A stretch of DNA of 64,000 bases from Planctomycetota bacterium (GTDB taxonomy: Bacteria; Planctomycetota; Planctomycetia; Pirellulales; Pirellulaceae), in assembly GCA_014381825.1 (NCBI GenBank), contig JACNKX010000073.1:1-64000 (forward strand), read 5' to 3'. A model generated the notes under the pieces. That model made no database searches, was not told the origin of the DNA, and worked only from the letters and a program-made list of their open reading frames with translations. A program made the translations under genes and the position numbers. This document shows positions 1 to 64,000 of this stretch, piece after piece (positions within the stretch are counted from its first letter, which is position 1; every line of letters starts with the position of its first letter).

Positions 1-638
1 TCATGACAAGCATGACATAAGATGACTCACTGTCTACTAACTTTGGGGAACCTCAAAAACTCCAAAGTGGATACCCGGCACGTTGAGACCAGTCAGGATG
101 TTACCGAGTAGGAAGTCCCGTCCAGGATCATGCTCTATTCCCAGCGGGGCGAAAGGAAATGAAGCAGGCTGGCTACTCAGATGAGACGTCAAGGCAACAG
201 AGTAGCGTGCTAGGACAAATTCGGAACAATACGAAAATGCAGGAAGCCTTGCCCAACAATAAGCATGCATCACGAACTGCTAATGGACATGAAGCATGGG
301 GCAAAGTGCATTCGCTGCGAATAGGCAAATGAGGATGAGCTTTGCGAGCGATGTCGTGTGGCGTTTGAAATCGTTTGCCAATCAGCAATCTTCTGTGCTC
401 GGTCAAATGCAGGCTTCACCGAGGGGAATCTATTTCAAACGGCATTGCCCCCCGATCGTGCTGGGTTTTCGGAATGAGAGAAAAAACATCCGCAATATGT
501 CAAAAGACGACTTTTCGAACTCGATCTGTTTAAGAGAAGACGATTGAGATAGTTGAAGTTTTTTTGGCAAAACAATCGGACTCGCTGCATAGAGATTGAT
601 ACAGGAACAATCACGCATCGAAACGGAGTAACTCGAAC
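1..638. other. Region without a supported gene
   Basis: Only short overlapping frames occur on both strands, none with a recognisable domain. A 78-codon minus-strand frame ending at 37 has an open C-terminal half that could be a gene remnant, but nothing identifies it. The last 30 bases carry the ribosome site (CGGAG near 623) of the next gene. Confidence 0.4.
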
Positions 639-2030
639 GTGAAGAATCGTCTGATATTGGAGTCGTTTCAGATTCCCCATGACACCCAGAGAGGGCAAGC
701 CGTCGTGAGCGATTATCCAAAATCCGAGTTGGCTCATTCTTGCTGGGATCTCTGTTCAGCCTCGGATGACGTCCTAGCTGGCTATGATATCGTTGCTCTG
801 AATCTTGCCGCGTCGCTCGGCCTTCCAGGTACTGAAGGGATCGACCCCGCGTCCTATTTCGACAAGCTGGATGACTGGGCTGACCGCGTAAAACACGAGA
901 CTCTTCGCCACATGTATCGGTTCGATCCGCAGTCGAATCAACCGCCGTCTGAGCAGAACTACGGTAATTCATTTGGCTGCTTCTGCTGCTACTTCCTGCT
1001 GCAAGTCCTTCAGCAAGACTGCGGTGTGATCTACAACCCCGCACGCAAATTCGATCCTGACTTTCACGATCCAGCGGATGTATTCGTCCATGGCATTCTT
1101 GATGAGAAAGGGCAAGGCGGAACATGTGCCTCGATGCCTGTCGTTTACGTGTCAGTTGCCCGTCGGCTCGGCTATCCCGTTAAGTTGGTACAGACCAAGG
1201 AGCATTTGTTCTTTCGCTGGGAAGATCCTTGCGGGACGCAAGTCGAATGGGATCATCCAAAGACAGAGTTTTGGATTCCACCCGATAGGTTCAATGTTGA
1301 AGGCTCTGGGGAGGGTATCGCTTTCTACGACGACTCACACTACACCCAGTGGCCGCACATTTGGAAGGAGTCCGATTTCGAACACAAACGATACTTACGT
1401 TCACTTACCGACAAGGAAGAACTTGCTGACTTCCTTGTGCAACGCGGGGAGTGTCAGTGGGAACTCGGGCAACGCGGAGAGTCACTCAAGGCATACTACT
1501 TTGCTCGCCAGCTGGCACCAGACGACCCGCGTTACGAGTGGTTGCATGCTTACCGATCACATCAACTCGATCGCCGCAACGCAGAACAGCGAGAGTGGTT
1601 ACGCGAGATCAATGAGCAGAGCCGGCTTGCACATGCGCACCGAGAATCGAAGCAATTGTCGCTACCGACGATTCCACAACCTGTAAAGGTGGCATTAGGT
1701 ACTGCGCCCCCGAAAGATCTGCCTCCCGGCACTCCAATTCAATACGTCTCACCGGAAGAGGCAGCTCCCACGTTGCCAGTTGGCAGGCCGTTACGGGTCG
1801 CCGCTGGGCAGCCACTTCCTACGCACCTTCCGCCGGGCACACCGGTGCAAGTGGTGCCACCCGAAATGGCCGATCCGCTCCCGCCAGTGTCGGTACAGCC
1901 ACAGATGCATTTGCCTTTCACATCGGCAGAGCAAGCTGCTTCTGTTTCCGAACAAGCGATAAGGATTCAAGAAGGCAACAGGCGAATACGGGCTCAACAG
2001 TCGTTAATCCAAACCCTACGTCTCTCATAA
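639..2030 (+). CDS. Transglutaminase-like (SirB1/Transglut_core2-type) protein
   Basis: 463 aa with a GTG start preceded by CGGAG. The central part (about residues 150-235) has the Cys-containing motif GTCASMPVVYVSVARRLGYP (Cys163) followed by KEHLFFRWED (His189). This is the layout of the SirB1-type transglutaminase-like/papain-fold family, so a Cys-His protease or amidase-like activity is possible. Residues about 265-320 look TPR-like (LVQRGECQWELGQRGESL). The C-terminus holds two Pro-rich repeats built around DLPPGTPIQ and HLPPGTPVQ. There is no signal peptide. The stop lies 11 bases before the RHS-tail gene, so the two are probably co-transcribed. That context suggests a role with the RHS product, for example as an accessory or processing factor, but this is inference. 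Confidence 0.6.
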   Translation: MKNRLILESFQIPHDTQRGQAVVSDYPKSELAHSCWDLCSASDDVLAGYDIVALNLAASLGLPGTEGIDPASYFDKLDDWADRVKHETLRHMYRFDPQSNQPPSEQNYGNSFGCFCCYFLLQVLQQDCGVIYNPARKFDPDFHDPADVFVHGILDEKGQGGTCASMPVVYVSVARRLGYPVKLVQTKEHLFFRWEDPCGTQVEWDHPKTEFWIPPDRFNVEGSGEGIAFYDDSHYTQWPHIWKESDFEHKRYLRSLTDKEELADFLVQRGECQWELGQRGESLKAYYFARQLAPDDPRYEWLHAYRSHQLDRRNAEQREWLREINEQSRLAHAHRESKQLSLPTIPQPVKVALGTAPPKDLPPGTPIQYVSPEEAAPTLPVGRPLRVAAGQPLPTHLPPGTPVQVVPPEMADPLPPVSVQPQMHLPFTSAEQAASVSEQAIRIQEGNRRIRAQQSLIQTLRLS

Positions 2031-2041
2031 AGGAAACTACG

Positions 2042-2746
2042 ATGTATCAACCCAAACTCGGTCGATTCATGTCGCGAGACCCATTGCCTGCAAATGGTGT
2101 CGTACCGCTGAGCCCCGTTCCGGAGATGCGGCGGTACGTTGGCCAATATTCCAACGGGAACACGTACGCCTACGCGTTGAACGATCCAATCAATGGAGCA
2201 AAAACGCCCAGTCGCGTGAAAGTTCGGAGATCTGAGCCTGCAGCGAAGGAGAACGAATACTATGTTTGCGGCCGATTGGCGCAAGACTGCATTCCTCGTG
2301 CCTGCGGCTGGCTTCATGTTGATATTTGGACCACAAACGAGGGCATGATTCGCATTGGGGTTGGCGGTGAGGTCATTGAAGGCACGCCACGCGAGGTACC
2401 GCTCGATCGGGAGGGCTGGTGGTGTACGAAACTAACGCGTGCCAACTACTGTGTCGACTATCATGAAAGTCTGATCGCACTGTGCATCTTTGCGATATTC
2501 ACGGACCTAGGGCATGACGATAGAATCGTTGCATCGGGCAGTGGAAAAGGGAAGAAGTGTGAAGACGCTACCGATGCTGAAATCGTCGATTGCCTGCGCA
2601 AGTTCCCAACGCCTACACAACCTGGGACAGTTCTACAGAATTGTCAGACAGACGTGGAAGCGGCAGCGAGAGGTTGCTGTCTCATGGGATACAAGGGAAA
2701 AAGTGCGGCTGGCCATCCCCCAGGAAAAGTGCCCGTCACCTACTGA
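2042..2746 (+). CDS. Orphan RHS-repeat core tail with variable C-terminal domain
   Basis: 234 aa with an ATG start and the strong site AAAGGA at about 2030. The N-terminus (YQPKLGRFMSRDP, then NTYAYALNDPIN) is the end of the RHS repeat-associated core, which normally sits at the C-terminus of proteins over 1000 aa. No YD repeats precede it; the upstream gene is the transglutaminase-like protein. After about residue 60 comes a Cys-rich unique domain (motifs VLQNCQTDVEAAARGCCL and PPGKVPVTY at the end). It resembles the variable tips that follow RHS cores in planctomycetes, and in polymorphic toxins such tips are the effector. It could be a silent reserve cassette or a small stand-alone protein. 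The RHS core is clear; the function of the tip is unknown. Confidence 0.65.
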   Translation: MYQPKLGRFMSRDPLPANGVVPLSPVPEMRRYVGQYSNGNTYAYALNDPINGAKTPSRVKVRRSEPAAKENEYYVCGRLAQDCIPRACGWLHVDIWTTNEGMIRIGVGGEVIEGTPREVPLDREGWWCTKLTRANYCVDYHESLIALCIFAIFTDLGHDDRIVASGSGKGKKCEDATDAEIVDCLRKFPTPTQPGTVLQNCQTDVEAAARGCCLMGYKGKSAAGHPPGKVPVTY

Positions 2747-2817
2747 TGACGCGAGGGGCAATGGTTCGTGGCGGAGCGGCGATCGCTGTCCAGAACGAAT
2801 ACTCTGAAATCATCCCG

Positions 2818-2843
2818 CGTCCTGTCGATTGATCGACAGGACG
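2818..2843 (+). terminator. Hairpin after the RHS-tail gene
   Basis: A near-perfect 12-bp inverted repeat (CGTCCTGTCGAT / ATCGACAGGACG) with a 2-nt centre, 72 bases past the RHS stop. No T tract follows, so intrinsic termination is uncertain; it may only be a repeat. Confidence 0.35.
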
Positions 2844-2965
2844 TCGTGCCTAACATTGAATAGGCGACGAAAAACACCGTGGTGGTTTCTATTGTTCACG
2901 GCAGGTCGCGTGCGGTAAGCTGGCGTCGTAGTCAACGCCCTTGCAAGTCAACTCGACGGTAATAT

Positions 2966-3487
2966 ATGGCCCGTTTGGCAGAAGGCCCCCGTTCCCGACA
3001 ATACACGTGGTATTCGTATGTTCGCTTCGTGATCGTTGCGTTGACTATCGCCATGCTGCTCGTCGGTGCGTGCATGCTCTACAGGGCCATATCGGATTCG
3101 CTCCAAGCCGAGAAGAATCTACACGCAACGCTCTTCACAATTTGTCTGGTCGAACAATTTGTCCACGAAAGCGGCCGATGGCCAGAGTCGTGGAGAGAAC
3201 TCGAACGAATGTCGTTTCCGAATGACGCTCCATCGCCGCTGAATGGCGAACCGAGCTTGATTCGTATCGGCGGCTCACACGGTTATGACTGGCCTTCACA
3301 ATCAAGGTATTTGCAGGGCCGTGTCACTATTGATTTTGGTGTAAATCCCGACACGATCATCAACCAAGATTCAATGGAATTCGAGGCGATAAAACCAAAC
3401 GGTCCGTGTTATGACTACAGCGTCTACGGATTCGTGAGTTCGCTTCAGGAAACGCTCAAGCTGGCGGAATTGCGGCTTGCGGATTAG
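2966..3487 (+). CDS. Small single-pass membrane protein of unknown function
   Basis: 173 aa. One hydrophobic segment lies at about residues 20-44 (FVIVALTIAMLLVGACML), followed by a soluble domain with no known motif except a repeated planctomycete-style layout (SGRWPESWRELER). It follows the RHS-tail gene on the same strand after a gap of 220 bases. Small membrane proteins next to RHS tips can act as immunity proteins, but nothing in the sequence shows that here. Coding status is supported by length, the ATG start and its position. Confidence 0.5.
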   Translation: MARLAEGPRSRQYTWYSYVRFVIVALTIAMLLVGACMLYRAISDSLQAEKNLHATLFTICLVEQFVHESGRWPESWRELERMSFPNDAPSPLNGEPSLIRIGGSHGYDWPSQSRYLQGRVTIDFGVNPDTIINQDSMEFEAIKPNGPCYDYSVYGFVSSLQETLKLAELRLAD

Positions 3488-3794
3488 CGAGTGGGTTACA
3501 AGTGTCAAGTCGCAATACTTGCCGTAGTTGCTGGACTGGTGGCATCATTGCTCCCGCGTGAAACCCCTCAAGAAGCCAACGAAGGCAAAGAGCTGTCCGC
3601 ATCGAAAGCGGTTCGAGGAAGTTGCCTGTGAAAAGATGCTCATACTTGGTTCCACTTCACTTTCCGATAGGCAATCTAGTAGTCGGCTGATTTCTCCTCC
3701 ATTCGCTTCGCAGACGAAGCATGGCGCCCACCCGAGTCCAGGTAGCTGTTCCGTTTTCTCAAGTCTCTCGGGAGCGAAGAAGGATAGTGAAAGC
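3488..3794. other. Region without a supported gene
   Basis: Frames of about 100 codons exist on both strands but are low-complexity or Ser-rich and overlap each other. Nothing is recognisable. The region lies between the RHS cassette and the integrase remnant and may be decayed mobile DNA. Confidence 0.4.
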
Positions 3795-4037
3795 TCAAGG
3801 TCGCAAGCATCCCCAGAGCGCTCGCCAATTTGATCCATTATCTCTCTCGCCAGTCGCTCGCACCATCGCGATGATGCCGGCCTTCATCGCATCGGGCAGG
3901 TCCGCCCACCGTTCGATAATCACCCGTAGATCGGGGTCGATCGCACCGTTTTCGAGTTCTACTGCTGCGCCAGCCGCTGCGCAATCACGAGAATGTGTGT
4001 TTTCCCTTGGGTTTCCGGGGGTAACTTGTTGACTCAT
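3795..4037 (-). pseudogene. Integrase C-terminal remnant
   Basis: An 80-codon minus-strand frame. It contains the stretch IERWADLPDAMKAGIIAMVR, which resembles the tail found after the catalytic domain in many planctomycete tyrosine recombinases. No catalytic Arg, His or Tyr motifs are present, and the only start codon falls inside the tRNA fragment, so this is at most the last 70 residues of a lost integrase. Integrases commonly lie next to their own attachment site, and the tRNA-Met 3' half abuts this frame, which supports the reading. Confidence 0.4.
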
Positions 4038-4074
4038 AATCCCTTGGTCGCGGGTTCGAGTCCTGCCCGGCCTA
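4031..4074 (+). other. 3' half of tRNA-Met(CAT), probable attachment site
   Basis: From 4033 the sequence reads as a tRNA anticodon loop CTCATAA (anticodon CAT at 4035-4037), 3' anticodon stem TCCCT, variable loop TGGTC, T stem GCGGG / CCTGC around the loop TTCGAGT, acceptor CCGGCCT and discriminator A at 4074. The 5' half is absent: the expected AGGGA stem strand is GTTGA, and no D arm precedes it. A 3' tRNA half beside an integrase remnant is the usual trace of tRNA-directed integration (attL/attR). The intact tRNA must be elsewhere. Confidence 0.65.
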
Positions 4075-4153
4075 CTCTTTATTGTGAATAACTTCGAGTT
4101 GCTCGAAACCGCGGCGGTACCTACTGACGCAACCTAGGCAAGCTGTTCGCGAC

Positions 4154-5515
4154 TTATTTTTCCGCGATGCAATACAGATATCGCTCGCCGCGCAAGAACA
4201 ACTCGTTGTTAACAATTGCGGCCGAGGCGCTGAAGCTGTCATTGAGTTGATTGACTGCCAGGACGTCGGGGTGGTCGCTGTGGGTGATAACTTGGGTTCT
4301 GCCGTCTCGGTCAGTGATGTAGATGCGATTCGCAGCGGCGACGGGTGACGCGTAAACGTCGCGAATGGCGCCGAGTCGAAAGGGGCCACCATCGTCCTTG
4401 CCTGTCTTGCTATTTACACGCGAAAGGATTCCCTGGTAGTGACGCAGAAAATAGAGTGAGTTTCCGTATAGCAGCGGTGACGGGACGTAGGGCGTACCCG
4501 TCATTCGGGTCCATGCCACGTGCTTTGTTTCTGCGATATCGCCCTTTGCGCCCTCGTGGCGGATGGCCAACATTGCACGTTTCTCGTAGCTGCTGCCGGC
4601 AAACACCATCCCGTCCGCTGCTACGGGTGTGGCAACGATATTTGCCGAGAGCCCACCACATTCCCAGATGACTTTACCTGTCGACAAGTCGTAACCGCGT
4701 ACGCGACCCGTTCCGCTAACGACGAGTTGTGGATCGCCGTTATGTTCGACGACGATTGGCGTCGCCCACGATGTGACTTCCTCGCGAGTCACTTTCCAAC
4801 GCGGACGGCCAGTTCGTTTGTCGAATGCGACGAGAAACGATTGTTCTTCGTGATCCCAGTTGACGACGAGCGTGTCGCCGTGGAGTACCGGGGAACTTCC
4901 TTCACCGTGCCCGTGTTTCGAATGCATGTCGCCTAAATCGGCCTGCCACTGCACATTGCCGTTCATGTCGAGGCAAGAGAGCCCGTAAGATCCAAAGAAA
5001 GCGAAGACGGACCCACCGTCCGTGACGGGCGAGCTGGACGCCAAGCTCGCAGTGTAATGACCTCCCTCGTGTGGACGCGCCTCGCGCACCGTCTTCTGCC
5101 AGAGGATCTTTCCGGTGCGTCGATCAATCGCGAGGACTTCGAAACGATGATGTTGCTTCACCGGTAAATTGTCGTGAGCACCGGGGCGGCCACTGTACCT
5201 TGGTTCAAGCTCGTCCCCGTAGGGTATCGCCGCCGTGACAAACACGCGATCACCCCAGACGATCGGCGTCGAGTGGCCCTTGCCGGGTAATGCTACCTTC
5301 CAACGAATGTTCTTCGTCTCGTTCCATTCGATCGGCGGATCAGCGTTTAGGGCAACGCCAGTACCGAGAGGGCCTCGCCATTGAAACCAGTTCTGGTCTG
5401 TCAGTTCATCCGCGGTGACCAATGCGATGGGTGAGAGAAGTAGGGCATTCGCGAGGAGAACTAGCGGTACGTTCCGGAGTAACCTTGGATCTCGCGCGTT
5501 GAATGCTCGGCTCAT
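4154..5515 (-). CDS. Secreted PQQ-like beta-propeller protein
   Basis: 453 aa with an N-terminal signal segment (about residues 12-36). Repeated blades carry motifs such as WQWQADLGDMHS-type ends, VVNWDHEEQSFLVAFDKRTG, GYDLSTGKVIWECGG and RVNSKTGKD. The DxxTGxxxW pattern is that of PQQ-like/BamB propellers. It opens with WFQWRGPLGTGVA, the usual first blade of planctomycete outer-membrane or periplasmic PQQ-like proteins. No methanol-dehydrogenase Cys-Cys or catalytic Asp motif is evident, so it is more likely a structural or binding propeller than a dehydrogenase. Monocistronic. Confidence 0.8.
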   Translation of the reverse strand: MSRAFNARDPRLLRNVPLVLLANALLLSPIALVTADELTDQNWFQWRGPLGTGVALNADPPIEWNETKNIRWKVALPGKGHSTPIVWGDRVFVTAAIPYGDELEPRYSGRPGAHDNLPVKQHHRFEVLAIDRRTGKILWQKTVREARPHEGGHYTASLASSSPVTDGGSVFAFFGSYGLSCLDMNGNVQWQADLGDMHSKHGHGEGSSPVLHGDTLVVNWDHEEQSFLVAFDKRTGRPRWKVTREEVTSWATPIVVEHNGDPQLVVSGTGRVRGYDLSTGKVIWECGGLSANIVATPVAADGMVFAGSSYEKRAMLAIRHEGAKGDIAETKHVAWTRMTGTPYVPSPLLYGNSLYFLRHYQGILSRVNSKTGKDDGGPFRLGAIRDVYASPVAAANRIYITDRDGRTQVITHSDHPDVLAVNQLNDSFSASAAIVNNELFLRGERYLYCIAEK

Positions 5516-5915
5516 GTTACTTTCGTCCTTGCAGATGCGAATTCACTGCACAAGCGTATGCAGAAGCGTGCGTTCCCCGGCGTTCAGCGCCTCGTGCGAC
5601 CATAAAGGGAGGATCTTCAACGAGCAACCCTTTCGGGCGCTATCGCGAAGCTCATTCGACTAGGTCGCCAAGCGCGATCGAAGTTATCGAGTTGGATTGC
5701 CGTGACGGGGTCCTTTCGATGCCGCTATCGAACTGACGACACTTCGTGTCGATCCCGCGACAAGTCGAGAACAAGAATTCCCCACAAATGTAAGATTTTC
5801 AATCGCTCGTGGACTTTAGTCCATTTGGCACATTGATTGCGATTTACAAAATCAACGCACGTGGAGCGGTCCACGAGTGACCCAGTTGTGGATCGAAGAT
5901 CAAGGAGAATTAGTC
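5516..5915. other. Divergent intergenic region
   Basis: 400 bases between the divergently read propeller gene and the His/Tyr-rich gene; it must hold promoters for both. Short frames in it show no domain. The only certain element is the ribosome site AAGGAG at 5902-5907 of the downstream gene. Confidence 0.4.
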
Positions 5916-6299
5916 ATGAAGAAAATCACATTAGCACTCGCAGTCATCGTTGGATTCGCCTTAGTCGGGATGGGTACTTCCGATGCCGAGGCAGCCAGCC
6001 CATTTGGCTTTCACTTTGGTAACAGTGGGTTCCACGTTAACATTGGAACTCCCCACCACCGAGGGCACACCTCTTACTATCGCAGAAGCAACTTAGGCCG
6101 CCACTACGGATCTAGCCACTATGGACGCGGCAACCGTGGCCATTATGACTACCACGACACAACTCATTACGACTACCACCCCGGCCAGTTTTATCGCCAC
6201 GGCAACCACATCGACTATGTACCCGGTCACTACGACTTACATCGAAGCGGTCATTACGACTACCATCGCGGCAGCCACGGGTACCGCAGCCATCGATAA
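5916..6299 (+). CDS. Secreted His/Tyr/Gly-rich repeat protein
   Basis: 127 aa. The start was chosen at the ATG 8 bases after AAGGAG; earlier in-frame codons give an unlikely N-terminus. Residues 1-26 form a signal peptide (ITLALAVIVGFALVGMG, then AEAAS). The mature part is almost entirely H, Y, G, R and D, with repeats of the type HYDYH (GHYDYH, THYDYH, GHYDLH, GHYDYH). Such spacing of His, Tyr and Asp suggests metal binding (Cu, Ni, Zn) or a structural cell-envelope peptide, but no family function is known to me. It stands alone between divergent and convergent neighbours. Confidence 0.7.
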   Translation: MKKITLALAVIVGFALVGMGTSDAEAASPFGFHFGNSGFHVNIGTPHHRGHTSYYRRSNLGRHYGSSHYGRGNRGHYDYHDTTHYDYHPGQFYRHGNHIDYVPGHYDLHRSGHYDYHRGSHGYRSHR

Positions 6300-6458
6300 C
6301 CGAAAACTGCCAGGTCGCTAAAACTCGCGACGCAATCGGGATCGCCCGATGGCATTTTTCAATCGGAGGAAGAGTGAGTGCCAAAGGTGACGAGCGGGCT
6401 CAATACGCTAAGTTCGCGTGCGCTCCGGGGCAGAACAGGAAACTTCTCTGACACTGCC

Positions 6459-7436
6459 TCAACCCGACGCAGCGTGTTTCGCCTCGATCTTGAGATGCTC
6501 GGGCGTGGGATGAACGACGTCCTTGGCGACACCTATTTTTTCAAGCAGCACGATGAAGGTGTACGTCAGATCCAACTCCCACCATTTGTGACCGTGGGCC
6601 GCACAACGTGGAAACGCATGATGGTTGTTGTGCCACCCTTCGCCGTTGTTGGTCAAGCCGATGATCCAGTTGTTGCGACTTTGGTCGGAGACTTCATAGT
6701 TTCGGTAGCCCCAAAGGTGCGTTACCGAGTTGACGGCCCATGTAATATGCCAAACGTACACGGTGCGGACGAAGACACCCCACACCAATATACTTGCGCC
6801 GAACTGAACTCCTCCCGACGGCGAGCCGGTCATCCACCAGCCCGCAGCAAACCCTGCGATGTAAAACACAACTGCATGCGCCAGATAGACCCACCAATGC
6901 ATGAAATTTCGCTCCAAACGAAAGTAGAATGGGTCTTTCAGGATGTCACGGACGTAACGATCGTAAAAATCGGCCGTGCCGAAGTACTTGTTTTGATAGA
7001 CAAGCCAACCCATGTGTCCCCAGAAGAACGTCACGAGTGGGCTGTGCGGATCGGGTTGCTGGTCGGAGTATTGATGGTGCATGCGGTGGATGGCGACCCA
7101 TCGAGCCGGAGCATCCTGGAGGCAGCACACGCCGAGAATAGCGAGCGTGTGCTCGAACCATTTAGGCACCGTCAGACCCCTGTGAGTTAGCAGTCGGTGA
7201 TACGCTAAATTAATTCCCAGCGATCCGAAAACGTAGTTACCGATAAATACGGCGGCCACTCCTGTCCAACTAAATAGCCAGGGGACGAACGCCAGCAGAG
7301 CCAGCAAATGCAGAGCGATGAATCCACCCAGGTACGCCCAGAAAAACTGTCGCGTGGCGGCGGGAGGCCTGTTCAGACGCACTGGCTTGCAAGACTCCGC
7401 ATCTTTTGTTGGCGGACCAGTAACGACGTCAGACAT
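6459..7436 (-). CDS. Acyl-CoA/acyl-lipid fatty acid desaturase
   Basis: 325 aa integral membrane di-iron desaturase of the stearoyl-CoA delta-9 type. All three histidine boxes are present: HRLLTHR, HRMHH and HNNHH (in GEGWHNNHHAFP). Hydrophobic segments fall at about 30-75 and 150-210. It introduces a double bond into saturated acyl chains using O2 and an electron donor, at the cytoplasmic membrane. The N-terminal 25 residues are a polar extension. No donor gene is adjacent. A long frame on the opposite strand is a shadow of this gene. Confidence 0.93.
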   Translation of the reverse strand: MSDVVTGPPTKDAESCKPVRLNRPPAATRQFFWAYLGGFIALHLLALLAFVPWLFSWTGVAAVFIGNYVFGSLGINLAYHRLLTHRGLTVPKWFEHTLAILGVCCLQDAPARWVAIHRMHHQYSDQQPDPHSPLVTFFWGHMGWLVYQNKYFGTADFYDRYVRDILKDPFYFRLERNFMHWWVYLAHAVVFYIAGFAAGWWMTGSPSGGVQFGASILVWGVFVRTVYVWHITWAVNSVTHLWGYRNYEVSDQSRNNWIIGLTNNGEGWHNNHHAFPRCAAHGHKWWELDLTYTFIVLLEKIGVAKDVVHPTPEHLKIEAKHAASG

Positions 7437-7808
7437 ACCAATGTTTCCGAAGAGTATTTGTTGGATTCAGCATCACCGCAGTCTGGATGCAACATCGTAT
7501 CCATAACTCTATAAGATAATCTAAGCTCTTCCGCGAGGTCGTTCGGATTGCATTTCCGACGATTACGGGCCACGACGAATCTGGCAATTTACGATTATGC
7601 CTCGCGAATGCTCATTTTCGACCGGTTAATCGCACATTCAAGCACGCCACTTTAGATACGACTCTAGTTACGGCGTAACGCTTGTCGTCGACCAAACTGC
7701 TGGAACGAAGATGTTAGCATCCGCGGTTATCGCTGTTCTTGATTCGGTCGGCGATGGTTACACTCGGCGGCCCGTCGTTGCCAAATTCGCAAGAAAGAAG
7801 GTCCAGTG
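7437..7808. other. Divergent intergenic region upstream of hflK
   Basis: 372 bases between the desaturase start and hflK; no gene is supported. It should contain promoters in both directions. The purine-rich AGAAAGAAGG just before hflK is its ribosome site. Confidence 0.4.
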
Positions 7809-8930
7809 ATGTCAGGAGACGATTTCGATCGCAGAAGACCGAGGCAGTTCCCCGCCGACAACGTACGCTGGGACGAGATCGGGAAGTTCATTCAGCTCAC
7901 GGTGATCGGAGCGGTCGTACTCGGCCTGCTGCTGGGCGCGTGGTCCATGGTCTATCGTGTCGAAGCGAGCGACGAGGGCGTCGTACTTCGTTTCGGCAAG
8001 CAGGTGACGACGGTCCCGCCAGGCCTGCACGTGAAGCTGCCGTGGCCAGTCGACGCGGTCTATCAGGTTCCGGTTCAGCGAATCCAGAGCTTGGAGTTTG
8101 GATTCGAAACACAACAAGCGGGGCGTCAAACGCAGTATGCCCAGAAATCCACCGACGATCTTGCGGTCGCGGAAATGCTGACGGGCGACTTAAATCTGGG
8201 TCACGTCGAGTGGATTGTCCAATACCGCATCAAGGACCCGATGCAATACCTGTTTAAAGTCGGTAGTACAGAATCGATCAGCCGCCGCGCACTGCCGAGC
8301 GGATCTGGTGATGATGTGAACGCAGCCGTTCCCGACACAATTCGCGACGTTTCCGAGTCGGTGATGCGTAAGCTCGTCGGCGATTCGAGCATCGACTTTG
8401 TTTTGACAATGGGCCGAGAACAACTCGCGAAGGAAGCGGAAGAACTGATCCAAGCCGAATTGGATTCCTTCGAAACGGGCGTAGATATTGTGACGGTCAA
8501 GCTTCAAACGACTTCGCCTCCCACGGTGGCCGTCCAGGACGCCTTTCAAGCGGTCGACCGCGCTCGGCAAAAGAAGGAACAAGTCGTTAACGAGGCAAAG
8601 GGTGAACGCAACAGTAAGATTCCTGCGGCGCGTGGGGCCAAGGATCAAGCGATCGCGGAAGCGGAAGGATATGAAAGTCGAGTGATTCTCGAAACGACCG
8701 GTGAAGTAAACGCGTTCCTCTCAAAACTAGAGGAGTATGAAAAGGCACCCGAGATAACTCAAAAACGGCTGTACTTGGAAGCGATGGAAGAGATCCTGGT
8801 GACAACCGGTGGGAAGACGATCATCGACGAGTCGGTTCGAGGTGTTTTGCCGCTGTTGAATCTTGACCAAGACTCAGCATCACCCGTCGCGAACAAGAGT
8901 ACGATTTTGAGGAAAGGATCGCTACGATGA
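7809..8930 (+). CDS. hflK: SPFH-family FtsH protease modulator HflK
   Basis: 373 aa. The ATG after AGAAAGAAGG was chosen over the GTG just upstream. A polar N-terminus precedes one membrane segment (about 28-52, TVIGAVVLGLLLGAWSM). The SPFH/band-7 domain follows, starting VEASDEGVVLRFGK and including the HflK hallmark EMLTGDLNLGHVEWIVQYRI, then a charged coiled coil (about 245-320). Together with HflC it forms a membrane complex that modulates FtsH proteolysis. Its stop overlaps the hflC start (ATGA), indicating translational coupling. Confidence 0.93.
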   Translation: MSGDDFDRRRPRQFPADNVRWDEIGKFIQLTVIGAVVLGLLLGAWSMVYRVEASDEGVVLRFGKQVTTVPPGLHVKLPWPVDAVYQVPVQRIQSLEFGFETQQAGRQTQYAQKSTDDLAVAEMLTGDLNLGHVEWIVQYRIKDPMQYLFKVGSTESISRRALPSGSGDDVNAAVPDTIRDVSESVMRKLVGDSSIDFVLTMGREQLAKEAEELIQAELDSFETGVDIVTVKLQTTSPPTVAVQDAFQAVDRARQKKEQVVNEAKGERNSKIPAARGAKDQAIAEAEGYESRVILETTGEVNAFLSKLEEYEKAPEITQKRLYLEAMEEILVTTGGKTIIDESVRGVLPLLNLDQDSASPVANKSTILRKGSLR

Positions 8931-9880
8931 AATCAGGAGCGGTCGTCATAGCTGTTGTTGTTGCCTCACTCGCGTTGCTTGTGTTGTTCGCCAGCGCCTA
9001 CACGATTGAGGAAGGCAAGCAAGTCATTGTCACGCAATTCGGCAGGCCCGTCGCCGAAGTTCAAGACGCCGGGCTGCACTTCAAAACACCCTTTGTCCAA
9101 GAAGCCAACTACTTAGAAAAGCGTTGGCTCCCGTGGGACGGCGCGCCGGAGAGCATGCAGACGAAAGACAAGAAGCGAATCGACATCGATGTCTGGGCAC
9201 GCTGGCGGATCGCCGATCCGATGACGTTCTTTGTGAAAGTCCGTTCGGAACAACGGGGGCAGAAGATCCTTGACGATTTGGTTGATTCAGCAGTCCGTGA
9301 CACGGTTGCGAAACACAATTTGATAGATGTTGTCCGCAAGTCGAACGACGAATTGATCTATGAAACCGAAGAACTGGAACGCATGGAAGCCGATCGCGTC
9401 GAAGGCGCAGGCCGTGACGATGTTGAGAAGGAAATCCTGCAGGGCGTGGATCTGGCCGAGTATGGCATCGAGTTGGTTAAGGTCCGCATTAAACGAGTCA
9501 ATTATGTCGCTTCGGTACGCGAGACAGTCTATGAGCGAATGATTTCCGAGCGGTTACGGATCGCCAGACTCTACGAGTCGGAAGCGATCGAGGAGCAAAA
9601 CCGCATTTTGGGTCAGACTCAAAAGGAGCTTGACCTGATTGAGGGCGAGATGAAACAGAAATCGTCCGAAATTCGCGGTCAGGCCGATGCTCAAGTGATT
9701 CAGTTGACGGCAGAAGCGTACGGTAAGTCGACCGAGTTCTATGAGTTCACTCGCCAGCTAGAGGTTTTGAAAATGACGCTCGGCAGCGACACGCGTTTGA
9801 TCATGTCCACCGAGAGCGACTTGTTCCGCATGCTCAAAGAGCCGGGAACAGTTAGTCCGTTGACTTCCGCACTTGAGTAA
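8927..9880 (+). CDS. hflC: SPFH-family FtsH protease modulator HflC
   Basis: 317 aa. An N-terminal membrane anchor (about 5-24, VVIAVVVASLALLVLFAS) is followed by the band-7 domain (TIEEGKQVIVTQFGRP, DKKRIDIDVWARWRIADP) and a coiled coil. The ending EFYEFTRQLEVLKMTLGSDTR is typical of HflC. It starts inside the hflK stop codon, so the two products are made together as the HflKC complex. An insertion around residues 145-165 (ETEELERMEADRVEGAGRDD) looks longer than in proteobacterial HflC. Confidence 0.93.
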   Translation: MKSGAVVIAVVVASLALLVLFASAYTIEEGKQVIVTQFGRPVAEVQDAGLHFKTPFVQEANYLEKRWLPWDGAPESMQTKDKKRIDIDVWARWRIADPMTFFVKVRSEQRGQKILDDLVDSAVRDTVAKHNLIDVVRKSNDELIYETEELERMEADRVEGAGRDDVEKEILQGVDLAEYGIELVKVRIKRVNYVASVRETVYERMISERLRIARLYESEAIEEQNRILGQTQKELDLIEGEMKQKSSEIRGQADAQVIQLTAEAYGKSTEFYEFTRQLEVLKMTLGSDTRLIMSTESDLFRMLKEPGTVSPLTSALE

Positions 9881-9958
9881 GTGCGGACGTGACTCCGTGC
9901 TTTCCCTCACGGCGAAAGGCGAGCGAAGCAGAAGATGATGGGTCACAAAGTGCCCGCT

Positions 9959-10813
9959 TCATTTTCGCGCTACGACGCGATGAAAGTGCAATTGCACTTC
10001 ACGATCGACGACGCGGCGGACGCCTTCGACCAAGCAGCGGGGCTCGTTATCAGCTTGGCCAACTCGGATGATGTTGTCGAGTGATTCGCCAGGCGGGACC
10101 GTGAACGTCGCTTGGTTGATGATCTGGTTACCGGCGTCCAATTCGGGAACGATGAAGTGGCACGTTGCTCCGTAGGTCAGCATCCGATTTGCATAGGCGT
10201 CGTGATAAGGGCGAATGCCTGGGAAGCTGGGGAGCAGTCCGTGATGCAGGTTGATGATGCGTCCCCCGGCGTACTTCCAGCAAGCGGCCGCGGTCAGGAC
10301 TCGCATGTATCGAGCCAAAATCACGTAGTCGACCTCGTATTGATCGAACAACGCAACAAGCTGATTATCGTCGACGCGCCCTTGCGAATCGCCGATGTTG
10401 TGCCACGGTACGTCGAACTGCTCAGCAATCCCATGGCACGCGTCGCGATTGCTGATCATGACCGTGGGATCGGCGTTGATGTGCCCGTCACGGATCGCAC
10501 GGAGGAGGGCCAGCGGTGTCTCTTGCCTGTACGTTGTGCAAATCGCTAGTCGCGGGCGCGATGCTCGTTCGTCGGGTGACCAAACACGAACGGCGAGATT
10601 TTTCATCGAACCGATTTCGCTCATCGCATGGCGCAACGCGTCGAGCCGCTCGGCTGGCAGATCAATTCGCAACAACATCGCGAACAAAGCTTCCTCGTCA
10701 TGGTCATACATCTGAACTTCGCCGATATTCGCCCCCTCGCCCGTGACGAAGTGGATGATGGGATCGACAAGACGGACGTTGTCGGGTCCGACGGCGGTGA
10801 TGATGATCTGCAT
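9959..10813 (-). CDS. purU: Formyltetrahydrofolate deformylase
   Basis: 284 aa. An N-terminal ACT domain (about 1-80, with GPDNVRLVDPIIHFVTGEGA) precedes a formyltransferase-fold catalytic domain. The catalytic triad region is present: NLHHGLLPSFPGIRPYHDA with the Asn and His, and LDAGNQII with the Asp. PurU hydrolyses 10-formyl-THF to formate and THF, balancing C1 pools. In this genome that links the folate C1 branch to the methanofuran/H4MPT branch encoded by fwd and ftr. It converges on hflC and has no operon partner. Confidence 0.92.
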   Translation of the reverse strand: MQIIITAVGPDNVRLVDPIIHFVTGEGANIGEVQMYDHDEEALFAMLLRIDLPAERLDALRHAMSEIGSMKNLAVRVWSPDERASRPRLAICTTYRQETPLALLRAIRDGHINADPTVMISNRDACHGIAEQFDVPWHNIGDSQGRVDDNQLVALFDQYEVDYVILARYMRVLTAAACWKYAGGRIINLHHGLLPSFPGIRPYHDAYANRMLTYGATCHFIVPELDAGNQIINQATFTVPPGESLDNIIRVGQADNEPRCLVEGVRRVVDREVQLHFHRVVARK

Positions 10814-11016
10814 GAAAGGCGCGAGTGTATAAGGAGTTGGCGAGCCGAGTTATCAGCTCGAAGCTTAGCAAATGCGGGCTCGGGTGGGCAGTGGCAAATG
10901 TCGACTCGCGTACGTGATTTGGCAGGCCGTGCGTGTGCGATCTCCTGTTCATTCACGTATTGGTTTGTTACCTTTTAGGCGTTCGGGACTGACAATTCGG
11001 TAAGAAGGATTCATTG

Positions 11017-11454
11017 ATGGAAGCGACGCTGACTCGAAAGCCAACCCGCGAAGAAATGAAGCCAGGCGAAGTATTGTGTGATCACTGTACGGCCAAGTGC
11101 TGTCGGTATTTCGCCTTGCCGATCGATACACCAAAGACACAACGCGATTTCGATTTCATCCGCTGGTACTTGCTGCACGACCGAGCAAGCGTCTTTACCG
11201 AGGACGAGACCTGGTACATCCTTGTCCAAACCGCCTGTAAGCATCTGCAAGCCGATCAGCGATGTGGCATCTACGAGACTCGGCCTCAGATCTGCCGTGA
11301 TTACACAACCGACGATTGCGAATACGGCGACGATTGGGTTTACGATCGCTACTTTGAGACGCCCGAGCAAGTCGCCGAATATGCCGAGGCCGTCGTCCAG
11401 AAGCCGGGTGAATCGATCCGCGGACCTAAGCCATCGTTGTTGCCGATTATGTAG
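11017..11454 (+). CDS. YkgJ-family cysteine cluster protein
   Basis: 145 aa, ATG chosen after AGAAGGA. The family is defined by eight spaced cysteines thought to bind Zn or an Fe-S cluster. Here they are CDHCTAKCCRYF, then ACKHL, RCGIYETRPQICRDY and DDCEYG. The Tyr-Glu-x-Arg-Pro-x-x-Cys pattern is diagnostic of the CxxCxxxCC/YkgJ family. The biochemical role is not established. It lies directly upstream of hisS, separated by two small palindromes. Confidence 0.85.
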   Translation: MEATLTRKPTREEMKPGEVLCDHCTAKCCRYFALPIDTPKTQRDFDFIRWYLLHDRASVFTEDETWYILVQTACKHLQADQRCGIYETRPQICRDYTTDDCEYGDDWVYDRYFETPEQVAEYAEAVVQKPGESIRGPKPSLLPIM

Positions 11455-11469
11455 TGGGGCATCGTCGCA

Positions 11470-11509
11470 GTTCGCTAAGCGAACACCGCGTATTGTTCGC
11501 TCAGCGAAC
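11470..11509. repeat. Two copies of a 15-bp palindrome before hisS
   Basis: GTTCGCTAAGCGAAC (11470-11484) and GTTCGCTCAGCGAAC (11495-11509) are each a perfect 7-bp inverted repeat around one base, with 10 bases between copies. They sit 31 bases before the hisS start, so they could be a regulator operator pair or a hairpin in the leader. They could equally be a dispersed genomic repeat. Confidence 0.7.
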
Positions 11510-11540
11510 GACGAAAATTCTTGTCAAGCGGATTCTCTCG

Positions 11541-12878
11541 ATGTCTTTGATTCAACCACGCACGCTGAAGGGATTTCGAGATTATCTCCCCGAGGCGATG
11601 ATCCCGCGCGAAAAGCTGATCGCGACCGCGCAACGAGTCTACCGATCGTACGGCTTCAGCCCGATTGACACGCCGGCGCTGGAGTATCTCGAAATACTGA
11701 CAGGCAAGGGCAGCGACGAGACAGATCGCCAGCTGTACAAGTTCCAAGATCACGGGGGACGCAATGTCGGGATGCGTTTTGACCTGACTGTGCCACTCGC
11801 ACGGTTCGCCGCGCAACATGTGCCGAAACTGGGTACACCATTCAAACGCTACCACATCGCCAGCGTCTGGCGAGGTGAGAACACGCAACGAGGTCGCTAC
11901 CGCGAGTTCATGCAGTGCGACTTCGATACGATCGGCACTAAGTCCGTCGCGGCCGATATCGAAACGGGGCTCGTCATTCACGATTTGCTCCAGGCAATCG
12001 GCTTCTCGAAGTTCACCATCCGCCTCAACAACCGGATGATACTGAACGGTTTACTGGACAAGCTTGGATTGACGGATAAATCGACGGAGGTGCTGCGATC
12101 GCTCGACAAACTTGCCAAAATCGGTCGAGAAAAAGTCGCCGAAGAGATGATGGCGACATCAGGTGCGACGGCTGAGCAAGCGAGCGAAGTACTGAAGCTT
12201 TCAGATCTGAGTGGTTCGAACGCCGAGATTCTCACACAGTTAGAGCCGCTTGTCGCGGGTAGCGCGACGGGCGAAGAAGGCATCGGTCGATTGCGCGAGG
12301 TACTCGCAGGGATCGACGCGGCCGGTGTTAACAAGGACCGGATTCAAGTCGATGTTTCGATCGCGCGTGGATTGGACTATTACACAGGCGTGATCTTCGA
12401 GACATTTCTGGACGATTTGCCGACGATCGGCAGCATTTGTTCCGGAGGTCGTTACGACAATCTCGCAGGTCTGTTCACGAAGCAGGAATTGCCCGGCATC
12501 GGTGCATCGCTTGGCTTAGATCGTTTGCTCGCCGCGATGGAGGAGTTGGAGATGTTGGCCAAGGTCCGTACGTCGGCTCCGGTCTTCATTCCCTATTTCG
12601 ACCGGGAGCGACTCGGTGACTACTTGGCGCTTGCCGCTCAAATTCGCGCCGCGGGAATTGGCGTCGAAGTTTTTCCCGACCCTAAAAAACTCGGGCAACA
12701 GCTGAAGTACGCTGACAGCCGTGGCTTCTCGGTTGCGCTCATCGCGGGTGGCAACGAGTTTGCTGCGCAAACCACTCAGCTAAAGAATCTCCAAACAGGC
12801 GAAAGCGAAGAAATCTCCCTGGCCGAGGGGAGCGACGCACTGATTGCGAGGATTCGCTCGATCGTAACAATTGATTGA
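11541..12878 (+). CDS. hisS: Histidine--tRNA ligase
   Basis: 445 aa. The start was set at the ATG giving MSLIQPRTLKGFRDYLPEAM; an upstream GTG would add a non-conserved leader. Class II aminoacyl-tRNA synthetase motif 2 is seen at KRYHIASVWRGENTQRGRYR. The histidine-binding signature appears as RGLDYYTGVIFE, followed by ICSGGRYDNLAG. A C-terminal anticodon-binding domain spans about 345-440. It charges tRNA-His in the cytoplasm. Translation may be affected by the paired palindromes in its leader. Confidence 0.95.
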   Translation: MSLIQPRTLKGFRDYLPEAMIPREKLIATAQRVYRSYGFSPIDTPALEYLEILTGKGSDETDRQLYKFQDHGGRNVGMRFDLTVPLARFAAQHVPKLGTPFKRYHIASVWRGENTQRGRYREFMQCDFDTIGTKSVAADIETGLVIHDLLQAIGFSKFTIRLNNRMILNGLLDKLGLTDKSTEVLRSLDKLAKIGREKVAEEMMATSGATAEQASEVLKLSDLSGSNAEILTQLEPLVAGSATGEEGIGRLREVLAGIDAAGVNKDRIQVDVSIARGLDYYTGVIFETFLDDLPTIGSICSGGRYDNLAGLFTKQELPGIGASLGLDRLLAAMEELEMLAKVRTSAPVFIPYFDRERLGDYLALAAQIRAAGIGVEVFPDPKKLGQQLKYADSRGFSVALIAGGNEFAAQTTQLKNLQTGESEEISLAEGSDALIARIRSIVTID

Positions 12879-13044
12879 CACGACCGCGAAGGGGTGCAAA
12901 GTCTTCAAATCGATCGCAGCCTGCAAAAATCGTTGCGTTTAACGCTTAGCGTGTTGGAGAAGCTATAGTTTTGTGTCCCAACGGGCGGCGGTAAGGGGTT
13001 TGCTGCGTTCCCGGGACGGAACGCTTTCGGACAGTTCGCACACC

Positions 13045-14454
13045 ATGGCAGCGCCTGACATCAATCGCCGCGTTTTGATTATCGATGACAAAGAGTCGAT
13101 TCATGACGACTTTCGAATGGTGTTGGCTCCCCCACGCGTATCCCGAGATTCGCTCGACGCCTTCAAGCAGTTGTTGATAGGCAAGGCACCGCTACCAGCG
13201 ACATTTGAACCATTCGAAGTGGACGATGCATTTCAGGGCGAACAAGGGTTAGAACTCGTCAAGCTGGCAAGAGAGTCCGAACGACCGTACTCGCTCGCAT
13301 TTGTCGATGTTCGGATGCCGCCAGGGTGGGACGGCATCGAGACGACACGAGCGTTGCTCGCCGCGGATGACGAATTGCAGGTCGTGATCTGCACGGCCCA
13401 CTCCGACTACTCGCTCGAGGATATCTTGCGAGAATTCGCGGGCACCGGGCGCGTGATGTTGTTGAAGAAGCCATTCGATATTACTGAAACGTGTTTACTG
13501 GCGACGTCGCTAACCGACAAATGGCGGTTAACCCACGAGACAAATCAGCGTCTTCAACGGCAATGCGATCAAATCTCCGACACTCGCCGCGTGATGTCGA
13601 TCATTGAAGGTTGCTTGGACGAACTCGAACACGCACACGACGAATTGCGAGGCCATGCTAGTCTGCTGACGCAACGCCTTGAGCAACGCCAAATGGAGAT
13701 TGCGGGCACACGCGATCTGACGATGTTCGCACTGGCTCAGCTTGCGGATTCGCGCGATCCGGAAACGGGTGAGCACTTGTTGCGAATGCGAGCCTACGCC
13801 CAACTACTAGCGGAACATTTGTCGAAGCACGGCCCTTACGTCGGCGAGATCAGTCGACAATTCCTGGCCGAGTTTTATCGCTCGACACCTCTGCATGATA
13901 TCGGCAAGGTCGGCGTTCCCGATCAGATTCTATTGAAGCCGGGCAAGTTGACGTATGACGAATTCGAGATCATGAAGCAGCATACGATTATTGGAGCCGA
14001 AGCGTTGGAGAACGCAGCGAAGCAGAGTAGCTTCGGCGATTTCCTGAAGATGGCGTCGGTCATCGCTCGTTCGCATCACGAGAAGTTCAACGGTTCTGGC
14101 TACCCTGACGGACTGACCGGGAAGCAGATTCCGCTCTCGGCACGGATTACCGCCGTCGCCGATGTCTTTGACGCGTTAACATCCGCTCGCGTGTATAAAG
14201 ACGCGATGCCCTGCGACGAAGCCCACGCGTTTATCGTTGCTCAGTCGGGACAACACTTCGATCCGGTCGTCATTGACGCGTTCGTTGCGTGCTTCGACGA
14301 GTTCCTAAAAGTAAAAGCCGCCGTCGACGAAGGGCAGGTTGATCCAAGCACGCCCGTCGTCTGCTCGGACCAGCCGCTTCCGCTGATCGAATCAGAACCA
14401 CTGCTCGACACAGATGCGTTGTCTAGCAGCACTTCTTTGATGCCGACGCTTTGA
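13045..14454 (+). CDS. Response regulator with HD-GYP phosphodiesterase domain
   Basis: 469 aa; the ATG at 13045 gives a standard receiver start (RRVLIIDDKESIHDDF). The receiver carries the acceptor Asp88 (FVDVRMPPGWDG) and the Lys of LLKKPFD. It is longer than usual because about 45 residues are inserted between its first strand and DDAFQGEQG. A coiled coil (about 160-225) leads to the HD-GYP domain with HDIGKVGVPD (His284-Asp285), HHEKFNGSGYPDG (His344-345, GYP 352-354). Such proteins hydrolyse cyclic di-GMP when phosphorylated. No histidine kinase is adjacent, so the partner is unknown. Confidence 0.9.
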   Translation: MAAPDINRRVLIIDDKESIHDDFRMVLAPPRVSRDSLDAFKQLLIGKAPLPATFEPFEVDDAFQGEQGLELVKLARESERPYSLAFVDVRMPPGWDGIETTRALLAADDELQVVICTAHSDYSLEDILREFAGTGRVMLLKKPFDITETCLLATSLTDKWRLTHETNQRLQRQCDQISDTRRVMSIIEGCLDELEHAHDELRGHASLLTQRLEQRQMEIAGTRDLTMFALAQLADSRDPETGEHLLRMRAYAQLLAEHLSKHGPYVGEISRQFLAEFYRSTPLHDIGKVGVPDQILLKPGKLTYDEFEIMKQHTIIGAEALENAAKQSSFGDFLKMASVIARSHHEKFNGSGYPDGLTGKQIPLSARITAVADVFDALTSARVYKDAMPCDEAHAFIVAQSGQHFDPVVIDAFVACFDEFLKVKAAVDEGQVDPSTPVVCSDQPLPLIESEPLLDTDALSSSTSLMPTL

Positions 14455-14606
14455 CCTTATACGGTCGACTTACTGTTCGCTCGGTCCTCTGTCGAACGTC
14501 GAGAAATCTAGACCCTCGTCTCCAAGTCGTTGACCAACGGCCCGCTCGCTACGAAACTGGTGTCAGTGTCTCGTGTTGCTGACCTCATTTTGGTTCGTGA
14601 TTTCTT

Positions 14607-15653
14607 ATGGCTTTAAAGTGTCGTTGCATTTGTGGCTGCAAGTTGCTGGTCTCGTCGGGTTCGGCGGGGAAGCGAATCAAATGCCCCAAATGCGAACGGA
14701 AGCTGCGAGTTCCCGCCGACGTTGTCGAGAAACGTCGCGCACAGCTCGAGTCGCGCAAGACGGATCCGAAGCGGTCTCCGAAGCGGCCCAAGATCGAAAC
14801 GCCTCTTTCATCGCTCGTCGATATTCCTGATCCTGATCCGCCGCCGATTCAGACCAACGAGGACGGTCTTTCCGCTGCGAAGATCCAGCCGGACGAAAAC
14901 GCGGCATTACCAACCACGCCGGAGCTATCCGAATCGCTGCCAAACCAATCGCCGAGAAAACCGAGCATACCCAAAAAGCCGCCGCCGCTACCGAAGCAAG
15001 ACGAAGTCCCAAAGAGTCCCCAAAGTGATCCTGTCGAAAGCAAGAAGAACTCTGATCTAGTCGACGCCAACGTCGCGCCCGCGCTTTTGGCAGCGACTAG
15101 TTCATCAAACTCATTCGACGATTCCGAACCGACAAGCACGGCAACCCGTAAGGCTCCGCCACTTGAGGCCGACGATGTCGAGATACCCGTTCGTGGCTAT
15201 GAAGCGGATCGCGATAAAGTCGCAACGGTCCGGTGGTTGGCCGCAGCGATCTTGCTCACGGGACTTATCGGGATGGTCCCCGCGGTTATCGATATCGTCG
15301 AACACGCGCTGAGCTATTCGTCTGACGGACTGAGTCGCTGGGCGTGCGCTCTGCTCTTGGTTGGGCTGTTGCAGTGTGCGTATGCAGTTTATCTAGTTCA
15401 ACTGCCGGACTGGAGTTCCGTGTGGGTCGTGACCTTCATTACGCTGGGGATTGCGGCGAGTTATGCGGCGATGTTTGGATTAACGTTGCTCTCGTCCGAG
15501 CAAAACCATTTCGTCCAAGCCCTCGACCTTGCCGATCGTCTTCGCGGTGGCAAAGCTACTGCGTGGTGCTTGATCATGCTCAGCCTCATGAGTCTGACGA
15601 GCTATTTCAGCGGTCGCGTGGGGGCGCGATGGCGAAGTTCATTCGTCGGTTGA
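14607..15653 (+). CDS. Zinc-ribbon membrane protein of unknown function
   Basis: 348 aa. The N-terminus has a zinc-ribbon-like motif (CRCICGCKLLV and KCPKCERKLRVP). A long Pro/Ser/Lys-rich disordered linker (about 50-190) follows, then four hydrophobic segments (about 208-230, 246-268, 275-298, 318-338). This plan of cytoplasmic zinc ribbon, linker and membrane bundle is common among planctomycete proteins of unknown function. It may tether a cytoplasmic partner to the membrane, but no activity can be assigned. Confidence 0.75.
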   Translation: MALKCRCICGCKLLVSSGSAGKRIKCPKCERKLRVPADVVEKRRAQLESRKTDPKRSPKRPKIETPLSSLVDIPDPDPPPIQTNEDGLSAAKIQPDENAALPTTPELSESLPNQSPRKPSIPKKPPPLPKQDEVPKSPQSDPVESKKNSDLVDANVAPALLAATSSSNSFDDSEPTSTATRKAPPLEADDVEIPVRGYEADRDKVATVRWLAAAILLTGLIGMVPAVIDIVEHALSYSSDGLSRWACALLLVGLLQCAYAVYLVQLPDWSSVWVVTFITLGIAASYAAMFGLTLLSSEQNHFVQALDLADRLRGGKATAWCLIMLSLMSLTSYFSGRVGARWRSSFVG

Positions 15654-15677
15654 GATTGCGACATTCACGAACTGAAC

Positions 15678-16040
15678 ATGAAAATGAATCCCAAATCAGT
15701 TAGCTCGATCCTGCCAGCATTTTGTGTACTGCTCTTGTGGATCAACTGCGCCGCTGCCGCCGAACGTCCGAACGTCCTTCTGCTTCTTGTTGATGATCTC
15801 AAGCCGGCCCTTGGTTGTTACGGCGATTCGATCGCGAAGACTCCAAACATCGACGTGTTGGCGGCGCGCGGGATGCGGTTTGATCTGGCTTACTGCAATC
15901 AAGCCGTTTGCGCTCCGTCGCCGTTCACGCTAATGCTGAGACTGATCACCGCGTCTGGCGTCACTCAGCCGAACTTGAAAGAAGCTTTCAAGGTATCCAA
16001 TGCCGCGTACTCGAGTGAAGAGGGCAAACGCGTCGACTGA
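15678..16040 (+). pseudogene. Decayed sulfatase (iduronate-2-sulfatase type)
   Basis: A 120-codon frame with a signal peptide and the sulfatase N-terminus: PNVLLLLVDDLKPALGCYGD with the metal-binding Asp pair, then TPNIDVLAARG. The formylglycine motif C-x-P-S-R is present as CAPSP (Cys78, Pro82), so the essential Arg is lost. Normal members run about 450-550 aa; here the frame ends after 38 more codons and the remaining metal and substrate ligands are missing. Internal deletion plus the Arg loss makes an active enzyme very unlikely. Confidence 0.75.
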
Positions 16041-16168
16041 TCCACCGAATTCTCTTCGTGGAACGGTTAAGCGATGCTTTACAAGCGTATCGCGGTCATC
16101 AATAATTGTTATATTCCGATCAGTAAGTGACTGGCGGCGAGCGATCCAACAATCAACTAAATCTCTCG

Positions 16169-16372
16169 ATGACCTCTTCACCTGACAACCAACTCCGCCG
16201 GTGTGCCGCATGTGGCCAACCAATTTACTCCCGCGCTCGGGTTCATCCGGAATGCGGCGAGAAAGAGTTGGATAAACAACCGTCGAATGCACCGCTGAAG
16301 ATTTGTTCTGACTGCGGAGAGAAGTCACACGTCCGCACGCTAGTCTGTAGGAATTGTGGCGCGATGTTCTGA
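16169..16372 (+). CDS. Small double zinc-ribbon protein
   Basis: 67 aa from the ATG at 16169. Two metal-binding knuckle pairs are visible: CAACGQPI with HPECG, and CSDCGEK with CRNCGAMF. Short double zinc ribbons bind nucleic acids or proteins, and the partner here is unknown. It lies between the sulfatase remnant and the DUF547 gene. Coding status is supported by the regular Cys pattern. Confidence 0.6.
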   Translation: MTSSPDNQLRRCAACGQPIYSRARVHPECGEKELDKQPSNAPLKICSDCGEKSHVRTLVCRNCGAMF

Positions 16373-16478
16373 CAAGCACTGTCTTGGCTGCCGTGTGCTG
16401 TCGTCGTACCTTCGGTGCCCGCACTCCACGTCTGTGAATAGACTTTCACGCTTTCGACAAAATGGTTGGGAAACTAGA

Positions 16479-17261
16479 ATGAAACACCCTTGTAATTTCA
16501 AACAAAACATTTGGTTGCTGTTCGCGTCGCTTCTCCTTTCAGTGCCAGTCATGGCGGCCGACAAACAAATCGGTTCACCGGCAGATTATGACGCGATCCT
16601 AAAGAAGTATGTCGTCGGGGATTACTTTCAGTACGGCGCGTTGAAAACGAATGCGGCCGACATGGCTCGATTCGAACAATTCCTAGCGTGGCAGGGTCGA
16701 GCAGACGTAAAGAAAATGCCTCGGGCCGGCCAGATCGCGTTTTACATCAACGCTTACAATTCCTGCTGCATCAAGGCGATTCTCGATAACTATCCGGTAC
16801 ACACCCCCAAGGATGTTGCCGGCTTCTTCGATAAGCTGAAGTTCGACGTTGCTGGCGAAAAGTTGACGGTCAACGAGATCGAATACGATCGACTGATCGC
16901 CAACTATAAGGACATGCGAGCCCATTTCGCGGTCGTGTGCGCCGATCGAGGTTGCCTACCGTTGATGCCAGCTGCTTACTCGGCAAAATCGCTCGACCAG
17001 GATCTAGAAGCCGCGGCAAAGAAGTTCGTCGGCGATGAACGTCATTTCAAAGTGGATAAGGAAAGCGGAGAAGTCCAAATATCCAAGATATTCGAATGGT
17101 ACGGCCAAAAGTTCCTTGACGACCCGGATCGACCGGTCAGTGGGAACAAGCCGGAACTTTACCTAACCGGATGGGTCGATAAAGACGTTCGCAAACTCCT
17201 GGAGTCGGGCAAGTATAAGCTGAAAATCATCGAGTGGGATTGGACGCTGAACGAAAAGTAA
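16479..17261 (+). CDS. Secreted DUF547-domain protein
   Basis: 260 aa. The start was moved to the ATG at 16479, which gives a signal peptide (NIWLLFASLLLSVPVMAADK). The mature part is a DUF547 domain: FYINAYNSCCIKAILDNYP, EIEYDRLI, FAVVCADRGCLPLMPAAYSA and SKIFEWYGQKF. DUF547 proteins are predicted to have a papain-like fold, but their biochemical role is unknown. A strong intrinsic terminator lies 29 bases after the stop. Confidence 0.85.
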   Translation: MKHPCNFKQNIWLLFASLLLSVPVMAADKQIGSPADYDAILKKYVVGDYFQYGALKTNAADMARFEQFLAWQGRADVKKMPRAGQIAFYINAYNSCCIKAILDNYPVHTPKDVAGFFDKLKFDVAGEKLTVNEIEYDRLIANYKDMRAHFAVVCADRGCLPLMPAAYSAKSLDQDLEAAAKKFVGDERHFKVDKESGEVQISKIFEWYGQKFLDDPDRPVSGNKPELYLTGWVDKDVRKLLESGKYKLKIIEWDWTLNEK

Positions 17262-17289
17262 CAGTAGCTCCCAATTCGCAAGCACAAGC

Positions 17290-17320
17290 GGCGTCGAGGG
17301 TCACCTTCGACGCCCTTTTT
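17290..17320 (+). terminator. Rho-independent terminator of the DUF547 gene
   Basis: An 11-bp stem (GGCGTCGAGGG / CCTTCGACGCC, one G-T pair) with the loop TCA is followed directly by CTTTTT. Placed 29 bases past the DUF547 stop and before the porin gene. Confidence 0.85.
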
Positions 17321-17397
17321 ACGCGCAACAAGATGCCGTCTGAATAGCGAATAGAGGCACTCCTAGGATTACATTCCATCAAATCGGGGTTACTTCG

Positions 17398-18672
17398 ATG
17401 CGTATTAATGGATCAATTGCAGTTCTGATAGTCGCGGTAGTCTGTGTCACAAGCAACGCCGCTACGAACGATATCAACTTTGCAACGGGCTACGATTCCG
17501 CGGCGTCAGACATCGCAGTTGACTTGGCCTCGTTTGGCACGCAAGACGATTCCTGCAGTTGTTCCTGCTGCCCCGATCCTTGGGTCGTCTCGCGAGAGCC
17601 TATCTTTTGTCAATCGCATCTTGGTGGGCTGAAGAATCTCGCGACTTCGATCGACAACGGTTGCAATTTCAAAATGCCGTTCACCGGTGGTGCTTGGCAC
17701 TGGTTCCATCAAAGCCTGATCGGCAATCCTGGTGGTTATGGCATCCCAGGTCTTCGCGATACTTACTTTTGGTATCTGTATGCCGACCCTGAGTACACAA
17801 CCGCCGCAGGGAACAAGATCGGCGGCCATATGGAACTTCGACTACGCGAGACGGATACGTTCCGCACCTTTGTCGATGACCAAGTTTGGACCTGGGAACT
17901 GTACGGCTATGTTCAGAATGACGAACTTGGCACGTTCAAAGCTGGGCAGCTTTACAACCGCTTCGGGCTGTTCTGGGATGGAGTCTTTTTCGGCAACGCG
18001 CCTTACTTTGATGGCTTGAAGCTAGACGCCGATTACGGCGTGTCGTGGGAGAAGACGACGGAGATCAACGATTGCCTCGCGGTTGACAGCTACTTCCAGT
18101 ACTTCTTCCACGAAGATCAAAGCAACGGCTCGTTCGGTGGGGCGGATGCCGAGAGCGTTGTTGGATATACCGAGAAGAACACTGGTGTTGTCCGACTGGT
18201 GCCGACTTGGACACGGAGCGATGGGTCGCAGGTCGCCGTCGGGGCATCGGCAATGGTTGGTCAGATTGACAGCAAGATCGCTCTGCCTGACGAAACGGTT
18301 TGGTCGTACGGAATGGATGTGACGTATACCAAGGGTCGGTGGAAAGCGTTTGCCGAAGGAATGCAAACATTCGGTGTAAGAAATCCGGTCAATTATGTTT
18401 CTGGCGGAGCCAGCGATGAACTCACCAACTTTCTGGCCGGAATTCACTACACACGCGGCGCTGTGACCTATCGCTGCTCCTACTCGAATTCGATCTACAA
18501 GAACCCGGATGCCGTCCAAAACATGGTTCTGGCGGGTACTACGATCACGTTGACTCCGGATGTCGATTTGTACATCGAGTACGTCAACGAGCGAGTCGAC
18601 GGTGCGACGCTCCCTGGACGAAACGGTGCCTTCTTTAATAGTATCGAGTGGGTTATCAACTGGCACTTTTGA
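17398..18672 (+). CDS. Outer-membrane beta-barrel porin (BBP2-like)
   Basis: 424 aa. Signal peptide (about 1-22), then a Cys-rich short segment (CSCSCCPD) and a long series of amphipathic strands with aromatic girdles (HMELRLRETDTFRTF, YGYVQNDELGTFKAGQLYNRFGL). The last residues, EWVINWHF, end in Phe, the outer-membrane insertion signal. The layout matches the planctomycete OmpL-like/BBP2 porins, which allow passage of small solutes. It directly follows the terminator and is transcribed alone or with the acyl-CoA dehydrogenase 29 bases downstream. Confidence 0.82.
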   Translation: MRINGSIAVLIVAVVCVTSNAATNDINFATGYDSAASDIAVDLASFGTQDDSCSCSCCPDPWVVSREPIFCQSHLGGLKNLATSIDNGCNFKMPFTGGAWHWFHQSLIGNPGGYGIPGLRDTYFWYLYADPEYTTAAGNKIGGHMELRLRETDTFRTFVDDQVWTWELYGYVQNDELGTFKAGQLYNRFGLFWDGVFFGNAPYFDGLKLDADYGVSWEKTTEINDCLAVDSYFQYFFHEDQSNGSFGGADAESVVGYTEKNTGVVRLVPTWTRSDGSQVAVGASAMVGQIDSKIALPDETVWSYGMDVTYTKGRWKAFAEGMQTFGVRNPVNYVSGGASDELTNFLAGIHYTRGAVTYRCSYSNSIYKNPDAVQNMVLAGTTITLTPDVDLYIEYVNERVDGATLPGRNGAFFNSIEWVINWHF

Positions 18673-18701
18673 TTGAAACGGCGAGATAGCTGACAAACAT
18701 C

Positions 18702-19868
18702 ATGGCAAACATCTACGGAATCGACGAAGTTGGAATCGAATTAGCCGCAAATACAAAGAAACTCGCCGAACAAATAAAACAGCGCGCGGTCGAAGTCGAC
18801 GCCGAGGCCAAGTTCCCGGCGGAGTCCCTTGCGGAACTCGGCGCGGCGGGCTTTTTGGGGCTGTGCATGCCCACCGAAGCTGGTGGCAAGGGCCAACCGC
18901 CCGGCGTGTTCGCGGCCGTCGTCGAAGAGCTCGCACAGGCGTGTCCCTCGACGGCAATGGTTTACGTAATGCATGTATGTGCTTCGCAAACATTTGTAGC
19001 GTCGAAAACCCTGGCGGGTCGAGACTTGTTGTTACAACAGGTCGCTGCTGGAAAACATCTGACGACATTGGCCTTTTCCGAGCGAGGTTCGCGATCGCAG
19101 TTTTGGGCTCCCGTCTCGCAGATGCACACCAACGCAGATGGCGGCTTCGTCACGTGCGCAAGCAAGTCGTGGGTAACGTCCGCGAATCACGCAAATTCAT
19201 ACGTCTCGAGTACTCAGAAACCAGACGCCGTGTCACCTCTTGAATCGACCATCTACTTGGCTCGTCGCGATGCAGCTGGTGTGAAAATCGCGGGTAGCTT
19301 CGATGGCTTGGGCCTGCGCGGAAACGATTCGGCCCCAGTCGATATCACCGATCTTGCCGTTGCCGAGGGAGAATTGCTCACACCGCAAGGAGAGGGCGCG
19401 GGCATGATGCTCGAAGTCGTGCTTCCCTGGTTTTCTGTTGGCACTGCAGCAATGGGTCATGGCCTGTGCCTCGCCGCAATCGGCGCTACACAAGCACATT
19501 TAAAGAGCGCAGGATTTGAAACCGACGGCAGCAAACTTCGTGATCTTCCAAACCTCCGAGCACGCATAGCCGAGATGAGTTGTCGAACAGCGCAGAGTCG
19601 CGCGTTGCTAAGTGTCACTACTCAGATGATGCTCGCGCCGACTGAAGAAACGCCGCTGTACGTTCTCCAGTCACGCATGGCCGCTCTCGAAGCCGCCTTG
19701 CACGTAACCGACCTCGCCATGAAGGCTTGCGGAGGTGCAGCCTTCTCGCGGCATCTCGGCATCGAGCAAATGTTCCGCGACGCACGCGCCGGTTGGGTCA
19801 TGGCACCCACCGTCGATCACCTGCAAGAGTTCGTCGGTCGGGCACTCACGGGATTACCGCTGTTCTAG
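18702..19868 (+). CDS. Acyl-CoA dehydrogenase family protein
   Basis: 388 aa with N-terminal helical, middle beta (AFSERGSRSQFWAP, CASKSWVTSANHAN, GLGLRGNDSAPVDI) and C-terminal helical (GGAAFSRHLGIEQMFRDAR) domains of the FAD-dependent acyl-CoA dehydrogenase superfamily. The catalytic base of classic members is not obvious, so it may act on a non-CoA substrate, as in flavin monooxygenase-like relatives. The start codon follows the porin stop closely. It lies upstream of the PhnD-like and ferritin-like genes on the same strand, suggesting a joint but unknown pathway. Confidence 0.85.
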   Translation: MANIYGIDEVGIELAANTKKLAEQIKQRAVEVDAEAKFPAESLAELGAAGFLGLCMPTEAGGKGQPPGVFAAVVEELAQACPSTAMVYVMHVCASQTFVASKTLAGRDLLLQQVAAGKHLTTLAFSERGSRSQFWAPVSQMHTNADGGFVTCASKSWVTSANHANSYVSSTQKPDAVSPLESTIYLARRDAAGVKIAGSFDGLGLRGNDSAPVDITDLAVAEGELLTPQGEGAGMMLEVVLPWFSVGTAAMGHGLCLAAIGATQAHLKSAGFETDGSKLRDLPNLRARIAEMSCRTAQSRALLSVTTQMMLAPTEETPLYVLQSRMAALEAALHVTDLAMKACGGAAFSRHLGIEQMFRDARAGWVMAPTVDHLQEFVGRALTGLPLF

Positions 19869-20027
19869 CCGAGTTGTTGCGCGCAGGCCGTCTGATCCAT
19901 ACACAGGGAGTGCCCCGAACTTCGACTGGCTGGGACGCATCGCAACGACTTTCTGGTACACTCTCGGCATTGCCTGAAAGAACGACGCTCCTATGGCTCG
20001 CTTCTCTTGAATAAGGACGGAACGAAC

Positions 20028-20834
20028 GTGAGTGATGAAACGATTCTGCTTGGCGCGGTAGCCTATGATGCCAAAGTCGTGACGATTTGGGAGGGCATTC
20101 GTGATCACTTCAATCAGAACGGTGCGCCGATGGACTTTGTGCTGTTCTCGAACTACGAACGGCAAGTCGAACTGCTGCTGAAGGGTCACATCGACGTCGC
20201 GTGGAACACGCCGCTGGCTCATGTCCGCGTGCAACAACAAACGGATAACCGTTCGATATCGCTGGGAACGCGTGACTCGGATCAAGATTTCCATTCGCGA
20301 GTCGTCGTGCGAAACGATTCGGGGATCGAGTCGATCAAGGATCTTGAGGGAAAGACGCTGGCCGTCGGCAGTCGCGATTCGACACAAGCTAGAATCCTGC
20401 CTCTGCACTTCCTTCGCGCCGAAGGCGTCGAATTGACGAAAGTCAACTTATTGAAGTTTGATACCGACGTTGGCAAGCACGGCGATACCGGTACCAGTGA
20501 AATCGACGTCCTCGAAGCGGTCGCCGACGGGCGAGCGCAGGCTGGAACGGTGGGCGATCTGATCTGGGTCAACGAGCAGTCCGCCGGCCACGTTGATGCA
20601 AACCTGATTCGTTCGCTGTGGACGACGCCGCCATTCGATCACTGTATGTTTGATGTTCTTCCCGATCTCGACGCTGGCAAGATCGAACGGTTCAAGAAGG
20701 CCTTGTTCGGGATGACGTGGGACGTTCCCGAACATCGAAGGCTGTTAGAGTTGGAAGGCTTGAAAGTCTGGATGCCGCCTCGTGAAGATGGATACAACAG
20801 CCTGCGAGATGCGCTGGCGAGTCCGACTCCTTAA
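20028..20834 (+). CDS. PhnD/SsuA-like substrate-binding protein without signal peptide
   Basis: 268 aa; the GTG start follows AAGGACGG by 7 bases. The fold is the periplasmic binding type II used by phosphonate/phosphate and sulfonate ABC transporters: LLLKGHIDVAWNTPLAHV, SIKDLEGKTLAVGSRDSTQA and EAVADGRAQAGTVGD. No signal peptide or lipobox is seen and no ABC permease or ATPase is adjacent, so the protein is probably cytoplasmic and may be a ligand sensor or enzyme. It lies between the acyl-CoA dehydrogenase and the TusA/ferritin fusion. Confidence 0.75.
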   Translation: MSDETILLGAVAYDAKVVTIWEGIRDHFNQNGAPMDFVLFSNYERQVELLLKGHIDVAWNTPLAHVRVQQQTDNRSISLGTRDSDQDFHSRVVVRNDSGIESIKDLEGKTLAVGSRDSTQARILPLHFLRAEGVELTKVNLLKFDTDVGKHGDTGTSEIDVLEAVADGRAQAGTVGDLIWVNEQSAGHVDANLIRSLWTTPPFDHCMFDVLPDLDAGKIERFKKALFGMTWDVPEHRRLLELEGLKVWMPPREDGYNSLRDALASPTP

Positions 20835-20909
20835 GTAGCTGGATTCGCGAAAATTCAGCCGACGTTTGCCACGACAGAACTTTTGCAAGTTCAGCTACCT
20901 GGGGGAATT

Positions 20910-22160
20910 GTGCAAAACGAAAACGCAGCTTTGGCTATCGACGGAGGCGATCTTGCTCTTGGAGCTGGATTGCTTGCGCTCATTCGTCCGGCTCTCGACT
21001 TGTTGGAACCGGGTGGCGTGCTGGCCGTGAACTCCGTGAATCAGGCGCTGCGTGACGACTTGCCGCGCTGGTGTCAACTTCAGCACCACGAGTATCGAGA
21101 GCGGCAGAAGACGGACCAAGATTATGACCGGCATCTGATCGCACGTGGATCGCTATCTGTTCCTCTCGGCGAGCGCGAAAGCGGCATCACTTTGCCGCAA
21201 CACGAAGGCCACATCTCGGCCGAAGATGTTCTCAATTCGATCCCCATGCCGGAGCATGCGGACCCGACTAGCGGTTTTGCGCCGCGTGGAGCGCGAGTCG
21301 AGCCAGGTGGCCCTCGCTATCCGTTCTCGCTCCTCGATCGCGAACACGTCGCGCCACCGGAAGTTGCCAAGCTGTACGATCAAGCGATCGCCGCGCAATG
21401 GAACGCGAACACGGACATCCCTTGGGACAAGACGCCGAAACTGCCGGACGCGATCGAACGCGCTCTCGGACAGGTCTTCACGTTCTTGGCCGAGAATGAG
21501 CTATCAGCTCTTTACTTGCCGTCGAAATTTATCTCACGCATTCATCCGTCGTATGTCGAGACAGCGATGTTCCTTTCGACCCAGATGGCTGATGAGGCTC
21601 GGCATATCGATGTGTTCCTAAAGCGAGCGCGAGCCGGCGGTGGAGGCTTAGGTGTCTCGTCGGCGACCACGTCACAATCATTGCTCTCGCTGCTTGAACT
21701 CGAAGACTTCACCGAAGCGGCGTTCCTACTTTCAGTGCTCGGTGAAGGAACGTTCCTTGACCTGCTCACGTTCATCGAAGACCATGCGCCGGACGAAGTA
21801 ACTGCCGAGGTCGTTCGACGAGCGCGCAACGACGAGGCGCGGCACGTTCACTTCGGCCTAGTACACGTCCGTCATGCTTTGGTTCACGACGAGTCTCTCT
21901 ATTCTCGGCTGGAAGCGGCTGTGCGAAGGCGAGCTGCGACGCTGTCCAATGTTGGCGGAGCCCCCGAGCCTCTGCAAGACGGACTGACTGTTCTTGCCGC
22001 TGGAAGCACGACGGCGAAAGCGATCGGTCGTGGACACGACGCGTTTCGCGAGTTGCTGCATACGATGCATGAAAGCCGCGTGAAACGATTGGAACATGCC
22101 GGCTTTACTGTCGAGCAGGCTCAGACCTTGTCGGATCTGCACACACCAAACTTCATGTAA
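20910..22160 (+). CDS. Degenerate TusA domain fused to a ferritin-like di-iron domain
   Basis: 416 aa from a GTG (a TTG nine codons upstream is an alternative). Residues about 1-80 resemble TusA (ALDLLEPGGVLAVNSVNQAL, DDLPRWCQLQHHEY, RHLIARG) but lack the Cys-Pro of the sulfur-carrier site. A linker leads to a four-helix di-iron domain with two E-x-x-H sites, both written DEARH (QMADEARHIDVF and NDEARHVHFG), plus candidate partner Glu residues in FLAENELSALY and LGEGTFLDL. This suggests an O2-dependent oxidase/oxygenase or a ferritin-like protein. The fusion beside an acyl-CoA dehydrogenase-like flavoprotein hints at a two-component oxidation; the substrate is unknown. Confidence 0.7.
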   Translation: MQNENAALAIDGGDLALGAGLLALIRPALDLLEPGGVLAVNSVNQALRDDLPRWCQLQHHEYRERQKTDQDYDRHLIARGSLSVPLGERESGITLPQHEGHISAEDVLNSIPMPEHADPTSGFAPRGARVEPGGPRYPFSLLDREHVAPPEVAKLYDQAIAAQWNANTDIPWDKTPKLPDAIERALGQVFTFLAENELSALYLPSKFISRIHPSYVETAMFLSTQMADEARHIDVFLKRARAGGGGLGVSSATTSQSLLSLLELEDFTEAAFLLSVLGEGTFLDLLTFIEDHAPDEVTAEVVRRARNDEARHVHFGLVHVRHALVHDESLYSRLEAAVRRRAATLSNVGGAPEPLQDGLTVLAAGSTTAKAIGRGHDAFRELLHTMHESRVKRLEHAGFTVEQAQTLSDLHTPNFM

Positions 22161-22381
22161 TCGCGAGGTATGGCAAGTGACGAGCTCGTACGACACGACA
22201 AATCGCCGCACAGCCGGTTATTCCTTTGGAGTGACCGATTTGGTAATGGCAACGTTTCAGCTATAATCGGATGTTTCAACCCGTTCTGAGTACCCCCGTT
22301 CCGAGTACCCTGGGGTGCATGCTTCTCGCCCGCCAGCTCGAACGAACCGCTCATTCTCGCAACATCCTGTCTGTTCCTCTT

Positions 22382-22729
22382 ATGCAACCTAAAAAGTTCA
22401 TCCTGAACCCCACCCGGACGGCCAAACAAGGGTCGCAGATCAATGTTGGAAAATTTGGCGACGAATACCAGAAGATTGTGACAACGTTAGAGATTAGCCC
22501 TGCCGATATGGAATCTCTGGGGGTTGCCACGGGTGATTCTGTCCGAGTCAGCACTGAGTTTGGCGAAGCGGTCTTTCAATGTACCGAAGCCAAAGTTCCA
22601 GACGGGTTGCTGTTCATTCCCTATGGTCCGCCGACGTGTCGGTTGATGAACGGAGATACGGATGGGACCGGAATGCCGACCTCCAAAGGTTGGGAAGTTG
22701 AAGTTGTGCGGGTCGACGCCCCCGAGTAA
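22382..22729 (+). CDS. fwdD: Formylmethanofuran dehydrogenase subunit D (molybdopterin-dinucleotide binding)
   Basis: 115 aa. The start at MQPKKFILNPTRTAKQG matches the family N-terminus; an in-frame extension upstream is not conserved-looking. The double-psi barrel domain shows NVGKFGDEYQKIVTTLEI, DMESLGVATGDSVRVSTEFG and LFIPYGPPTCRLMNG with DGTGMP near the end. This corresponds to the C-terminal pterin-binding domain of formate dehydrogenases, split off as FwdD in methanogens. Together with FwdB it would bind the bis-molybdopterin-guanine-dinucleotide Mo or W cofactor. It is the first gene of the fwd group. Confidence 0.88.
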   Translation: MQPKKFILNPTRTAKQGSQINVGKFGDEYQKIVTTLEISPADMESLGVATGDSVRVSTEFGEAVFQCTEAKVPDGLLFIPYGPPTCRLMNGDTDGTGMPTSKGWEVEVVRVDAPE

Positions 22730-22753
22730 GAACGCGTCATAAGGAATGCTCCG

Positions 22754-22915
22754 ATGAACAAACCACAATCTGAAGTTGATCTAACGGCGGTAGACAGCCC
22801 TCACTTCACGCTTCCTGTCAAGATGGAGGAAATCCCGGCGTGGGAAGAAGTGGCAGAAGGTCGATTCATGCCGCGTCGAGTGAGAGGGTCTTACCAAGGC
22901 CGTGCCCTTGGCTGA
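22754..22915 (+). CDS. 53-aa protein between fwdD and fwdB
   Basis: An ATG frame of 53 codons, preceded by AAGGA at 22741 and starting 24 bases after fwdD. The sequence runs from MNKPQSEVDLTAVDSPHF through LPVKMEEIPAWEEVAEGRFM to the basic end RRVRGSYQGRALG. I recognise no family. Its position inside the fwd gene group, its own ribosome site and its defined composition (acidic middle, basic tail) suggest a real small subunit or assembly factor. Comparison with other planctomycete fwd loci would show whether it is conserved. Confidence 0.55.
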   Translation: MNKPQSEVDLTAVDSPHFTLPVKMEEIPAWEEVAEGRFMPRRVRGSYQGRALG

Positions 22916-23072
22916 ACGTTCCTCGTGCCGTCCAGTTCGGACGACTCGACCGAAGAAGAAACAAATTGATCCGACGGCGCTAGCCGCGGGCCCGTCACGT
23001 CCCACCGCTTGAATTGAACACTCGACGCTAGCGCATTCGGCTCAAAGATCGAAGGATCCAACAGGAGAACTC

Positions 23073-24407
23073 ATGACTCTCACTGTCGTAAATAATGCGA
23101 CGTGTACGTTCTGCGGATGTGTCTGCGATGATATCGAACTGCATGCGGACGAGATTAAAATCCACAAAGCAAAGAAAGCGTGCGTTTTGGGTACGGCATG
23201 GTTCTTGAACCACACCGCCGAACGAAAATATCCAGACGCCTTGATCGACGGCAAAGAAGCGACGCTCGATGAAGCGATCGAAGCCGCCGCGACATATTTA
23301 CACGAAGCCGACATGCCGTTGGTTTACGGCATGAGCAATACAACCTGCGAAGCTCAACGCGAGTGTGTGGCACTGGCAGACCTCTTGGGAGGTTTGCTGG
23401 ACAGTCACACATCCTTGTGACATGGTCCCACGGAAATCGCCGCCCAGTTGGGTGGCAAAGTCACTTGCACGCTCGGTGAAGTTAAGAACCGAGCTGATTT
23501 CATTGTGTACTGGGGAGGCAATCCAGCGGAGTGCCACCCAAGACATTTCACCAAATACGCCTTGATGCCAAAGAGCAAATTCCTGCCAAGAGGGCGGAAA
23601 GATCGGACGGCGGTCCTGGTCGACATTCGCCCGACGAAGAGCGCGAAAGCTTGCGACATTTTTCTTCAGGTGCGACCAGGCAAAGACTTTGAATTGATTA
23701 CGATTCTGCGCGCACTGATTAAAGATCAAAAAGTCAGCGAAGAGGCCGTTGCCGAAACCGGTGTTTCGCTTGAGCAATGCAACGACCTTGTCGATCGCAT
23801 GAAGAAAGCGAAGTTTGGGTGCATGTTCTTTGGCATGGGGCTGTCGATGACGCGCGGAAAACATATGAACTCGGCGGCGTTGTTAACGCTCGCCACCGAA
23901 ATGAACGCTTTCACCAAGTTCGTCGCGATGCCGATGCGAGGCCATGGCAATGTCACGGGTGCCGATGTCGTGATGCGTTGGCAAACTGGATATCCGTTCG
24001 GCATTACGTTTAACCGAGGCTATCCTCGATATAACCCGGGCGAGTTCTCGACGGTCGATGTCCTCGTTCGTGGCGACACGGATGCGGCCTTCATCATCGG
24101 TGCGGATCCCGGCGCGACGATGCCTCAGCCGGCGATCGATCATCTCGCTCGTATCCCGACGATCGTACTGGACCCGCACATCACACATACCAGTAAGCTC
24201 TCTCGCGTACACATCACTACCTCCGTCGCCGGAATCTCGGCACCAGGGACGGCTTATCGGATGGACGAAATTCCTTTACCGTTAAAGCCAGCTCTCAAAT
24301 CGCCCTACCCGACCGACGAAGAAGTCGTTCGCCGTATTAAGGACGCGATTGCCAAAAAGCGGTTCTGGATGCCCGAGGGCGAACAAATGATTACAGCGCA
24401 GATCTAG
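23073..24407 (+). CDS. fwdB: Formylmethanofuran dehydrogenase subunit B, selenocysteine-containing
   Basis: Read through one in-frame TGA this is a 444-aa FwdB; without it the frame splits into 115 and about 320 codons in the same phase. AGGAG lies 5 bases before the ATG. The N-terminus has the [4Fe-4S] cysteines Cys11, Cys14, Cys18 and Cys37 (CTFCGCVCDD, KKACVLG). The TGA at 23418-23420 is codon 116 in the context SHTSL-U-HGPTEIA. Archaeal FwdB carries Cys or Sec at this site (Cys118 in Methanothermobacter), the ligand of Mo/W, followed by His-Gly-Pro as in formate dehydrogenase H. A hairpin suited to SelB lies just downstream. The rest fits FwdB (YWGGNPAECHPRH, MRGHGNVTGAD, GADPGATMP, DPHITHTS). 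It would interconvert CO2 and formate for N-formylation of a methanofuran analogue, with FwdA, FwdC and FwdD. Its electron partner is not in the window. Confidence 0.88.
23417..23464 (+). promoter_or_regulatory. Bacterial SECIS-like hairpin after the fwdB TGA
   Basis: The apical stem GCCGCCC (23439-23445) pairs with GGGTGGC (23450-23456), seven pairs with one G-U, closing the loop AGTT with G in loop position 2. The loop begins 25 nt after the TGA, within the range described for bacterial SECIS elements. An outer 5-bp stem, GTGAC (23417-23421, overlapping the TGA) with GTCAC (23460-23464), could place the codon at the base, as in E. coli fdhF. Found by eye; no energy was computed. Confidence 0.7.
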
Positions 24408-24417
24408 AAACACTAGT

Positions 24418-24484
24418 CGTTTAACGGCAAGCCGAAGGCGACTTCGTATTGCGGGCACGGTCGCCTTCGGCTTGCCGTTAAACG
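24418..24484. repeat. 25-bp perfect palindromic repeat between fwdB and fwdA
   Basis: The left arm 24418-24442 (beginning CGTTTAACGGCAAGCCG, ending GGCGAC) is the exact reverse complement of the right arm 24460-24484, around a 17-base loop. A close relative lies after fwdC at 26983-27056. Likely a REP-like or small non-autonomous mobile element; as RNA it would form a very stable hairpin that could separate fwdB and fwdA expression. Confidence 0.85.
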
Positions 24485-24512
24485 ATGGGACAAAACAAGC
24501 AGAAAGCGACGC

Positions 24513-26147
24513 ATGCTTCGAATTACGGGTGGAAAAATCTTCGATCCCGCGAATGGAATTGACGGCGAAGTACGGGAGCTTTGCGTCTCGGACGGGAAGT
24601 TCGCCGCATCGGTCGACGGCGGTCGGACAATTGACGCGGCCGGCATGATTGTCTTTCCTGGCGGCGTCGACGTACACACGCATGTCGCGGGCGGCGCGAT
24701 CAATTTTGCGCGAGCGATGACTCCCGAAGATCATCGTCGGACACAAGCCTTCATTCGCTCTCAGAGTCGGCGCTCCGGACTCGGCGGGATGGCTCCGACG
24801 ACCTTTGCGACGGGTTATCTGTATGCGGGGATGGGTTGGACGACCGTCAACGAAGCCGCGGTTCCTGTTCTCTCTGCGCGCCACACACACGAAGAACTGG
24901 GCGACATTCCGATCGTGGACAAGGCGACGTGCGTTTTGATGGCGAACAACGAGATCGTACTCGACCTGCTCGAAAACGGCGAGTATGAACGAGCCAAGAA
25001 CGTCGTTGCCTGGTACATTTGGGCTGCCAAGTCCTACGGAGTGAAAGCCGTCAATCCTGGTGGAGTCGCAGCCTGGAAGTGGGGTAAAGACGCGAAGCAA
25101 TTGACATCCGCAATCGAAGGCTACAGCAAGCTGACTCCCGGGGACATCGTTACTCAGTTAGCAATGATCTGCGACGATCTCGGCCTCCCGCATCCGATGC
25201 ATCTGCACTGCAACAACCTCGGAGCGCCAGGCAACATTTCGACGACGCTCGACACGTTGCAGCATCTAGAAGGGCATCGAGCCCATATCGCTCACTCTCA
25301 GTATCACGCGTATGGGGGCGACGACTGGGACGAAATGCGATCCGAAACGGTACAACTAGCCGAGTACTTCAATACGCATCCCAACATCACGACGGATGCC
25401 GGTGCCGTTTTGTTTGGTGACACCGTTACGATAACCGCAGACGGCCCATGGCAGCATCTGCTGTATAAATTAACGGGACGCAAATGGGGCAACTTGGATA
25501 TCGAGAACGAGACGGGCTGTGGCATCGTTCCGTACACTTACCGACCGAGCAACCTTGTCAACGCAATCCAGTGGGCGGTCGGGTTAGAGCTGTTGTTGTT
25601 GATCAAAAATCCGTGGCAAGTGTTTCTGTCGACCGATCATCCAAACGGTGGTTGCTTCTGGCGATATCCGGAAATCATACAGCTACTCATGTGCGCAGAC
25701 TTCCGCAATGAATGTTTGACGAAACTTCCCGACAAGATCAAGGGGCGAATCACACTGCCAGAGCTAGATCGCGAGTACACGCTGTACGAGATCGCGACCG
25801 CGATGTCTGCTGGGCCAGCAAGGGCGCTCGGCTTGCACCAAAAGGGGAATCTTGGTGTCGGCTGCGACGCTGATATCGTGATCTACGAAGAGGATGACGA
25901 TGTGGCTCGTATGTTCAGTCACCCAAGATACGTGATTAAAGGCGGTGAAATTGTCATCGAGGACGGTGATATTCGTGCCACTCCGGACGGACAAGAGTTT
26001 ATCGTCAAACCGAGCTATGACCCCGGGACTGACGAGTTCTTGCAGCCGCTATTTGAAGACTGCTACACCATGGCGTTCGAGAACTACCCCGTCGAAATGG
26101 AGCGTATGGAGAACCCCGACATCCGTGACTGCGTGCCGAACTCATGA
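24513..26147 (+). CDS. fwdA: Formylmethanofuran dehydrogenase subunit A (amidohydrolase)
   Basis: 544 aa binuclear-metal amidohydrolase. The ligands line up with archaeal FwdA: His55 and His57 (VDVHTHVAGG), Lys178 for carboxylation (YGVKAVNPGG), His230 (HPMHLHCNN) and catalytic Asp375 (STDHPNGG). FwdA transfers the formyl group between formate and the amine of methanofuran; in the Methylorubrum Fhc complex the same subunit hydrolyses formyl-methanofuran. C-terminal sequence (LDREYTLYEIATAMSAGPARALGL, GCDADIVIYEED) is the usual amidohydrolase end. Overlaps fwdC by ATGA. The 105-base gap to fwdB contains the long palindrome. Confidence 0.95.
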   Translation: MLRITGGKIFDPANGIDGEVRELCVSDGKFAASVDGGRTIDAAGMIVFPGGVDVHTHVAGGAINFARAMTPEDHRRTQAFIRSQSRRSGLGGMAPTTFATGYLYAGMGWTTVNEAAVPVLSARHTHEELGDIPIVDKATCVLMANNEIVLDLLENGEYERAKNVVAWYIWAAKSYGVKAVNPGGVAAWKWGKDAKQLTSAIEGYSKLTPGDIVTQLAMICDDLGLPHPMHLHCNNLGAPGNISTTLDTLQHLEGHRAHIAHSQYHAYGGDDWDEMRSETVQLAEYFNTHPNITTDAGAVLFGDTVTITADGPWQHLLYKLTGRKWGNLDIENETGCGIVPYTYRPSNLVNAIQWAVGLELLLLIKNPWQVFLSTDHPNGGCFWRYPEIIQLLMCADFRNECLTKLPDKIKGRITLPELDREYTLYEIATAMSAGPARALGLHQKGNLGVGCDADIVIYEEDDDVARMFSHPRYVIKGGEIVIEDGDIRATPDGQEFIVKPSYDPGTDEFLQPLFEDCYTMAFENYPVEMERMENPDIRDCVPNS

Positions 26148-26959
26148 GTAAGATCACCCTCCGACTCAAAGAACAGCCCACTGTGCCGCTGGAAGCCGAG
26201 ATTCTCTCGCCGGATACGTTCGCTGAGCTTTCGAATGACGAGATACGTTCAAAGATCGTTTACCACGGAAAACGGCAATGCCGATTGGACGACTTCTTCG
26301 ACGTCGATGGTGAACGCAGCGACGAACTTGAGCTTCACGGCGACCTGCATCGCGTACGTTGGATTGGCCGCGAAATGTCGCGAGGTCGTATCACCGTACA
26401 TGGTTCGGTTGGCATGCATCTCGGCGCGTACATGAAGGGCGGTGAGATCGAAGTCCATGGCAACGCCAGCGATTGGATCGGCGCTGAAATGCGGAGAGGT
26501 CTAATCCGCGTTCATGGCAATGGCGGCGGTCAGATCGGGGCAGGATATCGCGGCAGCCTGAAAGGCATGCGAAACGGAACTATAATTGTCGACGGTTCAG
26601 CAGGACTCGAAGTCGGCATGCGAATGCGACGTGGCACGATTGTGATTGGCGGCCCTGCCAAAGACTTTACGGGCCTGCAAATGAAGGGCGGGACAATCGT
26701 CTTGCTGTCTGGTGCCGAAATTCGCACCGGTGCCTGGATGATGCGAGGCACGATTATTTCTATGAAGCCGATTCCAATGTTGCCGACGTTTACCTATGCA
26801 TGCCAGTACACGCCTGACTTCCTGAAGGTCTACTCGCGGCAACTGAAGCCGCTCGGCATCGACCTCCCGTGCGACTCGGGCGACGGGGCGTACGAACTGT
26901 ATTCGGGCGATGCTTCGGTACCAGGCAAGGGTGAAATCCTGGTCCGACAAGCCGGCTGA
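26144..26959 (+). CDS. fwdC: Formylmethanofuran dehydrogenase subunit C
   Basis: 271 aa, start inside the fwdA stop (ATGA). Residues about 70-210 form a right-handed beta-helix of GXGXG type, as at the end of glutamate synthase: repeated turns such as GRITVHGSVGMHLGAYMKGG, GLIRVHGNGGGQIGA and GTIIVDGSAGLEVGMRMRRG. FwdC is a structural subunit, and in Fhc it works with FhcD. C-terminal FTYACQYTPDFLKVYSRQL is typical for bacterial FhcC. The formyltransferase ftr/fhcD is not next to it but at 50386-51270 on the other strand. Confidence 0.93.
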   Translation: MSKITLRLKEQPTVPLEAEILSPDTFAELSNDEIRSKIVYHGKRQCRLDDFFDVDGERSDELELHGDLHRVRWIGREMSRGRITVHGSVGMHLGAYMKGGEIEVHGNASDWIGAEMRRGLIRVHGNGGGQIGAGYRGSLKGMRNGTIIVDGSAGLEVGMRMRRGTIVIGGPAKDFTGLQMKGGTIVLLSGAEIRTGAWMMRGTIISMKPIPMLPTFTYACQYTPDFLKVYSRQLKPLGIDLPCDSGDGAYELYSGDASVPGKGEILVRQAG

Positions 26960-26982
26960 TTTCTTTTAAGTCGTTTTCACTC

Positions 26983-27056
26983 GTTCGTTTAACGGCAATC
27001 CGCAGGCGACTGCGTGGCTCGAAATACTGTCGTCTGCGAATTGCCGTTAAACGAAC
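26983..27056. repeat. 28-bp imperfect palindromic repeat after fwdC
   Basis: Arms 26983-27010 and 27029-27056 are complementary over 28 bases with two mismatches (both G-T type) around an 18-base loop. The core CGTTTAACGGCAA is shared with the repeat at 24418-24484, so the two are copies of one family. It could also act as a terminator-like structure for fwdAC. Confidence 0.82.
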
Positions 27057-27133
27057 GCGACAGTGCCAGCCTAAAGACGTATATTCATTCACTGCGTCCT
27101 TCCAACATACTCGTATCGCATTAGAGTCGCATT

Positions 27134-27907
27134 ATGAAAACTGCATCACGGTTCCAAGTATTGACATTAAGGCTGGCATTGGCCGCAGCGATTCTCTCGC
27201 CGCTCATCGACGGCTCATTACACGCTGAGCCGCAAGACTCGAAGCCTCCGGTAGGTGCCGCTCAATTCGTTGATCTATTCAACGGTCGCGATCTTTCGGG
27301 ATGGGTGGACGTCAATACGTCGCCGGAGAATTGGAGGGTCGAGGACGGGCTCCTCGTTTGCACGGGCCTGCCAATTGGCGTCATGCGATCGGACAAGCAA
27401 TACGAGAATTTCGTCCTGCATATCGAGTGGCGACATATGAAACCGGGCGGCAACTCGGGTGTGTTCGTGTGGAGTGAAGGGAGTGTGCCGGAGGGCCGGC
27501 GTCTTCCCAAGGGAATGGAAGTGCAGATGCTGGAGTTGGAATGGGTGAATCTGCATCGCAAAAAGAACGGCGAGCCGCAAGACATTGGCTATATTTCTGG
27601 TGAATTGTTTGGAGCCAACGGCCTTACCGCGACGCCGGACAATCCGAGAGGGTCTCGCAGCCAGTCGCGGGAGCTGCGTTGCAAAGGTGCCGGCGAGTGG
27701 AACGTCTACGATGTTGTGTGCGTCGACGGCACGGTAAAGCTGTCGATCAACGGCAAGTTCGTAAATTCCATACGAGATTCTTCAATGCGAAAAGGCTACC
27801 TGTGTCTCGAATCGGAAGGATCGGAGATTCACTTCCGCAACATCCGCATCCTCGAATTGCCGCCAGGCATCACTGCGCCTGAGCAAACAGCGACATTGCT
27901 CGAATAA
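27134..27907 (+). CDS. Secreted DUF1080 (3-keto-disaccharide hydrolase) protein
   Basis: 257 aa. Signal peptide of about 31 residues ([20 protein letters not shown]), then a single DUF1080 concanavalin-like domain: [45 protein letters not shown] and the end [20 protein letters not shown]. Members occur in large numbers in planctomycetes and include 3-keto-disaccharide hydrolases; binding or cleavage of sugar polymers is expected. The substrate is unknown. Followed 59 bases later by the beta-helix gene, so the pair may be co-expressed. Confidence 0.85.
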
Positions 27908-27966
27908 GTTCCGCCATCGAAGCGCGAATACGGCAACAATCCTCTCCGCAACACGGATGCAACGAC

Positions 27967-29361
27967 ATGAAAGTTCTCAGCATACTGATCTTGTCCGCAG
28001 TTTACCTCGTGCCAAATGCGTTGGCCACAGGGACCTTGGATCAAGTTCCGAACCTAAGATCTCTGCCCGACTCGGCGGCTACGCTGCAACAGAAGATTGA
28101 CGAGAACGACGGCAACCTCTTATTGGGCAGAGACGAGATTTTGCGTATCACGAAGCCGCTAGTGTTCGACCTTTCCAATCACGAGGCCGTCGCCGTGAAG
28201 GCTGCTGGTGGCGTCACGATCGTGATGGATGGGCCAGGGCCAGCGTTGCGATTCGTCGGGTCGCACGAAGGAACCGCCTCGCCAAAGTCTTTCAAGCCGA
28301 CAACATGGAACGAACGAATGCCGATCGTTTCCGGAATCGAGATTCTTGGAAATCATGACGAAGCAGACGGGATCGAGTTGGTGCAGACGGTCGGCGCTAT
28401 TATCACTGGCGTCTCCGTGCGGTGGTGTCGTCACGGCATTCATCTTGTCAATCGAAACCGGAATGTTCTCGTTTCCGATTGCCACTTGTACGAAAACTCG
28501 GGCGTCGGCATTTACTTGGATGATGTCAACTTGCATCAGATCAACGTCGGCACGTCGCACATTTCGTACAACCGCCAAGGTGGAATCGTGGTCCGTGACG
28601 GCAACGTGCGAAACTTACAGGTTTCAGGCTGCGACATCGAAGGCAATATGCCGAATGACGAAACACCAACAAGGACGGCCAACATTCTTATCGATGTTTC
28701 CGGTTCACCAGAAACCAAGGCCAAATCGATCGCCGAAATATCGATCACCGGTTGTACGATTCAGCACTCTGCGAACTACGGCGGAGCAAGCGGCAAGAAG
28801 GTGGCACCCGGCGGAGCCAACATTCGGTTGGCCGGCAAAGAAATCTACCCCATCGACTCCGTGACGATCTCGGGGAATGTGCTTAGCGACACAACGACGA
28901 ACATAGACATCGACTACGCACACGACGTTGCGATCAATGCTAATAACTTCTTCGCGCCGCAACCTGCCAACTTGCACGTCCGAAATTCCCAGCGAGTCGT
29001 CGTATCGAGCAACACGTTTAACCCGCGTCAGTTCGTGCGACCTGGAACAATCTTGTTCGAAGATTGCTCAGAATGTATCATCGCGAGCTCGACGCTGCAC
29101 CGATTCGCAACGGACGCTGGCGCGTTGATCCTCAATCGCTGCAACGGATTCACAATCAATGCACTAAACCTTAGTGATTGCGATTCAGGACTAGTACTCA
29201 ATGAGACGACTGACACAACAATCTCCAGTTGCCGCGTCACGCGGACGACAGCTGGAGCGGCTGACGTTTCCATTAACGCTGGTAGCAAAAATATCTTGCT
29301 CGTCGGAAACGCGTTCGGCGGGTTAGTAAAGAACGATGCTAAGTCTCACTTGCAACGCTGA
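27967..29361 (+). CDS. Secreted right-handed beta-helix protein
   Basis: 464 aa with a short signal peptide (KVLSILILSAVYLVPNALA). The body is a parallel beta-helix of the pectate-lyase/NosD type, with repeated turns such as ITGVSVRWCRHGIHLVNRNR, NVLVSDCHLYENSGVGIYLD and LQVSGCDIEGN. Family members are polysaccharide lyases, epimerases or binding proteins; no catalytic residues can be assigned by eye. Its last 16 bases overlap the end of the convergent gene. Confidence 0.8.
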   Translation: MKVLSILILSAVYLVPNALATGTLDQVPNLRSLPDSAATLQQKIDENDGNLLLGRDEILRITKPLVFDLSNHEAVAVKAAGGVTIVMDGPGPALRFVGSHEGTASPKSFKPTTWNERMPIVSGIEILGNHDEADGIELVQTVGAIITGVSVRWCRHGIHLVNRNRNVLVSDCHLYENSGVGIYLDDVNLHQINVGTSHISYNRQGGIVVRDGNVRNLQVSGCDIEGNMPNDETPTRTANILIDVSGSPETKAKSIAEISITGCTIQHSANYGGASGKKVAPGGANIRLAGKEIYPIDSVTISGNVLSDTTTNIDIDYAHDVAINANNFFAPQPANLHVRNSQRVVVSSNTFNPRQFVRPGTILFEDCSECIIASSTLHRFATDAGALILNRCNGFTINALNLSDCDSGLVLNETTDTTISSCRVTRTTAGAADVSINAGSKNILLVGNAFGGLVKNDAKSHLQR

Positions 29362-30578
29362 AGCGTCATCAGTGCGAAGGCAGTTCCATACTGCTGATGA
29401 TAGTTATACAGCGGATAGTCCCACCAAGATCCGTTCTTTTCTTGTCGGTCCAACATCAGCTTCGCCAGTAGCGGTTTATAGGGCCCTTGCTCGGACTCTG
29501 GTAATTGCTCTAGCGACAGTGCGGCGTAGTAGTGGCCGTAGTAGTAGAAGTAGCCCGCGACTTGGAACCACGATTCATGAGGTATGGGCCGCTTGCGTCC
29601 GATATCAAGCCAGCCGTTTCTTACATACAGTCGATAGAGCCAATTCTTTGCGACGTTATCCGTGATCGATTCATCACCCCACATCCGCAACGCGCAATTA
29701 CAGCACTGTGTACGACCGAGGCTGGCGGCGGGGCGGTTAATATCAAGCATCGGTCTGTACTTCAGATATTCGCCATAGACATAACTGAAGTCCTTTTTTT
29801 GCTGTCGTTTAGTCGCCGCGAGCGCGCGTCGGACAATGCGCTCTGGTGGTTCGATCCCGGCTGCTTTGGCCTCGGCAAGAGCGACCAACACGGTTCCGTT
29901 CACGAAGCTGATCGAGCTTGATGTTGGCCGCTGTGCCTGATAACGAAAGTCGTAATAGCCCCAGCCTCCATCCACCGATTCATAACGCCGCAGCATATCG
30001 AACTGCTCGCGAATCAAGGCGTCAAAGCGATCGCGCCGCACCGAATCATCGGAGTGCCTTTGTCGTAGCCGGATCATTGCTTGGATCGAGTACGCGTGTC
30101 CCCAGACGTTATAGATCGCGTCGCCAGTCGCACGACGCAAGCTAGACACGTGCTCCAACAACCAGTCTTCGGCGCGGTCGACTGACTCCATCGCCTCGGG
30201 TTCATCGGGCGAAACCTCTAGCAATGCTGAGATACACAACGAAGTTGTCGCGGCACGAAACGCGTGATGCGAGCCGGGAACTGGCGCGTAGACATTGAGC
30301 CCTTTGGTCTTTGTCGCGGAACCCCACGAACCATTAGCGTTCTGAATGCTCAAGAGAAACTGAACACCTCGATCGATCGACGCATCTATCTCGCCGACCG
30401 CCGGCGCGTCGATCTTCGGCAGGGAAGGTGGCTGACTGAAGTCGAGCGGATCGGCCAGAATTCCCGTTCGCGGACCATCATTTGGAATCTTCGGATCAGC
30501 TGCCCGAACAGCTCCCGTCGAGAGCAATATGATCGCAGCTTGAATCGCTACCAAGTTCCAATGTAGAAAATGTCGCAT
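29346..30578 (-). CDS. Secreted prenyltransferase/squalene-cyclase-repeat protein
   Basis: 410 aa. The ATG at 30578 overlaps the stop of the upstream membrane-fusion gene (TGATG), so translation is coupled. A signal peptide (AAIILLSTGAVRAAD) is followed by an alpha-toroid with QW-like repeats: GVQFLLSIQNANGSWG, YESVDGGWGYYDF and DRQEKNGSWWDYPLYNYH. The fold is that of squalene cyclases and prenyltransferase beta subunits, but the DxDD acid motif of cyclases is absent, so a binding or other enzymatic role is more likely. Confidence 0.75.
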   Translation of the reverse strand: MRHFLHWNLVAIQAAIILLSTGAVRAADPKIPNDGPRTGILADPLDFSQPPSLPKIDAPAVGEIDASIDRGVQFLLSIQNANGSWGSATKTKGLNVYAPVPGSHHAFRAATTSLCISALLEVSPDEPEAMESVDRAEDWLLEHVSSLRRATGDAIYNVWGHAYSIQAMIRLRQRHSDDSVRRDRFDALIREQFDMLRRYESVDGGWGYYDFRYQAQRPTSSSISFVNGTVLVALAEAKAAGIEPPERIVRRALAATKRQQKKDFSYVYGEYLKYRPMLDINRPAASLGRTQCCNCALRMWGDESITDNVAKNWLYRLYVRNGWLDIGRKRPIPHESWFQVAGYFYYYGHYYAALSLEQLPESEQGPYKPLLAKLMLDRQEKNGSWWDYPLYNYHQQYGTAFALMTLQRCK

Positions 30579-31804
30579 CACTCTGCCGTCTCCGATTCAA
30601 ACTCGACAGAGCAAGTCATGCCGGGAGTGATCGCCGGTTCGTCGTTTCCAAGCTTTACCGTCATCAAGCCATCGAACTTGTTGTTTGCCAGCGGGATATA
30701 CGAAAGAGATGTTATCTTGCCGATTAGCTTCCGATCGGGAAAGGCAGTTGGCGAGACGGTTCCCTTTGATCCAACTTTGATTTTCCCCAAGTCCTTCTCT
30801 TGCACGTCGAGACGAATCAAAAGGGGCTTGGGACGAACCAACGTTATAATCGCCTGTTCATTCGTAACCGTCGAGCCACCAGTCAAGGTATTTGTTTTAT
30901 CACTGACGCGTCCGCGCGTGATCTTGCCGTGATAGACGATGCCGTCTTCGGGTGACTGAATTACGAGGTGCTTGCGATCTTCTCGGAGTTCTTTCAGATC
31001 GTTTCTTTGCTTCTCGAGTTTCTTCTTGGACTTGTCAAAGTCGATCGATCGTCGCTGACGGTCGAATTCCAATGATCGGATCGCTTTGTCGAAAGCCAGC
31101 TGCTGTCGCGCGAGAGATTCTTCCCGTTGTGCTTGCGATTGCGGGATCGTTTGAGCGAGTGTGCGTTTCGTCCTGATCTCGGAATCGCGCAGACGAAATT
31201 GAGAGCTCTCGACAGACTGTTTCGCGCGTTTCAACACGATCTCCTCCGACTCTTCGGTCAATTCATCTTCCTTGTACATCTTCTCGAGTTGCACCAGCTC
31301 TTCGAGTACGTTCGCGAGCGAAGCTCGGGAAGACTTTAAACTGAACTCTGCCGAAAGTTCTTGTCGTTCTCGGTCCGTCTGCACAAAGTTGTCAAAGTCC
31401 TGTTTGGCAATTTGGTAAGCCAGTTCGGCCTTTGCCTTGTCAAGCTTCTGAGTTTCCCCGAATTGTTCGAGACCGAACTCCGACTCTCGCATCGCGATCT
31501 CGGCAAGCCGCAGGTTATTCTCGGCTTCCGACAGCTGCTTTTCTGGCGCTGATGTTTCGAACCAGACGATCGACTGTCCTTTCCGAACAAGCGTTCCGTG
31601 AGGAGCGATGCGTTTGATGACCAACGACTTGATTTGCTTGGTCGCAGCGGACAATTCGGACACCTGTCGCGATTCAAACACACCCGTCACCTTCGTGGTC
31701 GGAGGCTTTGCTTCTGGTTTAGATTCCTTGGCTTCCTGAGAAAATCCCGCGACGGCCACGAAAAAAGTAGAGGCCAGGATAAGACTCGATAAAACTGTTT
31801 TCAT
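30578..31804 (-). CDS. HlyD/RND-type periplasmic membrane fusion protein
   Basis: 408 aa. A signal peptide (SSLILASTFFVAVAGFSQEA) is followed by the first half of a biotinyl-lipoyl-like domain (VIKRIAPHGTLVRKGQSIVW), a long charged alpha-hairpin (about 90-260), the second lipoyl half (LVIQSPEDGIVYHGKI) and a beta-barrel. This is the order of MFP adaptors that link an inner-membrane pump to an outer-membrane channel. No pump gene is adjacent; its partner in the operon is the toroid protein, so it may serve an unusual export system or work with a distant pump. Confidence 0.83.
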   Translation of the reverse strand: MKTVLSSLILASTFFVAVAGFSQEAKESKPEAKPPTTKVTGVFESRQVSELSAATKQIKSLVIKRIAPHGTLVRKGQSIVWFETSAPEKQLSEAENNLRLAEIAMRESEFGLEQFGETQKLDKAKAELAYQIAKQDFDNFVQTDRERQELSAEFSLKSSRASLANVLEELVQLEKMYKEDELTEESEEIVLKRAKQSVESSQFRLRDSEIRTKRTLAQTIPQSQAQREESLARQQLAFDKAIRSLEFDRQRRSIDFDKSKKKLEKQRNDLKELREDRKHLVIQSPEDGIVYHGKITRGRVSDKTNTLTGGSTVTNEQAIITLVRPKPLLIRLDVQEKDLGKIKVGSKGTVSPTAFPDRKLIGKITSLSYIPLANNKFDGLMTVKLGNDEPAITPGMTCSVEFESETAE

Positions 31805-31957
31805 AAGAAGACTCTCGCAAAGGATTCAATACACACGTTGCCGCGAACAGTTGTGATCTGCAATCATCCATCATGGCTAGGGCAGGGCAGCAAATCCAGT
31901 GTATGGAGCCTACGAACTGCAAGCGTCAAGCGAGATTCTTGGAAGAAGACGACGCCC

Positions 31958-34900
31958 TCAATCCTTCGTGCCGCTAGGCGGTATCGAGAGAGTCACTCCG
32001 CGTTGCTTGAGCGCGGCCTCCAGGCTTGCTCGATCCGTCTTCACTGGATCGATCCACGCGTTGGCGCGAGCGTCCTTGAAGTTGGCGGTGGCGCGTTCGA
32101 CACCGTCGATTCGCGAGAGCGTCTCATGGACAGCCAAAGAACAGGCTTTGCAGTCCAGTCCAGTGATCGGAATTTCGATAAATTCCAGCTGTTCACGCCG
32201 GAGAGTGCTCAGTGGCTTCACGCCAATCGTGTGGTTGGAGAGTTGCCGAACGCGGTTGTTGATGCGCTCGATGATTTGCTCGTCATTCGCGTTACGAAAC
32301 AGATCGCTGTCTGCGGCGTATCCAAACGTCGCTTCGGCGGACTCGTAGTCGACGTTCCGCAAGCGAGCTTCCTGAAACTGTTTCATCAGAGTTTGGAAGT
32401 CTTTGACGCGCTCAGGCATGAAGAGGCCGGTGACTTGCAGTTTGATTGTGTGTTCGTCATCGAACTGGAAGTCACCGGGTATCGCTTCTTCCGCGACCGT
32501 CGCAGCCGTCCTGATGACGGGAACTGCGACATCGGGAAGATTCGAGGACATCATCGTGCTTCTCGGTGGATCGATGGATGTGACGCTCTGTCGTAGCGTG
32601 ACATCTTGCGGGCGCGAAATCGTCTGCGGGCCGCCGGTGAAAAGCGGACTGCCGATCAGTTCGTGCAGCAAAGTCCGGACCCCGCCAGCCTGCTTCAGAG
32701 TGCGCCCAACGATTTCATCCATCGCGGGCCGATCACTGAATCGGATCGCCCGCCCAGTTGCATAGACAGCAAGCTGTCGTGCAAGATTCCGCAACAGAGG
32801 ATCAGAATCAGACGCGATCAGCGATTGATACTGTCGGATGCCGCCAAAGGCCCGACCGTCGGACAGTTCGCCGCTTGCGTCGACTGCCTGCCCCAATCGG
32901 AAGCTGATGCCGATAAACGGGTCTATCGAGCCTCGCTCGGCCGGATCGCCTTCGCCAATCGAGCGATAGCGGCTTCGGAAACCGCCGATCACATCGAACG
33001 CTTCCAAAGCAAAGCCCGGTGGATCGATCCGCTGATGACAGGAGGAGCAAACAGGATGCTCGCGATGCTTGGCCAATTGCTCGCGGACCGTCGTTGTGCC
33101 ACGCACATCCGGTTCGATCGCGGACACGTTCGCAGGCGGCGGTTCCGGCGGGGTGCCGAGAATTCGGTCGATCACAAACGCACCACGCGGGACAGGTGAC
33201 GTCGTTGTTCCGTTCGCGGTGAGCTTCAGAATCGATGCCTGTGTCAGAAAGCCGCCACGGGGACAACCTTCAGGGAGCGGGACTCGACGCACTTGCGACC
33301 CGGTCACCTCAGGGATGCCATAATGAGTCGCCAGTTTCTGATTGATCATCACGAAGTCTGACTTCACTAAGTGCTCGGCGTCGAGGTCTTTGTCGAGCAA
33401 CTCCCGAAAGTACGCCCGCGTCTCGGCGATCATCGAGTCCTGCAAGTAGGGGCTGAATTCGGGGTACAGCTTCTTGTCGGGATCATTGGCCGCGATCTGA
33501 CGCAGCTTCAGCCATTGGCCGAGAAAGTCTTCCACGAATCGGTTCGAGCGAGGATGTTGCAAGAGGCGTTCGACTTCTGAATGTAGAACGTGCGGCTGCC
33601 GTAATTCGCCTTTCGCGGCGTGCTTCATCAGTTGCTCGTCCGGCATCGAGTTCCACAGAAAGTAGGAAAGCCGACAGGCCAGCGCGTGGTCGTCGAGCGC
33701 ATCGTCCTGTTCGACGTGGTAGAGAAAATCGGGCGCGACGAGGGCGTTGCGATACGCCGCTCGCATCGCGAGTTCAAAACAATCTCCCTCCTCAAGCCGA
33801 TTTCGGACTATCGCAACGTACTGCTGTCGCACGTCGTCCGGCACGGGACGCCGGAAGAGTGTTGGAAGAAAGGAAGCGAGCAACCGGTCCGCATCCTGTA
33901 GTATTTCATCACTCTGGACAGTCCACAGGCCCGGTTCCGGATCTGGGCGGTTCTGGCCAGCGCCGAGTTGTCGTACTCGGATTCGTCGAGGCGGTTGAAC
34001 ATCAGGATGGTCGGCGGATTGGAACTCGGCGAGCGGCAGATCATCAAACAGAAGTTTGTGACTTTGCGGCGGCCAGGACTCGTAGAGCGGGCCTTCGACG
34101 TCGACCCAATCGACGGCGATTCCGGGGCCCGTGAACGCGAGTGCCCTTCCCTTTCGCGAGTAGTTCGCGACCGGAGCAAGCGATGCCGTGTTAAAGCCGA
34201 TAATCTCGTTGTGATTCAACCAGACGACCACTTCGTGTTCAAACGCATTCGTATCCGTCGCATCGAAATAACCCAGCACGTAACTCGGATGTTGTCCACC
34301 ACGACCATCACCGGTCAGTTGCACAACCGACAGGCGTCCTGCTTCCGGTCCTCGCCCGGGAAGCATTTTGCCTTTGTCCCACTGAAAGCTCCACAGCGAC
34401 GTTCGCACTCGGTATCGCGCGGGGTAAATCGTGACATGCTCGATGAGATACGGATTGAACGATTCATCCTCGTGCCTAAACAGGCCGACCGTCGATCCGT
34501 TACGAAACGAACCCCAGCGTTCGTGAACGCCCTGATCCAAGTGATTCTGATCAGCGGCTGGTGGGAAGTCGGGATCGGGAAGTTTGTTCTGCAGCAACAC
34601 GCCGTCGCCGTTCATTATCACATGAGCGACAAAGCCGCCTCGATTGGCCAGCGAGATACGTCGCCGCTGAATCGTCGGAGGCTCCGGGCGCGTAGCGATG
34701 GCGTAGTTCAAAATGTGATCGGCCGCTTCGAGGTACTTCGCTACGTTGACGTGTGAGATGTTGAGCGCCTCTGGATGCTTGTCAAATCCGTGTGCAGTGC
34801 CGTCGGCGGGAAGGTTTCCGGCCAGCGCGATCCCGGGCATGTCAAACAAATCGCGAATCGTGTTTTCGTACTCGCCCCGAGTTAGACGACGCAGTCGCGG

Positions 34901-35236
34901 CACGTCTTCTGACGTCGCCCTCTCGGCGGCAAGGAGTGACTCGCTAAGAGATTGCACAACTGCCCGTCGTTCCGTCACAGTGGGTTGATCGGCGTCTCGC
35001 GGAGGCATCTCGCCAGAAGCGATCCTGTCATGCACTTTCACCCAACGCCGGAAGTGATCCGGTTCATTGAAGTTTTGCGAGAGGGCGCTCAGGTCGAGCG
35101 TCGCCTCCTGCGTCGTCTGGCCATGACAATCGTTGCAGTAGCGAGCGAAGAACTCACCTGTCGTGTCTGCCGCGAATGCCGACGACGAAACCAAACCGAT
35201 GGCGACTAGCATGGGAAGGAGATTTAGCCTACGCAT
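31958..35236 (-). CDS. DUF1592-type c-type cytochrome protein fused to HMA domains
   Basis: 1092 aa. A signal peptide (1-22) precedes the heme site Cys34-x2-Cys37-His38 (YCNDCHGQ). The planctomycete DUF1587/1595/1592/1588/1585 series follows (TRGEYENTIRDLFDMPG; CRLSYFLWNSMPDEQL; FVEDFLGQWLKLRQI; a second heme-type motif CSSCHQRIDPPGFALEAFD). Unusually, after about residue 890 come two ferredoxin-like modules. The last carries GLDCKACSLAV (Cys1029 and Cys1032) and is a heavy-metal-associated domain; the one before it lacks cysteines. The gene stands 5 bases after the DUF1552 gene as an operon pair. The pair is typical of planctomycetes, with unknown function. The metal-binding tail suggests copper or another metal is handled. 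Confidence 0.85.
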   Translation of the reverse strand: MRRLNLLPMLVAIGLVSSSAFAADTTGEFFARYCNDCHGQTTQEATLDLSALSQNFNEPDHFRRWVKVHDRIASGEMPPRDADQPTVTERRAVVQSLSESLLAAERATSEDVPRLRRLTRGEYENTIRDLFDMPGIALAGNLPADGTAHGFDKHPEALNISHVNVAKYLEAADHILNYAIATRPEPPTIQRRRISLANRGGFVAHVIMNGDGVLLQNKLPDPDFPPAADQNHLDQGVHERWGSFRNGSTVGLFRHEDESFNPYLIEHVTIYPARYRVRTSLWSFQWDKGKMLPGRGPEAGRLSVVQLTGDGRGGQHPSYVLGYFDATDTNAFEHEVVVWLNHNEIIGFNTASLAPVANYSRKGRALAFTGPGIAVDWVDVEGPLYESWPPQSHKLLFDDLPLAEFQSADHPDVQPPRRIRVRQLGAGQNRPDPEPGLWTVQSDEILQDADRLLASFLPTLFRRPVPDDVRQQYVAIVRNRLEEGDCFELAMRAAYRNALVAPDFLYHVEQDDALDDHALACRLSYFLWNSMPDEQLMKHAAKGELRQPHVLHSEVERLLQHPRSNRFVEDFLGQWLKLRQIAANDPDKKLYPEFSPYLQDSMIAETRAYFRELLDKDLDAEHLVKSDFVMINQKLATHYGIPEVTGSQVRRVPLPEGCPRGGFLTQASILKLTANGTTTSPVPRGAFVIDRILGTPPEPPPANVSAIEPDVRGTTTVREQLAKHREHPVCSSCHQRIDPPGFALEAFDVIGGFRSRYRSIGEGDPAERGSIDPFIGISFRLGQAVDASGELSDGRAFGGIRQYQSLIASDSDPLLRNLARQLAVYATGRAIRFSDRPAMDEIVGRTLKQAGGVRTLLHELIGSPLFTGGPQTISRPQDVTLRQSVTSIDPPRSTMMSSNLPDVAVPVIRTAATVAEEAIPGDFQFDDEHTIKLQVTGLFMPERVKDFQTLMKQFQEARLRNVDYESAEATFGYAADSDLFRNANDEQIIERINNRVRQLSNHTIGVKPLSTLRREQLEFIEIPITGLDCKACSLAVHETLSRIDGVERATANFKDARANAWIDPVKTDRASLEAALKQRGVTLSIPPSGTKD

Positions 35237-35241
35237 TCTCG

Positions 35242-36498
35242 TTACGCCATCTCCAGTCCGCGCATCGTACCCTTGCCTGTCGAGAACTCGTCAACTTCGA
35301 CTCCTAGTCGCTGCAGCATCGAGACGAACAAATTCGATAGTGGGTAATTGTTCTGCGTGTCAAACGCCAAGTGTTGCCCGTGCTTGAACCCGCCGCCGGC
35401 CAGTAACGCGGGCAGATTGACGTTCGAGTGTGAATTCGCGCTTCCCATGCATGTGCCGTACAGCACCATCGTGCGGTCCAGCAACGACGCGTCTTCTTCT
35501 TGTGTCTCGCTGAGCAATGTCAGGAATTCGTTGAGAGCGTCGAACTGGCGCTCCTCGTGTCCTCGCAATTCGGCGAGAACTTCTGGGCGATTGCCGTGAT
35601 GCGTGATGTTGTGAATTACCGTCGTATCGATGAACAGCGACGCGATCCGAGACGAGTCGGTTTGCAGTGCCAACTTAATGACGTCAAACATCATGCGCGA
35701 TCGCTCGACGAACTGCCGTGAGTCGTTGTTCTCCTCAGGAGTTTTCGCGTCGACTTTTGGCTTTGGACGATACTCCCATTCTTGAGCACTATGAAGCCGA
35801 CGCTCTAGTTCTCGAACGGCGGTCAGGTACTGGTCCATCCGCTGGCGATCGACCGCTGACAGCGAACGGTTCAGCCGCGTCGACTGGTCGCCCACGAAAT
35901 CGAGCGTGCTGCGTCCCTGTCGAAGTGCTTCAACACGAGCTTCGATCTCTTCTGGTCGTCCCTGAACGAACAGCGTTTCGAACAGTTTCCGCGGACTCTT
36001 CTCCGCCGGGATCGGCGCGCCACCTCGGGTATAGCTTAGCGTCGGGCTCTCGTTACTCATCGCGAGAACGAGTGACGGGAAACGCGTTTTGTTTCCAATT
36101 TGTTCGGCAGCGAACTGGTCGAGCGAAACCCAGTTGCGAAACCCGCCCCGCTCTGGATGTGGAGTCCCGGTTAGAAAACATCTCTCCGCAGCATGCGCGC
36201 CGGTAACTCCGGGCAGGCTCACTCCGGAAAACACCGTCATCTGCTGGCGATGCTTCGCCAGTCGTTCAAGATAGGGACTCAACGCGTATTCGCTTCCTGC
36301 GTTCTCCGGGAAGAAATACTGAGGCAGGATGCCCATGTTCGTTTCGATCGCCACCATCCGCCGTGGCGAAGCTGTCGACTCGCCGCCGAACGCGGGGCGC
36401 ATCGCATCCAACAGTGGCAGAGCGAGAGTGACGCCTGACGCTCGCAAAAAAGTGCGTCGCGACAGCACGCGGCGCTTCGTTGACAACGGTGCATGCAT
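35242..36498 (-). CDS. Tat-exported DUF1552 protein
   Basis: 418 aa; the ATG at 36498 puts the twin-arginine motif SRRTFLRASGVTLALPLLDA at the proper distance. The DUF1552 family, partner of DUF1592-type cytochromes, shows PQYFFPENAGSEYALSPYLE, TVFSGVSLPG and NLPALLAGGGFKHGQHLAF. The fold resembles DUF1501/sulfatase-like alkaline phosphatase superfamily proteins, but no substrate is known. Tat export implies folding in the cytoplasm, possibly with a cofactor. Confidence 0.88.
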   Translation of the reverse strand: MHAPLSTKRRVLSRRTFLRASGVTLALPLLDAMRPAFGGESTASPRRMVAIETNMGILPQYFFPENAGSEYALSPYLERLAKHRQQMTVFSGVSLPGVTGAHAAERCFLTGTPHPERGGFRNWVSLDQFAAEQIGNKTRFPSLVLAMSNESPTLSYTRGGAPIPAEKSPRKLFETLFVQGRPEEIEARVEALRQGRSTLDFVGDQSTRLNRSLSAVDRQRMDQYLTAVRELERRLHSAQEWEYRPKPKVDAKTPEENNDSRQFVERSRMMFDVIKLALQTDSSRIASLFIDTTVIHNITHHGNRPEVLAELRGHEERQFDALNEFLTLLSETQEEDASLLDRTMVLYGTCMGSANSHSNVNLPALLAGGGFKHGQHLAFDTQNNYPLSNLFVSMLQRLGVEVDEFSTGKGTMRGLEMA

Positions 36499-36605
36499 TC
36501 TAGTTCTCTCTGAATGACGCATTAGGACGACGGGTCTGTTTGGCAATTCTACTCTACGTCGTCAAGTTTCGTGAACTACAAACCTGGTAAGTTAGCCGTA
36601 CGGCT

Positions 36606-38387
36606 TCACGGGGCAAGAGCATCGATTGGCAAGACGGACAACCCGCAATCTTCTTTGCCGATCGAGTACACGACGTACAACTTGCCGTCGTGCTCGTAAC
36701 CGTACGGATAAGACCATTGCTTGCCTTTTGCTTTGCCGGAGAATCGTGGTGGCGCGGATTTGCCATGGCGGAGCCGCCACATTTTGCTCAAAGTCAACTC
36801 GCCCGGGTTGCTGATGGAGATCACCAACGTATCGCGACTATTGATATTCGATACCAAGTAAAGTTGTCCCGTGCTCAGCTTGCCAAGATACGCCTTTGCG
36901 CGGGGCATTGGCAAGTTGCTCGGCCCGGCCTTTGACCAGGTACGACCACAATCGTTGCTGGTGGAAATCCACGCAACACCGCGTCCGCCACGAATGACGG
37001 CGATTACATGATTGCCTTCTGCCCAGACCGTTGTCTCCGCATAGCTTGGTTTGAGCCGTGGATCGAAAGGAATCAGTGTCGAGTCCCATCTTGTTAGATC
37101 CTCGCCATGACTGATCGCCACCACTGGCAATCCATCTTTATCCTGCCCTCCCGTGATCAAGTTTCCATCGGCCATCCGCACGGGCTCGTCATACGGCCAG
37201 CAGTTCTTCATGACGATGCCTCGTGATTCCCATCGATCTGATTGCTCGTTCAACACAAACGCTTCGGCCTTCAATCCGGGGAACCGTCGGCCCGGCGTGC
37301 CAACGCCAAAGCGGGCACAAATCGTCCATAACTCCTCGTTATGCACAAACAGTACACCATGGCTATGCCGTTCGGCTCCGTCAAAGCCCGGACCGATAAC
37401 TTCGAGCTTAGACCAACTCTTTCCACCATCGTTGGATCGCCTCCCCTGCAGTGTTTCGTGCGGACCATTCTCGTTCACCGGGCTGTTCGCCCAGTTGGCA
37501 TAAAAGACACCGTCATGATGAACGATCGCCGCGCCGTGTAGAAACTTGTAGCCATTGGCCATTGCTCGATGGATCGTATGATGCCGTACATTCGGCACGA
37601 AGGGAATTGTTTCTAAGGCACTTGTAATCGGTGCCCCGGTCCACAGAGTTATCGCTTCTCGCAACGGCTCAACTTTGTGTGGCTCTGGCAGATCTTGGCC
37701 AGCCGTCACAACGAGATCGTCGACAAGATACCATGCACCGGGAGCGATGCGTGTTCCGGAAACCAAGTCGATCGCTCCGATTGGCAAGTTGGTGCGATAC
37801 GCTTGCCGGGTGACCGGGGCCGCGGGCAACTCGCGACTGTGCGGTGCGGAAATCCAATAATCTATGCCAGCATGTTTTGCGTCAACGATCGCTCGCAGGC
37901 GGTGCCAAATCGGTTTCAGGGGATCTAATGTGGGCTGAATCTTCCGAGTGATTTCTTCCCAGGTGCGGCTGCGACCATCAAATTGCATCAATGCCCCGTT
38001 CTGAATGCACAGATTGAACTGGCTCGCATCCTTTCCGCCCGGTTCATGCGTCCAGATGTTCAGCGACCGACCGCTCGTTTTCGAGAATGCGAACGAGAAC
38101 TCGATCATCGCGCGCTGTTGCGGCGAGTCGAAGTCACGTGACAGAGCGGTCCAACCACCAGACTCCGATCGTTCGCCGCGCAGCGAGTGTCGCGATCCAT
38201 CGACACCGCGCCTTACCACTTCGACGGAAGGGATTGCGGCGAGATGAAACGCCCGCCAGCCAACTGGCACTTGGTCGACAATATCATCTTCAAATCCGCC
38301 AACATCGAACACGACGTCAGCGGCAAGTAAATGTCTCGTGAACAGAATCGAAGCAGCAACAACGAGTAACATTTGTTTGGATGCCAT
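36606..38387 (-). CDS. Secreted sialidase-like (BNR propeller) protein
   Basis: 593 aa with a signal peptide (MLLVVAASILFTRHLLAA). Residues about 25-230 look like a jelly-roll carbohydrate-binding module. The C-terminal half is a six-bladed sialidase-type propeller with Asp-box motifs (RRSNDGGKSWSKLEVIG, STSNDCGRTWSKAG). Planctomycetes hold many such exo-sialidase-like proteins that may act on sulfated or sialylated glycans, though an active site is not certain. Divergent from the arsR-type gene. Confidence 0.8.
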   Translation of the reverse strand: MASKQMLLVVAASILFTRHLLAADVVFDVGGFEDDIVDQVPVGWRAFHLAAIPSVEVVRRGVDGSRHSLRGERSESGGWTALSRDFDSPQQRAMIEFSFAFSKTSGRSLNIWTHEPGGKDASQFNLCIQNGALMQFDGRSRTWEEITRKIQPTLDPLKPIWHRLRAIVDAKHAGIDYWISAPHSRELPAAPVTRQAYRTNLPIGAIDLVSGTRIAPGAWYLVDDLVVTAGQDLPEPHKVEPLREAITLWTGAPITSALETIPFVPNVRHHTIHRAMANGYKFLHGAAIVHHDGVFYANWANSPVNENGPHETLQGRRSNDGGKSWSKLEVIGPGFDGAERHSHGVLFVHNEELWTICARFGVGTPGRRFPGLKAEAFVLNEQSDRWESRGIVMKNCWPYDEPVRMADGNLITGGQDKDGLPVVAISHGEDLTRWDSTLIPFDPRLKPSYAETTVWAEGNHVIAVIRGGRGVAWISTSNDCGRTWSKAGPSNLPMPRAKAYLGKLSTGQLYLVSNINSRDTLVISISNPGELTLSKMWRLRHGKSAPPRFSGKAKGKQWSYPYGYEHDGKLYVVYSIGKEDCGLSVLPIDALAP

Positions 38388-38562
38388 GAGTTAACCTTTT
38401 CTTCGGGTATGTCCGACCCTAGTGTACTTGTCAGTTATCCTTGAGGATGGGTGGCTTGCAGTGCCAAGTGAGTCCGTGGCGGATTTGACTTGAGTGATAC
38501 TTCATATCAAAATACCCCCATCTGCTGATTTTCGATGCACTTGACGCCCGCCGGAGCTGCTC

Positions 38563-38865
38563 GTGGGTAACGACAACTTACAGAATTCATGTGCGGGGCT
38601 ACTCAAAGTGCTCGCCGATGAAACGCGACTTTCTGTTGTTCGACAGCTATTGGACGAACCGAAACACGTTAACGAAATCAACGAAGCGTTACAGTTGGAG
38701 CAAAGCTTGCTTTCGCACCACCTGCGATCCTTGCGAGATGCTGGCATCGTCTGCGCGGAGCGTGATGGCAAGGCGGTTTTGTATTCACTCGCTCCCGAGT
38801 ATCGCGGGGACCCCAACGTCGAAGCGATCGATTTGGGATGTTGTCAGATTTCGTTTAATTCTTAG
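38563..38865 (+). CDS. ArsR-family transcriptional regulator
   Basis: 100 aa from a GTG after CGGAG. Winged helix-turn-helix of the ArsR/SmtB type: LLKVLADETRLSVVRQLLDE, EINEALQLEQSLLSHHLRSL and a wing DGKAVLYSLAP. The alpha-3 CxCxxD metal site is absent; two adjacent Cys near the end (IDLGCCQISF) could bind metal or sense redox. It lies 41 bases upstream of the transglutaminase gene and divergent from the sialidase, so it may control either. Confidence 0.88.
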   Translation: MGNDNLQNSCAGLLKVLADETRLSVVRQLLDEPKHVNEINEALQLEQSLLSHHLRSLRDAGIVCAERDGKAVLYSLAPEYRGDPNVEAIDLGCCQISFNS

Positions 38866-38906
38866 AACTTGCATCCCTGCGATCACTCGCGCCAAGAAAG
38901 TACACC

Positions 38907-40073
38907 ATGAACAAATTGCTTAAAACCTGCGTCTGTGCGATCACCATCGGATCGAGCTTGCTGACATCCGCCGGTTCGATTCTTGCGGAAGACAATTCGT
39001 GTCGCTCACTCATTGAGACCGAAGGCGTTGCATCAATAGCGCTCACCGACGCGGTTACCTACGAAGTCGACTTCTCGGCGGTTGTGACGCCGCCCTATCA
39101 CGCCGACATCTTGAAAGTATGGATGCCGATCCCACAGACAGACATCTTTCAACAGGTCACCGACAGTAAACTGACAACCTTCCCGGCAGCCGTTGTGCCG
39201 CAGATCGACGTCGAGCCGGTTCATGGAAACAAGTTCGCATACTTTGAGTTCCACAAACCGCTCGGCGCACAAATCATTCGCCACCGCTTCACCGCAACGG
39301 TGCGAAACGCCCGTTGGAATCTTGATCCTTCCCTGGTGCAGCTGCCCGAAAAATGGCCGCAAGACATGGTGGCGTATCTGAAACCAGACACTATCACTGA
39401 AGCAGCCGGTTTCCAAGCAGTGATTCAGGACATTGCTCCGCAGCGATCAACGTCGGTCAACAAGCTGTTCGCGGCGATGAGCTGGATTGATAAGAATCTA
39501 ACGTACGGTCACAACGACTCCTCGTTAAGAGCAGATGCCGATCACGCGTTTACGAAGCGACACGGCAATTGCAGCGACTATCATGGGCTGTGCGCGACGA
39601 TGGGCCGTACACTTGGTTTCCCCACGCGAGTAACTTACGGTCTTGCGCTGTTCCCAAAGAATTCGCCGTCGCACTGCAAGCTCGAAGCGTTCCTTCCACC
39701 GTACGGCTGGGTTAGCTTCGATCTTTCGGAAACTCAGAAGATGATCGCGGCCATCGGGAAGAACGAGTCACTCGGCGAAACGACCAAAGCGAAGCTGGCA
39801 ACATCCGCGCGGCTGCGCCTGACAAAAGGCTTCCGCGAAAACAGTTGGTTGCTCGTCACAAAGGGGACAAATTATGAATTAGTGCCCAAAGCAAGCCAGC
39901 CCGTCCATGTCGTTCGTACAATCTACGCCGAAGCAGACGGCGAGGCACTTCCTGAGCCCGATCCAGCTAACAAAGACAAGCGTGAGTTCGGCTGGATGAC
40001 GATCCATGCCTACAAATCAAACAAGCCTGTCTCCAAACCATTCAAGGATCTAACGTCACTGGAGTCGGAATAA
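38907..40073 (+). CDS. Secreted transglutaminase-like protein
   Basis: 388 aa with a signal peptide (CAITIGSSLLTSAGSILAED). The transglutaminase-like core has a full triad: Cys222 (HGNCSDYHGLC), His256 (SPSHCKLEAFLPPYGW) and Asp272 (WVSFDLSE). N-terminal beta domain (YEVDFSAVVTPPY, LKVWMPIPQTD) is typical of bacterial transglutaminase-like proteases. Probably a periplasmic or secreted cysteine peptidase or amidase. Likely co-transcribed with the ArsR gene. Confidence 0.85.
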   Translation: MNKLLKTCVCAITIGSSLLTSAGSILAEDNSCRSLIETEGVASIALTDAVTYEVDFSAVVTPPYHADILKVWMPIPQTDIFQQVTDSKLTTFPAAVVPQIDVEPVHGNKFAYFEFHKPLGAQIIRHRFTATVRNARWNLDPSLVQLPEKWPQDMVAYLKPDTITEAAGFQAVIQDIAPQRSTSVNKLFAAMSWIDKNLTYGHNDSSLRADADHAFTKRHGNCSDYHGLCATMGRTLGFPTRVTYGLALFPKNSPSHCKLEAFLPPYGWVSFDLSETQKMIAAIGKNESLGETTKAKLATSARLRLTKGFRENSWLLVTKGTNYELVPKASQPVHVVRTIYAEADGEALPEPDPANKDKREFGWMTIHAYKSNKPVSKPFKDLTSLESE

Positions 40074-40210
40074 ACCCCGCGGAACGGAATTCACCAATAT
40101 CCCGGTCGCCAAATTGCACGCTCGTCCAGGTTCGATAGAATACGGGTCATCATTGTGAACGTGACAGCTCCAACAACGGACCCAGCGTAACCAAGGACCA
40201 GGCAAACCAC

Positions 40211-41107
40211 ATGCACGCTTTCGACTATCAGTCCCCATCAACGGTGGCAGAAGCCATCGAATTGATGGCAAAACACAACGGCTCCGCCCGCCCGCTGGCC
40301 GGTGGTACAGATTTGATCGATCAAATGCGAGTCGGTCGGCTCGCGCCAGATGTCCTAATCGATGTCAAAAAACTCGACGAACTAAACGTATTGTCCGCTG
40401 ATGCCGCCGGTCTGCACGTTGGTGCGGCGGTGCCCTGCTATCGCATCTATGGCGACGAGACTGTGAATTCGCAGTACACCGCCCTAGCCGATAGCTGCCA
40501 TATCATTGGCGGGATCCAAATCCAGAGTCGTGCCAGCATCGGCGGAAACCTTTGTAACTCTGGTCCTGCCGCCGACTCAACTCCTAGCATGATTGCACTC
40601 GGTGGCGTCTGCGTGATTGCGGGGCCATCCGGCAGTCGCGAGATAGCAGTCGAGTCGTTCTGCACGGGGCCCGGCAAGAATGTACTCGAGCCCGGTGAGC
40701 TGTTGGTCGAAGTACGATTCCCAGCGAGACCCGCTAACAGCGGATCGCACTATCGCCGAATGATTCCTCGCAACGAAATGGATATCGCGGTCGTTGGCGT
40801 CGGAGCGAGCGTCACACTCGATGACAGCGGTCAGAATTTTGTGTCGGCCAGAATCGGCTTAGGTGCGATCGCGGCGACACCACTCTTTGCCGAAGCCGCT
40901 GGCGAGTCACTAGCGGGTCAGCCCGTGAACGACGAGAGCCTAGAAAAGGCCGCTGCAGCTGCTCGCGAGATCGCGTCGCCCATCACGGACATGCGGGGCA
41001 CGCGCGAGTATCGAATCCATGTGACGGGTGTGCTGGTCAAACGAGTGTTGCAGGCCGCCATTGTCCGGGCACGCGGTGAACAGATTGACTACTGTCGAGG
41101 ACACTAA
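40211..41107 (+). CDS. Molybdenum hydroxylase FAD subunit (CoxM/XdhB-like)
   Basis: 298 aa. FAD-binding PCMH domain with the signature LAGGTDLIDQMRVGRLAP and SIGGNLCNSGPAADSTP, then the CO-dehydrogenase flavoprotein C-terminal domain (DIAVVGVGASVTLD, MRGTREYRIHVTGVLVKRVL). It passes electrons from the [2Fe-2S] subunit to the acceptor. First gene of a three-subunit set with the 2Fe-2S and molybdopterin subunits, all on the plus strand with small gaps. Confidence 0.92.
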   Translation: MHAFDYQSPSTVAEAIELMAKHNGSARPLAGGTDLIDQMRVGRLAPDVLIDVKKLDELNVLSADAAGLHVGAAVPCYRIYGDETVNSQYTALADSCHIIGGIQIQSRASIGGNLCNSGPAADSTPSMIALGGVCVIAGPSGSREIAVESFCTGPGKNVLEPGELLVEVRFPARPANSGSHYRRMIPRNEMDIAVVGVGASVTLDDSGQNFVSARIGLGAIAATPLFAEAAGESLAGQPVNDESLEKAAAAAREIASPITDMRGTREYRIHVTGVLVKRVLQAAIVRARGEQIDYCRGH

Positions 41108-41185
41108 CGCGACGAGTCTGCCTGACGAACCATTGCTCGCTTACAACTCGCACAGCGAAATACGAATACAATCTTGGAGTCATTT

Positions 41186-41674
<489 letters not shown>

Positions 41675-41719
41675 ATCATCGTTGAGCCTTCTCTCAACAA
41701 TAAATGGAGTAGACAACCT

Positions 41720-43987
41720 ATGGCGACCGCAGAAAACCCTAAATACAAGGTTATTGGTACTCGTCCTATTCGTCACGACGGTGCCGACAAGGTGACCGGA
41801 CGCGCCAGGTACGGCGCAGACATCCAGCTGTCTGGCATGCTTTATGGCGCGATGCTTCGCAGCCCACATGCTCATGCCAACATTAAGAGCATCGATACGT
41901 CAAAGGCCGAGGCGCTGCCTGGTGTCCGAGCGGTTGCGACCTCGGCGGACTTGCCGGAGCAAGGCGATCGCGTCGTCGAGCTTGGCGAAGGTGCCGCCAA
42001 TATGCGTCATCTGACCGCCAACGTCCTGGCACGTGGAAAGGTTCTCTACAGAGGCCATTCGATCGCCGCAGTGGCCGCCGATAATATCCACATCGCGGAA
42101 GAAGCCATCAAACTGATTGAAGTCGAGTACGAACTGTTACCGCCGGTCATGGATGTTGTCGGTGCGATGGCCGAAAATGCGCCGGTTCTTAACGACGACA
42201 TTCGCACCGAGTCCGTCGGCTCGGCACCACCGGCAAAGGACTCGAAGCCGACCAATGTTGCGAAGCACTTCTTGTTTGAGAAAGGCGATGTCGCGGCAGG
42301 CTTCGCCGAAGCTGACATCATCGTCGAGCGTGAGTTCGATACGGCGATGGTGCATCAAGGATACATCGAGCCGCACAACGCAACCGTACTCTGGAATACC
42401 GACGGCAAGCTCACGGTATGGATCAGTACGCAAGGTTCATTCACCGTGCGACAGCAGACGGCAGAACTCTTAAAGATTCCGATCTCTAACGTGAAAGTAA
42501 TTCCCACCGAAATCGGCGGCGGCTTTGGAGGCAAAATCTCCGTCTACCTGCCACCCGTGGCCGCGGTGTTGTCGAAGAAGACGGGCCGCCCTGTCAAGCT
42601 CGTCATGTCCCGAACCAATGTTTTTGAAGCGACTGGGCCCACTCCCGGTTCGCACATGAAAGTCAAACTCGGCGCCACCAAGGACGGAAAGCTGGTCGCG
42701 GGCGAGGCGTGGATTGCATTCGAGGCAGGAGCCTACACGGGATCACCCATCGGACCGGCATGTATGTGTGTGTTTGCATGCTACGATCTGCCGCATGGTC
42801 GTGTGGAGGGCTTTGACGTTTGTGTGAACAAGCCGCGGACGAACGCCTATCGAGCTCCTGGTTCAACGCACGTTGCATTCGCGACAGAAACGTTGGTGAA
42901 CGAGATCTGCGAGAAGATCGACGTTGACCCAGCTGAATTCCGCATCAACAACGCAGCGAAAGAAGGAGTGCGCCGCGTTGATGGTCCGGTCTACGCCCGA
43001 GTCGGCATGGTCGAAACGGTCGAAGCGATTAAGAACAGTGAGCATTACAAGACAGCGCTCGAGGGAAAGTATCGTGGTCGCGGCATCGCTTCCGGCTTCT
43101 GGTTTAATTGTGGCCTCAAATCGGCTGCTTCGGCGACCGTGAATCCCGATGGAACCGTCTCGTTGCTTGAAGGCTCCACCGACATCGGTGGTTCGCGGAC
43201 CGGCATCGCGATGCAGCTCGCCGAAGCGTTAGGCATCACGGCGGAAGAAGTGATTCCAGCGGTAGGTGACACGGATAGTGTTGGCTATTGCGATGTCACC
43301 GGCGGCAGCCGCGTGACGTTTGCCACTGGTATCGCCGCGATCGAAGCCGCGAAGGACATTCAACGTCAGTTAGTTGATCGCGCTGCAATGATCTGGGAAG
43401 TCGATTCGTCGCATGTATCGTACAGCGACGGCGGCGTTCATGGACCCGACGGAAAGCAACTGTCGTTCAAGGAGATGGCCGCAAAGCTGCACGGTACCGG
43501 TGGAGCCGTCATTGGTCGCGGTACTTCCAGCGAGGCGACGCAAGGCGGAGCGTTCGGAACACATTGCGTGGACGTCGAAGTTGATGTGGATCTCGGCAAA
43601 GTTCAGATACTTCGCTACACGGCAGCTCAAGACGCCGGGACTGCTATTCATCCCAGCTACGTCGAAGGCCAGATGCAAGGCGGTGCCGTGCAAGGGATTG
43701 GCTGGGCGTTGAACGAAGAGTATTGGTACGACGAGCAGGGCGAGATGCGAAACTCAACGTATCTCGACTATCGCATTCCAACTTGCTACGACGTTCCCAT
43801 GATCGACACGATCATTGTCGAAGTGCCTGATCCACAGCACCCTTATGGCGTTCGTGGTGTTGGCGAAGTTCCGATTTGTCCGCCGCCCGCCGCGATCGCG
43901 AATGCGATCTATGACGCGGTCGGTGTGCGAATGCACGATTTGCCAATGTCGCCACCGAAATTGTTGGCCGAGATTTTGAAAAAGTAG
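41720..43987 (+). CDS. Molybdenum hydroxylase molybdopterin-binding subunit (XDH/aldehyde oxidase type)
   Basis: 755 aa, ATG 45 bases after the 2Fe-2S gene. The N-terminal aldehyde-oxidase domain (GADKVTGRARYGADIQLSGM) precedes the molybdopterin-binding part with GGGFGGK, NAYRAPGSTHVAFATE and the catalytic Glu in GVRGVGEVPICPPPAAIANA. The CO-dehydrogenase active-site loop AYxCSFR is absent, so this is not a CO oxidase. With the neighbouring aldehyde dehydrogenase and MoaD-like genes, an aldehyde or N-heterocycle oxidase is more likely. The substrate cannot be read from the sequence. Confidence 0.92.
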   Translation: MATAENPKYKVIGTRPIRHDGADKVTGRARYGADIQLSGMLYGAMLRSPHAHANIKSIDTSKAEALPGVRAVATSADLPEQGDRVVELGEGAANMRHLTANVLARGKVLYRGHSIAAVAADNIHIAEEAIKLIEVEYELLPPVMDVVGAMAENAPVLNDDIRTESVGSAPPAKDSKPTNVAKHFLFEKGDVAAGFAEADIIVEREFDTAMVHQGYIEPHNATVLWNTDGKLTVWISTQGSFTVRQQTAELLKIPISNVKVIPTEIGGGFGGKISVYLPPVAAVLSKKTGRPVKLVMSRTNVFEATGPTPGSHMKVKLGATKDGKLVAGEAWIAFEAGAYTGSPIGPACMCVFACYDLPHGRVEGFDVCVNKPRTNAYRAPGSTHVAFATETLVNEICEKIDVDPAEFRINNAAKEGVRRVDGPVYARVGMVETVEAIKNSEHYKTALEGKYRGRGIASGFWFNCGLKSAASATVNPDGTVSLLEGSTDIGGSRTGIAMQLAEALGITAEEVIPAVGDTDSVGYCDVTGGSRVTFATGIAAIEAAKDIQRQLVDRAAMIWEVDSSHVSYSDGGVHGPDGKQLSFKEMAAKLHGTGGAVIGRGTSSEATQGGAFGTHCVDVEVDVDLGKVQILRYTAAQDAGTAIHPSYVEGQMQGGAVQGIGWALNEEYWYDEQGEMRNSTYLDYRIPTCYDVPMIDTIIVEVPDPQHPYGVRGVGEVPICPPPAAIANAIYDAVGVRMHDLPMSPPKLLAEILKK

Positions 43988-44092
43988 ACGTCACGCTCCG
44001 TCATGACGAGCCCTGGGATTAATGCCGATAGAAGTCGAGACTTGGTCAAATTGCTCTAACCCTGCGCTGAAGGGCTCATCACTCGGAGAGTG

Positions 44093-44371
44093 ATGGCTAC
44101 GAGGACTATGCCGCGCGTCTTCATTCCACCTCCGATGCGTTCTTTAACCGAGGGCGAGGAAGTTGTTGATGTCGGCGGGACAAACCTCGGACAAGTGATT
44201 GCTCATCTCGAGCGACGGTTTCCAGGAATGAAAGAACGACTCTGTCAGGATGATGATATTCGCCCTGGCTTGTCAGTGGCGGTCGCAGGCTCCGTCGCCA
44301 CGTTAGGGATGTTGCAACGAACCAATCCCGAGGTTGAAATACACTTTCTGCCCGCAATTGGCGGTGGCTGA
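44093..44371 (+). CDS. MoaD/ThiS-like sulfur carrier protein
   Basis: 92 aa from the ATG at 44093, after a GGAG site. The beta-grasp small protein ends in Ala-Ile-Gly-Gly-Gly, the thiocarboxylated tail used by MoaD and ThiS. Typical elements are the acidic [20 protein letters not shown] and the hydrophobic end [12 protein letters not shown]. In molybdopterin synthase such a carrier donates sulfur to the cofactor. Its place next to the molybdenum hydroxylase suggests a dedicated role, but a thiamine or other sulfur carrier cannot be excluded. Confidence 0.8.
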
Positions 44372-44411
44372 AAGCACAAGCTCACCATTTTCTGAAACAG
44401 GAGATACCGCT

Positions 44412-45890
44412 ATGGCAACGGCACTCGAACCAACTACGTTCGCTGTCCCGGAAGTTCGTCAAACGCAAATGCTGATCGGCGGCAAGTGGCAAGATGCCGC
44501 GAGCGGCAAGACGTTCGCCACGGTTAACCCTGCAACCGAGGAGATAATCGCCGAGGTAGCGGAAGGCGACGCCGCTGATATCGATTTGGCCGCGCAGGCC
44601 GCGCGAGCTGCATTCGAGTCGGGACCCTGGGCCACCATGGATGCCCGCGACCGCGGCAAGTTGATGACCAAATTGGCAAATTTGATCGAGGATAACTTCG
44701 ACGAACTTGCCGCGCTCGAATCGCTCGACAACGGAAAACCGATCAGCGATGCGCGGGCAGCCGATCTTCCTTTGGCCATCGATTGCCTACATTACTACGC
44801 TGGCTGGGCGGACAAAATTCACGGCGACACGATTCCAATTCGTGGCGATTACTTCTGTTACACGCGCCGCGAACCGCTTGGTGTTTGCGGCCAGATCATT
44901 CCTTGGAACTTTCCGATGTTGATGGCGGCATGGAAATGGGGGCCGGCGCTTGCTGCCGGTTGCACGATTGTCATGAAGCCCGCCGAGCAGACGCCGCTCA
45001 CCTGCCTGCGTATGGGCGAACTCGCAATGGAAGCTGGCTTCCCACCAGGCGTCATCAATGTCGTCCCCGGATACGGTCCGACCGCGGGTGCAGCGATGGT
45101 CAAGCACCCGGGAGTCGACAAGATCGCCTTCACTGGTGAACATCGCACGGCTCAGATCATTATGGCCGACGCTGCTCAGACCTTGAAGCGTTTGACCTTT
45201 GAGCTGGGGGGCAAGAGTCCGAATATTGTCTTCGCTGATGCAGACCTCGACGCTGCCATCGCTGGTGCCGAGTTTGGTTTGTTCTTCAACCAAGGTCAGT
45301 GCTGTTGTGCAGGCAGTCGATTGTTCGTCGAAGAGTCGGTCCACGAGGAGTTCGTCGAGAGAATCGTCGAACGCGCGAGCAGCCGAGTTCTTGGCAATCC
45401 ATTCGACGCTAAGACAACTCAAGGACCGCAAGTCGACCAAGATCAGTTCGAGAAGATCTTGGGTTACATCGAAAAGGGGAAGGAGCAAGGCGCGGCCTGC
45501 GTTACCGGCGGAAATCGATTCGGCGACAAGGGCTACTTTGTCGAGCCGACGATTTTCACCGGCGTTACCGACGACATGGCGATCGCGACCGACGAGATCT
45601 TCGGGCCCGTGATGAACATTCTCAGCTTCAAAGACTTTGACGAAGTTGTCGAACGCGCTAACAACACCCAGTTCGGCCTAGCGGCAGCTGTGTGGACTCG
45701 CGATGTCCAAAAGGCTCATCGCATCGCCAACTCCGTCCGAGCCGGAACCGTGTGGGTCAATTGCTACGACGTCTTTGACGCCGCAGCGCCGTTCGGCGGC
45801 TTCAAGATGAGCGGCATGGGCCGAGAACTCGGTGAAGCCGCGCTGGCTAACTATACCGAGTCGAAGACCGTCACGATGAGCCTTGGCTAG
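44412..45890 (+). CDS. NAD(P)-dependent aldehyde dehydrogenase
   Basis: 492 aa; the ATG at 44412 fits the family N-terminus ([14 protein letters not shown]). The signature [17 protein letters not shown] with the catalytic Glu, and [17 protein letters not shown] with the catalytic Cys, are present, as is [18 protein letters not shown] of the cofactor site. The usual FTGSTEVG is replaced by FTGEHRTA. Oxidises aldehydes to acids. Position after the molybdenum hydroxylase and MoaD-like genes suggests shared aldehyde metabolism. Three cysteines in a row at the active site are notable. Confidence 0.93.
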
Positions 45891-45909
45891 AAGCCGGCAG
45901 ACGACCCAA

Positions 45910-47223
45910 TTACTTCCATTTCAACTTTGCAACGAAGATGCTGTTGTCGGCACCATACTTGTTGTCGACGGGTAAGACGTAGTTTGGGCCCCAGGTCTGC
46001 ATCCATTCAGTGACTGTTACCCAGATCTCGTTTGGTCCGACATTGGTCACGCCGAAGTTGCCTAGCCGAGCGCCGCGTTCTGGGACCAAGATCTGTTCTG
46101 TCGCGCGGATGATACTGACATGTTTTGGGTCGATGCGCGCGATGAATAACGGTGCCCGATGCCGAAAGACGTGGTCGTTGTCAGCTCCTTTGCGCGTGTA
46201 GACAAGGAAGAGTCCGCTGCTGTGCGTGACCCAATGCTGCTGTGTGTTGTAGTTACCGAGATCCTCGCCGTCGTCGAACGTCCAACGGCGTGGCTTGCCG
46301 AACCGCAATCCGTCTGAACTCGTCGCGACGTATCCATGATCGTCGTTTCGCATCGTCAAATAGAAGCGATCTCCGAATTGTGTGAGCGAAGGTTCGTACA
46401 GCCCGCGTTTGACGTCGACGGTCAGTTCATTTCCCTGCTCGACGAAGGTCAGTTCGCTGCCATCGAAGCGACATCGCAAAACAGTGACGCTGTACTGAGT
46501 CTTCTTGGGAACTTTCAGATACACAGGCAGGAGAATGTCGCCATTCGGCAAGTCGAATCGTTGCACGCTACCCGCGCCGCAGTTCTTAAAGCGAGGCTCG
46601 TCGGGCAAGGCTAACTCCTTCCACTTTGACCACATCTTCGAACTTTCGTCGAAGACTGAATATGCGGTCGCGCGAGGCCTGACCTTCATCACTTTATTCT
46701 CCTCGTACCAGACCGTATGTCCGGTACCCAGGAGCTTACCCGTGGCGGCGTGCCACTTGGGCGTAAAGTCACAAACCGTAACCTGCCTCTGCGCGTCGAT
46801 CGTTTGCCTCGCGAACGGCTTCTGCGGTGACAGAGGTGCCCAGCTTACGCCACCATCTTTTGTCGTCGTACTATTGATCGCGTAAAACACGTCCGAGCCA
46901 GTAATTTGCAGCGGTTGTGTCGTCATCACGACGAGCGGGACGTCTCGTTCGGCGACAGGAGGAATAACGCCAGCCCGAGCGTGCACCCAACATTTCGTAC
47001 CGTCATAGCCTTTGTAAACGACCGTCCGTTCGATCCGAGGTTCAACAGGCCCGTCCTCAGCAAAACCATGCGTCGAGGCGAAGGCAAGCAGAACGCATTT
47101 TGCAGCCGTAGCCGCACTCGCCAGAGCGTCGTTGAATGTCAGAACGATCCGAGTTCTGGCGAACGCAACTACAGTAGATGTAGAAATGCCGTGCGGCAAG
47201 CTACGAACACGCGACGATTTCAT
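45910..47223 (-). CDS. Secreted sialidase-like propeller protein
   Basis: 437 aa; the ATG at 47223 follows AAGAGA, whereas the longer frame starts at a rare codon and adds an unlikely leader. Signal-like segment at about 29-54. A propeller body contains motifs such as YVATSSDGLRFGKPRRWTFD and GVTNVGPNEIWVTVTEWMQTW. It resembles exo-sialidase and BNR-repeat hydrolases. The stop codon is close to the convergent aldehyde dehydrogenase. The neighbour on the same strand is another BNR protein, so the pair may form a small glycan-degradation unit. Confidence 0.72.
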   Translation of the reverse strand: MKSSRVRSLPHGISTSTVVAFARTRIVLTFNDALASAATAAKCVLLAFASTHGFAEDGPVEPRIERTVVYKGYDGTKCWVHARAGVIPPVAERDVPLVVMTTQPLQITGSDVFYAINSTTTKDGGVSWAPLSPQKPFARQTIDAQRQVTVCDFTPKWHAATGKLLGTGHTVWYEENKVMKVRPRATAYSVFDESSKMWSKWKELALPDEPRFKNCGAGSVQRFDLPNGDILLPVYLKVPKKTQYSVTVLRCRFDGSELTFVEQGNELTVDVKRGLYEPSLTQFGDRFYLTMRNDDHGYVATSSDGLRFGKPRRWTFDDGEDLGNYNTQQHWVTHSSGLFLVYTRKGADNDHVFRHRAPLFIARIDPKHVSIIRATEQILVPERGARLGNFGVTNVGPNEIWVTVTEWMQTWGPNYVLPVDNKYGADNSIFVAKLKWK

Positions 47224-47242
47224 TTCGATCTCTTTGCGATAT

Positions 47243-48709
47243 CTATTCTGTTTTAAAGACAACTCGCGGCAACTCGGTGTCGCCACTCATCGTCCTTGGT
47301 AATACGCGAACGTTTCCTTCGCGGTCAGCGAAGTAGAAATTCGACTCAGACGGCTTTCGACCGTGGCCATCCGCCCAAAAGGCGAAAAAGTCCGGATGCG
47401 CATTCAATGGCCTTCGGACATAAGTGTGGTTCATATCGCTCGATGACGTCAGTTGTCGGAGCTTCCGCCACGATTCTCCCTGATCACCACTTTGCCACAT
47501 CGCCAACTCGCCACCCGGATTGAAGGGCTGCGGTCCAGTCTCCGTAGGTCCGATGATCCGCCAATCGTCCGGCGACACGATCCATAACTCACCAAAATCG
47601 TAATTGTTGTCCGAGGTTGTGACGGCGTGAATTGTCCATGTGCTGCCGGTCCAACGAGCGATCGTCCAAGTACGAGGATTGTTCTTCGGTCCCGATTGGT
47701 AACCCTTGCTTGTAATGTAAAGCAGTACTGGATGATCATGCTCGTCAAAGCGAAGGTCCTTCAAATAGACGTTCAGACCTTCTGCTTCATAATCGTGAAC
47801 CAGCGCGTCGTTGCTGACGATCTTCAATGGCAGTTCCAAACGATTACCGTCGACCGTGTTCCAGGTTCTCCCCAAGTCCGACGTCTCGACGTAGTACAGA
47901 TTCGTCCGCCAGTTCAAGCCCTTTCCCTTCGGGTGATAGTTGAACATGGAACCAACTCGCGATTTTCCGACGCCGCTGATTTGGTAATGCCCTTCGTCGA
48001 TTGCGGCCAGCCTCTGCCACTCGCCCCAATTCACACCGTCGTCACTGTGCATAAAGCAAATCGTGCGTTTGGCCGGATAGCCATAGCGTGTGAAAAAACA
48101 GAGGAAGCCTTCGTCGGGCCGATGCCACGCCTGCATGTACGAGAAGTTCGTGATCGGAGCGCGACGATTGCCTTCGAGTCGCGTTGCTGGAACCAATTCG
48201 AACTCGGCGATGTCGTGTGGCCGCTGGCTGCGGTGAATGTAAGAGGGCCGCGACGTGCCATGCGAAGTTGAGAAGATCCAAATGAAGCCCTCGGCATCCA
48301 TCGAGATTACCGGATTGTCGTGAGCGTCCTCCGTCATCTTGTTAAGCAGGACAGTCGGTCGCGGCACCATTTTCGTTTTGTGATCGAAGTACGACACCAT
48401 ATGCAGTAGTTGACGATTGCTGCTCTTTGTCGTGCCGCCATAGCAAAAGAACGTCTTATCAACCTCTTCGCAGTAGATCGCAAAGGGCCGATGCTTGGCA
48501 CAGTAAGTGCCAAGCCCGCCGCTGTACTTGTAGACGTACTCGTCGTTGGACGGCTGGTTCATATACCAGACGCCACGATACCCATCGTCTTTGGAGTTGA
48601 GCGTCACAGGCTCATCAGCCTGGCTGAATGGCGATGAAGCAACGAACAAGCCGACGACCATCCACCGCATTGCATTGGAAGTCAAGCCATCTCTGAAGTG
48701 TTTGATCAT
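47243..48709 (-). CDS. BNR_4-family secreted protein
   Basis: 488 aa from the ATG at 48709 (a GTG one codon earlier is in frame). Signal peptide (WMVVGLFVASSPFSQADEP), then a seven-bladed-type BNR_4 fold: DDGYRGVWYMNQPSNDEYVY, GGLGTYCAKHRPFAIY, GFIWIFSTSHGTSRPSYIHR and SNFYFADREGNV. BNR_4 members include ulvan and rhamnogalacturonan-type lyases; possible catalytic His residues occur in the blades but cannot be confirmed by eye. Ends 20 bases before the start of the next sialidase-like gene, likely one operon. Confidence 0.78.
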   Translation of the reverse strand: MIKHFRDGLTSNAMRWMVVGLFVASSPFSQADEPVTLNSKDDGYRGVWYMNQPSNDEYVYKYSGGLGTYCAKHRPFAIYCEEVDKTFFCYGGTTKSSNRQLLHMVSYFDHKTKMVPRPTVLLNKMTEDAHDNPVISMDAEGFIWIFSTSHGTSRPSYIHRSQRPHDIAEFELVPATRLEGNRRAPITNFSYMQAWHRPDEGFLCFFTRYGYPAKRTICFMHSDDGVNWGEWQRLAAIDEGHYQISGVGKSRVGSMFNYHPKGKGLNWRTNLYYVETSDLGRTWNTVDGNRLELPLKIVSNDALVHDYEAEGLNVYLKDLRFDEHDHPVLLYITSKGYQSGPKNNPRTWTIARWTGSTWTIHAVTTSDNNYDFGELWIVSPDDWRIIGPTETGPQPFNPGGELAMWQSGDQGESWRKLRQLTSSSDMNHTYVRRPLNAHPDFFAFWADGHGRKPSESNFYFADREGNVRVLPRTMSGDTELPRVVFKTE

Positions 48710-48917
48710 CACGGTTGCTCGTATTCAATGGCGTTCTCAATCACAGCGCCAACGATAGGGCGGTCTTCACTTGTTGCATTCTAGCCAGTTCTGCGGCGCA
48801 TTGAACTGTGTTATTCAAAACGTCACAGAGGTAGTAGGTCCGTATTTCGGTCCAAGCTATGATGGTTCAGAACGCTCTCACCGCTGCCACGATGTATCAA
48901 CAAATGCGATAAATGCG

Positions 48918-50339
48918 ATGAAAACACAAATGTTACTTTGCGTCGCGACATCGTTAACGTCACTTGTCGTTGCGACTTCAAACTTGACTGCGGCAGAAGC
49001 ATGCAGAATCGAGGTCATTGACCAGCAATCGGGCTGGCCGGTCCCGCTGGTTGAACTGCGGACGGTCAGCGGATTGCGATTTGTCTCTGATAACGCTGGT
49101 GTCATCGCTTGCGACGCACCCGAGTTGATGGGTCGCGAGACGTGGTTTCATGTGCATGGCCAGGGCTATGGTGTCAAGAAGGATGGCTTCGGATACGAAG
49201 GTGTACGACTGACTCCGCAGCCGGGCAGCACGCTTCGCGTTGAAGTCGATCGGCGAATTATCGCGAAACGAATTGGACGAATTACCGGTGCGGGACTATA
49301 TGGCGAGTCTGAAAAACTAGGAGATAGGTCGCCTCGGCCAGATTCCGGAATCGTCGGTTGTGACAGTGTGCAAACCGCCGTACATCGCGGCAAGCTGCAT
49401 TGGATTTGGGGCGACTCGAATCTCGCGCACTATCCACTCGGCATCTTTCACGCCAGCGCAGCGACTTCGGCATTGCGGCCGCTTAAGTCGTTCGAGCCGC
49501 CGCTGGACATGCCGCTCGAATACTTTCGCGATCAACGCGGTCGACCTCGCGGCGTCGCGAATCTGCCAGGTCGCGGTCCGACGTGGTTGTTCGGAATGGT
49601 TAGCTTGGAGGATGCCAGCGGAAAGCCTCACTTGGTCTCAAGCTACATGAAGGTCGAACCTCCGCTTGCCGCTTGGCAACGAGGGTTATGCGAATGGAAT
49701 GAGGCGACCCAAGAATTTGAGGTTAAACGCGTCCTCTGGGACAAGAACGACGCAACCGGCCCGGAGCCATCGATCCCGCAAGGTCATGCGGCCCACTGGG
49801 CGGACAGCACAGGGCAAAGATGGGTTCTCTTCGGCAACCCGTTTCCGGTACTCAAGATTCGAGCGACCTATGAGTCTTGGAATGATCCGACGAAGTGGGA
49901 ATCGATCGGGGCTCCCGGGCAGTTGAAGTCAGCAATCGGCACGATCGTAAAACCTCACAGCGGAAGCATCGCGTGGAATGCTTTCCGAGAGCGGTGGGTG
50001 ACGATTTTTATGGAAGCGTTTGGAGAACCATCCGGTTTCGGCGAGATCTGGTTTGCGGAATCGGAATCTCCTTTTGGCCCCTGGAGTACCGCAGTGAAAG
50101 TGCTATCGCACCAGAACTACTCGTTCTACAACCCGCAGATCCACGCCGAGTTTGCATCCGAAGGCTCAGCGCATCTTTTCTTCGAGGGAACTTACACAAC
50201 GTTGTTTGCCGGCCCATCAAAGACAAAATCGCTTGCGCCTACCTATCCAAGAGCGACGCCGAGATACGACTACAACCAAATTCTGTATCGGTTGGATCTT
50301 GATGAAGAAGCCTTGGCGGCCACAAGAACTGAAGACTAG
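48918..50339 (+). CDS. Secreted propeller-type protein, glycoside hydrolase-like
   Basis: 473 aa; the ATG at 48918 gives a signal peptide (MLLCVATSLTSLVVATSNLTAAEA), while the longer frame adds a non-signal leader. An N-terminal beta-sandwich with Pro and Gly turns (about 25-115) is followed by a five-bladed-propeller-like region (GKLHWIWGDSNLAHYPLGIF, SFYNPQIHAEFASEGSAHLF). The layout recalls DUF4185 or GH43/GH32-like families, but no catalytic triad is certain. Tail-to-tail with ftr. Confidence 0.65.
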   Translation: MKTQMLLCVATSLTSLVVATSNLTAAEACRIEVIDQQSGWPVPLVELRTVSGLRFVSDNAGVIACDAPELMGRETWFHVHGQGYGVKKDGFGYEGVRLTPQPGSTLRVEVDRRIIAKRIGRITGAGLYGESEKLGDRSPRPDSGIVGCDSVQTAVHRGKLHWIWGDSNLAHYPLGIFHASAATSALRPLKSFEPPLDMPLEYFRDQRGRPRGVANLPGRGPTWLFGMVSLEDASGKPHLVSSYMKVEPPLAAWQRGLCEWNEATQEFEVKRVLWDKNDATGPEPSIPQGHAAHWADSTGQRWVLFGNPFPVLKIRATYESWNDPTKWESIGAPGQLKSAIGTIVKPHSGSIAWNAFRERWVTIFMEAFGEPSGFGEIWFAESESPFGPWSTAVKVLSHQNYSFYNPQIHAEFASEGSAHLFFEGTYTTLFAGPSKTKSLAPTYPRATPRYDYNQILYRLDLDEEALAATRTED

Positions 50340-50385
50340 TCCAGTCTGGCCAACCTTGCGGCGCAGTGAAGACGGCCGTGACCGG

Positions 50386-51270
50386 CTACACAAGTTCACG
50401 AAGATGGAAATGAAACTTGCCGAGTTGTCCACCGTAGTTTCCGGCCGTAATGGCAATTATCCCTTCACCCGCTGCAGCGTGCAGCAGCGTCTTCATGCCG
50501 GTCGCGACCACACTTTCGTCGAGACCATCCAACACGATTTCGTAGACGCAGTTCACACCGTCGTGCAGCTTGGTTTCAACGCGGCCACGAAGCGTTGGGC
50601 AATAGGCATCCGCTGTCGAAGCTGGCAGTGCACTATACCGCGAGCCGACTTTACTGCCGCTTCGTGCGACGCCTCCTGGAAAAGGAGCAATCACACCTTT
50701 GCAGGCAGCAACGGCTTCGATCGCACGCCGCACTGCTGCAAGCCCAGTCGACATGTCGACAGACTGAATGATGACATTACCGCCGGCAACGCCCTTTTCA
50801 ATCCCAACGCGATCTTCAACGAGAAACTCGCCATCCATCACGGGCACGCGCCAGTAGCGCCGACCTTCAAGGAGCTTGCTCTTTTGAAAACCGTCGCCAA
50901 AGAAACGAATGTTCTTACCGAGGCCAACGCGCGTTTCTGCATCGGGCAGTCCGTCGAATACAGCGGTCGTTGGACACGTCATCACGCATTGGCCAACTCG
51001 ATTGACAAGGGCTTTCCCAACAGCCTTGGGCGAGAAGCCAAAGACTAGCACCGATGCGCCGACGCGTCCGTCAGGCGTTGACTCCGCATCGAGCATTCGT
51101 TCGATGCCGGTTTCCGCGTCGCAGGCGATGACCGACGAACTGTAACCTGTCAACTCTCGCAACGCAGCGTCAAGCCAATGCTCGTCATAAGCCGTTATGC
51201 ACAGCCGTGCGTAGACCATACGAAAAGCTTCCGCAAACGTGTCTTCGATGAGTGTGTCGCCGATTTTCAA
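50386..51270 (-). CDS. ftr: Formylmethanofuran:tetrahydromethanopterin formyltransferase
   Basis: 294 aa from a TTG start, well supported by AGAAGGA 7 bases upstream and by the conserved N-terminus MKIGDTLIEDTFAEAFRMVY. Two related halves are seen, with the conserved blocks NRVGQCVMTCPTTAVFDGLP, FFGDGFQKSKLLEGRRYWRV, GEFLVEDRVGIEKGVAGGN and FPGGVARSGSKVGS. Ftr (FhcD) moves the formyl group between methanofuran and H4MPT. It completes the reaction chain of fwdABCD, although it lies 24 kb away on the opposite strand, a split arrangement known in planctomycetes. Confidence 0.95.
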   Translation of the reverse strand: MKIGDTLIEDTFAEAFRMVYARLCITAYDEHWLDAALRELTGYSSSVIACDAETGIERMLDAESTPDGRVGASVLVFGFSPKAVGKALVNRVGQCVMTCPTTAVFDGLPDAETRVGLGKNIRFFGDGFQKSKLLEGRRYWRVPVMDGEFLVEDRVGIEKGVAGGNVIIQSVDMSTGLAAVRRAIEAVAACKGVIAPFPGGVARSGSKVGSRYSALPASTADAYCPTLRGRVETKLHDGVNCVYEIVLDGLDESVVATGMKTLLHAAAGEGIIAITAGNYGGQLGKFHFHLRELV

Positions 51271-51418
51271 CGAAAATCCTTCTGGAATCTTGTGGGTTTG
51301 GTTACAACGCGATCACCATCATGACCGCCGAGCCACAGATTGCCAAGGCACGGATGTGAGGTCGATCCGGAGTTTTGTCGGGTCTTGGTTTTCGCGTGGC
51401 TGGGGTCGAATCTTCATC

Positions 51419-52297
51419 CTACGGTTCGTTGTCCGACTCCACCTCACGAATCATCCGCACAAATTCACCGCCGGTCTGCGGGCGTTGGTTCGGGCTGGGT
51501 GACAAACACTGCATAATGGCTTGTGCTAGTGTGTTATTAAGTTGAGGAGCGTACCTCAGTAGATCCTCAGGGGGAGTCGCGCTATACGCCAACGCCGACA
51601 TCGCAGGTTTATCCGAGACGGGCCAAGGCAGTTCGAATGCGCACAGTTGGTATGCCGTCATGCCAAACGAAAACATATCCAGTCGCTGATCTGTTTTTTG
51701 GCGACGGCTCACTTCAGGTGCCATATAGGCTGGAGTACCCGTTCGATTTCCGGGCATCATGAACGGTTCGGTGGCTGGCAGCGACAATCCGAAATCAATC
51801 AACTTCAACGATGAAGCGTCAGGCTCACAGATGAAGTTCCGCGGGCAGATATCGCGGTGAATGAAACCTTGCTCGTGGACGTAATCGATCGCCTCTGCCA
51901 TCTCACGGATCAACTGCAGTCGCTTGCCCTCTAGAATCGTGTCTTCGTCGTTAATCAACGCGTGCAGACCCTGTCCTTCGAGAAACTCCATCACGAGAAA
52001 GCGGAGCCCGTTCTTCGTCGTGCCATAATCGAACGTCTCAACCACATGCGGATGTTTGAGGTTGATGGCGATCTCACCTTCGCTTGGCTTTTTCAATCCC
52101 TTAAAGCGAGCCTCGAATGCGGTTAGCTTCTCTTGATCGGCGATCTTGAGGCCAACGATCCGATCGGTCTCGCGATCACGTGCCATATAAAAACTGGACA
52201 TCGTACCCGAGACGGCTTCGCGCAACAGCTCATAACGAGCGAGCACGTCAAGCGACTCTTTGCCCAGCAGGCCTTTCAACTTGTCGAGAAAGCTCAT
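51419..52297 (-). CDS. Ser/Thr protein kinase, cytoplasmic
   Basis: 292 aa. A complete small eukaryotic-type kinase domain: VAL-type Lys in VGLKIAD, the catalytic loop HRDICPRNF, the metal site DFG in KLIDFGLSLP and APE in GTPAYMAPEV. The Gly-rich loop is degenerate (AVSGTMSSFYMA). No membrane segment and no extracellular sensor domain, unlike most planctomycete kinases. The start lies 10 bases after a fourfold 14-bp tandem repeat, and accD lies just upstream on the same strand. Confidence 0.9.
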   Translation of the reverse strand: MSFLDKLKGLLGKESLDVLARYELLREAVSGTMSSFYMARDRETDRIVGLKIADQEKLTAFEARFKGLKKPSEGEIAINLKHPHVVETFDYGTTKNGLRFLVMEFLEGQGLHALINDEDTILEGKRLQLIREMAEAIDYVHEQGFIHRDICPRNFICEPDASSLKLIDFGLSLPATEPFMMPGNRTGTPAYMAPEVSRRQKTDQRLDMFSFGMTAYQLCAFELPWPVSDKPAMSALAYSATPPEDLLRYAPQLNNTLAQAIMQCLSPSPNQRPQTGGEFVRMIREVESDNEP

Positions 52298-52306
52298 CGG
52301 GCTGCG

Positions 52307-52362
52307 CCTGTTCAGAGGGGCCTGTTCAGAGGGGCCTGTTCAGAGGGGCCTGTTCAGAGGGG
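52307..52362. repeat. Four perfect tandem copies of a 14-bp unit
   Basis: The unit CCTGTTCAGAGGGG (plus strand) is repeated exactly four times without spacers. It fills the gap between the accD stop and the kinase start, forming the kinase leader (read as CCCCTCTGAACAGG on its own strand). Exact copies suggest recent expansion and likely copy-number variation. Confidence 0.95.
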
Positions 52363-52363
52363 C

Positions 52364-53197
52364 CTACTTGCCACAGTAGTCGATGGTCCGCGCAATCTCG
52401 CTCTTTAGCTTCTCGCGAGTGACGATCCGATCGATGAAGCCATGTTCCAGTAAGAACTCGCTTGTTTGAAAGCCTTTCGGCAACTCGATCTTGAGGGTCG
52501 CTTTTATCGTTCTCGGTCCAGCAAAACCAACGAGCGCTCGCGGCTCGGCAAACACAACATCTCCGAGTGAAGCAAAACTTGCAGCGACGCCCCCCATCGT
52601 TGGATTCGTCAGCACCGAGATGTACAGTCCACCAGTTTCGCTGAATCGCGCCAATGCAGCTGACACCTTTGCCATTTGCATCAACGAGAGGATGCCTTCA
52701 TGCATTCGAGCGCCACCGCCGGAGCCGCTGATGATTATCAGCGGCAATTGCCGCGCGGTCGCTTGCTCGACTAGCCGCGTCAGGCGTTCGCCAACTACGG
52801 ACCCCATACTTCCCATAAAGAAGGCGGAATCTGTGACTCCGAACGCAACCCGCCGAGCACGGATCATTCCCGTGCCGGTGACCGCTGCGTCGTTCAATCC
52901 AGTTCGCTTTTGTTCGGACTTCAATTTTTCGACGTAAGGCCGCTTGTCCGAGAATTCAAGAGGATCGGCGGGACGGAGGTTGGCATCCCATTCTTCGAAA
53001 GTGCCTTCATCCAATACTTGGAGGATTCGCTCTTTAGCAGACACGTAAAAATGATGATCACACTCGGGGCAGACATTCAATCGTTCTTCGGCGGTCTTGC
53101 GGAAGACGGTCGCCTGACAGCCTGGGCACTTTAGCCACAGCCCTTCGGGGACGCCTCGCTTTTGTCGCTTGGTCGCAGTTTGTACGGGATCGCTCAT
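52364..53197 (-). CDS. accD: Acetyl-CoA carboxylase carboxyltransferase beta subunit
   Basis: 277 aa. The N-terminal zinc finger is complete (Cys24, Cys27, Cys43, Cys46: CPGCQ and CPECDHH), followed by the crotonase-fold carboxyltransferase core with [20 protein letters not shown] and [16 protein letters not shown], then [20 protein letters not shown] and the end [18 protein letters not shown]. Transfers carboxyl from biotin to acetyl-CoA, with AccA, to form malonyl-CoA. The accA and biotin subunits are not nearby. Confidence 0.95.
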
Positions 53198-53252
53198 TAT
53201 TCCATTTCGCCTCGGAAGACGTTCTTTTCTAATCGGCTACTTTTATGCGCAA

Positions 53253-53272
53253 CAGAAGTCGTAAGACTTCTG
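53253..53272. repeat. 8-bp hairpin upstream of accD
   Basis: CAGAAGTC and GACTTCTG pair perfectly around GTAA. It lies between the histidine phosphatase gene and accD. No T tract follows on either strand, so it is a hairpin repeat or a weak terminator. Confidence 0.5.
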
Positions 53273-53320
53273 GAACTCCGAACTCTCACGAATTCGGCTA
53301 CGCGGTCGCTTTGCAATGCA

Positions 53321-53902
53321 CTACGGTGCCGTCACCAAGCCTCCTGGTGCGAGCTGAAATGCCTCCCAACCGCCACCTCGGCATTCAGCTTTCCATAAGT
53401 CGTCGAGTTCGCATTCCTTTAGTAAACTCAAAATCACACTCGTGAGTGGCTCGGGAACGATCAGGGCAACGACGCCATCCTTATGCTTTCTTATCAGCTT
53501 GGCAAGCGCCGCTTCAACACGTTGCTTGACATCAGACAGCAGTTCACCCTCTGGCGGGCAAACCGTTTCCGGGTGCTCTTGCCACTGACGGTAGACTTTC
53601 GGCTGCTGTTGCTTTACTTCTTCGATCCGTTTGCCGTGCCAGAGGCCGTGATTCAAGTTCTTCAGCGCCTTTAGGGATTTAGCCTTCACTTCGTGATTCT
53701 TGCCGAGCAGTTCCGCCGTTTGCTGACAACACTGGCAGGGCGACATGTAAATCGCGTCAATCTCTTCATCGGCAAGTTCGTCGATCGTCTTCGCGACTTG
53801 CGCCGTGCCGTGATCGTTGAGCGGAATGTCGAGCGTACCTTTGATCCGACCTTGTTCATCAAAGTCAGTTACACCAGGTCGAATTAATAGGATTTTTAAC
53901 AT
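53321..53902 (-). CDS. Histidine-phosphatase-fold protein with lost catalytic residues
   Basis: 193 aa with the phosphoglycerate-mutase/histidine-phosphatase fold: LLIRPGVTDFDEQGRIKGTL, YMSPCQCCQQTAELLG and LNHGLWHGKRIEEV with the family acidic motif context. The catalytic RHG is RPG here (Arg8-Pro9-Gly10), and the second catalytic His, normally in a V-x-H-G context, is replaced at VPEP (149-152). Both histidines are lost while the rest is well kept, so the protein is likely a binding or regulatory pseudo-phosphatase, not an enzyme. It follows rpe on the same strand with a 16-base gap. Confidence 0.85.
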   Translation of the reverse strand: MLKILLIRPGVTDFDEQGRIKGTLDIPLNDHGTAQVAKTIDELADEEIDAIYMSPCQCCQQTAELLGKNHEVKAKSLKALKNLNHGLWHGKRIEEVKQQQPKVYRQWQEHPETVCPPEGELLSDVKQRVEAALAKLIRKHKDGVVALIVPEPLTSVILSLLKECELDDLWKAECRGGGWEAFQLAPGGLVTAP

Positions 53903-53918
53903 GTGTTATGGTCGACCT

Positions 53919-54608
53919 TTAAACTGGTAATGCCAAGTCGGTTAATTTCCGCACGGCGTCCCGATAACTTGCTTCGCGAAAAATCGCTGACCCGACAACC
54001 AGCAGCTGGGCTCCCGCTGCTTGGCAATCGTGAATCGTTCCGTCGTTGACACCACCGTCAACCGCTAAGAGCGTCTCTTCGCCGACAAGATCCTTCAGCT
54101 GCCGGAGCTTCTCTAACGCTACCGTTTGAAAACTCTGACCGCCGAATCCGGCCTTAACGCTCATCACGAGAACGAGGTCGCATAACGGCAGGCTGTCCTC
54201 GATCAACTCGACCGGCGTCTCCGGGTTGATGGCGAGACCTGCGCCGCAGTCGAGCTCGCGGATCTGCGATAAGACTCCGCTGGGCGAGTCAACTGCCTCA
54301 GCGTGCATCGTGATAATATCAGCTCCCGCATTATGGAACTGTTTGACGTAGTCTTGCGGTTGCTCGATCATCAGGTGTACGTCCAACGGCAAATCCGTCA
54401 GCCGGCGGCACGCTTCGACAATCGGCATTCCATACGTCAAGTTTTTCACAAATCGCCCGTCCATCACGTCCAGATGCAAGGCTCGCACGCCCGCCTCTTC
54501 GAGCTGTCTGATCTCACGCTCGAGATTCCCGAAATCGCAGAGTAACAACGACGGCAAGATCGCGGGTGGTCCCTGACGTAAATCAACTAGATGCCGGCGT
54601 CGTGACAT
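53919..54608 (-). CDS. rpe: Ribulose-phosphate 3-epimerase
   Basis: 229 aa TIM barrel. Characteristic blocks: LPSLLLCDFGNLEREIRQLE, LHLDVMDGRFVKNLTYGMP with the metal ligands, LDVHLMIEQPQDYVKQF, VLVMSVKAGFGGQSF and LLAVDGGVNDGTI, VVGSAIFREASYRDAV. Interconverts ribulose-5-phosphate and xylulose-5-phosphate in the pentose phosphate pathway. The usual SVNPGFGGQ motif reads SVKAGFGGQ. Upstream of the pseudo-phosphatase gene in the same direction. Confidence 0.95.
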   Translation of the reverse strand: MSRRRHLVDLRQGPPAILPSLLLCDFGNLEREIRQLEEAGVRALHLDVMDGRFVKNLTYGMPIVEACRRLTDLPLDVHLMIEQPQDYVKQFHNAGADIITMHAEAVDSPSGVLSQIRELDCGAGLAINPETPVELIEDSLPLCDLVLVMSVKAGFGGQSFQTVALEKLRQLKDLVGEETLLAVDGGVNDGTIHDCQAAGAQLLVVGSAIFREASYRDAVRKLTDLALPV

Positions 54609-54852
54609 AGTGGGAGTGGTCTGGGGTGATCGAGAAAGCTGTAGAGAGTTCTACTGCGAGCGACTCAGGTGATCATTAACACCGGATAAGTAAGGAGCTG
54701 GCTCTGGTTTTGTGATTTGGGTCTGTTCCGTTTCAGAGCTTTGCCGCGGGCGATCAAGAGATGGTTGCGAATTGTAACAAGGGCTTTATTGTACCAACGA
54801 GCCGAATCGACGCCAACGCGAGCGGGTCTCCTACACGACAACCTGTTGCGAT

Positions 54853-55602
54853 TCAGTCACTTACGTCAAATTCCTGGCTCTGCGGAAGCTCGTTGATACT
54901 GGCCATGCCGAACAGATCGAGAAAGCGGGCTGTTGTGAAATAGAGCGGTGTGCGGGGGTTTTCCTGCGTTCGCTCGATCCGAAGCAGTTCTCGGCGAACT
55001 AGTTGCGATAAGACCGCGCCGCTGGATTGGCCACGTAATTCGTTCACCGCGTCACGCGTTATTGGCTGTCGGTACGCTACCATCGCCAAGACGTCGACGG
55101 CGGGTTGCGATAGTTTGGCCTCGCGAACTCGACCGTAGAACTTGTCGCGCAAACGTCCGAATTCAGGGCGGAGTTGCAACGTGTAGCCGGCACCTGCGGA
55201 AACGATGCGATAGGGACAAGCCTGCTCGTCGTATGCGGCGTTCAATTCCTGCACTAGTTCGTCGATCTCACGAGGACTTACCCCGCGCATCAATCCTGCG
55301 ACAAGCCGCGCGGAAAGCGGTTCATTGTTCGAGCTGCCAACGAACAGCATTGCTTCCAGAATGCTGCGCGGCGTGACGTCGACTTCCTCCAAGTCATCGA
55401 TCGGCTCGCCGGCGTCTTTCTCATCTGGCTCAACTTCCGCAACCTCTTCGCCCTGGTACGGGTCCACGCCGCCATCGACTAATTGAGCGTAGGCTTCACT
55501 GAGATCTTCAAGGGACAACCCCTGATCGTCGAGAGGATTGGAGACTCCATCCAACCCGAGATCTTCGGCGACCGGTTGATTTTCGGAATGTTCTCGATCC
55601 AT
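54853..55602 (-). CDS. scpB: SMC-ScpAB complex subunit ScpB
   Basis: 249 aa from the ATG at 55602; a TTG 12 codons earlier gives the only longer form. An acidic, poorly conserved N-terminus (about 1-75) precedes two winged-helix domains with ILEAMLFVGSSNNEPLSARL, VSAGAGYTLQLRPEFGRL, LSQPAVDVLAMVAYRQPITR and NPRTPLYFTTARFLDLFGM. ScpB binds ScpA and, through it, SMC for chromosome condensation and segregation. The long acidic leader is larger than in most bacteria. Confidence 0.93.
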   Translation of the reverse strand: MDREHSENQPVAEDLGLDGVSNPLDDQGLSLEDLSEAYAQLVDGGVDPYQGEEVAEVEPDEKDAGEPIDDLEEVDVTPRSILEAMLFVGSSNNEPLSARLVAGLMRGVSPREIDELVQELNAAYDEQACPYRIVSAGAGYTLQLRPEFGRLRDKFYGRVREAKLSQPAVDVLAMVAYRQPITRDAVNELRGQSSGAVLSQLVRRELLRIERTQENPRTPLYFTTARFLDLFGMASINELPQSQEFDVSD

Positions 55603-55658
55603 TTCGGAACTATAGCGCGGTGAGCGAACGTTCGGCAATAGCAGACCGGCGTCGAGTT

Positions 55659-56504
55659 CTACCAGCGTTTGGCGTATTCAGCCTTCATGAACGCCAAACC
55701 GTCGCTGGCAAGTTGCTCTTCGCTTTCGTACATCCGTCGCCAGATCTTCGTCGCGGCGACGAGTTCCGGAAGTGCGAGCCCGAAGGCTTCGATCATCAAC
55801 CATCCGTCATAGCCGACTTCTTTCAGCGTATCGAAGTTCTCCGCCCAGTTGACGTTACCCGTCCCTGGCGTACTGCGATCGTTCTCCGAGATATGAACGT
55901 GGCAGCAAACATCGGCACAACTGCGAATGGCATCCGCGATGTTTTTCTCTTCGATGTTGGCGTGAAACGTGTCGTACATCATACGGCAGTTCGGGTGGTC
56001 GACGTCCTTCACGAAACGGGCGGCATCGGCATGCGTGTTCAATAAGTATGTCTCGAACCGATTCAAACACTCGACGCCTAACGTAACGCCGACGCTGCCC
56101 GCGTGTTCGGCAACTTGACGCATGCTATCAACTCCCCACTTCCACTCGTCTTCGGTCGGTCCTTGGCCAGAGAACACGCCCAGCGCGGAATGGTAGGGAC
56201 CGACAATGTGCGTCGCTCCCACGACAGCACAACAATCTAGCGCCTGCTTCGAGTTGGCGACGCCCGCAGCGCGAACCGCTGCATCGGGGCTGATTGGATT
56301 GTCTTCTTCGCCTCGCACCGTGACGGCGGTCCGTTCGAGCCCGAGTTCGTCCAGATGCTTGCCCCATGCGGCGTAATCGAGATCGGTATTGAACAGTGGC
56401 AGCTCGACCCCGTCGTAGCCCATGCTCTTCAGCGATGCGAGAACCGGTTTCAATCCTTCGTTAAGTTCGCCGCTCCAGAGCAGTAAGTTCATGCCAAACT
56501 TCAT
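55659..56504 (-). CDS. Sugar phosphate isomerase/epimerase (xylose-isomerase-like TIM barrel)
   Basis: 281 aa. The AP-endonuclease-2/D-tagatose-3-epimerase-like fold shows MGYDGVELPLFNTDLDYAAW, GVTLGVECLNRFETYLLNT, NCRMMYDTFHANIEEKNIAD and CCHVHISENDRSTPGTGNV, then GYDGWLMIEAFG. The metal-binding Glu, Asp, His and Glu residues of this family are all visible. Likely a ketose 3-epimerase; the sugar is unknown. Confidence 0.9.
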   Translation of the reverse strand: MKFGMNLLLWSGELNEGLKPVLASLKSMGYDGVELPLFNTDLDYAAWGKHLDELGLERTAVTVRGEEDNPISPDAAVRAAGVANSKQALDCCAVVGATHIVGPYHSALGVFSGQGPTEDEWKWGVDSMRQVAEHAGSVGVTLGVECLNRFETYLLNTHADAARFVKDVDHPNCRMMYDTFHANIEEKNIADAIRSCADVCCHVHISENDRSTPGTGNVNWAENFDTLKEVGYDGWLMIEAFGLALPELVAATKIWRRMYESEEQLASDGLAFMKAEYAKRW

Positions 56505-56630
56505 ATCTCTGTTCCTTGTAAGTCAGATGTAAATGTAGGCCGGACCAAGTCTTCGCAGTTCCGGCGGCCTGTGTGTTGCAGCGTCAATTTTGCCTTCAAC
56601 TGCCGGAACGGCACAAAGCCTTGATCCGGC

Positions 56631-57284
56631 CTACGTTGTTTCACCAACAAGCAATTCCGCGGATCGTTGTCGAACCAAACGGCGGGCTTCTGGAAACAAC
56701 TCAGCGAGATTCTCGGGTAACGCGGGCAGCCGAACTCGTCGCATGACACCGTTCAGCCGAAACAGCAGTTTGCCATCCTCTGCGTAGTCGTACAAGAACC
56801 GCGCCGCCGAAAACCGAGGGATAAAGAAGGCCAGCATGCCCGTTTCACGTGTCGCCATGCGATTGACCGTTTGATTCACGACGTACGGATCCAAAGAATC
56901 CATGACTGCGTAGTAACGGTCCAACACTTCTGGATCATCTTCGATCAACGTCGCATCGAGCAGCAATTCGACGAGAATATGGCCGAGAAAACTGGGTCGA
57001 AATCCATCGTCGTTTGGCAAGCGGTCACGAATCTCCTTCGTGAAGTGCATGCTCAGCTCCGCGAACGCTCGGGTTTGATGGAACCACTCGTCATCATGAT
57101 GATGTTGCATGATCCCTTTCGCGATCGCTGCAACTTGGGGATTCTCATCAGTGGTATGCGGAGCTGCCAGCTTCGACCTCGCTCGCATGCGCCGATTCAC
57201 GACACTTAACCAATCCGGTACGGCAGTGCCAGCAACGAAATACGGATCGTCGAGGTAGTGACGTGCGTGAGCGAAATAGTTCAT
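56631..57284 (-). CDS. Acyl-carrier-protein-phosphodiesterase-like helical protein
   Basis: 217 aa. The N-terminus MNYFAHARHYLDDPYFVAGT and DWL resemble AcpH-type and HD-fold-like proteins, and His-rich MQHHHDDEWFHQTRAF and FLGHILVELLLDATLIEDD suggest metal-binding histidines. Family members hydrolyse the phosphopantetheine of ACP, but similarity is limited to the opening and the His pattern. The start overlaps the stop of the large upstream gene (ATGA), so the two are translated together. Confidence 0.65.
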   Translation of the reverse strand: MNYFAHARHYLDDPYFVAGTAVPDWLSVVNRRMRARSKLAAPHTTDENPQVAAIAKGIMQHHHDDEWFHQTRAFAELSMHFTKEIRDRLPNDDGFRPSFLGHILVELLLDATLIEDDPEVLDRYYAVMDSLDPYVVNQTVNRMATRETGMLAFFIPRFSAARFLYDYAEDGKLLFRLNGVMRRVRLPALPENLAELFPEARRLVRQRSAELLVGETT

Positions 57285-60200
57285 TCAACAACCATCTCGC
57301 CATTCATCACCAGCCAGTGCCCAGGGAACGTGCAAAGATAAGGATATCGACCTGGCTGCTCGGGCGCTCGGAAGTAGATGGTGAAGTCGGCGCGAGGTAG
57401 GACCACATCGGTGTAGAAAAGAATATCGCTCGTATCCGGAATGTATTGTCGGACCACTGCGTCGGGGTCGGCGATCAATCGATTTGCCAAGCCGCCGACG
57501 CGTTGCAGCGTTCCAGGTTTAATGAGCGCAAGATTATGCGGCACGACATCGGGGTTCGACAGCGTTAAGGCAATCGACTCGCCGGCGCGAACTCGAATCT
57601 CCCGGGTCTTGTAGGAGAGGTTGCTGCCGGTTTCGATCGTGATCGCTCGAGCGGGCTTTAACTTCTTTTGGTGCGGGTTGGGAATGTACTTGGTGGCCAT
57701 CGCGAGATCGGCAAGGATTGGGTGCGGGTCAATTCGCTTGCTCGTTGGGCGATAGCCTTTGTAATCTTTAAACGGCTGAGCCAGTTTATGGACCGTCGCA
57801 AAAATGTCGTGAAACTGCTCCGACTTCGATTGAACTCGTAGATGCAACTGATTGACAGGCTGGAGATCTGGCAGCTCTAAGAACAAGGTCTTGCCGTCGG
57901 GACCTAGATGCGCACCCGCGATGCGAACTGTGTCATGCCCGCGGATTCCGAAGTGCTTGGGAGCAAATTCGGGCGAACCGTAGGCACTGCTGTAACGATA
58001 GTTCCAGCAGCTTGCAAAGTGACTTGACGCGTCGGCGGCGACTTTGCTATCCAAGGCGGAAGAAAACGTGATCGCTACGCCATTCTCATGGACGCGAATG
58101 TCGACCGGAAGCTGAACTTGATCGCCGGTATAGCGAACCCGTTGAAAACTACCATCCTCCGGCGTGTACGATCCCCAACCTTGCATCCCGGAAACGTAAA
58201 GTTGACCGTCTGCCGGACAGAAGCGACCGCGATGCGCACCCGAACGAAACTCGCCCGGAAGTGGGACGACGGCACCTTGCAGTTGGCCATCGACTTCGTC
58301 TCGCAACACGAGAAAGTGAGATCCCGTTCCAAACGAGAAGTGCAAGAGCTGTCCTTCAAGCGGTCCCCAGCGGTCGCTCGTGACTGTCGTCTGTCCGCCG
58401 GCAGAATTATCAAGACCGCGCGGCAAATACGCGAAAGGCAACTCAGGAACTTGATCGCCTTTGGGGCCCGGATAACCGAAGTAGGGCGCGTCTTTCACCG
58501 CGTCAGACAGCTTCGTCGCGCAAATCATTGATGCCGGAGTCCAACTGCCTTCTGAGCAAGGAACCGTCAAAAGACCGTCCGGTGAAACACCCAATCCGTC
58601 CGGATTGCGGAAGCCAGTTGCAACGACCTCGGCCCGTTTGCCGTCTGCTGAGATTCGCACGACACCCTGGTTGCCAGACGCGGTATAGAAGTTGCCATTG
58701 GCGTCTCGTTCCAAGCCACAGATAAAGTCGTGGCCGGCAGGAGACGTTTCGAATGCGTTGCTGAAACATTCGTAGAAGTCGGCAATGTCATCCCCATTCA
58801 AGTCGTGGAGCCGAGTGATCTGATCACGTCCGAGGACAAAGATGCCATCGTCATCAACGATAACACCCTGAGGTTGGTTCAAACCCGTAGCGAATCGTTG
58901 CCATGTCGCTTTGGTAGATGGATACTCCAAGTTCGAAACACGCCAAACATCCCCACGCATCGTGCAAACAATGGCTGATCCATCCGGCAAGAAGTCGTGA
59001 CCGCTACAAAATAACGTAGCATTCCACGGGTTTTGATGCGGAAGATCAATCGTGTCGATGACGTAAGGCGAGCCGCTTCCATGATGAATCGGCGTTTCGA
59101 TCACCACTGGCTCTCGTGTATTGGTGCGTAACGCCGTTTGAATCGAGTCAAATTCAACCCGCGAAACATCACGGACAAATCTCCCGTCGATCTCGTCAGG
59201 CATATCCAGATAGTCGAAGTCTCCAATCCGGTATGAAAACACCACGAGTTTCCCCATGCGATAGAAGCCCTTGTACTCCCGCTCTCCAGCGAGCTGCTCT
59301 TGTGTTGGCTTTGGTAGAGCCGTCCCGTCCATCATCGCGCCGTGCATAAAGCCGTGACGGACGGACGAGAACTTCAGAAATCCGTCCTTCCAAACCGCGT
59401 CATACGTCAGAGTCTCAGGATTGAAGCAGGCGGCCATTTCTCCGGCGTCACCCAACTGAACGCAAATGCCGCGCGGAACTGTCACGCCTGCGCCGCGAAA
59501 GATCGCACTTTGGACTGCCCCGAGTTTAACTTCATTCCAACGGTCGCTGGCCCATGTCTCTTCGTTCTGGTTGCCCCAATGACCAAGTTCTCCTCCGTCG
59601 AGTCCAGGAAATGCAGGCAGTAGCGAGAGAGTCGTTGGTTGCGCGCGGAAGTAGTCGGCTTCCTTCGCATAGTAGTCGTACAGACGATCTCGATTTACTT
59701 TCGCCTGCCAACTTGGCCAATCGTCTGGTCGAAGCGGCTTGCGATCATAGGGGAACGTGGCGGGGCCGTGGGAATGCACGCTCGCGTGCTCAAGCAGTGC
59801 ATTCATCTCGTCAATCGGCACGCCGTCCGGTGTGCCCAAGACTGCCAGAAAGCGGAACAAATCATTTGCTTGCTCCCTCGACATGGCTGCGAGCAAGTTA
59901 TCGGGCATCAAGGTGCCGATCGGCTGTTCAAAGTCGATCGATTTAATGTCGATCGTCTTCACAGCGGCTTGCGGGCGCGTAGGATCTCGCAAAACCAATT
60001 GCTTGTCGTCACGACGTACGACATAGCCACGATGCGTGTTACCTTCGTCGGTAACTACAAGATGAGCGACATACTCTGGCTTGATGTGGCGCTTCGGCCA
60101 GAGCACTGATTCGACAAGCTCATGCGCCTTTCGCTGAGGCTTTAGCTTTGTTAAGTCGGGCCCCACGCTTCCTCCGTGTTCGCCAATTTTGTGACACGAT

Positions 60201-61789
60201 AGACACGCGGACTTTGCCGATGCGAAAACAACCAGCCCACGATGCGAGCTGCCCGATTCCATCGACTGAGCAACGAATTGGTCGACCAGTTCCTGTGAGT
60301 ACTCAGACGGGACGGCAGCAGGTGACTGTTCGTTTTTCGCTGCGTCATCGGCACGCCATAGAAGCAAAGTTTCGTCGTCTTTCGTTACTTGGCCACTCGA
60401 ATCGGCGTCAATCACTCTCGCGCCACGCGAGAGACGCACCCAGTCGATCGCTCCCGTGCATCCGAGTCCACCTTCGACCAATCGCCCAATTGCGAGATCG
60501 CCAGGAACGGCTACCCGTTCTGTTCGTTTGACTGGCTGCTCGGCAACCAGCTCACCATCTGAATACAGTCGCACGCGCTGTGGCTCGTAAATCATGGCGA
60601 CGTCGTGCGGCTGGCCGTCACAGATCATGGCGTTGGAATTGACGTGATCCGGCTCGCACCCAGGAAGGTAGGCTGTCAACATGCCAGACCCGTTCATCGA
60701 GAAGAGTTCCCAATGCGCGGCAGATTGTTTCGTGTCACTTGCAACCAGGATGTTGTAGTTGTCTTTGCGCGGAAGCGTGACTCGACACTCAACGGTTATT
60801 GGCGGCTGCCGAAACTCTGGCTTCCCGACAAGCACGCTTCCGCGCAACCGCCCGGAGTTCTGCGGAGTTGCGGAAACCGGAGACCAAGTTCGAGGCTTCG
60901 GCTTTGCGCCCGCTGGCTTGCCGCTCAATTGCGGCAAAATCCAATCCAAGCCGTCTAAGTTGTCTTGAAGTCGCTCGGCAACGTCATCCTGCGTGTGTCC
61001 AATAATTCCAATTGGCCCGGAGTATCCTGAGTCCCGAATAGCCTTCAGCAACAACACATCGAACTCGCCTTCACCCAACGGAAGAATCTTCTGTCCCCTT
61101 TGTTCGCCGTCACGAGTCATTCCGTTCAGGTTCAGACAGAGCAGATACGGCTTCATCAGCTGCAAGACGTCTGCAAAATCGTCAATGTGCTCATGCGCAT
61201 GATGCTGGTTGTAAACGATACCCACGTGGTCAGCATCGTGATGCTCGCGCAGGTACTCGCACACGGCCACCATGTTCGCCGGTTCGCCGTGCCACCCCCC
61301 GTGATTGTAAAGCCCGAGCTTACTGCCAAGCTTCCGCGTCCGTTCGACCACAGGCAAGATCTGCATCGCCGCCTGCCGAACCTTTTCTTCCTGCGTGTCT
61401 GCAGTTGGAGATGAAAGCATCAGCCAGATCTGTGGATGCAGACCGTGTTTCTCAAACAGTCTGAAGGCTTCGTCATGCAAGCCCCAAAAGGCAAAGTATT
61501 CAAGTCCGTGACGTTTGTACTCCAGGATCTCCTCCTCGAATGTCGCCACATGCTCCGCACGCCAGTCGTAAGCAACGCGCCGCAACCCCAAGTCCTTCAA
61601 CATCGCTGCACGTTCTGCAGGTCCTCGCTTCTTGCCGTCAAACGGAACGATACACCAAGCGACGAGTCGGTCGCGCGCGAAGTTATCACGTTCGTTCGTT
61701 GCTTCGGCTCGAATCTCGCTGCTGCTTGATATAGCCAGAAGCACAGTCCAGCAAAACAAGCTCAGGCGAATACACTCATATTGGCTCAT
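57281..61789 (-). CDS. Giant secreted multidomain protein: TIM barrel, LamG, cytochrome c, DUF6797, propeller, cupredoxin
   Basis: 1502 aa from the ATG at 61789 (a TTG four codons earlier is possible). After the signal peptide (about 1-27), modules appear in order: a sugar-isomerase-like TIM barrel (about 30-300); a LamG/concanavalin-like domain (about 320-470); a c-type heme domain (CLSCHKIGEHGG, Cys529, Cys532, His533); a DUF6797-type region (GLDGGELGHWGNQNEE); a beta-propeller with NHL-like strands (DIADFYECFSNAFETSPAGH); and a terminal cupredoxin with His1418, Cys1486, His1491 and Met1495, a type 1 copper set (YLCTFPGHW). Heme and copper in one chain indicate extracytoplasmic electron transfer linked to sugar binding. 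Function unknown. Confidence 0.85.
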   Translation of the reverse strand: MSQYECIRLSLFCWTVLLAISSSSEIRAEATNERDNFARDRLVAWCIVPFDGKKRGPAERAAMLKDLGLRRVAYDWRAEHVATFEEEILEYKRHGLEYFAFWGLHDEAFRLFEKHGLHPQIWLMLSSPTADTQEEKVRQAAMQILPVVERTRKLGSKLGLYNHGGWHGEPANMVAVCEYLREHHDADHVGIVYNQHHAHEHIDDFADVLQLMKPYLLCLNLNGMTRDGEQRGQKILPLGEGEFDVLLLKAIRDSGYSGPIGIIGHTQDDVAERLQDNLDGLDWILPQLSGKPAGAKPKPRTWSPVSATPQNSGRLRGSVLVGKPEFRQPPITVECRVTLPRKDNYNILVASDTKQSAAHWELFSMNGSGMLTAYLPGCEPDHVNSNAMICDGQPHDVAMIYEPQRVRLYSDGELVAEQPVKRTERVAVPGDLAIGRLVEGGLGCTGAIDWVRLSRGARVIDADSSGQVTKDDETLLLWRADDAAKNEQSPAAVPSEYSQELVDQFVAQSMESGSSHRGLVVFASAKSACLSCHKIGEHGGSVGPDLTKLKPQRKAHELVESVLWPKRHIKPEYVAHLVVTDEGNTHRGYVVRRDDKQLVLRDPTRPQAAVKTIDIKSIDFEQPIGTLMPDNLLAAMSREQANDLFRFLAVLGTPDGVPIDEMNALLEHASVHSHGPATFPYDRKPLRPDDWPSWQAKVNRDRLYDYYAKEADYFRAQPTTLSLLPAFPGLDGGELGHWGNQNEETWASDRWNEVKLGAVQSAIFRGAGVTVPRGICVQLGDAGEMAACFNPETLTYDAVWKDGFLKFSSVRHGFMHGAMMDGTALPKPTQEQLAGEREYKGFYRMGKLVVFSYRIGDFDYLDMPDEIDGRFVRDVSRVEFDSIQTALRTNTREPVVIETPIHHGSGSPYVIDTIDLPHQNPWNATLFCSGHDFLPDGSAIVCTMRGDVWRVSNLEYPSTKATWQRFATGLNQPQGVIVDDDGIFVLGRDQITRLHDLNGDDIADFYECFSNAFETSPAGHDFICGLERDANGNFYTASGNQGVVRISADGKRAEVVATGFRNPDGLGVSPDGLLTVPCSEGSWTPASMICATKLSDAVKDAPYFGYPGPKGDQVPELPFAYLPRGLDNSAGGQTTVTSDRWGPLEGQLLHFSFGTGSHFLVLRDEVDGQLQGAVVPLPGEFRSGAHRGRFCPADGQLYVSGMQGWGSYTPEDGSFQRVRYTGDQVQLPVDIRVHENGVAITFSSALDSKVAADASSHFASCWNYRYSSAYGSPEFAPKHFGIRGHDTVRIAGAHLGPDGKTLFLELPDLQPVNQLHLRVQSKSEQFHDIFATVHKLAQPFKDYKGYRPTSKRIDPHPILADLAMATKYIPNPHQKKLKPARAITIETGSNLSYKTREIRVRAGESIALTLSNPDVVPHNLALIKPGTLQRVGGLANRLIADPDAVVRQYIPDTSDILFYTDVVLPRADFTIYFRAPEQPGRYPYLCTFPGHWLVMNGEMVVE

Positions 61790-62125
61790 GGCGAATTGCA
61801 ACTAAGAAGGGAAGGCGTTTGGAATTACTGACTTACGAATCGCAAGCGTGTAACTATCCTAGCTGAACCTAAACAGAATTTGGATGGCGAGGACGAGCCA
61901 GCGTGCAAATTAATTGGCAGGATTCGGTAGCCGAAGTCGTGGGACTACGGGAGCGCTCCGGATATCGTCCGAAGTGGCACAACTTCGGCTACGGTAGGTG
62001 CCATCCGGATAACCGGTACGACCGGACAATCCGGGTAATCGATCCTATCGGGGGTCTGCTACGACCGATTCAGATAGTACGGTCGTCTCTTTCATTAATT
62101 CCCCCATTATTGTTCGCGGTGTAGT
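61790..62125. other. Intergenic region before the efflux operon
   Basis: 336 bases without a supported gene. It contains short direct and inverted motifs around CCGG (ATCCGGATAACCGG and GACCGGACAATCCGGG, 61993-62035) and an inverted repeat ACGACCG (62061-62067) / CGGTCGT (62080-62086). These could be operator sites for the efflux genes. Confidence 0.4.
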
Positions 62126-63532
62126 GTGTCCCCTCGATTTCTAGCCTCCATCCTGAGCCTTGCGCTAGCGACCGGGTGCATCTCGCCGATGCATCATCTG
62201 CGTTGCCACGTTAGCGGAGACGTTCTCACACGGACGGGCTATGATCTCGGACCGCCGACACCCGCCAGCGATCTTGTGTTCGACGAGTGGGTGATCTGGG
62301 AAGATGGGATCTCGGAGGAGGAAGCGGTTGCCGTAGGCTTGTGGAATAATCCGGCCTATCAAGAGTTGCTTGCCGATCTCGATATCACGCAGGCCGACAT
62401 CATTCAGGCGGCACAGTTACAGAACCCGCAAGTCACCACGATGTTTCCGATCAGTGCGAAACAGTGGGAGTTTGCTTTGCTGGTCCCGCTTGATGTACTG
62501 TACCTGCGACCGGTGCGAGTATCGGCCGCTGAACTGGAGTCACGCCGCGTTGCAGAAAGATTGGCGCAAGACGGCTTGAACGTTGTACGAGATATTCGTC
62601 TTGCCTACATCGATTGGCAACTTTCCATTCAGCGAGTACAACTCGCTGAGCAAGGAGCGGCATTACGGAACGAAGTTGCACGCATCGCCGAAGCGCGACT
62701 TGCGGCTGGCGACGTCGCGGAACTAGACGTATCGGCGGTCCGCTTGGACGCACTTGTGGGCACGGGAGAAGTCTCGCGAACCGCGCGCGATGCCGATCTG
62801 GCTCGCGAACGACTGCGATATATACTAGGTATTCAATTGTCGGACGTCTCTTTGATTTCCCCGTCTTCACCGCCAACGAGACGCGCTGCATACGCTGAAG
62901 ATCTCGACCTGCCATCGCTCGTAAACGAAGCCGTTTCGTCGCGGCCTGATCTGCGAGCTGTCGAATTGGCAGTCTTTGCCGCGGAAGAACGTTCGGAACT
63001 CGCGAGGCGCAACATTTGGCAAGTTGCTGGAATCCTACCAGACATCAACTCACGTGGCTTCAAAGGTTTTGAAGCGGGACCTGGATTGCGATTTACTGTT
63101 CCTTTATTTCATCAGAACCAAGGCCAGATCGCGCAAGCTGAAGCGGATGCGGAACGCTTACGCCGTCAGTACGTGAATCGTCGTGACTTGGCCGCTTGGG
63201 AAGTGCGCCAAGCCTACATTCAATTTCTACAAGCCCAAACCGACCTGAAACTTTGGCGTGATCAAATCTTGCCGCAGGCAGATCAAGCCGTGACGAGTTC
63301 GCGCAGCGCACTTGAGGAAGATCGCGTGTCGCTGCTTCTCGTGTTGGAGACAACGCGGCAGTTGCTGAATGCTCAACAGCGTGAGCGAGAATCCGAAGCG
63401 CAACTCCGCCGGTCGATTGCAGAACTCGAACGTAGCGTCGGACGCCCTTTAACCGACACGATGGCCAACGCCCCAATGCACTCGGAAATGCTACCGATTC
63501 CGCAGGTAGATGTAAGGGAAGCCACACGATGA
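62126..63532 (+). CDS. TolC-family outer-membrane efflux lipoprotein
   Basis: 468 aa from a GTG. A lipobox (LALATGC, Cys18) makes it a lipoprotein. Two homologous halves with long coiled-coil helices: VGLWNNPAYQELLADLDITQ, LAYIDWQLSIQRVQLAEQGA and AEARLAAGDVAELDVSAVRL, then AYIQFLQAQTDLKLWRDQIL and RSALEEDRVSLLLVLETTRQ. This is the OEP pattern of RND and heavy-metal efflux systems. Its stop overlaps the start of the adaptor gene (ATGA). Confidence 0.9.
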   Translation: MSPRFLASILSLALATGCISPMHHLRCHVSGDVLTRTGYDLGPPTPASDLVFDEWVIWEDGISEEEAVAVGLWNNPAYQELLADLDITQADIIQAAQLQNPQVTTMFPISAKQWEFALLVPLDVLYLRPVRVSAAELESRRVAERLAQDGLNVVRDIRLAYIDWQLSIQRVQLAEQGAALRNEVARIAEARLAAGDVAELDVSAVRLDALVGTGEVSRTARDADLARERLRYILGIQLSDVSLISPSSPPTRRAAYAEDLDLPSLVNEAVSSRPDLRAVELAVFAAEERSELARRNIWQVAGILPDINSRGFKGFEAGPGLRFTVPLFHQNQGQIAQAEADAERLRRQYVNRRDLAAWEVRQAYIQFLQAQTDLKLWRDQILPQADQAVTSSRSALEEDRVSLLLVLETTRQLLNAQQRERESEAQLRRSIAELERSVGRPLTDTMANAPMHSEMLPIPQVDVREATR

Positions 63533-64000
63533 ACGCTGGTGTTCCAATGCAAACTCCTACCCGTAGCGGAAGTCATGAGCCTTCCGGCGCGCAAACAGCA
63601 CGACTCAAATTCTCACGAATTCGGCTACTATCGCTGCTCGTATCGTTGACACTGTTCATCGGATGCAACAAGTCGGCAAAACCTGATGTTTCCAAGAAAG
63701 AACCAGCACACGTCGACCATCACGTTGACGAACAAGACTTAAACAAGATTACTCTGACTGAGCAAGCAGAAAAGCGGCTGGGCATTCAATTGGTGGAGAC
63801 CGCTTTGACAGAGATTCAGCGACGGCGGACAGTTGGCGGAGAAGTACTGCTTCCGCCAGGGAAAACGATTACGATCTCGGCACCGATTGCCGGCACACTC
63901 TCCCATCCGCCGGGCACGACCGCACCAGTTCCCGGCAACCGCCTTGAAGCTGGATCAACGGTATTCGCGTTCGCCCCTCTGCTCACTCCCGAACGCGATG
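63529..64000 (+). CDS. Membrane fusion protein of an RND-type efflux pump, N-terminal part
   Basis: 157 codons, open to the window end, so the gene is incomplete here. ATGA overlap with the TolC-type gene. A long, positively charged leader precedes a hydrophobic segment and a lipobox-like LFIGC (Cys46). A His-rich stretch (HVDHHVDEQDLNKI) and EQAEKRLGIQLVETALTEIQ lead into the beta-barrel/lipoyl start (GGEVLLPPGKTITISAPIAG). This is the CusB/CzcB-type layout, so metal or drug efflux is likely; the pump gene should follow. Confidence 0.8.
   Translation, partial: MNAGVPMQTPTRSGSHEPSGAQTARLKFSRIRLLSLLVSLTLFIGCNKSAKPDVSKKEPAHVDHHVDEQDLNKITLTEQAEKRLGIQLVETALTEIQRRRTVGGEVLLPPGKTITISAPIAGTLSHPPGTTAPVPGNRLEAGSTVFAFAPLLTPERD

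Follow-up and report, generated by a model that had tools for sequence, protein, structure and literature searches.

A planctomycete very probably makes the one-carbon (C1) enzyme FwdB with selenocysteine (Sec) at its metal site. The fwdB gene lies within the 64,000-nucleotide stretch of DNA analysed here (the window) and contains a single in-frame TGA, whose decoding as Sec fits the sequence far better than any other reading. We are confident that fwdB encodes the Sec-containing FwdB of a formylmethanofuran dehydrogenase, with its UGA predicted to be decoded via SelB and a downstream hairpin. The features that bear on this reading are the following.

22271..22729, forward strand: fwdD candidate, with a molybdopterin dinucleotide-binding domain (PF01568); the gene may really start downstream of 22271
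23073..24407, forward strand: fwdB read through UGA, 444 residues (TIGR03129, 504.7 bits; model pLDDT 86.1; TM about 0.9 to FMD B chains)
23418..23420, forward strand: TGA, codon 116 of fwdB, read as selenocysteine
23439..23456, forward strand: putative SECIS hairpin of 7 bp, loop AGUU (23446-23449)
24513..26147, forward strand: fwdA (TIGR03121, 670 bits, cut-off 392.75)
26144..26959, forward strand: fwdC (TIGR03122, 265 bits, cut-off 130.65)
50386..51270, reverse strand: ftr/fhcD, formylmethanofuran:H4MPT formyltransferase (TIGR03119, over cut-off), of the same pathway but outside the operon

The fwdB frame runs from an ATG at 23073 to a TAG at 24405-24407 and is interrupted only at codon 116, in the context DSHTSL-U-HGPTEIAAQLGGK. 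The score of its product with the NCBIfam model TIGR03129 is over the curated cut-off of 327.8 bits. The product has the four cysteines expected to ligate a [4Fe-4S] cluster (Cys 11, 14, 18 and 37, invariant across a 19-row alignment) and a Sec/Cys-type ligand position before HGP; in the alignment with chain 5t5i_B of M. wolfei (9e-108), residue 116 falls on a Cys followed by HGP. A preliminary description of this DNA had given the same frame, TGA position and 444-codon length, had placed TSL-U-HGPTE at the Cys/Sec-HGP site and had called the cluster cysteines intact, and on all of these points it was correct. The AlphaFold model (pTM 0.84; the pLDDT of 86.1 is a mean, falling below 50 at residues 121-129) superimposes on FMD B chains with a TMq of 0.89-0.90, versus 0.65-0.66 for Methylorubrum Fhc B chains. 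Loss of the metal ligand or redox site, by which the Fhc hydrolase type is recognised, was not found in FwdB, where the ligand column holds UGA and the cluster cysteines are retained. Both fwdA and fwdC, in the same operon, terminate in TGA, which implies that TGA has undergone no general reassignment in the host.

Among solved structures, the archaeal tungsten enzymes (5t5i_B from M. wolfei and 8rja_B) resemble FwdB in fold (TMq 0.89, about 40% identity), in the HGP-flanked ligand column, in the cluster cysteines and in having the catalytic subunits A-D; they differ in carrying Cys rather than Sec, and their FwdF and FwdG do not recur beside the bacterial operon. The best sequence match, at 383 bits, is 9sfi_Q (annotated "molybdopterin oxidoreductase"), which has an X, probably Sec, at the ligand position but lies outside the bacterial Sec clade. 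Methylorubrum FhcB (6s6y_B) shares the superfamily and a bacterial C1 pathway with FwdB, but the match is weak, mainly over residues 238-426, with a TMq of 0.65. The earlier view that the bacterial Fhc complex lacks the redox site agrees with this short, C-terminal-half match of the Methylorubrum protein but not with the Cys found in 33 of 90 planctomycete FwdBs. Escherichia coli formate dehydrogenase H (1fdi), which has Sec-His at its Mo, has the fold in common with FwdB (TMq 0.73), although identity is only 16%.

Codon 116 is TGA, and never TAA or TAG, in all 80 named relatives kept (the best 80 of the 403 found by a named-genome scan whose peptide patterns excluded residue 116), bearing in mind that near-identical relatives are non-independent in this and every other count and that most sequences compared are MAGs. 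By record title the 80 are planctomycetes, save two Acidobacteria (L102, L125) and one "bacterium" (L094); the labels Fuerstiella, Rhodopirellula, Rubripirellula, Gemmata and Kuenenia also occur among the titles. Within the order, 141 of 196 genomes gave a match, and the TGA form was found in 20, always with an identity of at least 76% (19 verified at codon 116, the 20th, in G061, being split across two contigs); across the phylum, 45 of 392 genomes matched at 1e-30, with the TGA form in 10. Of the 90 order and phylum sequences, 27 have U at residue 116 (these overlap with the 80 named relatives), 33 have Cys and 26 have some other residue; in the last four the position is missing or gapped. 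The U forms are 72-100% identical to the query and every non-U form is at most 61% identical, so that all 27 readable sequences at 72% identity or above have U; stops in the non-U classes all fall after residue 400. The flanks align, as the preliminary description had required, and Cys occupies the column in the nearest sister forms as well as in 5t5i_B.

Planctomycete FwdBs appear from these sequences to show a series of metal-ligand loss. In some, the ligand position is taken by Ser, Glu, His, Gly, Tyr, Asp, Phe, Lys or Asn (L148, L149, L151-L155, L161, L166-L169, L173, L176-L181 and L202), and nearly all FwdBs with a changed ligand residue retain the four cluster cysteines. Two loci carry a second FwdB over the TIGR03129 cut-off in which Thr takes the place of Sec (TSLTHGT; L115:8547-9854 and L120:7053-8306); it lies immediately 5' of the Sec form, in the order D-B'(Thr)-B(Sec), and has AAQLGGKV in common with the Sec clade. 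In L049 a Cys-type FwdB (1250-2542) lies about 8.7 kb from the Sec-type one on the same contig, possibly as an isoenzyme pair.

The preliminary description had also noticed a SECIS-like hairpin after the TGA, and this proved to be constrained across 81 sequences. It begins 18 nt past the UGA (nt 22-39 numbered from the U of UGA), and the segment 23437-23459 has a folding energy of -14.6 kcal/mol. Bacterial SECIS elements are described, in the portion of PMC1088965 available, as a stem-loop that follows the UGA directly and carries a G in its small apical loop, and the fwdB hairpin has this form. The loop GU, made of the third base of a Gln codon and the first base of a Leu codon, is present in 81 of 81 sequences; Gln is always CAG and Leu always UUG there, even though CAA and CUN are synonymous. 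All seven stem pairs form in 72 of the 81 and six in the remaining nine, where only 1.4 of 81 would be expected to have seven pairs plus GU if codons were drawn from each gene's own usage. In every one of the 81 the hairpin energy is lower than the mean for synonymous draws (mean z -1.5), and residues 121-128 have the greatest deficit of synonymous diversity among 219 usable eight-residue windows. Apparent constraint at Ser columns with AGC/AGT alone was put down to the division of the Ser codons between two boxes and rejected. At the same offset, mean hairpin energy is -13.3 kcal/mol in the 27 U forms versus -3.6 in the 33 Cys forms and -4.2 in the 26 others, an impure control given that the Cys and other forms differ in amino acids at the hairpin; the loop GU occurs in two of 33 Cys forms and two of 26 others, and the hairpin is missing from the Cys paralogues. 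Because stem partners sit on fixed codon positions, two-sided covariation is not to be expected, and we claim none. Taken from sequence comparison, these patterns support selection on the fwdB hairpin.

The genes for Sec insertion that the preliminary description had named (selA, selB, selD and tRNA-Sec) are all in the window's genome (G000; 9.69 Mb in 238 contigs, 99.93% complete, 2.71% contaminated). There is one clear tRNA-Sec (67 bits, anticodon TCA), SelA and SelB are encoded side by side on contig C59, and two matches exceed the SelD cut-off. The better of these (L130, at C135:32266-33192) itself contains one TGA in frame; the residues around it, SCAG-U-AGK, agree with the UxxK motif that PMC13188914, in its accessible text, gives for SelD, and this selD would be a second selenoprotein gene of the genome. 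A possible hairpin, GCGCA-GGUCG-UGCGC, lies about 30 nt past its TGA. The other match, a 741-residue open frame, may be a SelD-related fusion rather than SelD. Across the order, tRNA-Sec reaches 60 bits in 56 of 196 genomes, a line set post hoc where the scores drop from 62.2 to 54.8 bits (the Rfam cut-off of 47 bits, reached by 121 of the 196, looks too lax). It does so in 19 of the 20 genomes with TGA-form fwdB versus 37 of the other 176 (Fisher p 6e-11, uncorrected for kinship); the exception, G028, is 81% complete. Genes for Sec insertion adjoin the fwd operon in two of the 80 loci, many of which are short: in L123 (2366-9081), selB, selA, tRNA-Sec and selD all lie less than 8 kb upstream of the fwdB UGA, with SelB, SelA and SelD over their family-model cut-offs, and in L089 selA, selB and selD are likewise nearby.

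The gene order is that of an fwdD-B-A-C operon, so that FwdA, C and D accompany FwdB. For fwdD, which the preliminary description had listed as present, the support is mixed: the candidate passes the Pfam model Molydop_binding (PF01568; 40.5 bits, cut-off 26.8) and an fwdD homologue lies upstream of fwdB in 73 of the 80 relatives, several of whose loci are cut short, but it scores 83 bits with the FwdD model NF042908, under the cut-off of 175. The genome also encodes Mch, Fae and two copies of Ftr, and one copy of FwdB was found in it. Around the operons of the 80 relatives (44 of the loci extend 8 kb upstream of the UGA), no conserved electron-carrier gene recurs, and neither FwdF nor FwdG recurs adjoining them. 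Besides the fwd genes, one cluster recurs in 28 of 80 loci, its longest member Ftr-like by eye; the remaining genes common to neighbouring loci track close kinship. Upstream of fwdD, 18702-22160 holds a block of genes for an acyl-CoA-dehydrogenase-like protein, an Rv1680-type binding protein and a TusA/R2-like protein; we rejected these as members of the system, as they recur in one of the 80 loci (L094, inverted, near fwdB). The gap between fwdB and fwdA contains a perfect 26-nt inverted repeat (24417-24442 and 24460-24485, with a 17-nt spacer), L047 has a different palindrome there and L048 a similar but imperfect one, as if palindromic elements favoured this gap or had a role in it. Two other MopB proteins of the genome were seen: L134, of the FdhF/YdeP type (679.6 bits, cut-off 582), and L133, which passes no cut-off and precedes an ORF that is nitrite-reductase-like by eye.

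From the sequence we would expect SelB, directed by the hairpin, to deliver Sec-tRNA(UCA) to UGA codon 116, and translation to continue to the TAG. Judging by the alignment with solved structures, the product would adopt an archaeal-FwdB-like fold with an N-terminal [4Fe-4S] cluster and Mo/W-bisPGD, and Sec116 would be the protein ligand of Mo/W; the FMD metal ligand is given as Cys, exchangeable by Sec, in the part of PMC11656701 that is available. By analogy with known enzymes, FwdB would join FwdD, FwdA and FwdC in a formylmethanofuran dehydrogenase complex in which FwdA interconverts formyl-methanofuran and formate and FwdB interconverts formate and CO2. The C1 carrier would be methanofuran or methylofuran. 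The presence of Fae, Mch and Ftr in the same genome points to a probably oxidative direction, in which C1 units are released as CO2 and electrons.

If the TGA were instead a true stop, it would mark a pseudogene or a sequencing error, or else FwdB would be made as two chains of 115 and about 319 residues, the second restarting at TTG 23448, and ordinary ORF calling does yield precisely the 115-residue and TTG-23448 pieces. We give this reading very little credence: neither a pseudogene nor an error is expected to recur as TGA, never TAA or TAG, in all 80 kept relatives and all 27 readable clade members; the TTG falls within the constrained hairpin, and a Shine-Dalgarno-like stretch before it was not seen by eye; and purifying selection is strong downstream of the TGA, the dN/dS of the window's fwdB against the 80 relatives having a median of 0.084 (maximum 0.21) after the UGA and 0.14 before it, approximate values with synonymous sites close to saturation. 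It is less improbable, though still unlikely, that the complex, with Sec inserted, acts as an Fhc-like formyl-methanofuran hydrolase releasing formate, with FwdB structural or regulatory. FdhD is the sulfuration factor for formate dehydrogenases, and no match to it was found in the 99.9%-complete genome (the same search passed the cut-off in eight of 14 control genomes); nor was an electron-carrier gene found in the operon, and the ligand Cys/Sec is gone from many planctomycete FwdBs, which are presumably non-redox. Against a hydrolase stand the retention of Sec and the four cluster cysteines, together with His117 and Arg289 (these two discriminate little, as every row of the 19-row alignment has them, rows with a lost ligand included), and the maintenance of a costly Sec across the clade. 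Of the genuine redox Sec enzyme proposed in the preliminary description, then, the evidence supports a probably redox-active FwdB that has Sec as its Mo/W-site residue, while the redox activity itself is something we infer, and FdhD was not found.

The Sec-FwdB might also be a recent gift from methanogenic archaea: PMC10100899, in its available text, treats FwdB as an archaeal protein that was handed on to a few bacterial taxa, and the top solved-structure match, 9sfi_Q, probably has Sec at the site. We think this improbable, since the hairpin lies in the coding region just past the UGA, in bacterial style, and the trees speak against it. The U forms are a single branch in every tree (support 100/100 with 93 rows, 100/99 with 84 and 100/99 with 27). 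Rooted on four archaeal chains (distant rows; proteobacterial FhcBs were not among the tree rows), every sampled planctomycete form falls in one clade (100/100), whose first split separates the U forms from the Cys plus degenerate forms (the latter group supported at 99/95 in the 84-row tree and 89/82 in the 27-row tree), and 9sfi_Q pairs with an archaeal Cys form. Constraining 9sfi_Q, the sole archaeal X row, to group with the bacterial U forms was rejected (p-AU 2.7e-8; 23 planctomycete and four archaeal rows, in a test run once the 84-row tree was known). In the 93-row tree, midpoint-rooted for drawing, the U forms are nested beside Cys forms. Fragments L028 and L170 were left out of the 93-row and 84-row trees, the latter also omitting the long branches L199, L178, L180, L181, L174, L175, L163 and L162, and L098 is absent from the 27-row alignment. 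On these trees, the bacterial Sec clade would have the Cys and degenerate forms sampled from planctomycetes as its sister group, and not the probably Sec-bearing archaeal chain; this placement calls for a larger tree. The Sec of bacterial FwdB may be ancestral or may have been gained separately. There is somewhat less than an even chance that planctomycetes hold an old lineage of Sec-dependent redox FwdB that did not obtain Sec by recent archaeal transfer and that would burn C1 units to CO2, its sister Cys and degenerate forms making up a dehydrogenase-to-hydrolase series (Sec to Cys to His/Ser/Glu/Gly/Phe).

The preliminary description knew of Sec-FwdB in archaea and of no bacterial example, but bacterial Sec-FwdB is already in print: PMC4807772 (2016) reported an fmdB selenoprotein in the Rhodopirellula planctomycete P2 and two unclassified bacteria, glycine forms in three further planctomycetes, and Sec and Cys forms together in some organisms, P2 included. 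The Sec-fmdB of P2 and of a Lake Washington fosmid described there resemble our case in being bacterial, in the fmdD-B-A-C operon, in the genomic Sec machinery and in the occurrence of a Cys form too among planctomycetes; P2 differs in being another species and genome with both Sec and Cys forms, where the window's genome has one FwdB. The preliminary description is thus partly supported, its observation right, its interpretation right in substance and its novelty overstated. Among the matches listed from open-licence papers, we recognised no second report of a planctomycete Sec-FwdB. The available portions of the recent prokaryotic selenoprotein reviews PMC13188914 and PMC9312934 list FwdB among selenoprotein families, with M. 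kandleri as cited work, and do not mention planctomycetes; one of the two assigns FwdB to methanogenic archaea. Neither FwdB nor planctomycete terms occur in the accessible parts of PMC12013277 and PMC5029168. As far as the literature seen goes, we have not met in print the spread across the phylum, the statistics on the SECIS hairpin, the association with tRNA-Sec or the placement in a tree.

Ordinary ORF calling splits Sec-fwdB in two. With at least 80 named genomes in the Sec-FwdB clade, one of them titled a complete chromosome (K23_9), bacterial Sec-FwdB becomes testable in the laboratory, and the clade bears on the change from the first enzyme of methanogenesis to a hydrolase of bacterial C1 oxidation.
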